In this document: positions 1-35,649 of the stretch, piece after piece
Layout: each line of letters begins with the position of its first letter
How positions within the stretch are numbered: the first letter of the stretch is position 1
Origin: a virus
Direction: 5' to 3' (one strand)
Virus record (IMG/VR): IMGVR_UViG_3300030389_000988
Coordinates: 1 to 35,649 of that record
DNA: 35,649 nucleotides
Notes under the pieces: model-generated
The model's input: the letters and a program-made list of their open reading frames with translations, nothing else
What the model was told of the DNA's origin: nothing
Databases searched by the model: none
Translations under genes and position numbers: made by a program

Positions 1-1
1 A

Positions 2-955
2 GAAGAACATACAGGAATGGTCGTCATTGGATCAAGACAACACCCAGACGATTTATACCATCATCTCTTAGAAAACAAAGCATGGGAAACTATTGTAGAT
101 CGTGCGCATGATTTACAAGTACCAATAGAAGATGAGTCTATAGATCATAGTAAACACATGTTATGGGCTAGTAAACGTACACATAAATGGTTAATGGAAC
201 AGTTAGCTGCTGCAGAGACTACAGGTGGTAGAAATATTTTTGAAATGGTTTATCTAAACAAAGCTATACCAGAAGGTATGGAATTGTTTACAGCAGAGAT
301 GATAGATCAGTGTTTAGACAAGTCTAGAAAACTAGGAGACATACCACCAGGTACAAGTCTTATTGCAGGATTAGATCCTGCTAGTACAGGTTATCAAGCA
401 GCAGTGTTATGGGCATATAATGTAAAAACACAACAAGTATGGCTTGTAGATATGAAAAACGATCAAGGCGGTGGTATACAAAAAGCACATAATCTAATGA
501 AGGAATGGTATGACAAATACTGGTTATCACATTGGATTATAGAAGAAAACGGATTCCAACGCGCTATAGGACAAGATAGAGATATAAAACTATGGGCAGC
601 TAATCATGGTGTACGTATAGAAGGACACCAGACATACAAAAACAAATGGGATCCTACATTTGGTGTAACAAGTATGGTAGGCATGTATGAACAAGAAAAA
701 ATAAATATACCGTATGCAGACGCAAAAACACAAAGACTCGTAAATATTTTTAGACAACAATTAATTTATTTTTCACAAGCAGGTGCAAGTAATTCACGTA
801 ATGTAAAAACAAAAACTGACTTAGTTATGGCTAGTTGGTTCCCTATGAAACGTATACGCACCAATGTAAAAATGATGTTGGCAGAAGCAGAGAGCGACTA
901 TACTCCTTCTTATAGTTATTACAAACAAAGCGACTACAACGAGGTTTTTTGGTAA
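2..955 (+). CDS. terL: Terminase large subunit, C-terminal part (5' end outside window)
   Basis: This is the C-terminal part of the ATP-driven motor that packages phage DNA into proheads and cuts it with an RNase H-like nuclease domain. The frame is open to the left edge, and the residues before the first ATG at 17 (EEHTG) read straight into GMVVIGSRQHPDDLY, typical of the end of the terminase ATPase domain, so the ATG is internal. Counting from it, the nuclease domain begins near residue 117 with AGLDPASTG (D120 a likely metal ligand), and TDLVMASWF near the C-terminus fits the last acidic motif. The Walker A and B motifs must lie upstream. The stop overlaps the portal ATG as TAATG. Family assignment is strong from motifs and from the adjacent portal gene; the protein is incomplete. 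Confidence 0.9.
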   Translation, partial: EEHTGMVVIGSRQHPDDLYHHLLENKAWETIVDRAHDLQVPIEDESIDHSKHMLWASKRTHKWLMEQLAAAETTGGRNIFEMVYLNKAIPEGMELFTAEMIDQCLDKSRKLGDIPPGTSLIAGLDPASTGYQAAVLWAYNVKTQQVWLVDMKNDQGGGIQKAHNLMKEWYDKYWLSHWIIEENGFQRAIGQDRDIKLWAANHGVRIEGHQTYKNKWDPTFGVTSMVGMYEQEKINIPYADAKTQRLVNIFRQQLIYFSQAGASNSRNVKTKTDLVMASWFPMKRIRTNVKMMLAEAESDYTPSYSYYKQSDYNEVFW

Positions 956-2697
956 TGGTGTATACCCCAGATGAATTATTAATTAAGACTGACGACTTAA
1001 AAGGCATGCACGAACATAGCGGACATTATGAGTACCGCGATAGAGTGCGTTCTATTATGAATGGTGGCAGCAACGGTATTGCTGCATTGTTAGGTGAGAG
1101 TGCAAAAAATTATGACATTGACTTACCTATACCTAATCTTATAAACTCTGGTCTTGAACACTTAGCACAAAAATTAGGACGTATGCCAGACATAAAGGTA
1201 GACGCTTATGCAGAGAGTGATCGTGCAAAAGCAAAAGCAGAAAAACTAGAACGTATTGTATCTAACTTAGACAGTAGTTCTAAGATGGACATGCAGTTGC
1301 CACAAGCAGCTAGATGGCTACCTGGCTATGGTTTTTGTGTTTGGATTGTCAGACAGAAAATGTCACCTGACGGTATTATGTATCCACACGCAGAACTACG
1401 TGATCCTTATGATTGTTATCCAGGATATTATGGACCAGACCAAGATCCAAAAGAATTAGCACTAATACGACTTGTACCTAATGCTGTAATAAAAAGTATG
1501 TATCCACAAGCAAAGGTTATGGTTGATGAGTCAAGTCAATTCCCATCAGGTTATAGTAAATTTAAATATCATGATGGTTTCCAAAGAGGTTGGGATAATC
1601 ACACAGCAGACGGTACAGAACTTGTAGAGTATTATGACGAAGAAGGTACTTATGTATTCCTACCAGATACAAAACAAATTCTAGACTTTACACCTAATCC
1701 TCTTAAATCTGGACCTAGATTTGTAATATCTAAAAGATTTAGTTTTGACAGATTGTCAGGACAATATGATCATGTATTAGGTTTAATGGCAGCTATGGCA
1801 AAGATTAACGTCTTATCCATAATTGCTATGGAAGACAGCGTATTCACAGAAACGAATATTATTGGTGAATTAGAGAGTGGGAACTACAAGCGCGGTAGAT
1901 TTGCAGTCAACTATTTAACACCAGGTTCACAAGTTGCTAAACCACCAAATAATGTTCCTTATCAGTTGTTTCAACAGATAGACAGGATAGAGAGACAACT
2001 ACGTGTTGGTTCTAGTTATCCAGTAAGTGATGACGCTATATCTCCTAACAGTTTTGTTACTGGTAGGGGATTACAAGAGTTACTATCGTCCGTAGATCTA
2101 AACGTAAAAGAATATCAATTATCACTTAAAAATGCAATAGAAGAATTAGATTATAAACGTTTAGAAATGGACGAAGTGCTTAATGGTAATAAGAAAAAAC
2201 CATTAGCAGGATATTTACAAGGCACTGCATTTGCAGAACAATATACACCTAGTACAGATATACAAGGTATGTACAAGACTAGACGTGTGTATGGAGTCAT
2301 GGCAGGATTTGATGAACCTACAAAAATTGTATCTGGTTTACAATTATTGCAAGCAGGAATAATTGACAAAGAGACATTACAAGAAAACATGGACGGACTT
2401 GATAATGTACAAAAGATAAACGATAGAATATTAAAAGACGAAGCAGAACGTACATTGTTTGAAACATTAAAAGTACAAGCTAGTCAAGGCGATCCTAAAG
2501 CAACAATGGCATTAGTACAGATTTATAAAAATCCAAACTCTATGCAATCTATATTAGATAAATTTTATACAGCAGAAGATCCAGAAGTACCAGAAGGAGA
2601 AGCAGCATTATTAGATCAATTAGGTGGACAACAGATACCGCAAGGTCCTGCACCTGATATACGATCATTATTATTAGGAGGTGTGCAAGGTGGCTAA
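955..2697 (+). CDS. Portal protein
   Basis: This is the likely portal, the ring at one capsid vertex through which DNA enters and leaves. It follows terminase directly, and its roughly 580 residues are a usual portal size. The N-terminal part (PIPNLINSGLEHLAQKLGRMP) and the central part (GRGLQELLSSVDLNVKEYQ) resemble portal proteins of SPP1/HK97-like character, with a helical C-terminal region carrying an acidic Glu-Pro stretch. The frame extends upstream to a TTG at 949, but the ATG at 955 is preferred because GAGG at 941-944 lies about ten bases upstream and the ATG overlaps the terminase stop. The C-terminus overlaps the next gene by eight bases. Assignment rests on position, size and general sequence character rather than a catalytic motif. 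Confidence 0.82.
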   Translation: MVYTPDELLIKTDDLKGMHEHSGHYEYRDRVRSIMNGGSNGIAALLGESAKNYDIDLPIPNLINSGLEHLAQKLGRMPDIKVDAYAESDRAKAKAEKLERIVSNLDSSSKMDMQLPQAARWLPGYGFCVWIVRQKMSPDGIMYPHAELRDPYDCYPGYYGPDQDPKELALIRLVPNAVIKSMYPQAKVMVDESSQFPSGYSKFKYHDGFQRGWDNHTADGTELVEYYDEEGTYVFLPDTKQILDFTPNPLKSGPRFVISKRFSFDRLSGQYDHVLGLMAAMAKINVLSIIAMEDSVFTETNIIGELESGNYKRGRFAVNYLTPGSQVAKPPNNVPYQLFQQIDRIERQLRVGSSYPVSDDAISPNSFVTGRGLQELLSSVDLNVKEYQLSLKNAIEELDYKRLEMDEVLNGNKKKPLAGYLQGTAFAEQYTPSTDIQGMYKTRRVYGVMAGFDEPTKIVSGLQLLQAGIIDKETLQENMDGLDNVQKINDRILKDEAERTLFETLKVQASQGDPKATMALVQIYKNPNSMQSILDKFYTAEDPEVPEGEAALLDQLGGQQIPQGPAPDIRSLLLGGVQGG

Positions 2698-2926
2698 TCC
2701 ATTAGATCATGAATTTACAAATTATAAGTTTGCTGATATTGTCAACAACTGCTTAGTTGATGTATGGCAAAAAACAGAAGAAACTATTGCAGATCATGAA
2801 GATGATATATACGCAGATGAACCAGTTATTACAGACATGCCAACAGGTATGATTGTGCAATATATACCAAACGGTTTACTTATATGGTTTGGAAGACAGG
2901 AGGACATAGATGGCGAATGGCAGTAG
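2690..2926 (+). CDS. Small acidic protein of unknown function
   Basis: A 78-residue acidic protein I do not recognise. It is rich in Asp and Glu in the middle and ends with a short hydrophobic/aromatic stretch (IPNGLLIWFG). The GTG at 2690 is chosen over the in-frame GTG at 2681 because GGAGG at 2677-2681 lies eight bases before it and overlaps the upstream candidate. It sits between portal and the next structural-region gene and overlaps both (stop at 2926, next ATG at 2910), so translation is probably coupled. A virion accessory or assembly role is possible from position only. Confidence 0.7.
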   Translation: MANPLDHEFTNYKFADIVNNCLVDVWQKTEETIADHEDDIYADEPVITDMPTGMIVQYIPNGLLIWFGRQEDIDGEWQ

Positions 2927-3368
2927 TAGACAACGTGGTAGAAGAGGTGGAGTCAAAAGACCTGCTGCAGTAAGTGGTCCAGGTAGATTATCTAGAAGAA
3001 CAGATGGTGCCGCACCAACAATAGAAGATGTACGAGGTATGGTCAATGAGTCAGCAGGTGAAGAAGCTGCACTTGTAGATCAAGTAAGACAAGGCAACAT
3101 AGAACAACCACAGACAACATTTGCTGCACAACCACAACAAGCACCACAACAAATAGGTGGTGTAGAACCTGGTATAGCAGATGTATTTGCACCAGGAAAT
3201 GATGACTTAAATGCCTATACTCGTCCACCAATGGAAGATCAATTTTTAGAACCAGATGACGTAATGTTAATACGTGCAATGGCAGAAGTTAATCCTACTG
3301 CAGAACTTTTAGGTTTACTAAAATTTGCTTCTGATAGGCAGATAGGTAGAACGCAGCGTAATATATAA
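2910..3368 (+). CDS. Low-complexity Arg- and Gln/Pro-rich protein, unknown
   Basis: A 152-residue protein with a very basic Arg/Gly-rich start (SSRQRGRRGG), a Gln/Pro-rich centre (QPQQAPQQ) and a more ordered C-terminal third (PDDVMLIRAMAEVNPTAELLG). The start at 2910 is well supported by AGGAGG at 2898-2903 with six-base spacing. The stop overlaps the next ATG as TAATG. The disordered basic N-terminus could bind nucleic acid or the capsid interior, but nothing identifies a family. It opens the long block of genes between portal and capsid and is probably virion-associated. Confidence 0.75.
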   Translation: MANGSSRQRGRRGGVKRPAAVSGPGRLSRRTDGAAPTIEDVRGMVNESAGEEAALVDQVRQGNIEQPQTTFAAQPQQAPQQIGGVEPGIADVFAPGNDDLNAYTRPPMEDQFLEPDDVMLIRAMAEVNPTAELLGLLKFASDRQIGRTQRNI

Positions 3369-6300
3369 TGCCAGAATTTCATAGAGATAATCCTGCGCAG
3401 GAACAAGAATTTTACAAAGAACTACAACGTAGAGAAGCAACCTATAAACGTGCTAAACAATCTATAAATAAAGAAGACGCTATGCGTGCAAGTTCTATAG
3501 CAAAAGCATATCCAAACTTTTCACCAGATGTTATTACTGCACTTACTACATTACAAGTAAAACCAGAAGCTACAGTTTTACAAGATATTTCTAAAATGAT
3601 TGCACAATCTAATAGTAAAACTATTTTAGATAGAGTGTTTGATCCTATACAAGCAGGTGTACGTTTAGGATTTTTAGGTCTAGAAGATTTATATAGAACA
3701 ACTGTAGACAGACCTATCAACTCTTTTATTGCTGCTACATTTGGAGACAAAGCAGAAAATTTAACATTTAGAGAAGCATACAAGCAATCTGGTAAGTCAA
3801 CTGTAAAACAATTGTTACGACAATTAGATAAAGGACAAAAGGTAAATTTAGGAGAAGGATTTTTACCACAATCAGAAGTTTTTGATCCAGAAAATCCACA
3901 ATCAAAATTTTATGACGAATATCAATACATGATTCGTTCTGGTTTTGACAGTGGTAGAGCGCAACAAATTATACAAAATTATCTAGGTACACCTATAACT
4001 GACATAGATAGAAGAATGCAAGAAGGTAATGAGAACTTTACAATTACAAGTCAATACGGTACTGCACCTATATCTTTAGGTAGATCAATAGCTTTACAAG
4101 TTGCAGAACCAAACACAAGACCATTTAATGTTATATCTGGTGTATTAGACGCAGGTAAAGCATTATTTTTAGATCCTGCAAATTACATGGCATTAGGTTT
4201 AGGTGCGTTTTCTAAAAAAAGAAAATTACTTAAAATACCTGATTATTTAGAAAAACAATTAGATGACATAGAATTAGATAAATTAACAAAAGCACAAAAA
4301 GAATACATTGGTGCTGTTAATAGAGGTTGGGGTTTACCTTTTATATCTGGTAGATCAGTATCTAATTACTTAGCAAAAGATCCTGGTGGTAACAAACTTA
4401 TAGATTATTTTAGTGAGTTAGATAGTCCTAATAAATTTATAGAACTTACAGGTATTACAGATAGAGAAGCTATTGCTAGTTTTTTAGACATCTCACAAGA
4501 TTTAACAAAGTCAAGTGCAGAGAAAAAAGAACTTATGTCAAAACTTATTACAGAGTTTTTAGAAGATCCTTTTGGTCCTTTTGGCACAGGACAAGCACCA
4601 ACTGTAGGTGCTATAGGTAGATTTTTAGGTGGTGCTACAGAAGAACTATTAGGCGGTGTACCTAAAGGTACAGGTAAATTATTTGGTGCAAAAAAAGTTA
4701 TAAAGACAAAACTTATGGATAGTCCTAACAGATCAGCAAGAATATTATCTACATACGCAGGTGAGTTTCCATATAGGTATGTTGACAGTAATCAATTAGA
4801 TGACGCAGTAACAAACATAAAAGGTTGGTTAGATCAAACTACTGTAGATCCTATAGCAAAAGATCAGATTATAAACAGAGCTGTACGATTAGAAGATGGT
4901 GATCAAACAGGATTATTTAATGTTGTAAAAGATATGGTTACTTTTGCTACAGATGATTTAGTAGAAAAATATGGCGTTAATAAAGAAGACGCATATACAT
5001 TTAGTAGAATATTTGAAGATTACTTACCAGAATTACGTGCATATTTTATTGACGCAGTTACAGGTAACAATGTTGCAAATCCAGGTGCAAAATTAAGTCA
5101 AACAATTGTAGACAACAAAGCGTTTGTAAATCCAGATCCACACTTACTTACAGAGTTTATAAACAGAACTATACCTTTACCTGATCCTGGACAATTAGCA
5201 AAAGCTATGAACTCAATGTCATTAATAAGAGCTAAAGCGTCAGAAGCAGGTATTGACATGTTTAGTAAGTTACCTGCAAATATTAGACAAGGTACTTTAT
5301 CTAAAATTATTGATAGTTATTATTCAGACTTTTGGAAACCATTTGTATTGTTACGTGGTGCCTGGTTACTACGTGTTGTAGGAGAAGAGCAGCTACGTAT
5401 GTATACAAAAGGTTATGACAATATTTTTTCACGACCATTATCAGTATTGTCTTTAGGTTTACTAAAAAAACCTAGTACATCAGAAGCTGCAAGATGGACA
5501 AGTAAAAATGTTAAATTTACAGATTTACTAGGCAATCCATTAGATGACGCATTGGAATGGCAACAAGCTAGTTCACGTAGATATGGTTCTGCTAATTTTG
5601 ATCATTTATTTGGCGGTGCATACAAAGCAGGTAGAAGAAGAAAAAAACCAGGTGTACACCCAATGGACGTTGTAAGTAAAGAAGACGCTTTACGTAATAT
5701 AGAAACACAACCAAACCTTATGAAAAAATATTTTGATGACGGTATTGTAAGAGAGATAGCGCATTTACATTATGATAGATTGTTTAACTTTTTATATCGA
5801 GGTGCTAATACAAAAAAACAAAGAGACGCAAGGTTTAAAGAATTTATAGAAGGATCTAGTAGTCGTGCGCAAGATGTTATAGAAGCATATAGTAAAGGTG
5901 GACCAGAATATAGAGCAAGAATGAGTACAGCAGGTGGTAGATTTGCTTACGCAGAATCTATTACAGCTAGAGTAAACCAATTAGCAGGTGGTTCTTTTGA
6001 TCAAAATTTAGATGTTTTAGAAGATTTAAGCAAAAGAATAAACATAGATGATTTAGATTTTGCTAATACACCATTTCCATTGTCAGTAGAAAAAGTAGCA
6101 AACAATAACATACTAGAAATGTTGTTAAGAAATAGATTAAACAGAATAGACGGTACAAAATATATTGATGAAACATTAGATGATTTTTTTGACAGCATAA
6201 AAGATGGCGATCAAACATTATATAAAAAAGTTAAAAAAACATTATTGTCTGATGACTATATAGAAGATCTACCAAACATAGTTGCAGTAGGCAAAACAGA

Positions 6301-8752
6301 TTATATAGATAGTGCAGGTAAATTAGAGTTTTATACAAACAAAGCATTTGACGCATTAATGGGACAAAGAACAGATAATGCTTCACGATCACCTGTATTT
6401 AGACAAGCATACTGGAGAACTATATATGACATGCTTCCATACATGTCAGGCAAGATGAGACAAACTATGTTAGAAGGTGGATCATATACAGTTGATGGTA
6501 AAGAATTTAATGTAGTAGGTGCATTAAATGCAAATTTACCAGGAGAAAATATGTTAGCAAGTTTTAAAGCAGACATAGGTTTACCTGCAAGTAAATTACG
6601 TAAAACAGACACAGATATAAATATTGACATGTTTCAACGTAAAGTTAAAGAATTAAATGACAGAGATACAAAATTAGATTTAGGTTTTGAAGATCTTGAT
6701 GAAGAGTTTGAGAATCTATCTACTGCACTTAATAATAAACGATCAAGATTACAAAAACAGATAGATGATAAACAAGAAGAGCTTTACAAATTAGAGAGAG
6801 ATATTTTTGGTACATACGGATCAGGAGTAACTTATGAAGATGACATAGTGCCACAAAATATAAAACAACGTGTTGACGATATAGAAGAACGCATATTTGA
6901 ATTAGAGAGTGAGATAGAAGATGTACAAGATGTATTTAATAACAACTTAGCAGAAAAAGCAGAACTACTAGGATTTACAGATAAATCAGGTGACGTTGAT
7001 TTAATTGATAGAATAGCAAAAGCAAGGGCTTTAACAGAAGTTCAAGAACTATTATATGACTTAACTAAACGTAAAAAACTAGCATATAACTTGCGTGGTA
7101 TATTTCCATTCGGTGAAGCATACATAGAAATCATGACTACATGGGCAAGGTTGTTAAAAGAAAATCCAGAAATATTACGTAGAGGACAAGTAACTGTTAA
7201 CGCTGCACGTGCAAGTAATCCATTTAGTCCTGTAGAAGGAGAAGGATTTTTAGGAGAAGATGAAGTAACTGGTGAAGAAGTATTTTATTATCCTATGATT
7301 GATGACTTTGTATCTGATAGATTATTTGGCGAAGATAGAAATGTTGGTGTCAGATTACCTGGATATGCAGGATCATTAAACCTAGCGTTAGAAATTGTGC
7401 CTGGTATAGGTCCTGCAGTAGCTATACCTGCAAGTTTTTTTGTAAATGCTAGTCCAACATTTGACGAAGCTAAAAAAGTTTTATTTCCATACGGATTACC
7501 AGATGTTAGATCTGCAGGAGATTTAATTGCTGCAGCAGGTGTACCTGCATGGTTACGTAATACATATCAAGCATTGTACGCATATAACGAAGATGTAGGT
7601 CAAAATGAGATAACACGTATTGCAAGTAACACAACTATTGACGTATACAGAATACTAAAAGCTGATGGTAGAGATGATAGAACTGCAGACATGCAAGATG
7701 AGTTAATGAAGGAAGCAAGACAGATTGCAAAAGGATTGACTCTTATAAAAGCCATATCACAATTTGTTGGTCCTACAGGTCTTAATCCGCGTTTTGATAT
7801 AGGTAACGAAAAAAATGCAGGTCATATCTACAGTATGCAAATATTATCTGACAGGTATAGAGAGTTATTAGAAACACCACCTAAAGATCCAATAACTGGT
7901 AGATTTTTATACGCACCTGGAGATAACTATTCTGCTACTAAATTTTTTATAGATGAGTTTGGTTTTAATCCTATTGACATTGCAACACCAAAAACAGTTG
8001 TTATAGAGCCAAGACCAGTAGATGAACGCGGTGTAAAGTTTCAAAGAGAAAATCCAGAGATATTTAAACAATATAGTTTTACAGCACAATATGCAATACC
8101 ACAAGGCGGTGGTGGTCCATTTGATTATGAAGCATACGTAAGAACTATTGCTAACGAACAAAGAGAACCATTAAAACCAGAAGAATGGTTAGCAAAACGT
8201 AACCAAAGATTAGGTCAATTTTATATGGAAGAAAAACGTATATCTACATTACAAACATACGATATAACTGATCCGTATCAAAACCTAATGCGTAATAGAG
8301 AATTAGCATTTAACAGAGATCTTGCTAGACAAAAATTTCCTGGATTTGATTCTACCGTACCTGGTCTACCACAAACATCAACATTAGAAATGCAATACGA
8401 AGAACTTAAACAATGGAAAAATAGTGACAAACTATCGTCTACGCCAGTAGGTAAAGATTTACTTGTGGTATTTGGATTAATAAATACATTGGAAAAACGA
8501 TCATTAAAAGCAGGTTTGTCTAAAAATGGTTGGCGTACATCACGTACACTATTACGTGAGAGACAACAGCTACGTGATTTAATAGGCACATTAATAAATA
8601 AAAATCCAGATTTCCAAGTTGTTGCTGAACGTGTATTGTTACCGTTGTTCCAGGAACGTACAGATTTCTTAGAAGATCTGCAATATGACTATGATACACT
8701 TAAAGAATACGGTGTATACTTACCACAGTTACCTGATACAGAGGATATTTAA
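3368..8752 (+). CDS. Giant putative internal virion protein (1794 aa)
   Basis: This is the largest protein in the window and I cannot assign a family. It is mostly helical in character. Readable landmarks are a middle segment with FVLLRGAWLLRVVGEEQLR, a charged heptad-like coiled coil around residues 1090-1195 (LQKQIDDKQEELYKLERDI), and a later hydrophobic part with IFPFGEAYIEIMTTWARLL and ALEIVPGIGPAVAIPASFF that could insert in or cross a membrane. Length, position beside the portal and a lytic-transglycosylase gene in the same operon suggest a protein packaged in the head and ejected with the DNA, like the large internal proteins of podoviruses. A tape measure role is less likely because no tube or tail-assembly genes flank it. 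It joins the neighbouring genes through TAATG overlaps. Confidence 0.75.
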   Translation: MPEFHRDNPAQEQEFYKELQRREATYKRAKQSINKEDAMRASSIAKAYPNFSPDVITALTTLQVKPEATVLQDISKMIAQSNSKTILDRVFDPIQAGVRLGFLGLEDLYRTTVDRPINSFIAATFGDKAENLTFREAYKQSGKSTVKQLLRQLDKGQKVNLGEGFLPQSEVFDPENPQSKFYDEYQYMIRSGFDSGRAQQIIQNYLGTPITDIDRRMQEGNENFTITSQYGTAPISLGRSIALQVAEPNTRPFNVISGVLDAGKALFLDPANYMALGLGAFSKKRKLLKIPDYLEKQLDDIELDKLTKAQKEYIGAVNRGWGLPFISGRSVSNYLAKDPGGNKLIDYFSELDSPNKFIELTGITDREAIASFLDISQDLTKSSAEKKELMSKLITEFLEDPFGPFGTGQAPTVGAIGRFLGGATEELLGGVPKGTGKLFGAKKVIKTKLMDSPNRSARILSTYAGEFPYRYVDSNQLDDAVTNIKGWLDQTTVDPIAKDQIINRAVRLEDGDQTGLFNVVKDMVTFATDDLVEKYGVNKEDAYTFSRIFEDYLPELRAYFIDAVTGNNVANPGAKLSQTIVDNKAFVNPDPHLLTEFINRTIPLPDPGQLAKAMNSMSLIRAKASEAGIDMFSKLPANIRQGTLSKIIDSYYSDFWKPFVLLRGAWLLRVVGEEQLRMYTKGYDNIFSRPLSVLSLGLLKKPSTSEAARWTSKNVKFTDLLGNPLDDALEWQQASSRRYGSANFDHLFGGAYKAGRRRKKPGVHPMDVVSKEDALRNIETQPNLMKKYFDDGIVREIAHLHYDRLFNFLYRGANTKKQRDARFKEFIEGSSSRAQDVIEAYSKGGPEYRARMSTAGGRFAYAESITARVNQLAGGSFDQNLDVLEDLSKRINIDDLDFANTPFPLSVEKVANNNILEMLLRNRLNRIDGTKYIDETLDDFFDSIKDGDQTLYKKVKKTLLSDDYIEDLPNIVAVGKTDYIDSAGKLEFYTNKAFDALMGQRTDNASRSPVFRQAYWRTIYDMLPYMSGKMRQTMLEGGSYTVDGKEFNVVGALNANLPGENMLASFKADIGLPASKLRKTDTDINIDMFQRKVKELNDRDTKLDLGFEDLDEEFENLSTALNNKRSRLQKQIDDKQEELYKLERDIFGTYGSGVTYEDDIVPQNIKQRVDDIEERIFELESEIEDVQDVFNNNLAEKAELLGFTDKSGDVDLIDRIAKARALTEVQELLYDLTKRKKLAYNLRGIFPFGEAYIEIMTTWARLLKENPEILRRGQVTVNAARASNPFSPVEGEGFLGEDEVTGEEVFYYPMIDDFVSDRLFGEDRNVGVRLPGYAGSLNLALEIVPGIGPAVAIPASFFVNASPTFDEAKKVLFPYGLPDVRSAGDLIAAAGVPAWLRNTYQALYAYNEDVGQNEITRIASNTTIDVYRILKADGRDDRTADMQDELMKEARQIAKGLTLIKAISQFVGPTGLNPRFDIGNEKNAGHIYSMQILSDRYRELLETPPKDPITGRFLYAPGDNYSATKFFIDEFGFNPIDIATPKTVVIEPRPVDERGVKFQRENPEIFKQYSFTAQYAIPQGGGGPFDYEAYVRTIANEQREPLKPEEWLAKRNQRLGQFYMEEKRISTLQTYDITDPYQNLMRNRELAFNRDLARQKFPGFDSTVPGLPQTSTLEMQYEELKQWKNSDKLSSTPVGKDLLVVFGLINTLEKRSLKAGLSKNGWRTSRTLLRERQQLRDLIGTLINKNPDFQVVAERVLLPLFQERTDFLEDLQYDYDTLKEYGVYLPQLPDTEDI

Positions 8753-10551
8753 TGGATAAAGATTTTAAATTAAGTTTTGTAAACAACATTATACAATTAA
8801 GAAATTTTGCATTAGACGATAATATAACAGAAATATTATTAGATTTAGTAGACGAAGATATACCTGATCAAGTTTTTATAGCAAAAGTCTACACAGAATT
8901 AAATGTGTACGACACTGTAGGTGCAAACATGTCTAACGATCTTATAGATTTCAATATGCCTTATGGTATGACAGAAAAAAGAAGAACTACTAGAACACCA
9001 TTAATGACTTTTAACGTAGCGTTGAATAGAACAACACAAGATCTTTATGGATTAAATGACTGGAAAATTGGACAAACAGAAGATGATCAAAAGAGAAACG
9101 TAGATATTTATAGAGGTCTTGACATAGCTGCAGGTATACAAGGACCAGAAGGACCTGAAAATGCTAGATCATATTATGAATATTTAAATGGTAAATTAGA
9201 TCAAATAGTTACTGATACAGGTTTATTAGGCGTTATTGTAAGACCACCACAAGGTAACGGAGGTACAATTTATGTTACAGAAGATCTTGATGAGTATTTT
9301 AGAAACAATGCACCTGTAGATATATCACAAGGTTTTTATCCAATAGAAGGCAAAAGTTATAGAAAATATCCTGGTTTTGCCAAACCAACTATATTAACAA
9401 GACCTGCTATGCAACTAAACGAAGATACAAATACATGGAATCAAGTACCAGGTGAGTACATTGAATCTGTAGAATCATTTAGTCAAGAAGGTAGATTTAA
9501 CACAGAGTTAGATATTGGTGATACATTTAATGTAGCAGTAGGTACAAAGACTTCAGATGGTGCTTCTGTAGGAGAAGTACAATCATTAAGTAGAGATGAA
9601 TTGTTGTTATTAGAAGAACAAGTAGCAGATGATCCTACAAAAGAAATAATATACACTGGTGGTACAAAAGACGAAGCACAAGCAGCATTAGATGGTTGGG
9701 TAGATTACAATACTAATTTAGCAACAGCTCCAGAGTATGACATATTTGGTGGTATAACACCAGACTATGCAATATACAAACAACCAGATTTAGCAGACGC
9801 ATTTAAAGATGGAGAACCTACAGCTTCACAAATGAAGGACGCGTTACTTCCAGAACAGATATATGCAGGTAGTATTCCAGAAGAACAATTTTATGGTGGT
9901 ACAGATCACATATCTGGACAAGGACCAGGACTTAATAATACACAAAAAATATCATGGATTTCTTTAGCACCACAGGAAGTAAAAGCAATACAAACAGATC
10001 TTATGCAGGCAGGTTATCTAGGTGTAGAAGAGTTTTTTTTAGAGCAAGGTGCATGGCAAGATAACACTGCAGGTGCTATGTATTCTGCAATGGTTGACGC
10101 TAACTTAAACATGATAGATGTGTATTCACAACTTACAGCAGAAAAAGAACGATATTTTAAAAAACCACCATTAACACCTAAAGTGTATCAAACACCATCA
10201 CCAGGTTTTGTCAAGGATCAAATTGACGCTGCACTTAGATCTGCAGGTGTTACACGTAAATTAACAGACGCAGAGCTTGTAGCATTTTCAGAGTTTTATA
10301 TACAAGCAGACAAAGATTATGACACAGCAAATGCAGAGTATCAAAAAAATTTAGATTTAGCTAATAGATTATTTCCTGGTTCACCAACAGAAATATCTAT
10401 ACCATCTACTGCTAGTGAAGAATTAGCAGCATACGCTGAACGTCAGTTTGAACCACAGTTACAAGCACAACAGAAGGGTATACAAGAACGTAACGATATG
10501 AGTTATTTGTTTAGTTCTATAGATCAATTTGACCGTATGATTGGAGGATAG
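8752..10551 (+). CDS. Putative internal virion protein, unknown (599 aa)
   Basis: A 599-residue protein with no family I can name. The N-terminal 60 residues are acidic and helical; the middle is rich in aromatic and Gly residues; residues 405-452 (APQEVKAIQTDLMQAGYLG, then GAWQDNTAGAMYSAM) loosely resemble the repeat logic of peptidoglycan-binding domains (helix, Gly-Tyr turn, W-D-x-x-T-x-x-A). I do not consider that assignment safe. The start ATG overlaps the stop of the 1794-residue gene as TAATG, and the stop overlaps the GTG of the next giant gene, so the three are translationally linked. Together they look like a multi-protein ejection complex. Confidence 0.72.
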   Translation: MDKDFKLSFVNNIIQLRNFALDDNITEILLDLVDEDIPDQVFIAKVYTELNVYDTVGANMSNDLIDFNMPYGMTEKRRTTRTPLMTFNVALNRTTQDLYGLNDWKIGQTEDDQKRNVDIYRGLDIAAGIQGPEGPENARSYYEYLNGKLDQIVTDTGLLGVIVRPPQGNGGTIYVTEDLDEYFRNNAPVDISQGFYPIEGKSYRKYPGFAKPTILTRPAMQLNEDTNTWNQVPGEYIESVESFSQEGRFNTELDIGDTFNVAVGTKTSDGASVGEVQSLSRDELLLLEEQVADDPTKEIIYTGGTKDEAQAALDGWVDYNTNLATAPEYDIFGGITPDYAIYKQPDLADAFKDGEPTASQMKDALLPEQIYAGSIPEEQFYGGTDHISGQGPGLNNTQKISWISLAPQEVKAIQTDLMQAGYLGVEEFFLEQGAWQDNTAGAMYSAMVDANLNMIDVYSQLTAEKERYFKKPPLTPKVYQTPSPGFVKDQIDAALRSAGVTRKLTDAELVAFSEFYIQADKDYDTANAEYQKNLDLANRLFPGSPTEISIPSTASEELAAYAERQFEPQLQAQQKGIQERNDMSYLFSSIDQFDRMIGG

Positions 10552-13500
10552 TGGATCCTGACGATATTTTAGAAGAGTCTTTAGAAGGTTTAAGATCAGC
10601 AAATGATGAATTTGTTTCGGAACAAGTTGATAATATTATTTCAAAAAAAATAAATGACATTATTGACACAGACGGTAGTGCAGTAAATTTAGTAACTTAT
10701 TTTGAAGATTTATTAGGATATAATTTAACTCAACAAGATGCAAAACAAGTTATAAAGTATGTAAATAATTTTGGTAAAAAAAATAAAGGTGATAGATTAT
10801 TAAATAATTCTAAAAGTTTTAGTCCAAGACCAAGAGGTAATTTTCCGCCAGTAATGTTTGATAATTCAAAATCTGATGACATTGGATATTTAGTTTGGAA
10901 AACTATACAAGAGTTTGTTCCTAATTTAAGACCTACACCGAATGCGCCTTCTTTTGTACAAAACTTAGTTGCGTCAGGAGAAGATATAAATTTTACTGCT
11001 ATCTCTGACGCTGATGTAGATATACCAGATACAGTAAAGACACCACTATCAGATGATGTAGCAGAAGTAAATAATGATTTTGTATATAACAAATTCAAAG
11101 ACAAAGTACAAACTGCAGACAATGTAATTTTAAAAGAAGCAGCAGATGGCACAATTGAGCTGCTTGTTATAAAACGTAAACGTGGTCCACATAGAGATTT
11201 GTTTGCATTACCAGGTGGCATATTAGATGTATCACTATCTAAAGAACAAATGATACAAGGTGTTGTAGATCCAGGCGCACCTAATTTTAGAGCAACTGAA
11301 GTACATGATTTCTTAATGCCATTTGATTCTAATGTAGTTTTGGACATTACAGATAAGTACAGAGCTAACGAAGTTTTTGGTGCAGAAGCACTTAGAGAAG
11401 CATTAGAAGAAGTAGATTTAAAAAGAAAATTTATAAAAAATAGTTTTTATTTACCAATTAAATATGATCGTTTTGATTGGGACGCAAGAGCAGCAGGTGG
11501 TGTAGATGTTGGTGGTATAGGAATAATAATAAAAGATGTTACTGAATCTAATCTTGTTGATGGACAACCAACTACATCTGTTGTAGAAGAATGGATACCA
11601 AAAGCAAAAGATGACGCAATTGCGTATGAATGGATAAAATTAGATGATGTTATATCAGGAGAAAAACAATTAGCATTTGGTCATGTAGAGTTTGTAAGAG
11701 ACGCATTATCAATATCAATGAAAAAAGATTTGTTAAATAAATCAAATAAAATATCAATGTTAAAAGGTAATTCTGTGTATACATATTATGATCTTGATTT
11801 ATTAGATGAACAAATATACAAAACATCACAACGTAATTCAAAAATAATTGCAAAAGCAAACGTTGTACGTAAACAGAATAATCAACCATTGATACCAACA
11901 GAAAATATAGATTCTATTGTTGATCGTAAAAATAAAGCGTTTATAGAAAGTATTAGAGGTTTAAGAAGCTATACAAGTAACAGTGCTAATCCAGTTAAAT
12001 TTACTGCACAAATGCAAATGGAACCTGATTTTATTTTTAGCGAATTGTTTGGCGATTTAACTGATCAAGCATTGTACTCTTTAAAATTAACTGATAGTGA
12101 TTTTGTAGGTTTTGAAGATTTAGTAGAAGTTCTTGATGACGAGAATAATTTATATAGAGAAACAGGTGAAGCATTAGCTGCTGATTCTATAGAACTATCA
12201 CCGTCAGGTAAAAGAAAAGTAAAGACAGAAATAAAAGACTTCTTATCTAAAAATTATAAAATGAAACTAAAAGCAAAAATTAATCAAGGTATGTTAATTG
12301 GTGATTACATTGCAGCTATGGCAAACAATGCAGATCAAATTATAAAAAGCAAAGATTTTAATTTAATTTTAGATAATTTATTAGACAGTGGATTAAAAAT
12401 AGAAATTGCACCTAACAGATTGCTAGAAGTTACACAAGACGATAGTGTAATATCTGTTTTAGATTGGGGTTCTGGAGATTTAGCAGAATATGTAAAGTTA
12501 GATGATCGTAACACTATTATTTCAGAAATGGGATTATCTGCAGCAGTAGATGACAATTTTGCTTACTTACAAAGTGCTTATGGTGACGACATTACTAAAG
12601 CTATGGAAAACATTAGAGCTAAAAATAATAGATTTTTTGCAAGAACATTCCCACCAGAAATATATATACCTTCATGGGATTATTACAAAAATAATGCTGT
12701 AGGTATGCCAGAAGCATTGTTAGAAACAAAAAAATTAAAATTGACAGGAGATAACAGATTGCAAGGCATGGCTTATCACGGATCACCTGGATTGAATAGT
12801 AAAGGCAGAGCTGTAAATCAAATTTTACAAAATCGTTTATTTTCAATACAAAACACACCATCAGTTGAACGTCAATATTTAAACAGTATGGAAGGTTTGC
12901 TAAATAAAATAATGTTTGAAAATAATATTAATTGGTTAGATCCTACAAAATACAGAGGTAATATGTTGAGGTTAAATTATATGTACACAACTTCTAATCC
13001 CTTTTTAGCAACATCTTATGCAATGGGAGGTTTTAATTCTGGTGAAATAGAACTTTTAAATTCAAATGCACATGACGCTTTTCATACAATTTTAAATCAT
13101 ACAGATGTTTTAAATCCAGATGATGTTGATACATTAAATTTAATTAAAGAAGATTTAAAAACATTAGGTTTATCAATACAAGAACAAAATGGCGGTTTAC
13201 GAATTGTTGACGTTGACACAGGTATGAGACCACAATTGGCAGATCCAGGTGTTATGCAAATAAAATTTGATGTACCTGGTAATGCTATTTTACATACAGA
13301 CATGCCACTAACAAGACAGATTAAAAATCCAAACGTATCTAAATTATTAAAAAATATTATTAATAATTTACAAGTAGACAACATGTTAACTGAAGAGGTT
13401 ATCGATGATTTAATTTTTAATTTAATTGATACTATGAATGATAAGCAAAATGTTTATTTAGATATGGACGATACAATGCAAAGTAGCATAGCGGAACAGC

Positions 13501-15497
13501 TTGTAGCAGGTGTTAATGATCCACAAGGTAAAGGTGCAGCAACCAGACAAACTGTAAGAAATTATTACGCATTGTCTTTACAAAACAGAAATAAGATTAT
13601 ACAAAATAAAATACAAACTCTTTTAAAAGAAGGTTCAGGAACATTAAGCACTTTAAATGATTTTATAGTTGATAATTTATACGCAGACGAAGCAATATCA
13701 AAAAAAGGTTCTGATGACGCTTTTAAATATGTACAACGCTTTGGAGATAATTTAGTTAAACCAACTTATTTTGTTAACCAAAAAAATACAGCAGGACATG
13801 TGTTATTTACTAAAAATTTAAATGATACATTTGCAGATGTAAAAAGAATTAATTTTGATGTTGCTTTTAATTTTGCGAATAATTTACCTATAGAATCTTT
13901 AGGTGGAAGCTATAGTGCTACACGTGACTTGTTATATTTACAAAGATTTATGGAAGTAGTACGACCAGACACAGAAGTGTTTATGGATTTTATAGAGTAT
14001 CATAAAAATCATGTTGGTTATAAACAAATAATAAAAAATATGGTACAAAATAAAATTGAACCAACCGAAGATTTATTATTTGACATGGCTAATTCAGCAA
14101 GAGGATATACAAGCACTAATGACGTGAGAGTTAAAAGTAAATATAACATAGATTTGTTAACTGATGTCAAAGAAGCAACTAAAAATTTACAAAATGAAGT
14201 TGATGATATTGTTTTTGCAAATACAAAAACTGTTGACGGTGACAGAACACTTGTTAATTATTTAAATAGAATAAATGGATTACCACAAAAATATGTACAA
14301 GCTGTGCCTAGTCCTATAGCATTTGCGGACATTTTGTTATTAAAATCTTTATCACAAAGTGGTATAGAAATTGTTGTAGGCACAGGTGGTGGTCGTACTA
14401 ACAATAATAATTATCATGATGTTTTTGGTATTGTAGATCCTGGCGATAAATTTGGAACTGGTGTACCAAGACAAGCTACATACGTAGTAAAAGGTATAGA
14501 AATGGATAAAGATAAGTTGTCATTTGTAAATGACGTTGTATCTGGTAACAAAAGTTTTTCAGATTTATCTGATCAAGAAATTAAAGCTATAGCAGAAATA
14601 ATACCAATAGAAACAATTACAGAAAATGAAGTATTATCACAAACAACAAAAGAACGTTACGCTAAAATTTATAATGAATTAGACATATACGATACAAGAT
14701 TTATAACTGCAGGACAAATAGATCCATCACCATTAGACGGTGTGTTCTTACAGCAAAATTCAGATTTAAAAGAGTTATTTGCTAGACAATCTATCTTTGG
14801 CGATGTAGATGATTTAACAATGCAAAAGCACATAAACGATGTAGTAAGAACATTAAACCGACAAGTAGATCCAAAAGACTTTTCAAGAGTAGTTTATTCT
14901 TCAGGATTAGCAAGTACATTAGCAAATGGCTTAGATATGTTTGACGCTGCAGTTATATATCCTGTAGCAATGGATATTTTGCTTTCAAGAACTTCAGGTA
15001 TAGGACAGGAAACAGAAACAATAGGTGGTGCAGTTGGACATGTAGTAGGAGATATTTATGATCCGTCAGAGAGAGATACAATGTTTGAACAAGCATACGG
15101 ATCACCTGAAGATCCTGACTCTATAGCAGGTACTTTTAGTAGAGCTATGAGTGGAATTGCAAGAAGATTTGGTAGTCTAGCTAATCCTGGTGGTATGTTT
15201 GATGATATGATTTCTGATATAAAGGAAGGTGCTATTAACGCATTACAATTTGTAACTGATGGAGCAGGTATGAACGATTGGATATACAATGTTAAACGTG
15301 ACATGTATGTAACACAAAAATTAAAACAAGATGGTTATGGTGATGGTAAAAGAGTACCATCAAGTCGTGTAAAAGAATTAGAAAACGAATATGAAACTGC
15401 AATACCAAATGATACTGATAGGTATGGTTATACACTTGACAGGGACGAGGTTCCTTTTTCTGAATATATTAGAAGTTATAGAGGATTTGATAAATGA
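10551..15497 (+). CDS. Giant polyvalent protein with Nudix hydrolase and ADP-ribosyltransferase-like domains (1648 aa)
   Basis: A multidomain protein probably carried in the virion. Residues about 188-388 form a Nudix hydrolase: FALPGG ends at 223, then after an insertion come E274 and REALEE at 282-287, the catalytic E-x7-REuxEE pattern. The tail of the domain (WIKLDDV, then LAFGHVEFVRDAL) resembles ADP-ribose pyrophosphatases. Residues about 741-930 begin with AYHGSP and continue with YMYTTSNPFLATSYA, the arrangement seen in PARP/ART-type ADP-ribosyltransferase segments of phage polyvalent proteins; the third catalytic residue is not clear. The remaining roughly 700 C-terminal residues are unassigned. 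The GTG start overlaps the previous stop, with GGAGG only three bases upstream, so a slightly later start is possible. Nudix is a confident call; ART is moderate. Confidence 0.82.
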   Translation: MDPDDILEESLEGLRSANDEFVSEQVDNIISKKINDIIDTDGSAVNLVTYFEDLLGYNLTQQDAKQVIKYVNNFGKKNKGDRLLNNSKSFSPRPRGNFPPVMFDNSKSDDIGYLVWKTIQEFVPNLRPTPNAPSFVQNLVASGEDINFTAISDADVDIPDTVKTPLSDDVAEVNNDFVYNKFKDKVQTADNVILKEAADGTIELLVIKRKRGPHRDLFALPGGILDVSLSKEQMIQGVVDPGAPNFRATEVHDFLMPFDSNVVLDITDKYRANEVFGAEALREALEEVDLKRKFIKNSFYLPIKYDRFDWDARAAGGVDVGGIGIIIKDVTESNLVDGQPTTSVVEEWIPKAKDDAIAYEWIKLDDVISGEKQLAFGHVEFVRDALSISMKKDLLNKSNKISMLKGNSVYTYYDLDLLDEQIYKTSQRNSKIIAKANVVRKQNNQPLIPTENIDSIVDRKNKAFIESIRGLRSYTSNSANPVKFTAQMQMEPDFIFSELFGDLTDQALYSLKLTDSDFVGFEDLVEVLDDENNLYRETGEALAADSIELSPSGKRKVKTEIKDFLSKNYKMKLKAKINQGMLIGDYIAAMANNADQIIKSKDFNLILDNLLDSGLKIEIAPNRLLEVTQDDSVISVLDWGSGDLAEYVKLDDRNTIISEMGLSAAVDDNFAYLQSAYGDDITKAMENIRAKNNRFFARTFPPEIYIPSWDYYKNNAVGMPEALLETKKLKLTGDNRLQGMAYHGSPGLNSKGRAVNQILQNRLFSIQNTPSVERQYLNSMEGLLNKIMFENNINWLDPTKYRGNMLRLNYMYTTSNPFLATSYAMGGFNSGEIELLNSNAHDAFHTILNHTDVLNPDDVDTLNLIKEDLKTLGLSIQEQNGGLRIVDVDTGMRPQLADPGVMQIKFDVPGNAILHTDMPLTRQIKNPNVSKLLKNIINNLQVDNMLTEEVIDDLIFNLIDTMNDKQNVYLDMDDTMQSSIAEQLVAGVNDPQGKGAATRQTVRNYYALSLQNRNKIIQNKIQTLLKEGSGTLSTLNDFIVDNLYADEAISKKGSDDAFKYVQRFGDNLVKPTYFVNQKNTAGHVLFTKNLNDTFADVKRINFDVAFNFANNLPIESLGGSYSATRDLLYLQRFMEVVRPDTEVFMDFIEYHKNHVGYKQIIKNMVQNKIEPTEDLLFDMANSARGYTSTNDVRVKSKYNIDLLTDVKEATKNLQNEVDDIVFANTKTVDGDRTLVNYLNRINGLPQKYVQAVPSPIAFADILLLKSLSQSGIEIVVGTGGGRTNNNNYHDVFGIVDPGDKFGTGVPRQATYVVKGIEMDKDKLSFVNDVVSGNKSFSDLSDQEIKAIAEIIPIETITENEVLSQTTKERYAKIYNELDIYDTRFITAGQIDPSPLDGVFLQQNSDLKELFARQSIFGDVDDLTMQKHINDVVRTLNRQVDPKDFSRVVYSSGLASTLANGLDMFDAAVIYPVAMDILLSRTSGIGQETETIGGAVGHVVGDIYDPSERDTMFEQAYGSPEDPDSIAGTFSRAMSGIARRFGSLANPGGMFDDMISDIKEGAINALQFVTDGAGMNDWIYNVKRDMYVTQKLKQDGYGDGKRVPSSRVKELENEYETAIPNDTDRYGYTLDRDEVPFSEYIRSYRGFDK

Positions 15498-16381
15498 AGT
15501 TTGACGCGCGTAGTTTTCCAGTTATAGAAGGTGGTGGTGATACTTATCCAGAAATAAAGTATATGGATAATGGTATTGGTGTAGTAGATCCAAATAGAAT
15601 TATGGAAGCAATGATTAACTTTAGAAAATCAGGTGCAAGAGATTTAAATAATAGATCTAAAGTAGCATTTTATGACGGATCTACAGACATGATGGAAGAT
15701 TTACTTACAATATTTGGTGTTGAGAGTGCAAGTAATCGCACTAAAGATGGTGAGATTTTAAATATAAATAATGTTCCTTACAATGCACATGCAGAATTTA
15801 ACGAACCAGGACGTGGTGAGAGTTATGGTCTTATGCAAATCGATGTAAGTGGTGACAATAAAACATACGTTATGATGGCTATGAATCCTAAGTATAGAGA
15901 TATGTTAGCTAAAGAAAAAACAGTAAAAGCACGTAATGCATTAGGTGCTAAATTGTTTGAAGAAAACAGAGAAGAAGCAGTAGCATTTTTAAAAGACATA
16001 AACAACATAGATAAACACATGTTAATTGCTTCTACAATATTTAACGACAATGGTCTTAATGGTTGGAAGGCATATAGTAATTACAACAGTGCAAACGTTG
16101 ATCCTGGTTTTAAAGAGTTATATGACATGGTTGCTGAAGCAAATGAGAAGAGAGTATTTACAACATGGCAAGATGAAGTGATGATGGAGAATAAAAGAAA
16201 CCAAGAAGATATGTTGCAATTATTATTAATGAGGGACCAAATGCCTGTTAGTATTAAAGATAGAGCGCTGTATCTAATAAATACTTACAATAATTTGAAA
16301 AGAGAAGCACCAGATATGACGGAATATGCTGACAAAAAAATAGAAGAACTAAAACCATTTGCAGGTATATATGGCAGCTAA
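15494..16381 (+). CDS. Virion-associated lytic transglycosylase-like protein
   Basis: A likely peptidoglycan-cleaving enzyme that opens a path through the cell wall during DNA entry. The lysozyme-like SLT fold is suggested by GVESASNR with E77 as the candidate catalytic Glu, by SYGLMQID at residues 110-117, the classic Gly-Leu-Met-Gln-Ile motif, and by a later GLNGWKAYSNYNS element (roughly 185-200) where the family has its Gly-x-x-x-W region. The length of 295 residues allows extra helical segments on the C-terminal side. The ATG overlaps the stop of the giant Nudix/ART gene (ATGA). Being embedded in the ejection cassette rather than the lysis region argues for entry, not host lysis. Substrate and activity are inferred. 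Confidence 0.78.
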   Translation: MKFDARSFPVIEGGGDTYPEIKYMDNGIGVVDPNRIMEAMINFRKSGARDLNNRSKVAFYDGSTDMMEDLLTIFGVESASNRTKDGEILNINNVPYNAHAEFNEPGRGESYGLMQIDVSGDNKTYVMMAMNPKYRDMLAKEKTVKARNALGAKLFEENREEAVAFLKDINNIDKHMLIASTIFNDNGLNGWKAYSNYNSANVDPGFKELYDMVAEANEKRVFTTWQDEVMMENKRNQEDMLQLLLMRDQMPVSIKDRALYLINTYNNLKREAPDMTEYADKKIEELKPFAGIYGS

Positions 16382-17621
16382 TCTTATACCAGAACTACCA
16401 AGTGATACACAAGTATGGGAAGAAATAAATGAAGCAGGTCAAAGTATTTATTATCTTGTATACCAATTACCACAAGAAGCAGCGCAGTTATCACCTGGTT
16501 TAGAAAAATTTACATTTAGATATAGAGTAAATGACTTACAACAAATAACACAAGCAGCACAAGCAACAGTAGTTCCTGATGTTATTGTACGTAAAGATGG
16601 TGAAGTATACAATGTAGAAGGTAACACAAGTATAGATGTTGATGATTATATAAATAGTTTTTATTTTGGAACACATGAACAACTATCTGCAATAAGAGGA
16701 CAGGTAGAAGCAGGTGCAACAGGATATGAATACTTTATAGAATCATTAGAGACAGAAGCAAAGTATAAACCTTATATATTTAGTAAAGACGCACGTGGTA
16801 GATATGATTATCTAGCTGTTGTATTAGAAGCAGCTAAAGAAGGTAGGACTGCAAGAGAAGCAGAGCTTGCACAAACAACCTGGTGGAAGACACATACTTC
16901 TACAGAACGCCAGGAGATGTTATTTGCACATCAAGATCCTGCAACATTTAGTAAAAGAGGTATACAAACTAGAGAAGATATTATAAGTAAAATGATGGCA
17001 GCAGGACTTACTACATTGGATCCTGCAATTATAGACGCAATAACACAGAAGAAACAATACGGTACATTTACTGATACTGATATACAAAAGACAATACAGA
17101 AGTTAGCAAATCCATTAATAAGATATACTTTAGATCCAGAGATTAAAGCTGCAGCAGAAGGCAAAACATTAGAAACAATAGAGATGACACGTGGTATAGA
17201 AGACACAATTAATGCTATATTAGGACCTGGAGTTGCAGATAATTATAATTTAGATCAGTTACTTGCAGAGTATCAAAGCAATCCTACAGCATTTCAACAA
17301 GAATTTTTACCTAAGTTACAAGATCAGTTCCAAACAAAATACGAACAATACAAAGGAACTAATGTTAGAGCTTACGAAGACATAGCACCAGACCTAAGAG
17401 CGGAGTGGCAATCTGTTACTGGTAGTATGCCAAATGAAACAACATCACAATGGAAAACATTTATAGCTACTAACGATGTAGCAGAACGAAAAGATATAGC
17501 ATTTGCGGCAGCAGCAGAATTAGGATCGCAAGTGTATAGGGATCAGGTTAAATCAGACATGGAGAGAGTATTTGGAAGAGCAGGTGCTAGGTCAACTGGC
17601 GGAGGTAGGTTTGGATTATGA
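16371..17621 (+). CDS. Structural-region protein of unknown function
   Basis: A protein of about 416 residues without a recognisable domain. It begins MAANLIPELPSDTQVWEEI, has a beta-rich first quarter and a helical remainder rich in Gln, Ala, Glu and Thr, and ends with a Gly/Arg-rich tail (RSTGGGRFGL). The in-frame TTG at 16359 is possible, but the ATG at 16371 is the more usual start, with AGGT just upstream. The start overlaps the end of the transglycosylase-like gene; the stop overlaps the next ATG as ATGA. The position suggests another internal or ejected virion protein. Confidence 0.72.
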   Translation: MAANLIPELPSDTQVWEEINEAGQSIYYLVYQLPQEAAQLSPGLEKFTFRYRVNDLQQITQAAQATVVPDVIVRKDGEVYNVEGNTSIDVDDYINSFYFGTHEQLSAIRGQVEAGATGYEYFIESLETEAKYKPYIFSKDARGRYDYLAVVLEAAKEGRTAREAELAQTTWWKTHTSTERQEMLFAHQDPATFSKRGIQTREDIISKMMAAGLTTLDPAIIDAITQKKQYGTFTDTDIQKTIQKLANPLIRYTLDPEIKAAAEGKTLETIEMTRGIEDTINAILGPGVADNYNLDQLLAEYQSNPTAFQQEFLPKLQDQFQTKYEQYKGTNVRAYEDIAPDLRAEWQSVTGSMPNETTSQWKTFIATNDVAERKDIAFAAAAELGSQVYRDQVKSDMERVFGRAGARSTGGGRFGL

Positions 17622-18904
17622 GCATACTTGCTAGATTCTTAGAGATAGAGAGAAGACTAGGTGGTGGTTTTGATGTGCCAGAACCTGCACCACAAGTAAT
17701 TAGTGCAGACGTAGATCCTGCAGAACTTTTAGCTTCTGTTCAAAATAATCCTGGTGTTGTTGCAAGAAGAGAACAAGAAGCAAGATTAGCTGCATTAAAT
17801 GTACCACCACCAGATGATGGTACACCACCACCAGGTGATCCTATAATTCCACCTGTAATAGACGAACCGACAGGTGGCGGCAACACAACATCTGATGAAT
17901 CTTTTATAGAAAATGGAAGAATACTTATATATAGAGTCACAAGAGATTCTAGTGGCAACATAATTAGTAGAGAGTTTTTAAGAGATTTAGGACCAGAAGA
18001 TACAGGTGCAGGAGATCCACCACCAGTCACAACAGTGCCTGGTGATCCAGTACAACAATTTAACGCAAGAGAGTTTGCACAAACTAATTATGGATTTTTA
18101 GGAGAAGAATTAATAGAAGTATTTTTGTCAGAATACAATAGTAATGGCGGTGATGTTGATGAATCATTACGTGCTATGAGAGGTACACAAATATATAAAG
18201 ATAAATTTCCTGGAATATTTAGAGAAGATGGTACAACATTAAGGTTTTCTACAGAGACACCAGAGCTTGATTATATAAAAATGAAGGAAGATTATTTTAA
18301 CGCATTAGAAGATTACAATCTAAATCCTACATATTTTGAAGATAAAGTTACACAATTATTTGAGAATGATGTAGATCCAAGAACATTTACAAATAGGTTA
18401 GAGACAGCATACGGATCTTTGTTTAATCAGTTTGACGCAGTTAAATCATACTATGTAGAAAATTATCCTGGTACTTTTCCTTCTACTGATGACATATCAG
18501 ACGAAGCTATATTTGCTAGCTTTATATCAGAAGATATATCAGCAGATATTATTGCACAAAGAATATCAGTATCACAAATAGGTGGTGCATTTAAAGAAGA
18601 AGACTTTGCAGTTTCTGCAGCACAAGCACAAAGATTAGTAAGTGCAGGTTTATCTGGTACTGGTGCGCAACAAATAGCACAAAGAGCAGAAGCTAGATTA
18701 CCTAGATTACAAAGGTTAGCAAGAAGATTTACAGGTAGAGATGATATATTTGGTCTGTCAGAATTTATAGAATCAGAAGTTTTTGGTGAAGGAGTTGCTG
18801 CACAAGTACGTGAGAGACTTGAAGCAGAACAACAGACAGCATTCTCACGTGAGAGTGGTGCTGTACAAACAGATGTTGGTGTAACAGGATTGGTAGAACA
18901 ATGA
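17618..18904 (+). CDS. Structural-region protein with proline-rich linker
   Basis: A 428-residue protein I do not recognise. Residues 1-60 are helical, followed by a Pro/Gly/Asp-rich linker (PPPDDGTPPPGDPIIPP), a short beta region (NGRILIYRVTRDSSGNIIS), a second Pro-rich linker, and a helical C-terminal half ending in Ala/Arg/Glu/Gln-rich sequence. Two rigid linkers separating ordered parts are common in phage structural proteins spanning compartments. The start codon overlaps the previous stop as ATGA, and the stop in turn overlaps the next small gene. It is the last large gene of the block before the capsid module. Confidence 0.72.
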   Translation: MSILARFLEIERRLGGGFDVPEPAPQVISADVDPAELLASVQNNPGVVARREQEARLAALNVPPPDDGTPPPGDPIIPPVIDEPTGGGNTTSDESFIENGRILIYRVTRDSSGNIISREFLRDLGPEDTGAGDPPPVTTVPGDPVQQFNAREFAQTNYGFLGEELIEVFLSEYNSNGGDVDESLRAMRGTQIYKDKFPGIFREDGTTLRFSTETPELDYIKMKEDYFNALEDYNLNPTYFEDKVTQLFENDVDPRTFTNRLETAYGSLFNQFDAVKSYYVENYPGTFPSTDDISDEAIFASFISEDISADIIAQRISVSQIGGAFKEEDFAVSAAQAQRLVSAGLSGTGAQQIAQRAEARLPRLQRLARRFTGRDDIFGLSEFIESEVFGEGVAAQVRERLEAEQQTAFSRESGAVQTDVGVTGLVEQ

Positions 18905-19074
18905 TAAAATGGGTAAGAGCTAGAAACAAACAAGGTCAATTTATTAAAGATAAAGCATGGACCTTTTGGAATGACGCCTATAAAATAAAATTAACACAAT
19001 CAGGAAAAAATGCGTTAGCAGTAATTTTATGTGTTATAATAATATTACTGGCGTGGTCAGTTTCCGCCAGGTAA
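18901..19074 (+). CDS. Small single-pass membrane protein (57 aa)
   Basis: A short ORF encoding MIKWVRARNKQGQFIKDKAW and onward to a hydrophobic helix at about residues 39-53 (LAVILCVIIILLAWSV) and a short Arg-ended tail. The ATG overlaps the stop of the preceding gene as ATGA, the same junction used throughout the operon, which supports it being real. The basic N-terminal half and one C-terminal membrane helix suggest a tail-anchored protein. It closes the ejection cassette and could help the entry complex engage a membrane, but that is inference. An extended -10-like site overlaps its 3' part. Confidence 0.6.
   Translation: MIKWVRARNKQGQFIKDKAWTFWNDAYKIKLTQSGKNALAVILCVIIILLAWSVSAR
19032..19040 (+). 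promoter_or_regulatory. Extended -10 promoter candidate before capsid module
   Basis: The bases TGT followed by TATAAT form a perfect extended -10 element inside the 3' end of the small membrane protein gene. No good -35 hexamer is visible at 16-18 bases. A transcript starting near 19047 would carry a leader of about 200 bases before the scaffold-like gene. A second plain TATAAT at 19171-19176, without TG, is an alternative. Confidence 0.4.
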
Positions 19075-19254
19075 ATAATAGAACGACATTCTGGATTAGG
19101 GTTCCTACGTCCTATCCAAGTAATAAATTCGTAGAGGTGTTGTAAGCGTAGTTGCAGCGCCAATTCAGCATATAATCAAATACTGTAACCACTCCCAATA
19201 TGTACCACACCTTATTGGAGAACAGTGTAAACGTGTGAGAAATGGAGAATATCA
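19075..19254 (+). promoter_or_regulatory. Structured leader upstream of scaffold and capsid genes
   Basis: A 180-base gap unlike the overlapping junctions elsewhere. It holds a TATAAT at 19171-19176, a bulged hairpin around 19096-19120 (GGATTAGG / CCTATCC), and a stronger stem-loop in which ACTGT 19182-19186 pairs with ACAGT 19222-19226 and CTCCCAATA 19192-19200 pairs with TATTGGAG 19213-19220 with one bulged C. The scaffold-like gene follows with GGAG at 19244-19247. The structure may tune translation or stabilise the mRNA of a highly expressed module; pairing was done by eye. Confidence 0.4.
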
Positions 19255-19701
19255 ATGACAGACGAAACAATGGACAGCATGGATACCAACGATGGTATAA
19301 AAGGTTTAAGAGAAAAACTTAAATCTGTAGAACAAGAGAATAAAGAACTAAAGAATGTTGTAAAGACTTCTTTGTTTAAAGATGTTGGATTAGATCCTAA
19401 CTCTGGTACAGGTAAGATGGCATTCGATCTATATGATGGAAAACCAGATACTTCAGAACTAGGAACATGGCTTAAAGAAACTTATAACATAGATACTGAA
19501 GTACAGCAGAACAACGAAGTAGCTGCTGCGAAGATCGCAGAGAGTGACAATAAGCTAGAGACAATACAACAAAATTCTAGTGCTACACAACCTGAAGATT
19601 GGACACAGAAAATGCAAGAAATTATATCTAGCGATACAACTTCTGTTAAAGATAGTCTAAGAGCAAAATTAGCTTTACAAGAAGAACTTAAAAATAGATA
19701 A
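19255..19701 (+). CDS. Putative capsid scaffolding protein
   Basis: A 148-residue, acidic, highly helical and polar protein directly upstream of the major capsid gene. Residues about 14-40 form a heptad-like coiled coil (LREKLKSVEQENKELKNVV), the centre is Asp/Asn-rich, and the C-terminus is again helical and basic (KDSLRAKLALQEELKNR). A small charged helical protein just before the capsid gene, with a basic C-terminal helix, matches scaffolding proteins that direct head assembly and then leave. GGAG lies eight bases before the ATG. The call comes from position and composition; there is no conserved catalytic motif. Confidence 0.68.
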   Translation: MTDETMDSMDTNDGIKGLREKLKSVEQENKELKNVVKTSLFKDVGLDPNSGTGKMAFDLYDGKPDTSELGTWLKETYNIDTEVQQNNEVAAAKIAESDNKLETIQQNSSATQPEDWTQKMQEIISSDTTSVKDSLRAKLALQEELKNR

Positions 19702-19733
19702 TATCTCGTAAGAGAGAAGGGAAATAGTAGAAT

Positions 19734-20786
19734 ATGGCAGCAATATCAGGTGCTAATCCAATAGTTGCTAGTGACGTTAATAACTTTACTGGTGAATTAT
19801 TTAAAATCACACCTCATAGAACACCATTGCTAGCTGCTGCAGGCGGACTTAACGGAGGAGTTGCGATTAACTCAACATTCTTCCAGTTCCAAACACAAGA
19901 TAATGCAACAGTCTCTTCTGTTACACCAGACGATGAAGGTGGTTCACCTAACTATTCTGGTAGAACAAGAGCAGCACAACAAGGTACACTACAAATTTTC
20001 CACGAAGCAGCACAAGTATCATATACTGCACAAGCAGCTTCTGGAGAAATTGTACCTTTTCAATTATCAGGGAATTATAAGAACTCCGATCCTGCATTAG
20101 CATTAGCAGGTAACAATCCAATTAACGATGAGCTAGCTTATCAAATGGAATTAGTATTAGAAACAGTCGCAAAGAAAGTAGAATGGTCAGCATTCAATGC
20201 ACAATACAATGATGGTACAACAGGTAACCGTCAGATGAGAGGTCTTGATCAACACTGTTCTTTATCAGGCGGCAACATTGTCTTCCATGACACAGCAGGT
20301 AATGGTTCTGGAACAGCACAAAAACTTAACTTTGATGTAATTGCAGACGCAATGAAAAAATTGTATGACGCAGGCGCACCAATGAGAAATCCTGTGCTTT
20401 TCTGTCAACCAACAGCATTACTCGATCTTAATAAAGAAATGGTAAATGCAACTGTTGTAGCAGGTAAGAACTATGGTATTTTACCTAGAGATAGAAATGT
20501 AGGAGGTGTTGACATTGATACAATTGTTACACCTTTTGGACAGATCGGACTAGCTTTGTCTGACTTCCTACCTGCAGGATCTAACGATGGTAAGAAAAAC
20601 TTTATCGTTGACATGTCTTTTGTCAAACCAGTATTCCTTAACATTCCAGGTTATGGAACTATGTTTGTAAGAGACTTAGATCAAAACGATAATGCAAGAA
20701 TTGCAAAAGCAGTATATATGGAAATGGGCTTTGACTTTGGTCCACAACAATATCACTGTGAAATTGATAACGTTTCAAACGCTTAA
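19734..20786 (+). CDS. Major capsid protein (HK97-fold, SU10/DUF5309-like)
   Basis: A 350-residue protein with the size and character of an HK97-fold major capsid protein. The N-terminal part (NFTGELFKITPHRTPLL) and the following beta-rich stretch (FFQFQTQDN, GRTRAAQQGTLQIFHEA) resemble the SU10-type/DUF5309 capsid family. The second half (MRNPVLFCQPTALLDLNKEM, VGGVDIDTIVTPFGQIGLAL) fits the capsid A-domain. The ATG at 19734 follows an AAGGGA purine run about eleven bases upstream. It is flanked by a scaffold-like gene, and a strong hairpin follows directly, as expected for a highly expressed gene. Capsid identity is firm; the subfamily name is moderate. Confidence 0.85.
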   Translation: MAAISGANPIVASDVNNFTGELFKITPHRTPLLAAAGGLNGGVAINSTFFQFQTQDNATVSSVTPDDEGGSPNYSGRTRAAQQGTLQIFHEAAQVSYTAQAASGEIVPFQLSGNYKNSDPALALAGNNPINDELAYQMELVLETVAKKVEWSAFNAQYNDGTTGNRQMRGLDQHCSLSGGNIVFHDTAGNGSGTAQKLNFDVIADAMKKLYDAGAPMRNPVLFCQPTALLDLNKEMVNATVVAGKNYGILPRDRNVGGVDIDTIVTPFGQIGLALSDFLPAGSNDGKKNFIVDMSFVKPVFLNIPGYGTMFVRDLDQNDNARIAKAVYMEMGFDFGPQQYHCEIDNVSNA

Positions 20787-20797
20787 TCAATAAATTA

Positions 20798-20841
20798 ATA
20801 CTCTAAGACCGCTTACTCCACCTAAGCGGTCTTTAGAGTAT
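20798..20841 (+). terminator. Strong hairpin after the capsid gene
   Basis: ATACTCTAAGACCGCTTA at 20798-20815 pairs with TAAGCGGTCTTTAGAGTAT at 20823-20841, leaving a seven-base loop and one bulged T, so the stem is about 18 bp. The GC-rich inner part is followed by only three T, so it may be a leaky terminator, a transcript 3'-end stabiliser or a processing site rather than a full stop. Confidence 0.7.
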
Positions 20842-20849
20842 GCTAAAAT
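20841..20849 (+). promoter_or_regulatory. Extended -10 promoter candidate
   Basis: TGC followed by TAAAAT begins at the last base of the capsid hairpin and lies 12 bases before the next ATG at 20861. There is no convincing -35 hexamer. It would restart transcription after the hairpin. The site is short and AT-rich, so it may be chance. Confidence 0.3.
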
Positions 20850-20860
20850 AAGGAACGAAT

Positions 20861-21193
20861 ATGGCAAGATTTAAACAAGACTTAGTACAAATAGATAGCG
20901 GATCTACAGCTAGCGAAGGTTCCAATACAGACGGAATGCTTTTGTCAGGTATTATATTTCCATCAGCAATGACTGGATCTACAATAACAATACAATGGGC
21001 TTCAAGTCCTGGAGGTTGGAAGGACGTTAAAGAGACTGACGGATCTGCAGTAAGCTACACAATAAGTACAGATGACGTTGTAAGAGTTGATCCTAGTGGT
21101 TGGGCTTTTGCTTCTACAGGATTTTTACGTGTAGTATCTGGATCTACTGAAGCTGCTGCTAGAAAAATAACATTATTATATAGAGAGAGTTAA
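20861..21193 (+). CDS. Small beta-rich virion protein, possible head decoration protein
   Basis: A 110-residue protein of short Ser/Thr/Gly-rich beta strands (GSTITIQWASSPGGW, YTISTDDVVRVDP, STGFLRVVSGS). It has no cysteines and no membrane segment. Small beta-rich proteins directly after the capsid gene are often decoration or head-completion proteins, and this one looks like a compact beta sandwich with a possible ligand-binding or Ig-like topology. AAGGA lies about eight bases before the ATG. The hairpin and promoter-like site upstream suggest expression separate from the capsid. Function is inferred from position and composition. Confidence 0.65.
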   Translation: MARFKQDLVQIDSGSTASEGSNTDGMLLSGIIFPSAMTGSTITIQWASSPGGWKDVKETDGSAVSYTISTDDVVRVDPSGWAFASTGFLRVVSGSTEAAARKITLLYRES

Positions 21194-21199
21194 GATTCT

Positions 21200-21370
21200 A
21201 TGGGAATCTTATTAACTCTTAAAGAGGGTGGTTCTCTAATAATTGATAGTATTGCAGGATCACCACACGTAGATTTTATTGATCGTGTCGATGAAGATTT
21301 AGATTTATTACCAGAACCACTTGTAGGTTTAGGTGTTATAAAAATGGGTGTAGGAAGTATGGGTGTATAA
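21200..21370 (+). CDS. Small protein of unknown function (56 aa)
   Basis: A short ORF starting MGILLTLKEGGSLIIDSIAG and ending in Gly/Met/Val-rich sequence, with an acidic centre (RVDEDLDLLPEP). Its stop overlaps the start of the next gene as TAATG, the standard junction in this genome. It starts six bases after the previous stop; the AGAGAG run that ends that gene could serve as a weak ribosome binding site. No family is recognised. Confidence 0.55.
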   Translation: MGILLTLKEGGSLIIDSIAGSPHVDFIDRVDEDLDLLPEPLVGLGVIKMGVGSMGV

Positions 21371-22311
21371 TGGCAACATTTGGCGAGCTTATAGACAGAA
21401 CTTACAGAGAGTATTTACGTCCAGTAGAAGAACAAGAACCATTATCACAAGTAGCTAATACAGATAGTATTACAGGTGGTACAGGTTTAACCGCAGCAGG
21501 CACAACATTACAATATAAATCAGGTTTATTTACACCAGAAGAAGAAGAATTAATTGGTGCAGGATCTGTATTAGAAATAGATCAAGAATTGTTAATGGTG
21601 GAAGATATAAATACAGTAGCAAGAGAAATTACTGTAGAACGTGGTAGGTTAGGATCAACTGCAGCAGAACATCTAAATGATGTAGATATTATTCTTAAAC
21701 CTAAATATCCTAGATTAAATGTTGCAAATGCAATAGGAGATCAAGTTATAGGTTTATATCCTGCATTATATGCTGTAAAGAAAACATCTATAACTACATC
21801 ATCAACACAATTTGTAGAAATGCCTGCAGGAACACAAAGAATATTACAAGCAAAAATGGATAACTCTACATCAGGATCTACTACTACTGTTTATAGTGAC
21901 ATAGCATTAGAGTTACTTACAGATTTTGCAGGATCAACAACAGACGCAGCAGTACAATTTCCTACTGCACCTACGTCAGGTAAAACTGTATATGTTGTTT
22001 ATGCTTCAAAATTTACAAGACCAACAGCAGAAACTAACAATATGAATAGTGTTTGTGGATTAGAGGATTTTCACGAACAAATAGTTATGGTTGGTGCTGT
22101 TGCACAATTACTATCAGAATTAGATGTTGACGTGACTACACAAAACTTTATTACAGAAAACCTAGAACAAAGAGGTGTACCTGTAGGATCAGGTGAGAGA
22201 CTTAGAAATGCTTTACTTAGATACTATGGAGTATTACTTGACAGAGCAAGAAGAGAACAACGATCTAGGTTTCCACAAGGTGTTGAACTCTACGGAATAA
22301 GTTTTACCTAA
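21370..22311 (+). CDS. Putative head-tail connector / tail adaptor protein
   Basis: A 313-residue protein likely to sit between portal and tail. The start MATFGELIDRTYREYLRP is a helix like those opening gp11/tubular-A type adaptors. A beta-rich insert follows (residues about 40-110, with VLEIDQELLMVEDIN and TVERGRLGSTAAEHL, a pattern common in phage tail proteins that bind neighbours). The C-terminal half is helical (QRGVPVGSGERLRNALLRYY). It is located after the capsid module and before the large repeat-rich tail protein, with TAATG overlaps on both sides. The connector role is inferred from order and fold impression. Confidence 0.62.
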   Translation: MATFGELIDRTYREYLRPVEEQEPLSQVANTDSITGGTGLTAAGTTLQYKSGLFTPEEEELIGAGSVLEIDQELLMVEDINTVAREITVERGRLGSTAAEHLNDVDIILKPKYPRLNVANAIGDQVIGLYPALYAVKKTSITTSSTQFVEMPAGTQRILQAKMDNSTSGSTTTVYSDIALELLTDFAGSTTDAAVQFPTAPTSGKTVYVVYASKFTRPTAETNNMNSVCGLEDFHEQIVMVGAVAQLLSELDVDVTTQNFITENLEQRGVPVGSGERLRNALLRYYGVLLDRARREQRSRFPQGVELYGISFT

Positions 22312-24287
22312 TGCCATTACCTAATACTGGTAATGTAGCTACACCATTAGCTTTTGGTTATCAAGCACAAATATCTGATGGTGTAACAGATATATTACTA
22401 CGTTTAGCAGTAGCACCAGGAAGAGAATTAAGTATAACTACTGCACCATTATCTGCGCAACAGGTCAATACAGCACAAGTACCAGAAGAATTTAGAGCAG
22501 AATTTGGACAAAGCTATGCTAGATCAGATTTATCTGGTGGTGCAGGATTGGACCAGGCACATAGAAGAAATCAAGGATCTAATGATTTCAGAAGATTCTT
22601 TGACAGTAAAGGTGTAGATGTTTTTAAAAATGCAGATGACAAAGGACAAAATTATTCTTTAGAATTACATTTTGATACAGAATTAAACAAAGCAAGTGCT
22701 AATGCTAATCAACATGTATTAGCACATGAAGATGTTATATGGCTTGCACAAGGTCATGATGTATATTATTCAAACAACAATGGTACGTCTTGGACTACTA
22801 CTGATCCTTATTCAGCAGGTGCTTCATACAATGTTACAGGTTTAGCTATGGAAGGAAATATATTATATGTTTCTTTGCATGATGGAACAGATAGTATTGT
22901 AAGACAAATTGACACTGACAACATTGGTGGCGGTTATTCAAATTATACAAATGTATTATCAAGCAGAAAAATTTTAGGTTTGTTTAATGTTAAAAATTAT
23001 ATATTGTCTGTAGAAGATGATGGTAAATTACAAGAACTTGATGGTACTAATGCACCAACATTAATAAAAGATTTACCTGCAGGATCTTTGTGGGTAGATG
23101 TAATAGACGGAGGTGCTGTTGTCTTAGCAGCTTCAGATGATGGATATATATATTCTTTAAAAGATACAGGATCTGGTTTATCTTTAGTAGGTCAAACATT
23201 TATAGAAGGTGAGAACATTGTATCTTTAGCAGAGAGTAATGGTATAGTATTTTTTTCTACATCACAATCATCTAATGCAGGTGGTAAGATAGGTAGAATT
23301 TACAGAGGTAATTTAGCTTCTGATGGTGTTCTTTATACAGTAGATAACAGACAACTTATAAAAGAATTTGGAGATTTAAATACAACTGTAGATAAATCAC
23401 CAACAAGTTTATTTTCTACAAGAGATCAAATATTTTTTGGTGTTATAGATAGTGCAAATGAAACTGATTTATATTCTATATACTTACCAACACTAGGTTA
23501 TGCAAGAAATATTTATTACACAGGTACATCAGGTAAAGTAAAAGGTATTGTATCTTCTAAAAATAAATTATTTTTTATTGTAGATCAAGTAGGTTTAGTA
23601 AAAGAATTAACAACATACGTAGAAAATGGATATGTAATATTACCTGCTGCAGATTTTTATACTTCGCAAAAAAAACAATGGATTGGTGGACGTATATATA
23701 CAAGCGATATACCTGCAGGTGGATCAGTGTTAGCAGAATTTTCTACAGATTTAGACGCATTGTCAAATCCAACAAGTTCTACTTACTCAACATTAACAAA
23801 TGTAGAAATAGAAGGTAACGGAGATGAAATACCTATTGTAAATGTTATAAACAGATGGCTTATACCTAAGTTAACAATTACATCAGGATCAGCACAAACA
23901 AATACACCAGAAGTTTATTCATATAGTTATCGTGCATTCCCAGAACCAGAAGATGTTATTGCACGAATACCAGTAAATGTTTCTGATCGTATAGAACGTC
24001 CAGGTAAAAGACCAAAAAACATACCTGGTATTGGTGCAAAACTTTTTGACGCATTAAAAAGATTAGAAGGTAAATCAGTGCAACTTACATTATTTAAACC
24101 AGACGAAGCAATAAGAGGAATAGTAGAAAATGTTACTCTACCTGTGCAAGAAATAACTAAGTACGGATCGACTATGGTATTCTGTACTATACAGGTTAGA
24201 GGACAACGCCAGGCAAATACTTCTGAAGTTTCTTCATTAGGAACTCTTGGAGTTGGAGATTTAGGTATCTTCAGGTTTGGCGTGTGA
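22311..24287 (+). CDS. Putative tail nozzle/hub protein with beta-propeller-like repeats
   Basis: A 658-residue protein with repeated short strands ending in small, aromatic or Asp residues (EDVIWLAQGHDVYYS, NNGTSWTTTDPYSA, NGIVFFSTSQSSNAGG), which is how beta-propeller blades read. Residues before about 110 contain RRNQGSNDFRRFFDSKG and the C-terminal 150 residues look like a separate beta domain (RIPVNVSDRIERPGKRP). In short-tailed phages the protein after the adaptor is a large beta-rich nozzle, which fits both size and order. A siphovirus hub or distal tail protein is an alternative. It contains no protease or lysozyme motif that I can see. Confidence 0.6.
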   Translation: MPLPNTGNVATPLAFGYQAQISDGVTDILLRLAVAPGRELSITTAPLSAQQVNTAQVPEEFRAEFGQSYARSDLSGGAGLDQAHRRNQGSNDFRRFFDSKGVDVFKNADDKGQNYSLELHFDTELNKASANANQHVLAHEDVIWLAQGHDVYYSNNNGTSWTTTDPYSAGASYNVTGLAMEGNILYVSLHDGTDSIVRQIDTDNIGGGYSNYTNVLSSRKILGLFNVKNYILSVEDDGKLQELDGTNAPTLIKDLPAGSLWVDVIDGGAVVLAASDDGYIYSLKDTGSGLSLVGQTFIEGENIVSLAESNGIVFFSTSQSSNAGGKIGRIYRGNLASDGVLYTVDNRQLIKEFGDLNTTVDKSPTSLFSTRDQIFFGVIDSANETDLYSIYLPTLGYARNIYYTGTSGKVKGIVSSKNKLFFIVDQVGLVKELTTYVENGYVILPAADFYTSQKKQWIGGRIYTSDIPAGGSVLAEFSTDLDALSNPTSSTYSTLTNVEIEGNGDEIPIVNVINRWLIPKLTITSGSAQTNTPEVYSYSYRAFPEPEDVIARIPVNVSDRIERPGKRPKNIPGIGAKLFDALKRLEGKSVQLTLFKPDEAIRGIVENVTLPVQEITKYGSTMVFCTIQVRGQRQANTSEVSSLGTLGVGDLGIFRFGV

Positions 24288-24293
24288 TATACT
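24285..24293 (+). promoter_or_regulatory. Extended -10 promoter candidate before tail fibre genes
   Basis: TGA followed by TATACT spans the stop codon of the tail hub gene. AGGAG at 24297-24301 and the ATG at 24313 follow. It would give the fibre genes their own transcript. No clear -35 is present. Confidence 0.38.
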
Positions 24294-24312
24294 AACTAGG
24301 AGAAAATAGAAT

Positions 24313-25014
24313 ATGGCAGATACAAGAAAAGCAGCAGAATCAACTACGGCTAATGCGTTTGAGACAACACTGTCTTCGCAATTAGGTGCTAGTGACTTAA
24401 CAGTAAACGTAGCTTCAACAACAGGATTAGCTTCACCATGTTACATAGTGATTGAACCTGATAGTGCTACACAAAGAGAATACATTTTTATAGACAGTAC
24501 AGTTGCAGGTACATCATTTACAACAACCACTGCAGATAATAGGTATCTAAGTGGATCTGCAGCAGGATCAGGATTAACACACCCATCAGGATCTAAAGTG
24601 CGTGTTGCACCAATGAAGCAACATTTTGAAGATATTTTTGACGCATTAGGAAAAGTAGTAGATACAACATACTCTAGCGGTACAGCAGGAGAAGTTGTAT
24701 TTGATGTTGCTGCAGGTGCAGTAGATGTCGCTAATGATGAAATATTTATTAGAGACGCAAACGATAGCAACAAAGTAAAAAGAGAGAGTGTCGCAGATTT
24801 AATAGCAGGCATTGATGGTAACGGTTTAACTGCTTCATCAGGCGTGCTTAACGTTAGCATATCATCATCTGAAATAGCAGCAGGTACGCTTGTTACTGAA
24901 GCTGAAGGTATAGGATCTAACGATAATGACACAACAGTTCCAACATCAGCAGCAGTCAAAGATTATGTTGACACCAATGCAGCAGATATTGGATTAGTAA
25001 TAGCACTAGGATAG
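24313..25014 (+). CDS. Tail fibre-type protein
   Basis: A 233-residue Ser/Thr/Ala-rich protein. Residues 1-100 resemble a small beta domain seen at the base of tail fibres (GASDLTVNVASTTGLASP, then REYIFIDSTVAGTSF). The C-terminal part contains DNDTTVPTSAAVKDYVDTN, a motif frequent in phage fibre proteins just before a trimerising or tip segment. It is the first gene after a promoter-like site and precedes glycine-rich adhesins, so it may anchor them. AGGAG lies about eleven bases before the ATG. Confident as tail fibre-associated; the exact role is unknown. Confidence 0.68.
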   Translation: MADTRKAAESTTANAFETTLSSQLGASDLTVNVASTTGLASPCYIVIEPDSATQREYIFIDSTVAGTSFTTTTADNRYLSGSAAGSGLTHPSGSKVRVAPMKQHFEDIFDALGKVVDTTYSSGTAGEVVFDVAAGAVDVANDEIFIRDANDSNKVKRESVADLIAGIDGNGLTASSGVLNVSISSSEIAAGTLVTEAEGIGSNDNDTTVPTSAAVKDYVDTNAADIGLVIALG

Positions 25015-25025
25015 GAAATTAGGAT

Positions 25026-25352
25026 ATGGCAAATATATTCAAAAATCAATATACCGATTTAGGCACTAGCAACTCTGATGTTGTAACTGCAATTGCTTCA
25101 GGTACAGGTATTGTTTTAACACTTAGATGTACCAATGTTGATGGATCAAATGACGCAACAGTTACAGTGGAAGTTGTTGATGGTTCATCTGGAGACGCAA
25201 AAATTGCAAGTACAATGACTGTCCCTGCAGATAGCTCTTTAGAGTTAGCAGGTACTTCTAAAATTGTTTTAGAGACAGGCGATAAAATACAAGCACTAGC
25301 TAGCGCTTCAGGGGATATTGAAGTTTTTGCAAGTTATTTGAATATAACATAA
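25026..25352 (+). CDS. Small beta-rich tail-region protein
   Basis: A 108-residue protein of alternating short strands (GIVLTLRCTNVDGSNDATV, STMTVPADSSLELAG, DIEVFASYLNIT), with one cysteine. It resembles small carbohydrate-binding-like or decoration beta proteins found beside marine phage fibre genes. The ATG follows AATTAGGATATG-type sequence with AGGA close by. It lies between a fibre-type protein and the first adhesin, so a fibre accessory role is likely but not shown. Confidence 0.62.
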   Translation: MANIFKNQYTDLGTSNSDVVTAIASGTGIVLTLRCTNVDGSNDATVTVEVVDGSSGDAKIASTMTVPADSSLELAGTSKIVLETGDKIQALASASGDIEVFASYLNIT

Positions 25353-25364
25353 TAAGGAGTACCT

Positions 25365-26279
25365 ATGTCTAAATATGGTTACATTGGTGCTAGACCTACA
25401 CAATCAAGCTCGTCATCTAGTGGTGTATTTTCTGTTAATGATGTAGCTAATGCTTTAGATCAAAGTATATATCCAATACAAAGTATACCAATACAATACT
25501 TAGTTATGGCAGGTGGAGGTGGTGGTTCTACATCAGGTTCATCAGGTAACAGAGGTGGAGGGGGAGGTGGAGCAGGAGGTTATCGCAACTCTTATGCTTC
25601 TGAAACATCAGGTGGTAATTCATCTACAGAAACACCTTTACTATATATACCTGGAACATCAGTAACAGTTACGGTAGGTGCAGGTGGAACAGGTGGTTCA
25701 GGTGGTAGTTATTTACAAGCAGGAGCAAAAGGTTCAAATAGTGTTTTTTCTACAATCACATCAATAGGTGGTGGTGGTTGTAAGCCAAACTCAACAGGAG
25801 ATGAAGATGGTGGTTCAGGTGCAGGTGGTATGCACAATACAGCAGGTTCACCAGGTGATGGAACAGCAGGACAAGGACATGATGGTGGAAATGGTAACAA
25901 TAATGCAGGAAATTCAGGTGGTGGTGGAGGAGGAGCAGGTGCTGTAGGTGTTGGTAGTGTACATTTTCAAACAGGAACAAAAACTAGAGCTGCAGGTTTG
26001 TCATCTTCTATTACAGGTTCAGCAACTACTAGAGGAGTAGGTGGAGGTCCAGGACAAGGTGGTGCTTCCAGTGGTAGTTCAAATAGTGGTATGGGTGGAG
26101 ATGGTAGTGGTTCAGCTACAGCAGGTGGAACAGGTGGTTCAGGAATTGTTATATTAAGATATTCAAATAATTATACAATAACAGTAGGTTCAGGTTTAAC
26201 ACATGGTAATGAACAGACTGATGGATCAGATAAATATATAGTTTTTACGGCAGGTACAGATACAGTGAGTTTTGCATAA
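25365..26279 (+). CDS. Glycine-rich tail adhesin, copy 1
   Basis: A probable receptor-binding protein. Residues 1-45 (YGYIGARPTQSSSSSSGVF, then FSVNDVANALDQ) form an attachment segment; IQYLVMAGGGGGS then starts a glycine-rich domain with GGGGGGAGGYRNS, SVTVTVGAGGTGG and many GG runs, the pattern of the phage Gly_rich_2 family whose polyglycine helices display variable loops. The C-terminus is a beta element (SGIVILRYSNNYTITVG). AAGGAG lies about nine bases upstream of the ATG. It is a paralogue of the next gene, overlapping it as TAATG. Adhesin family is confident; the receptor is unknown. Confidence 0.78.
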   Translation: MSKYGYIGARPTQSSSSSSGVFSVNDVANALDQSIYPIQSIPIQYLVMAGGGGGSTSGSSGNRGGGGGGAGGYRNSYASETSGGNSSTETPLLYIPGTSVTVTVGAGGTGGSGGSYLQAGAKGSNSVFSTITSIGGGGCKPNSTGDEDGGSGAGGMHNTAGSPGDGTAGQGHDGGNGNNNAGNSGGGGGGAGAVGVGSVHFQTGTKTRAAGLSSSITGSATTRGVGGGPGQGGASSGSSNSGMGGDGSGSATAGGTGGSGIVILRYSNNYTITVGSGLTHGNEQTDGSDKYIVFTAGTDTVSFA

Positions 26280-27184
26280 TGAGTAAATCAAACGAATATG
26301 GCTATATACAAGATGGACCTACACAAAGTAGTAGTTCTAATTCAGGTGTGTTTGAAGTAAATGATGTAGTTGATTTACTTAATAAAGGAAAATTTGCTTT
26401 ACAAACTACAGATGTCGAGTATTTACTTATATCAGGTGGTGGTGGTTCTTGGAATGGTGGAGGAGCGTCAGGTTACTTTAAGACTGCAACTGTTACATTA
26501 GCTATAGGAGAAACATTTACAGTTACTGTTGGTGCAGGAGGTTCAGCTAAAAGCACAGGTGGTACATCTGAAATAACAGATAGTGGTAGCAATGTTATTG
26601 ATAGTGGAGCTGCAACTATGGCAGGTGGAGTTAGAGGAGGTTCACCAGGTGGTGGTGGTCTCTCAGGTAATGTTGGTTCAGGAGCAGGTCATGGCAACAC
26701 AGGTGGTACAGGTTCTTTAGGTGGTAATGGTGGTAATGGACAATCATCAGGAGAATGTGGTGGTGGTGCAGGTGGTGCTGTAGGTAATGGTGGCAATGGT
26801 GGAGGTTCTTTCGTAACAGGTGGTAATGGTGGAATTGGTACTAATGCTTACTCAACATGGGCTACTACATCAGGTTTAGGTGGTTCAGGTGGATTCTTTT
26901 GTGGAGGAGGAGCAGGAGGTTCTAACTCTGGAAACCACTCAAATGGTGGATCAGGTGGTGGAGGAATGGGTAGACCTGATAATCAAGGACATGATGGTAC
27001 TGCTAGAACAGGTGGTGGTGGAGGTGGAGAAATAAATGTAGGTAATGCAGGTGGTTCAGGTATGGTTTATGTAAGAGTAGCTGATTCAACTTCATTGTCT
27101 GCAACAACAGGTTCTCCAACAGAAGCAACTGGTGGTGGTTTCAAGTATTATGCCTTTGATAGTTCAGGAAGTTTTACAGTATAA
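26279..27184 (+). CDS. Glycine-rich tail adhesin, copy 2
   Basis: A second glycine-rich adhesin of nearly the same length as its upstream neighbour (301 against 304 residues). The opening EYGYIQDGPTQSSSSNSGVF and the following FEVNDVVDLLNKGKF align with copy 1, as do VEYLLISGGGGS and TFTVTVGAGGSAKS, while the long Gly/Asn/Ser-rich middle differs. The C-terminal strand SGMVYVRVADS matches SGIVILRYSNN of copy 1. This indicates tandem duplication followed by divergence of the displayed loops. Two adhesins could form a mixed tip or give two specificities. Confidence 0.76.
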   Translation: MSKSNEYGYIQDGPTQSSSSNSGVFEVNDVVDLLNKGKFALQTTDVEYLLISGGGGSWNGGGASGYFKTATVTLAIGETFTVTVGAGGSAKSTGGTSEITDSGSNVIDSGAATMAGGVRGGSPGGGGLSGNVGSGAGHGNTGGTGSLGGNGGNGQSSGECGGGAGGAVGNGGNGGGSFVTGGNGGIGTNAYSTWATTSGLGGSGGFFCGGGAGGSNSGNHSNGGSGGGGMGRPDNQGHDGTARTGGGGGGEINVGNAGGSGMVYVRVADSTSLSATTGSPTEATGGGFKYYAFDSSGSFTV

Positions 27185-27561
27185 TGGCACATTTTGCACA
27201 ATTAGATGATAGTAATGTAGTAACTAATGTAATAGTTGTTAATAACAATGTATTGCTTGATGAAAATGGTGATGAACAAGAGAGTTTAGGAATTGATTTT
27301 TGTAAAAGTTTGTATGGTGAAGATACAAATTGGAAACAGACTTCATATAATACAAAAGGAAATCAGTATTGGGAATATGTAGATGTTGATGGTCAAGAAT
27401 TTCAAGACCATGTAGTAGCGTCAGACCAATCTAAAAAATTTAGAGGTAATTACGCAGGTATAGGTTATACCTATGATACAGAGAATGATGTTTTTATTGG
27501 AGAAAAACCTGCAGATAATTACACTTTAAATACAAGTACATGGCTTTGGGAAGAAAATTAA
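27184..27561 (+). CDS. Tail accessory protein with FRGNYAGIGYTYD motif, copy 1
   Basis: A 125-residue protein of a type common next to fibre genes in marine phages: MAHFAQLDDSNVVTNVIVV opening, a central W-K-Q-T-S-Y-N-T element, then FRGNYAGIGYTYDTENDVF and a closing TWLWEEN. The start overlaps the adhesin stop as TAATG. A paralogue follows directly. Role is unknown; fibre assembly, attachment or a virion component are possible. The motif identity is clear to the eye; no biochemical function can be assigned. Confidence 0.68.
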   Translation: MAHFAQLDDSNVVTNVIVVNNNVLLDENGDEQESLGIDFCKSLYGEDTNWKQTSYNTKGNQYWEYVDVDGQEFQDHVVASDQSKKFRGNYAGIGYTYDTENDVFIGEKPADNYTLNTSTWLWEEN

Positions 27562-27562
27562 A

Positions 27563-27970
27563 ATGGCACATTACGCATTTATAAAAGACAATATAGTAAC
27601 TGAAGTAATTACTGGTAAAGATGAAACCGAAACAGCACCTGATGGATTCGCTGATTGGGAAGAATATTATTTAACAAAAAGACCAGGACAAGACGCTTGT
27701 AAAAGAACATCTTACAATACTATGGGGAATACACACGCACTAGGAGATACACCATTTAGAGGTAACTATGCAGGTATAGGTCATACTTATGATAGTTCTA
27801 ATGATGTATTTTATCAACCACAACCTTATGCAAGTTGGTCATTAGATAGTAATTCGATTTGGCAACCACCAATTCCATATCCTTCTGATGGAGATGGTGA
27901 TAAAGGATATATATGGAACGAAGAAGCATATCAAGCAGATAATTCAACTGGTTGGGATTTAGTCGAATAA
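27563..27970 (+). CDS. Tail accessory protein with FRGNYAGIGHTYD motif, copy 2
   Basis: A 135-residue paralogue of the preceding gene: MAHYAFIKDNIVTEVITGK opening, CKRTSYNTMGN centre and FRGNYAGIGHTYDSSNDVF. It differs by a longer Trp/Pro-rich C-terminus (WSLDSNSIWQPPIPYPSDG, then GYIWNEEAYQADNSTGWDL) as found in cyanophage and pelagiphage relatives. It starts one base after the previous stop, with GGAAG about ten bases upstream. Followed by an extended -10 site and a probable leaderless gene, so it seems to end the fibre transcript unit. Confidence 0.68.
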   Translation: MAHYAFIKDNIVTEVITGKDETETAPDGFADWEEYYLTKRPGQDACKRTSYNTMGNTHALGDTPFRGNYAGIGHTYDSSNDVFYQPQPYASWSLDSNSIWQPPIPYPSDGDGDKGYIWNEEAYQADNSTGWDLVE

Positions 27971-27975
27971 TTTTA

Positions 27976-27984
27976 TGATATAAT
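27976..27984 (+). promoter_or_regulatory. Extended -10 promoter candidate giving a leaderless transcript
   Basis: TGA followed by a perfect TATAAT ends at 27984. Transcription would start about six or seven bases later, at or next to the ATG codons at 27988 and 27991, and there is no purine-rich ribosome binding site. This fits leaderless translation, which is common in actinobacteria. Confidence 0.5.
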
Positions 27985-27987
27985 CCC

Positions 27988-28116
27988 ATGATGGATTATA
28001 TAATCGGTTTTATATTAGGATACTTTTGTCAAAAATTTTTTGTATGGTTAGATCAATTTGCCATACCAAAAGTTCCAGATAATTACAAAGAAGATGATTG
28101 GGACTGGATTAATTGA
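27988..28116 (+). CDS. Tiny membrane protein, 42 aa, probably leaderless
   Basis: The ORF reads MMDYIIGFILGYFCQKFFVW followed by a Pro-containing acidic tail ending in DDWDWIN. Residues about 4-21 form one membrane helix. Two adjacent ATGs (27988, 27991) are candidate starts; the second falls about where transcription should begin from the TATAAT at 27979. The stop overlaps the TTG start of the next gene. A tiny membrane protein at the start of the lysis-like region suggests a holin-family or holin-regulating role, unproven. Confidence 0.58.
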   Translation: MMDYIIGFILGYFCQKFFVWLDQFAIPKVPDNYKEDDWDWIN

Positions 28117-28295
28117 GTACAAACGGTTTTACTACTAAAGAATATTTGCAACAAATTAAAGAAGATATAGATCAAGCAAATGATCGTATAGATGAATTGC
28201 ATGAGAAAATAAATAAGTCCCCAACACGTCAAGAAATTTTAGGTTGGCTTGTTGCAATTACCAGTAGTGCTGCATTCTTAAATAGTATAATGTAA
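28113..28295 (+). CDS. Small coiled-coil protein with C-terminal membrane segment
   Basis: A 60-residue protein beginning STNGFTTKEYLQQIKEDID, with a charged helix (residues about 8-35, heptad-like DQANDRIDELHEKIN) and a hydrophobic C-terminal helix (ILGWLVAITSSAAFLNSIM). The start is TTG overlapping the previous stop as TTGA; no ATG is available upstream, so the call depends on that codon. This topology resembles phage haemolysin-like or holin-associated small proteins (XhlA type: coiled coil followed by one membrane helix). It sits between two other small membrane proteins, supporting a lysis or membrane role. Confidence 0.58.
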   Translation: MSTNGFTTKEYLQQIKEDIDQANDRIDELHEKINKSPTRQEILGWLVAITSSAAFLNSIM

Positions 28296-28297
28296 TA

Positions 28298-28570
28298 ATG
28301 GACGGCTACGCATTGTACTGGAATATATCAAAACGCATGGTTGCTGTATTTATAGCACAGGCGTTGAGTGTTATTGGTGCAGGTAGTCTTATAGGTATTG
28401 ATGTCATACAGTCATCTTTACTTGCAGGACTATTAGGCGTAGCTAATGTCCTAGAGATCCTTGCTAGAAAATATTTAAATGATGGTAAATTATCATACGA
28501 AGAAGTCAATCAAGCATTTGGTATCTTAGATAGTAAAACACATAATGACATGAATGGGAGAGATATATAA
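28298..28570 (+). CDS. Two-helix membrane protein, holin-like
   Basis: A 90-residue protein with two hydrophobic segments, about residues 13-30 (MVAVFIAQALSVIGAGSLI) and 36-54 (VIQSSLLAGLLGVANVLEI), then a polar tail (KYLNDGKLSYEEVNQAFGI). Two helices with a short loop and a charged C-terminus are typical of class II holins, which form membrane lesions at the end of infection. It begins two bases after the previous stop and its own stop overlaps the ATG of the 14-residue cysteine peptide. Another holin candidate exists at 32184, so which one triggers lysis is open. Confidence 0.6.
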   Translation: MDGYALYWNISKRMVAVFIAQALSVIGAGSLIGIDVIQSSLLAGLLGVANVLEILARKYLNDGKLSYEEVNQAFGILDSKTHNDMNGRDI

Positions 28571-28614
28571 TGGCAGATCCTTGCTGCGGTGGTGGTTGTT
28601 GCGGAACTAATTAG
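28570..28614 (+). CDS. 14-residue cysteine-rich micro-ORF (CC-GGG-CC)
   Basis: The ORF encodes MADPCCGGGCCGTN. Its ATG overlaps the preceding stop as TAATG, like most junctions here, so it is in a position to be translated by coupling. Two vicinal cysteine pairs separated by three glycines could bind a metal ion or form disulfides. The last codons lie in the perfect palindrome at 28603-28618. Without comparative data it could be a chance ORF; the junction type is the main support. Confidence 0.42.
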   Translation: MADPCCGGGCCGTN

Positions 28615-28618
28615 TTCC
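28603..28618. repeat. Perfect 16-bp palindrome GGAACTAATTAGTTCC
   Basis: A two-fold symmetric sequence covering the end of the micro-ORF and ending one base before the GTG start of the exported acidic protein. It could be an operator or, in RNA, a short hairpin occluding the next start. No ribosome binding site is visible for that GTG, which makes a translational control role plausible. Confidence 0.55.
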
Positions 28619-28619
28619 A

Positions 28620-30452
28620 GTGCTACATAAATTTAACACGTTAATACGTTTAGGTATTGTTCTTTTCTTAATTGCACCAACACCTTCTCTTGCGTATCAC
28701 GTAACAACACAGGCACCGTACAATCAATCATTAGCTATAGACACAACCACTGGTGATATAACTATAGGTATATATACATCAGATGGTTTAGAAGATAGTA
28801 CACCAGAAAAATACACAATATTTTTTGACATAGACAATGATGTAACTACAAATAGTTTTTGCGTCAGTACATCATTTGGACATACTGGTAATTTAGAATG
28901 GAATTATCACACGTTTTCTTTGTCAGATTTACAAACATATTTTGAAAATCCATACGGTAATTTTAGAGTTAAGATCAGGGCAGACAATGATACAGACAAT
29001 AGTTTTTCTTATCTCACACAACAAATGAACATTGATATACCTAATGAATTACCTTTTGTAAATTTAGTATGGAATGGTTTACCACAAACAACATGTAATG
29101 ATACGTCTACAACTACTACAACAACTACAATTGCAGAAGATACCACTACTACATCATCTACATCTACAACGCTGCCACCTAAAAAAGAAGAAGCACCTGA
29201 ACCAGAACCTGAACCAGAACCTGAACCAGAACCTGAACCAGAACCTGTACAAATAGTTATGGACGATGGATCTGTAGCAGAATATACAGAAACAGAAGTA
29301 GAAGATGGCACAGTAGATAGGGATAACCAACGTGCAGCTAACGAAGATCTGTACGGTTGTGCGCTTACAGACGCACAGATAGCTAGAGGTGATTGCGATA
29401 TTGTTGAAACAGTTATAATAGAAGAAGATGAAGAAGTATTTGTGGAAGAAGGGGGAGAAAAGTTTTCCGATGATGTTGTTGTACTTGATGACATGGAAGA
29501 TCAGTATGATGACGAACAAATTGTTGAGCTTACTGAAGAAGAAGTTGAACGTGAAACTAAAAAATCTGAACTTAAAGAAGAGATTGAGATATTTGTATTT
29601 GAAGACGAAGAGGAGATTGAGGAGTTTATAGATACTGTTATAGAAGTAGAAGAATTTTTAGAAGAGTTTGAAGAAGTAGAGATTATAATAGTAGAAGATC
29701 TAGATGATTTAGAAATAGATATAGATGATTTTGACACAGAGTTTGAGGAGATAGAAGAAGATGAGTTGGACGAAATATTACCTGGAGATGACACCGAGAG
29801 AACAGAGGAAGTTCAAAAGGAAGATGAGATCCTGGAAGAGAATGAAGAAGTCGTTTTAACAGAAGAAGAAGTAGCTGTAGAAGTTGCTGAAGTCGAAGAA
29901 GTTATAGAAGATATTATTGTAGAAGAAGTTACTACTGAAGAAGCTATAGAAGTTATCGAACAAGTCAACGACATAGGTGTACAAAACTTAGATCAAGCAA
30001 CAGAAGAAGTACAAGAAGTTGTACAAGCTGTTGTAGAAGAAGCAATTGATAATGTAGAAGAACTTACTGAAGAACAAGTAGAAGTTGTCCAGGAAGTTTT
30101 ACAACTTGATGAACCTGAAGACGTAGAAATTATAGCTGAAGCAGTTAAAGAAGACGAAGCTGTTGCAGAAGCTGTAGAAGAATACGTAGAACGTGCAGTA
30201 GAAAATGCAGACGTAGAAGATTACAACCTTGCTGATGTTGTAACAGAGGTACAAACAGAGGAGTTTCTTGCAGATCCTATAGGTGCATTCACAGATATAG
30301 ACGTAGCTGCAATAGATCTTACAACTATTGGTGACACAATGACATCTACGCAAAAAGAAAAAGCACAGGAAGTTGTTGTACCTGTAATCATAGCTTCGCA
30401 AATTGTAGCTAGTGTGCAGGTAGTACCAGTTAGAATAAGACGTAGAGTATGA
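28620..30452 (+). CDS. Exported, extremely acidic protein with C-terminal membrane anchor (610 aa)
   Basis: The product starts with a classical signal peptide: basic MLHKFNTLIR, hydrophobic LGIVLFLIAP, and a TPSLA cleavage site near residue 25. Residues 26-160 form a beta-rich globular domain with two cysteines; about 161-184 is a Thr-rich linker; 193-210 is an EP repeat; then about 350 residues are dominated by Glu, Asp, Val and Ile. The C-terminus (VVVPVIIASQIVASVQVVP then VRIRRRV) looks like a membrane helix with a basic stop-transfer tail. The start is GTG with no visible ribosome binding site. It is flanked by small membrane proteins. The product probably spans the envelope of the infected cell with its acidic region outside. 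No family is recognised; a cell-surface, exclusion or lysis-control role is inference. Confidence 0.72.
   Translation: MLHKFNTLIRLGIVLFLIAPTPSLAYHVTTQAPYNQSLAIDTTTGDITIGIYTSDGLEDSTPEKYTIFFDIDNDVTTNSFCVSTSFGHTGNLEWNYHTFSLSDLQTYFENPYGNFRVKIRADNDTDNSFSYLTQQMNIDIPNELPFVNLVWNGLPQTTCNDTSTTTTTTTIAEDTTTTSSTSTTLPPKKEEAPEPEPEPEPEPEPEPEPVQIVMDDGSVAEYTETEVEDGTVDRDNQRAANEDLYGCALTDAQIARGDCDIVETVIIEEDEEVFVEEGGEKFSDDVVVLDDMEDQYDDEQIVELTEEEVERETKKSELKEEIEIFVFEDEEEIEEFIDTVIEVEEFLEEFEEVEIIIVEDLDDLEIDIDDFDTEFEEIEEDELDEILPGDDTERTEEVQKEDEILEENEEVVLTEEEVAVEVAEVEEVIEDIIVEEVTTEEAIEVIEQVNDIGVQNLDQATEEVQEVVQAVVEEAIDNVEELTEEQVEVVQEVLQLDEPEDVEIIAEAVKEDEAVAEAVEEYVERAVENADVEDYNLADVVTEVQTEEFLADPIGAFTDIDVAAIDLTTIGDTMTSTQKEKAQEVVVPVIIASQIVASVQVVPVRIRRRV
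29196..29247 (+). repeat. 12-bp tandem repeat encoding Glu-Pro
   Basis: About four copies of a GAACCAGAACCT unit encode an (EP)n rod between the Thr-rich linker and the acidic region of the exported protein. Such repeats are prone to copy-number change, and a change of any whole unit keeps the frame. Confidence 0.75.
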
Positions 30453-30673
30453 AGTATATAAAAAAAATAATTAATTGGATAAAAGAAATACTTAAAGAGA
30501 CAATAGCGCAGACATTTACACTGTTAGGTTTTTTTATTGCATGGCTTACATTGACTGGTACAGCAAAAGACATTGTAGGTATTGCTATAATAATAAGTAC
30601 AATCTTATGGTTATTAACTATAGGATTACGTAAAGATAGTGATGAGCAACCATCACAGAAACGGAGCAGATAA
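30449..30673 (+). CDS. Two-helix membrane protein, holin-like
   Basis: A 74-residue protein with a basic amphipathic N-terminus (MKYIKKIINWIKEILKE), two membrane segments at about 21-37 (AQTFTLLGFFIAWLTLTG) and 42-61 (IVGIAIIISTILWLLTIGL), and a charged tail ending in KRSR. The start overlaps the stop of the exported acidic gene as ATGA, so the two are likely co-translated. Topology fits a class II holin or antiholin; it is the third small membrane protein of this kind in the region. Function is inferred. Confidence 0.6.
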   Translation: MKYIKKIINWIKEILKETIAQTFTLLGFFIAWLTLTGTAKDIVGIAIIISTILWLLTIGLRKDSDEQPSQKRSR

Positions 30674-30741
30674 TGGCATACGGTTATGGTATGAAAAAAA
30701 CAAAAAAGAAAAAGAAAAGCAAGCGTAAGAAAAAATACTAA
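30673..30741 (+). CDS. 22-residue lysine-rich micro-protein
   Basis: The ORF starts MAYGYGMKKTKKKKKS and continues with Lys and Arg to a final Tyr. Both ends use TAATG overlaps with neighbouring genes, which supports translation. The extreme positive charge suggests nucleic-acid, capsid-interior or membrane-surface binding. Similar MAYGYGMKK openings are, to my memory, seen in other phage micro-proteins, but I cannot verify this here. Confidence 0.55.
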   Translation: MAYGYGMKKTKKKKKSKRKKKY

Positions 30742-30926
30742 TGGGAATGGGTGTAAAGCATTACCTTAAATCAGGCAAAGTATTTAAAGGTAAGTATCAT
30801 AAAATGCCTAATGGTCAATTGCACAGTGGTGCAACACATTCTAAATCTTCTAAAAGACTTTATCACTACGGTGAATTGTCAAAGAAGGCGCAACAAACTG
30901 CTAAGAAAAGTTGGAAACGATCATGA
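30741..30926 (+). CDS. Small basic protein, unknown (61 aa)
   Basis: A Lys/His/Ser-rich protein: MGMGVKHYLKSGKVFKGKYH, a central PNGQLHSGATHSKSSKRLY and the end AQQTAKKSWKRS. No cysteine cluster or membrane segment. It overlaps the micro-protein upstream (TAATG) and the next gene downstream (ATGA). It is one of a run of at least four consecutive basic small proteins and may bind DNA or RNA. No family is recognised with confidence. Confidence 0.65.
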   Translation: MGMGVKHYLKSGKVFKGKYHKMPNGQLHSGATHSKSSKRLYHYGELSKKAQQTAKKSWKRS

Positions 30927-31192
30927 GTATTACCTATAGGGGGGAAAAGTTTTCTGGTTATAATAAACCTAAGAGAACACCTGGACACAAAACTAAATCA
31001 CATGCTGTTCTTGCGAAGAGCGGTGACAAAGTTAAGCTAATTAGATTCGGACAGAAGGGAGTTAGCGGTGCAGGTAAAAAACAAGACGCAAAGTCTAAGG
31101 CAAGACGTAAGTCCTTTAAGGCAAGACATGCTAAGAATATAGCAAAAGGTAAAATGTCTGCAGCTTATTGGGCTAACAAGACTAAATGGTAA
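30923..31192 (+). CDS. Basic DUF6321-like phage protein
   Basis: An 89-residue basic protein. The segment TYRGEKFSGYNKPKRTPGHK, followed by SHAVLAKSGDKVKLIRFGQ and GVSGAGKK, is a highly characteristic phage sequence that I associate with DUF6321; its function is unknown. The C-terminus is Lys/Arg/Ala-rich and ends AAYWANKTKW. An in-frame TTG at 30911 exists, but ATG at 30923 is preferred because it overlaps the previous stop as ATGA. The family is widespread in tailed phages, usually near structural or lysis genes. Confidence 0.72.
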   Translation: MSITYRGEKFSGYNKPKRTPGHKTKSHAVLAKSGDKVKLIRFGQKGVSGAGKKQDAKSKARRKSFKARHAKNIAKGKMSAAYWANKTKW

Positions 31193-31202
31193 GAGGTATA
31201 AT

Positions 31203-31331
31203 ATGCCAATGAGCAAATATAGTGACAAGCAAAAGAAGATAGCAAGAATGGCACCACCACGTAATAAGATTACAGGTGCAGATTTTGCTATGTTAAAACA
31301 AAAGAAAAAGAAAAATGGCAAAAAAAAGTAA
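31203..31331 (+). CDS. Small lysine-rich protein (42 aa)
   Basis: The ORF begins MPMSKYSDKQKKIARMAPPR, contains NKITGADFAMLK and ends in a poly-lysine tail. GAGG at 31193-31196 gives six-base spacing to the ATG, a good ribosome binding site. A TATAAT directly before the ATG is probably incidental, as it would place the start point inside the gene. It overlaps the next ORF by 17 bases. The composition suggests nucleic-acid binding. The ITGADF motif recurs in phage micro-proteins as far as I recall. Confidence 0.62.
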   Translation: MPMSKYSDKQKKIARMAPPRNKITGADFAMLKQKKKKNGKKK

Positions 31332-31479
31332 ACCGATCTGGGATAAACCTAGACCAAAAGGATTAGGTAAACCTAAGAAACTTACACCTGCACAAAGAGC
31401 CAAAGCAAAAGCAAGAGCTAAAGCTAATGGTCGTAAGTATCCTAACATGGTGGATAACATTTGGGCAGCGCAGAGGTAA
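31315..31479 (+). CDS. Small basic protein with PYPN-like C-terminus (54 aa)
   Basis: The ORF begins MAKKSKPIWDKPRPKGLGKP, followed by a Lys/Ala/Arg helix (LTPAQRAKAKARAKANG) and a C-terminal RKYPNMVDNIWAAQR. It is the last of the cluster of basic proteins. The start overlaps the preceding ORF; the AAGAAAAAGAAAAATG context is purine-rich but not a clear Shine-Dalgarno. The Pro/Lys N-terminus and basic helix suggest binding to nucleic acid. It is real in my view because the motif order (KPRP, TPAQ, YPN-VDN) looks conserved rather than random. Confidence 0.62.
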   Translation: MAKKSKPIWDKPRPKGLGKPKKLTPAQRAKAKARAKANGRKYPNMVDNIWAAQR

Positions 31480-31482
31480 CTT

Positions 31483-31608
31483 ACGAAAATAAGTTGTCCC
31501 AAGTGCGACAAGAAAATGACGGTTGTAGTAGATCCATACAAGATATACTGTACAAACCGTGATTGTAAGGACTATACTGTGTATAGACAAAAGAAGGCAG
31601 GGAAATGA
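31483..31608 (+). CDS. Zinc-ribbon micro-protein with apparent ACG start (41 aa)
   Basis: The frame between the previous stop and the DUF5675-like gene encodes KISCPKCDKKMTVVV, then YCTNRDCKDYTVYR: a CxxC (C5, C8) and a CxxxxC (C23, C28), a zinc ribbon. No ATG, GTG or TTG lies upstream of the first cysteines in this frame. An ACG codon at 31483 sits where ATG would be expected, with AGAGG at 31472-31476 at six-base spacing. The stop overlaps the next ATG as ATGA. Initiation at ACG or ATA, or read-through of the TAA at 31477, would explain it; an internal ATG at 31516 would lose the first cysteine pair. Confidence 0.5.
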   Translation, partial: TKISCPKCDKKMTVVVDPYKIYCTNRDCKDYTVYRQKKAGK

Positions 31609-32171
31609 AACTACAAGTAGTACGCACACAGTTTGGTAAAGACGCTACAAACGGTATGTTATTTATAGATGGCGTGTTTGAGTGCTTTACACTAGAAGAT
31701 CAAGAACAAGCAGTAAAGGTGAAATCTGAAACTGCAATACCATTAGGATCATACAATGTAGTGCTTCGTCCAGAAGGTGGTTTTAATAAAAAATACCTAG
31801 CTAAGTATGGTAATACCTGGCATAAAGGAATGTTGTGGATACAAGACGTGCCAGAATTTCAATGGATCTTAATTCATACAGGTAACACTGACGAACATAC
31901 TGCAGGTTGTTTACTTGTTGGTGAAACGCAACAAGATTTAGATAAAGGTAAAGACGGATTTGTTGGTGGTTCAGGCGACGCATATAAAAAAATGTATCCT
32001 AAAGTAAGAAATGCTTTACAAGCAGGTGACAAAGTTACCATAGAATACACACACATAAACCTCGACGGTGCAGCAGCAGCACCTGTAAAGACTTCCGATA
32101 ACGATAAACTCGATAAGATACTAGAAAAAGTGTCACGTATGGAGACTAAGTTAAGAGGAAGAATTATATAG
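31605..32171 (+). CDS. DUF5675-like protein, probable cell-wall enzyme
   Basis: A 188-residue protein matching the DUF5675 pattern: FECFTLEDQ, IPLGSYNVVLRPEGG, LWIQDVPEFQWILIHTGN, then EHTAGCLLVG. The His and the T-A-G-C segment recall the H...S-x-G-C arrangement of L,D-transpeptidases (YkuD), so it may act on peptidoglycan. The C-terminal 40 residues are a linker and a basic coiled coil (KLDKILEKVSRMETKLRGR). It lies just before the holin gene, as an endolysin would. Family is fairly sure; enzymatic activity and whether it is the endolysin are inferences. No other obvious endolysin is present in the window. Confidence 0.68.
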   Translation: MKLQVVRTQFGKDATNGMLFIDGVFECFTLEDQEQAVKVKSETAIPLGSYNVVLRPEGGFNKKYLAKYGNTWHKGMLWIQDVPEFQWILIHTGNTDEHTAGCLLVGETQQDLDKGKDGFVGGSGDAYKKMYPKVRNALQAGDKVTIEYTHINLDGAAAAPVKTSDNDKLDKILEKVSRMETKLRGRII

Positions 32172-32183
32172 ACTGGAGATAAC

Positions 32184-32375
32184 ATGAGTGATGAACTCAA
32201 AGCACTTATCGAAAAAGTTGTTTGGACATTCATTGAAGCATTTGGTTCTGCTTTACTGGTAGGTCCTGCGCTTGACTTAGATATTACAGCAATACAAGCT
32301 GCAGCAATTGCAGGTGGTGGATCAGTAATAGTTGTATTAAAAGAGTATGCAAAAAAACAACTCGCAGGTAAGTAA
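32184..32375 (+). CDS. Holin (r1t-like, two membrane helices)
   Basis: A 63-residue protein with membrane segments at about 12-27 (VVWTFIEAFGSALLVG) and 35-52 (IQAAAIAGGGSVIVVLKEY) and a basic C-terminus (AKKQLAGK). The order of an aromatic first helix, an acidic loop with D-I-T, an Ala/Gly-rich second helix and a V-L-K-x-Y-A-K end resembles r1t-type holins of phages infecting actinobacteria and Gram-positive hosts. ACTGGAGATAAC supplies GGAG at about six bases from the ATG. Follows the DUF5675-like gene, forming a lysis pair. It overlaps the metallophosphoesterase start by 29 bases. Confidence 0.7.
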   Translation: MSDELKALIEKVVWTFIEAFGSALLVGPALDLDITAIQAAAIAGGGSVIVVLKEYAKKQLAGK

Positions 32376-33567
32376 ACTTACTACAACCCAACAGGACGTA
32401 GCACACAACGAAACAAAAGATACACCTAACCACCCAAATGGTTGGGAACCTGGAGTAGAGTTTAACTATAAAACCAAGACTGGGACAATAACAACAAGAG
32501 CTATGGACAATGCTAGTCCACAGTTTGATGACTTGCTTAGATCATGGGGATTCGATCCTGAAAAATATTATATTCTAAATGACACAATACGTGTAAGCAC
32601 GTGGGATATGAATTTGGGAAAAGGAGACGTGCAACAAGCATGGGCATACAAAGCACAAATAATTTACAGAGAACATGCACTTGATCAAGATGATTATGAT
32701 CGTATATCTAAATGGATACAAACATACAAGCGTAAAGCTAAACCTAAAATAACAAAACCTAAAGCTAGTTTCTTTGTTGCTATATCTGATTTGCAATTAG
32801 GCAAGCGTGATGGCGGTGGTACAGAAGCTATTGTCAATAGATTTTTAGACAAGATAGATACAGTACGTGATCGTTATAACTTCTTACGTAAAGCAGGAGT
32901 GCAGCTAGATCAGTTAACAGTCGTGGGATTAGGTGATATCGTAGAAGGGTGTGTTGGCTTCTATCCACAAGCGATGGGACCTAACGGAGTCGAGTTGGAT
33001 TATCGTAATCAAATGAAACTTGCTAGAAGAATAATAGCTAAAGCATTAGTAGAGTGGTCAAAAGATTTTGATCTAGTTGTTGTCGGCGCAGTACCAGGAA
33101 ATCATGGAACTAAAAGGATTGCAAAAGGTATAGCACCTACAGGTGAGATGGATAACTATGACATAGAAGTGTTCGAGCAAATAGCAGAAATCTTTGCAGA
33201 CAAACCACAATACAAACATGTTAAGTTTGTTATACCAGATGAGCCACACTTATCACTAAACGTATGCGGAACAAACATGAGTTTTACGCATGGTCATTTA
33301 AGCACTGGATCTGGCAACATAGAGCATAAAATTATGAACTGGTGGAAGAATCAGACGTTTGGTGGTTTTCATTCAGGTGGATCAAGCATTCTTGTTACAG
33401 GTCATTACCATCATCATCGTGAAATAAATGATCCTAGAACCTGGATACAAGTACCTAGTCTTGATGAGTCTACATACTTTGAACACCAGGCAGGCAAGAA
33501 AACTAAACAAGGTGTAATGACTATGGTTGTTGATAAGAATGGACACAACAACAAAGAGATCGTATAA
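32347..33567 (+). CDS. Calcineurin-like metallophosphoesterase
   Basis: A probable metal-dependent phosphoesterase acting on nucleic acid or nucleotides. Motifs in order: SDLQLGKRDGGG with D148, GLGDIVEG with D197, PGNHGT with N252 and H253, FTHGH near residue 314, and GHYHHH with H353. The first motif has Gln where classical DxH enzymes have His, as is usual in the phage SDxQLGK subgroup often found in actinobacteriophages. The N-terminal 140 residues are a separate helper region with a Trp-rich core. The ATG lies inside the holin gene in another frame; no alternative start follows within 100 bases. Terminator-like hairpins follow. DNA-processing rather than signalling is likely, but the substrate is unknown. 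Confidence 0.8.
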   Translation: MQKNNSQVSKLTTTQQDVAHNETKDTPNHPNGWEPGVEFNYKTKTGTITTRAMDNASPQFDDLLRSWGFDPEKYYILNDTIRVSTWDMNLGKGDVQQAWAYKAQIIYREHALDQDDYDRISKWIQTYKRKAKPKITKPKASFFVAISDLQLGKRDGGGTEAIVNRFLDKIDTVRDRYNFLRKAGVQLDQLTVVGLGDIVEGCVGFYPQAMGPNGVELDYRNQMKLARRIIAKALVEWSKDFDLVVVGAVPGNHGTKRIAKGIAPTGEMDNYDIEVFEQIAEIFADKPQYKHVKFVIPDEPHLSLNVCGTNMSFTHGHLSTGSGNIEHKIMNWWKNQTFGGFHSGGSSILVTGHYHHHREINDPRTWIQVPSLDESTYFEHQAGKKTKQGVMTMVVDKNGHNNKEIV

Positions 33568-33569
33568 AA

Positions 33570-33611
33570 AAGTAAGCCAGATGTGGTCATAACGCACACC
33601 TGACTTAGCTT
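33570..33611 (+). terminator. Imperfect stem-loop after the metallophosphoesterase gene
   Basis: Bases 33570-33585 pair with 33595-33611 (TGTG/CACA, CAG/CTG, TAAG/CTTA, AAG/CTT) with two mismatches and one bulge, preceded by an A run and followed by TTACT. It starts three bases after the stop codon, so a terminator or transcript-end structure is likely; the T tract is weak. Confidence 0.45.
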
Positions 33612-33689
33612 TACTCTAATAGAATATGGCGTATTTAATTAGATAAAATACATAATAAACATCTTTTAGATCTTGTCAAGTATAAAAGC

Positions 33690-33713
33690 AAAGCGGACTC
33701 ACAGGTCCGCTTT
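33690..33713 (+). terminator. GC-rich hairpin, terminator-like
   Basis: AAAGCGGAC at 33690-33698 pairs perfectly with GTCCGCTTT at 33705-33713 around a six-base loop; ATTGCTT follows. The A-rich left flank and T-ended right arm allow termination from either side. With no gene between it and the previous stem-loop it probably backs up termination of the late transcript. Confidence 0.6.
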
Positions 33714-33778
33714 ATTGCTTATGGAAGGAGTTGTCTTGCGTTATGACACGTAAGATACTCATTGCATACACTACTGCA

Positions 33779-33787
33779 TGCTATAAT
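33779..33787 (+). promoter_or_regulatory. Extended -10 promoter candidate for a small RNA
   Basis: TGC followed by a perfect TATAAT. TTGCAT at 33762-33767 is a poor -35 candidate because the spacer is only 14 bases. A transcript starting near 33794 would end at the terminator at 33874, giving about 80 nt. Confidence 0.48.
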
Positions 33788-33790
33788 TAT

Positions 33791-33874
33791 TGTCAAGTCA
33801 CTTCATTGATCAGGGGTTTCCTCCTTTACCTTGATCCTTGACACCAGGTCATATTACTTCGATCTGGTGTTTTT
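33791..33874 (+). ncRNA. Candidate small RNA presenting an anti-Shine-Dalgarno loop
   Basis: Between the TATAAT at 33782 and the terminator lie nested complementary arms. TGTCAAG 33791-33797 pairs with CTTGACA 33837-33843. Inside it GATCAGG 33808-33814 pairs with CCTTGATC 33829-33836 (one bulged T), leaving a 14-base loop that contains CCTCCTTT at 33820-33827. The start point may trim the first bases of the outer arm. The outer arm shares three bases with the terminator stem. The loop could pair with AGGAGG-type ribosome binding sites. A 32-codon ORF (33743-33841) overlaps the same region, so an attenuator leader is an alternative. Confidence 0.45.
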
Positions 33875-33875
33875 A
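33841..33875 (+). terminator. Intrinsic terminator
   Basis: ACACCAGGTC 33841-33850 pairs with GATCTGGTGT 33861-33870 (ten pairs, one G-U) around a ten-base loop and is followed by a T tract reaching 33874. This is the clearest rho-independent terminator in the window. Confidence 0.8.
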
Positions 33876-33884
33876 GCAAAAATC

Positions 33885-33913
33885 TTTACGATTTTGAATT
33901 TATGCTATATAAT
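33885..33913 (+). promoter_or_regulatory. Promoter for the right-hand gene module
   Basis: TTTACG at 33885-33890, a 17-base spacer and TATAAT at 33908-33913; TGC at 33903-33905 also sets up an extended -10 for an overlapping TATATA. It lies just after the intrinsic terminator and before GGGAGG and the ATG at 33931, so it is well placed to start an independent operon. Confidence 0.58.
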
Positions 33914-33930
33914 TATATTGGGAGGTAGTA

Positions 33931-34167
33931 ATGACTGCAATTAATACTACGTTTGACGATAACAAAATGTTATCCTCACTTGCTGAATCAGTAGGTAATA
34001 CTGGTGTCGGCTTTGTTGTTATATATAAAAACAATCCTAAATATATAGACAGCATAAGTGAATTAAGAAACTGGTTGCGTAAAAACGGTCTGTACATACA
34101 TGAGTATCAAATGTCTAATGGCATATTACACTACGTATTTGTAAGATCAGAACGCGGCGGCGATTAG
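33931..34167 (+). CDS. Small protein, first gene of the right-hand module (78 aa)
   Basis: A 78-residue protein with a plausible mixed alpha/beta order: MTAINTTFDDNKMLSSLAES, GVGFVVIYKNNPKYIDSIS, LRNWLRKNGLYIHEYQMSN and a final strand YVFVRSERGGD. No family is recognised. The start is strongly supported by GGGAGG at 33920-33925 and by the promoter directly upstream. As the first gene after a promoter it may be expressed early and could act on host functions, which is inference only. Confidence 0.7.
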   Translation: MTAINTTFDDNKMLSSLAESVGNTGVGFVVIYKNNPKYIDSISELRNWLRKNGLYIHEYQMSNGILHYVFVRSERGGD

Positions 34168-34170
34168 TAC

Positions 34171-34389
34171 ATGAACATATTTACAAGTCAAAAGGAAATG
34201 AAGAAGTGGGCGATAGCTATGGCTAACGCATGTGGTGGACAAGAAGTAACACAAAATTCTATAAAATTAAACAATCCTAAACCTAAAAAAGTAAGTGATT
34301 TAACTATAAAATTTGTGTCAGATTACAACGCTATGATGAAAATAGCTATGGAAACTATTGCAGATGAAACAAAATTAGAGGAGGAGTAA
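34171..34389 (+). CDS. Small helical protein, unknown (72 aa)
   Basis: A 72-residue protein beginning MNIFTSQKEMKKWAIAMANA, followed by a Lys/Pro-rich segment and an acidic C-terminus (DETKLEEE). It starts four bases after the previous stop without a strong ribosome binding site, so coupling is likely. Its stop overlaps the next ATG as TAATG. No recognisable domain. Confidence 0.65.
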   Translation: MNIFTSQKEMKKWAIAMANACGGQEVTQNSIKLNNPKPKKVSDLTIKFVSDYNAMMKIAMETIADETKLEEE

Positions 34390-34457
34390 TGAGTAATTTT
34401 AGAAATTATGAAGCTCATCAAGAGATACATAAACAAATGTATGAAGAGGAAGAATGA
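34389..34457 (+). CDS. 22-residue micro-ORF
   Basis: It encodes MSNFRNYEAHQEIHKQMYEE plus two Glu. GAGGAG at 34381-34386 lies just before the ATG, and both junctions overlap neighbours, so translation is likely. A single amphipathic acidic helix is all that can be read; function unknown. Confidence 0.48.
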   Translation: MSNFRNYEAHQEIHKQMYEEEE

Positions 34458-34519
34458 TGTGGTTTGATGAAATAATAATGGACGATCTCGATGATGAGTT
34501 AGAAAATGTCAGCACCTAG
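34454..34519 (+). CDS. 21-residue acidic micro-ORF
   Basis: It encodes MMWFDEIIMDDLDDELENVS and a final Thr. GAGGAAG at 34446-34452 lies immediately upstream, and the ORF overlaps both neighbours by a few bases. The Asp/Glu-rich composition could mimic nucleic acid, but length and lack of comparison make it tentative. Confidence 0.42.
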   Translation: MMWFDEIIMDDLDDELENVST

Positions 34520-34751
34520 TCCACAAGATCGTGACATAAAAGTAATGTTTACTGATCACAGTACACGTGATTACATTATGACTGCAAGTAATATAAAAGA
34601 AGCAGAAGAAAAGTTTGACGCAATATTTAATGAGGTTGAGAAAAAAATTAATGAGTTGTGTAAAGCAAATAATGTTGGTAAAGTTACTAAAGTCTGGTGT
34701 GAATATCACATAGATAAATATCATTACATGACAGAGGAGGAGGATACATAA
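34506..34751 (+). CDS. Small protein of unknown function (81 aa)
   Basis: An 81-residue protein with alternating strands and helices: DIKVMFTDHSTRDYIMTAS, IKEAEEKFDAIFNEVEKKI and VTKVWCEYHIDKYHYMTEE. The central helix carries heptad-like Glu/Lys pairs. The start overlaps the acidic micro-ORF and the stop overlaps the ATG of the annealing protein (TAATG), with GAGGAGGA just before. No family recognised; co-expression with a recombination protein is the main clue. Confidence 0.66.
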   Translation: MSAPSPQDRDIKVMFTDHSTRDYIMTASNIKEAEEKFDAIFNEVEKKINELCKANNVGKVTKVWCEYHIDKYHYMTEEEDT

Positions 34752-35527
34752 TGGCATGGCAAGACGAGTACGATCAAGTAGAAGATAGACTTAAAAAATT
34801 TTGGAAGGACAATCCTAACGGTCGTATAGACACAAAAGTTATACATGTTAATGCAGATTTTACAAATGCAATACATAGGTGTGAAGTTTACAAAGATATT
34901 AATGATGAGTTTCCTGTAGCAACAGGCATAGCACAAGATCAACAAGGACCAAAAGGTGCAAACCAAACCTCATGGATAGAAAATGGGGAGACGAGTTCAG
35001 TAGGCAGAGCTTTGGCGAACTGGAAGTACGCAGCAAAGAAGCGACCATCGGTCACAGAAATGCAGAAGGTGGAGAACTTGAAGGATACCCAAGTTACCAA
35101 GAGTGCAGCACAAACTAGCAATAGCAAAGGTTACACTCCTCCACCATCTGTACAAAAAAAACTTGATGGTGCAGTACAAGACAGTGATCTTGCAGGTAAA
35201 TCAATAGAAGATAAATTAGAAACTATTGGTGTATCAGTAGAAGAGAAGGTTGTAATTACAAAAGGCACAGTCCAACCAAAGTGTATAAGTTGCGACAGTG
35301 AGTTGTGGGACAACAGAATGGATAAAGCAACTGGTAAAATAGGACAAGGTTATCCAGATTGGAAATGTAAAAACAGAGAGTGTAAAGCAGGTAAGAATGG
35401 CACACCACGTGCGTACTATATGGACAGCTACAGTGCTGAACAAAAAGCACCAGAAGAGTGGTACATGCCAGAGGTAGTAAAAGCAAAAGATGTAAAAGAA
35501 ATAAAAGAAGGGGAAGTGCCGTTCTAA
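34751..35527 (+). CDS. Single-strand annealing-type recombination protein with zinc ribbon
   Basis: A 258-residue protein in which residues about 10-95 (IDTKVIHVNADFTNAIHRCE, then VATGIAQDQQGPKGANQTSW and ENGETSSVGRALANWKYA) read like ERF/Rad52-type single-strand annealing proteins; ETSSVGRALA is the characteristic stretch. A Pro/Ser linker leads to a zinc ribbon with C178-C181 and C206-C211 (CISC ... CKNREC). The last residues, EGEVPF, resemble the acidic Pro-Phe tip of SSB proteins that recruits repair partners. A strong GAGGAGG precedes the ATG. It probably anneals or protects single-stranded DNA in phage recombination and replication. The ERF-like call is moderate. Confidence 0.66.
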   Translation: MAWQDEYDQVEDRLKKFWKDNPNGRIDTKVIHVNADFTNAIHRCEVYKDINDEFPVATGIAQDQQGPKGANQTSWIENGETSSVGRALANWKYAAKKRPSVTEMQKVENLKDTQVTKSAAQTSNSKGYTPPPSVQKKLDGAVQDSDLAGKSIEDKLETIGVSVEEKVVITKGTVQPKCISCDSELWDNRMDKATGKIGQGYPDWKCKNRECKAGKNGTPRAYYMDSYSAEQKAPEEWYMPEVVKAKDVKEIKEGEVPF

Positions 35528-35649
35528 TGTCAAAAGAAAAAGGTCCTTTAGATGGTCCAAGTATAGATATACATTCAAAAGAATTTAAAGATACTGTAAT
35601 GAATCTAATGATGAAAAAACATTTAGATCCTGATGATGAATTTAATTTA
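35527..35649 (+). CDS. Start of a small protein, truncated by the window edge
   Basis: The ATG overlaps the preceding stop as TAATG. The 41 visible residues begin MSKEKGPLDGPSIDIHSKEF and remain open at the right edge, ending DPDDEFNL. Charged and probably helical; no family can be named from this fragment. Gene coupling supports it being real. Confidence 0.6.
   Translation, partial: MSKEKGPLDGPSIDIHSKEFKDTVMNLMMKKHLDPDDEFNL

Follow-up and report, generated by a model that had tools for sequence, protein, structure and literature searches.

A predicted small-RNA gene with an invariant anti-Shine-Dalgarno loop in uncultured, probably marine phages

Described anti-Shine-Dalgarno RNAs and the phage locus

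Hairpin RNAs with an anti-Shine-Dalgarno (anti-SD) motif are already known in bacteria. The alpha-r14/NfeR1/cuckoo RNAs of alphaproteobacteria combine variable stems with an ultraconserved anti-SD in the unpaired part (PMC10746234), and the 6C/B11 RNAs of actinobacteria, among them mycobacteria, pair their unpaired C-rich loops with ribosome-binding sites (RBS) and repress (PMC10470900). In phages P1 and P7, the c4 RNA pairs near an RBS and blocks translation, as described in a review (PMC12197685) whose passages on the subject mention no anti-SD phage RNA.

We analysed a whole IMG/VR virus record of 35,649 nucleotides (35.6 kb, GC 35%), here referred to as the window, in which terminase, portal, major head protein and exonuclease were recognisable. 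Between the exonuclease gene (32,347–33,567, plus strand; phrog_284, E 3.6e-52) and a gene for a 78-aa protein with no assigned function (33,931–34,167, plus strand) lies an interval that, as judged from sequence comparison, is a real small-RNA gene of the phage, about 80 nt long and with an anti-SD loop, and that represents a new family within a functional class already known. The best matches of the head protein and the exonuclease were phages of actinobacteria, at about 30% identity; thus the host is likely actinobacterial, and probably marine. The annotated phages that we searched gave no DNA match and only distant protein matches, and the small RNA family belongs to uncultured, probably marine phages.

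Like alpha-r14 and the cuckoo RNAs, the phage RNA has a hairpin whose stem varies around a constant unpaired anti-SD; however, their motif is CCUCCUCCC, present in three hairpins, whereas the phage RNA carries GUUUCCUCCUUUA in one. Neither CCUCCUCCC loops nor three hairpins were found, and an Rfam search of 33,560–33,960 with E values up to 5, which is informative only for families with an Rfam model, returned zero matches. With 6C/B11 it shares an unpaired C-rich loop suited to pairing with an RBS, and the relatives of the phage infect actinobacteria; on the other hand, 6C/B11 has two loops made of cytosine strings, while the phage loop has CCUCC and no C string, and the same Rfam search (E ≤ 5) gave no match to this family. 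The likeness to c4 is that of a phage RNA pairing near an RBS, but c4 has one specific target. By this comparison, the phage RNA would probably work in a mode like that of alpha-r14 (cuckoo) or 6C/B11 and is detectably a member of neither.

The stretch CCUCCUUU is identical to the 3′ tail of 16S rRNA, the anti-SD itself. The phage copy differs in that it sits in a closed hairpin loop and in its upstream context. The sequence-only reading of this DNA had extended the likeness to a preceding GATCA, which is indeed found in the window, but relatives read GGTCA, ACATG, AAGTA and others at this place; GAUCA is not conserved and was rejected as part of a 16S mimic.

Structure and conservation of the small-RNA gene

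The predicted RNA starts at about 33,793–33,795 and ends in a T tract (33,793–33,875, plus strand), as suggested by the conserved promoter and terminator and by the folds of all representatives. Its putative promoter is an extended -10, TGC-TATAAT (33,779–33,787, plus strand), without a -35 on this strand, and a column count found TG and TATAAT near-invariant among distinct relatives. Downstream lies the anti-SD hairpin (33,808–33,836, plus strand), in which the arms GATCAGGG (33,808–33,815) and CCTTGATC (33,829–33,836) form an 8-bp stem around the loop GUUUCCUCCUUUA (33,816–33,828, plus strand); the loop reads GTTTCCTCCTTTA, includes CCTCCTTT at 33,820–33,827 and is the reverse complement of UAAAGGAGGAAAC. 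It is followed by an intrinsic terminator (33,841–33,874, plus strand) of ten pairs, 33,841–33,850 with 33,861–33,870, and a T tract to 33,874. This terminator was missing from our pattern scan, which covered loops of up to 8 nt only, because its own loop has 10 nt. The predicted fold of the interval has an energy of -26.8 kcal/mol (z = -3.68), equalled by 1 of 200 dinucleotide shuffles, and the 15-mer GGTTTCCTCCTTTAC occurs a single time in the window. No reading frame is conserved across the relatives of the small RNA, and a peptide-coding interpretation of the interval was rejected on this ground.

Searching IMG/VR with the exonuclease yielded 80 loci; in those inspected loci that had enough sequence, the small RNA element lies 3′ of the exonuclease gene. 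In a test blind to the RNA, a search that started from aligned sequences of the 78-aa protein encoded downstream yielded 78 viral loci, many of them close relatives and many on contigs of the exonuclease search, and the exact 13-mer GUUUCCUCCUUUA was present within 800 bases upstream of the 78-aa gene in all 78. Even the distant L100 branch, whose exonuclease is 36% and whose 78-aa protein is 44% identical to that of the window, has the loop unchanged. In exonuclease relatives of this branch with a different gene neighbourhood, the RNA is mostly missing beside the exonuclease. A covariance model (R1) found one copy per genome in 9/9 long relatives.

Among 14 distinct sequences, 94.6% of the cells of the 8-bp stem are paired and seven of the eight pairs show compensatory changes, with a covariation score of 0.886 vs 0.285 for shuffled and at most 0.21 for slid alignments; RNAalifold and a second alignment concur. 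Since the 78 protein-selected relatives all keep the 13-mer and the stem covaries, the loop is conserved beyond chance. The representatives fold as an anti-SD hairpin followed by a terminator hairpin, the lone exception being one that is cut short, and the loop is unpaired in these folds, as in an unpaired anti-SD under selection. The interval thus shows what is generally looked for in an intergenic phage small RNA, namely its own promoter, a conserved RNA structure and its own terminator, and it inverts as a unit (see below).

The sequence-only reading is borne out in part by these comparisons. The extended -10, the inner stem with its loop and the ten-pair terminator with its T tract are all present in the sequence, the element sits between two gene blocks, and the proposals of a phage small-RNA gene and of an anti-SD loop agree with the covarying structure and with the extreme conservation of the 13-mer. 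Covariation came out in favour of the inner stem, and the homologous intervals retain both stem and loop. Its further proposals, a sequestration of AGGAGG sites and a late/early switch of translation, are hypothetical.

One pattern scan of bacterial genome contigs, with a pattern that extended past the hairpin, gave 13 chance-like matches and no family member, and the loop sequence, sought as text in the literature, was met only in unrelated primer-like sequences. Of the neighbouring genes, the one for the 78-aa protein has its own promoter-like site and the SD GGGAGGT; the protein (33,931–34,167) had no PHROG or Pfam match, contains the features YIDS ... HYVFVRSERGGD, and co-occurs with the small RNA in 78/78 loci. 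Four loci (L012, L015, L016 and L196) have an extra short Cys/His-rich coding stretch (WYCHFCG ... CECRCH) just 3′ of the exonuclease, which is absent from the window.

The opposite strand and look-alikes in unrelated phages

Several features were not part of the sequence-only reading: a promoter on the opposite strand, a possible second anti-SD RNA, inverted copies of the unit and the recurrence of its loop in unrelated phages. The putative opposite-strand promoter (33,768–33,796, minus strand) consists of TTGACA (33,796–33,791), a 17-base spacer and TAGTGT (33,773–33,768), and overlaps the plus-strand promoter. On the minus strand of all 25 representatives, TA---T stands at one offset from the plus-strand -10 with varying middle bases (12 hexamers in total), and TTGACA lies 16–17 bases upstream of it, exact in 17 and in a near form in the rest. 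In a column count of distinct sequences, the positions of this promoter are fixed amid variable neighbours; the sole exception, L094, is a non-family sequence that had passed the filter.

This footprint bears on the nested arms of the sequence-only reading. The inner stem covaries, but the outer arm, TGTCAAG/CTTGACA, is present in letters and does not form in the minimum-energy fold; across relatives 83% of its cells are paired and a single pair is compensatory, and the arm was therefore rejected as a core structure. The TGTCAA of this arm doubles as the -35 of the opposite-strand promoter, which explains its conservation equally well.

The opposite-strand promoter likely drives a predicted second anti-SD RNA (33,684–33,761, minus strand), a candidate with a hairpin, CUCCUUCC and a terminator, an architecture common to most representatives. 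Its putative anti-SD, CUCCUUCC (GGAAGGAG on the plus strand), is placed by sequence comparison at 33,723–33,730 (minus strand), and in the L034/L074 lineage it is replaced by CACCUCC, which corresponds to the same 16S tail in a different register. A bidirectional terminator hairpin, found on both strands (33,690–33,713), lies between the exonuclease and the small RNA unit. Fold energies of the second hairpin favoured the minus strand in 9/28 variants and the plus strand in 19/28.

In at least six unrelated viral loci (the L103 group, L142, L144, L156, L179 and L359), a stem of 7–12 further pairs surrounds the 15-mer. A permutation test counted seven such loci, among them L302, which belongs to the family and had slipped past the filter, against 0.73 expected and a maximum of five in 20,000 permutations. 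Among the matches listed, no 13-mer with other closing bases sat on a stem of at least 6 pairs. The stems of the L103 group and L359 run into a U tract, which gives these hairpins the look of terminators with an anti-SD loop. We suggest, tentatively and from sequence comparison, that the unit comprises two divergent anti-SD RNAs, and that the G-[GUUUCCUCCUUUA]-C hairpin is a recurrent phage device standing in for the 16S tail, which would serve either to act broadly on translation initiation of the host or to divert defence ribonucleases that strip the 16S rRNA of its anti-SD. If this is true, a phage family whose 13-nt loop does not vary, apparently with a divergent partner and with look-alikes in unrelated phages, would point to phage action on translation initiation as such.

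Individual hairpins unrelated to the window were also recorded. Those with a GUUUCCUCCUUUA loop and then a U tract are at L103:51, L165:1344, L360:7621 (contigs up to 190 kb) and L359:7364. Further hairpins that place the anti-SD 15-mer inside the loop or close to it were observed on unrelated viral contigs at L142:4916, L144:1239, L156:1570, L179:8325, L157:1627, L171:270, L108:13694 and L115:2448, some of them within predicted ORFs and others after a gene.

Pairing with ribosome-binding sites and alternative explanations

The loop is the exact complement of the consensus strong RBS UAAAGGAGGAAAC. Its strongest RBS partner in the window, AGAGGAGGAGGATACATAATG (34,735–34,753, plus strand), a putative target, belongs to the gene at 34,751–35,527 and has a pairing energy of -16.2 kcal/mol, the best of all gene starts. 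Loop pairing is somewhat stronger for gene starts up to 8 kb downstream of the RNA than for the others (pooled p = 0.003 over six related, non-independent genomes); the difference is small, and in the window alone p = 0.43. Where else the 15-mer GGTTTCCTCCTTTAC turns up in viral contigs, it frequently lies antisense to an RBS with an ATG behind it.

We regard pairing of the small RNA with strong RBSs, in the anti-SD mode, as the most likely reading and hold it with moderate confidence. RNA polymerase would initiate at the extended -10 and halt at the intrinsic terminator, and the RNA would fold into a hairpin displaying UUUCCUCCUUU, the equivalent of the 16S rRNA 3′ tail, and a terminator hairpin. 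In the cell, the loop would then pair with RBSs of the AGGAGG type in competition with the 30S subunit, so that the small RNA probably blocks ribosome docking sites on mRNAs. Translation of strong-SD mRNAs would fall, the presumed targets being those of the host and/or the phage's own strong early-type genes, with a timing likewise presumed, and the phage may steer translation in this way. Repression of strong-SD messages fits the stronger loop pairing of the downstream gene starts and of the strongest phage RBS. The putative second RNA, transcribed from the overlapping opposite promoter and carrying CUCCUUCC, may act likewise. Against the anti-SD reading speak the conservation of all 13 loop positions, more than SD pairing by itself would call for, and the finding that no single target among those compared is complementary to the entire loop.

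The most interesting rival, though an unlikely one, is a decoy for a protein: the RNA would mimic the 3′ end of 16S rRNA and soak up a protein that acts there, such as an anti-SD-cleaving ribonuclease toxin used against phages. The entire 13-nt loop is invariant, and among the matches listed the unrelated hairpins were all G-C-closed, as a shape-specific partner would need. Some mycobacterial toxins are known to remove the anti-SD from 16S rRNA (PMC12274833, PMC12620021), and the nearest annotated relatives of the phage infect actinobacteria. However, MazF-mt11, an anti-SD-cutting MazF with a stated site, cuts CACCU, which the loop lacks.

Next in likelihood, and unlikely as well, is a trans-acting antisense RNA to one or two mRNAs with an extended loop match instead of a general anti-SD RNA. 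The RBS of the 34,751 orthologue is indeed among the top-ranked loop partners in most relatives and clades; the match, however, is the GAG-GAG core of a strong SD, which also encodes acidic codons of the preceding gene, and its flanks diverge from the loop. No single phage target had an extended match to the whole loop.

A cis-acting element, whether a leader or attenuator for the 78-aa gene or a structure at the 3′ end of the exonuclease mRNA, would agree with the constant position between the two genes, and read-through of the upstream terminator is possible. It is nonetheless very improbable, as the small RNA has its own promoter and terminator, the 78-aa gene its own promoter-like site, and in four loci (L033, L036, L041 and L042) these two genes flank the whole unit in inverted orientation. 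The inverted segment spans the upstream terminator through the small RNA's own terminator, which argues for a separate transcription unit rather than a 5′ leader or 3′ UTR; a leader of the downstream gene is contradicted by these loci and was rejected. Most improbable of all is a DNA-level element or chance, in which case the palindrome would be a terminator or operator and its RNA would have no function. Phages often carry intergenic hairpins, and a bidirectional terminator adjoins, but such an element would conserve the stem sequence instead, and neither a terminator nor a protein site explains why, in 78/78 loci, the loop is invariant while its stem covaries.

The four inverted loci may descend from a single inversion. 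In two of them, the inverted unit (L033 3,490–4,110 and L041 3,240–4,000) is accompanied by extra terminator-like hairpins and repeats before the 78-aa gene. L033 also encodes a SET-domain protein (5,983–6,312; PF00856, E 4e-06) in the block of genes that follows the small RNA, and a similar ORF is present in L168.
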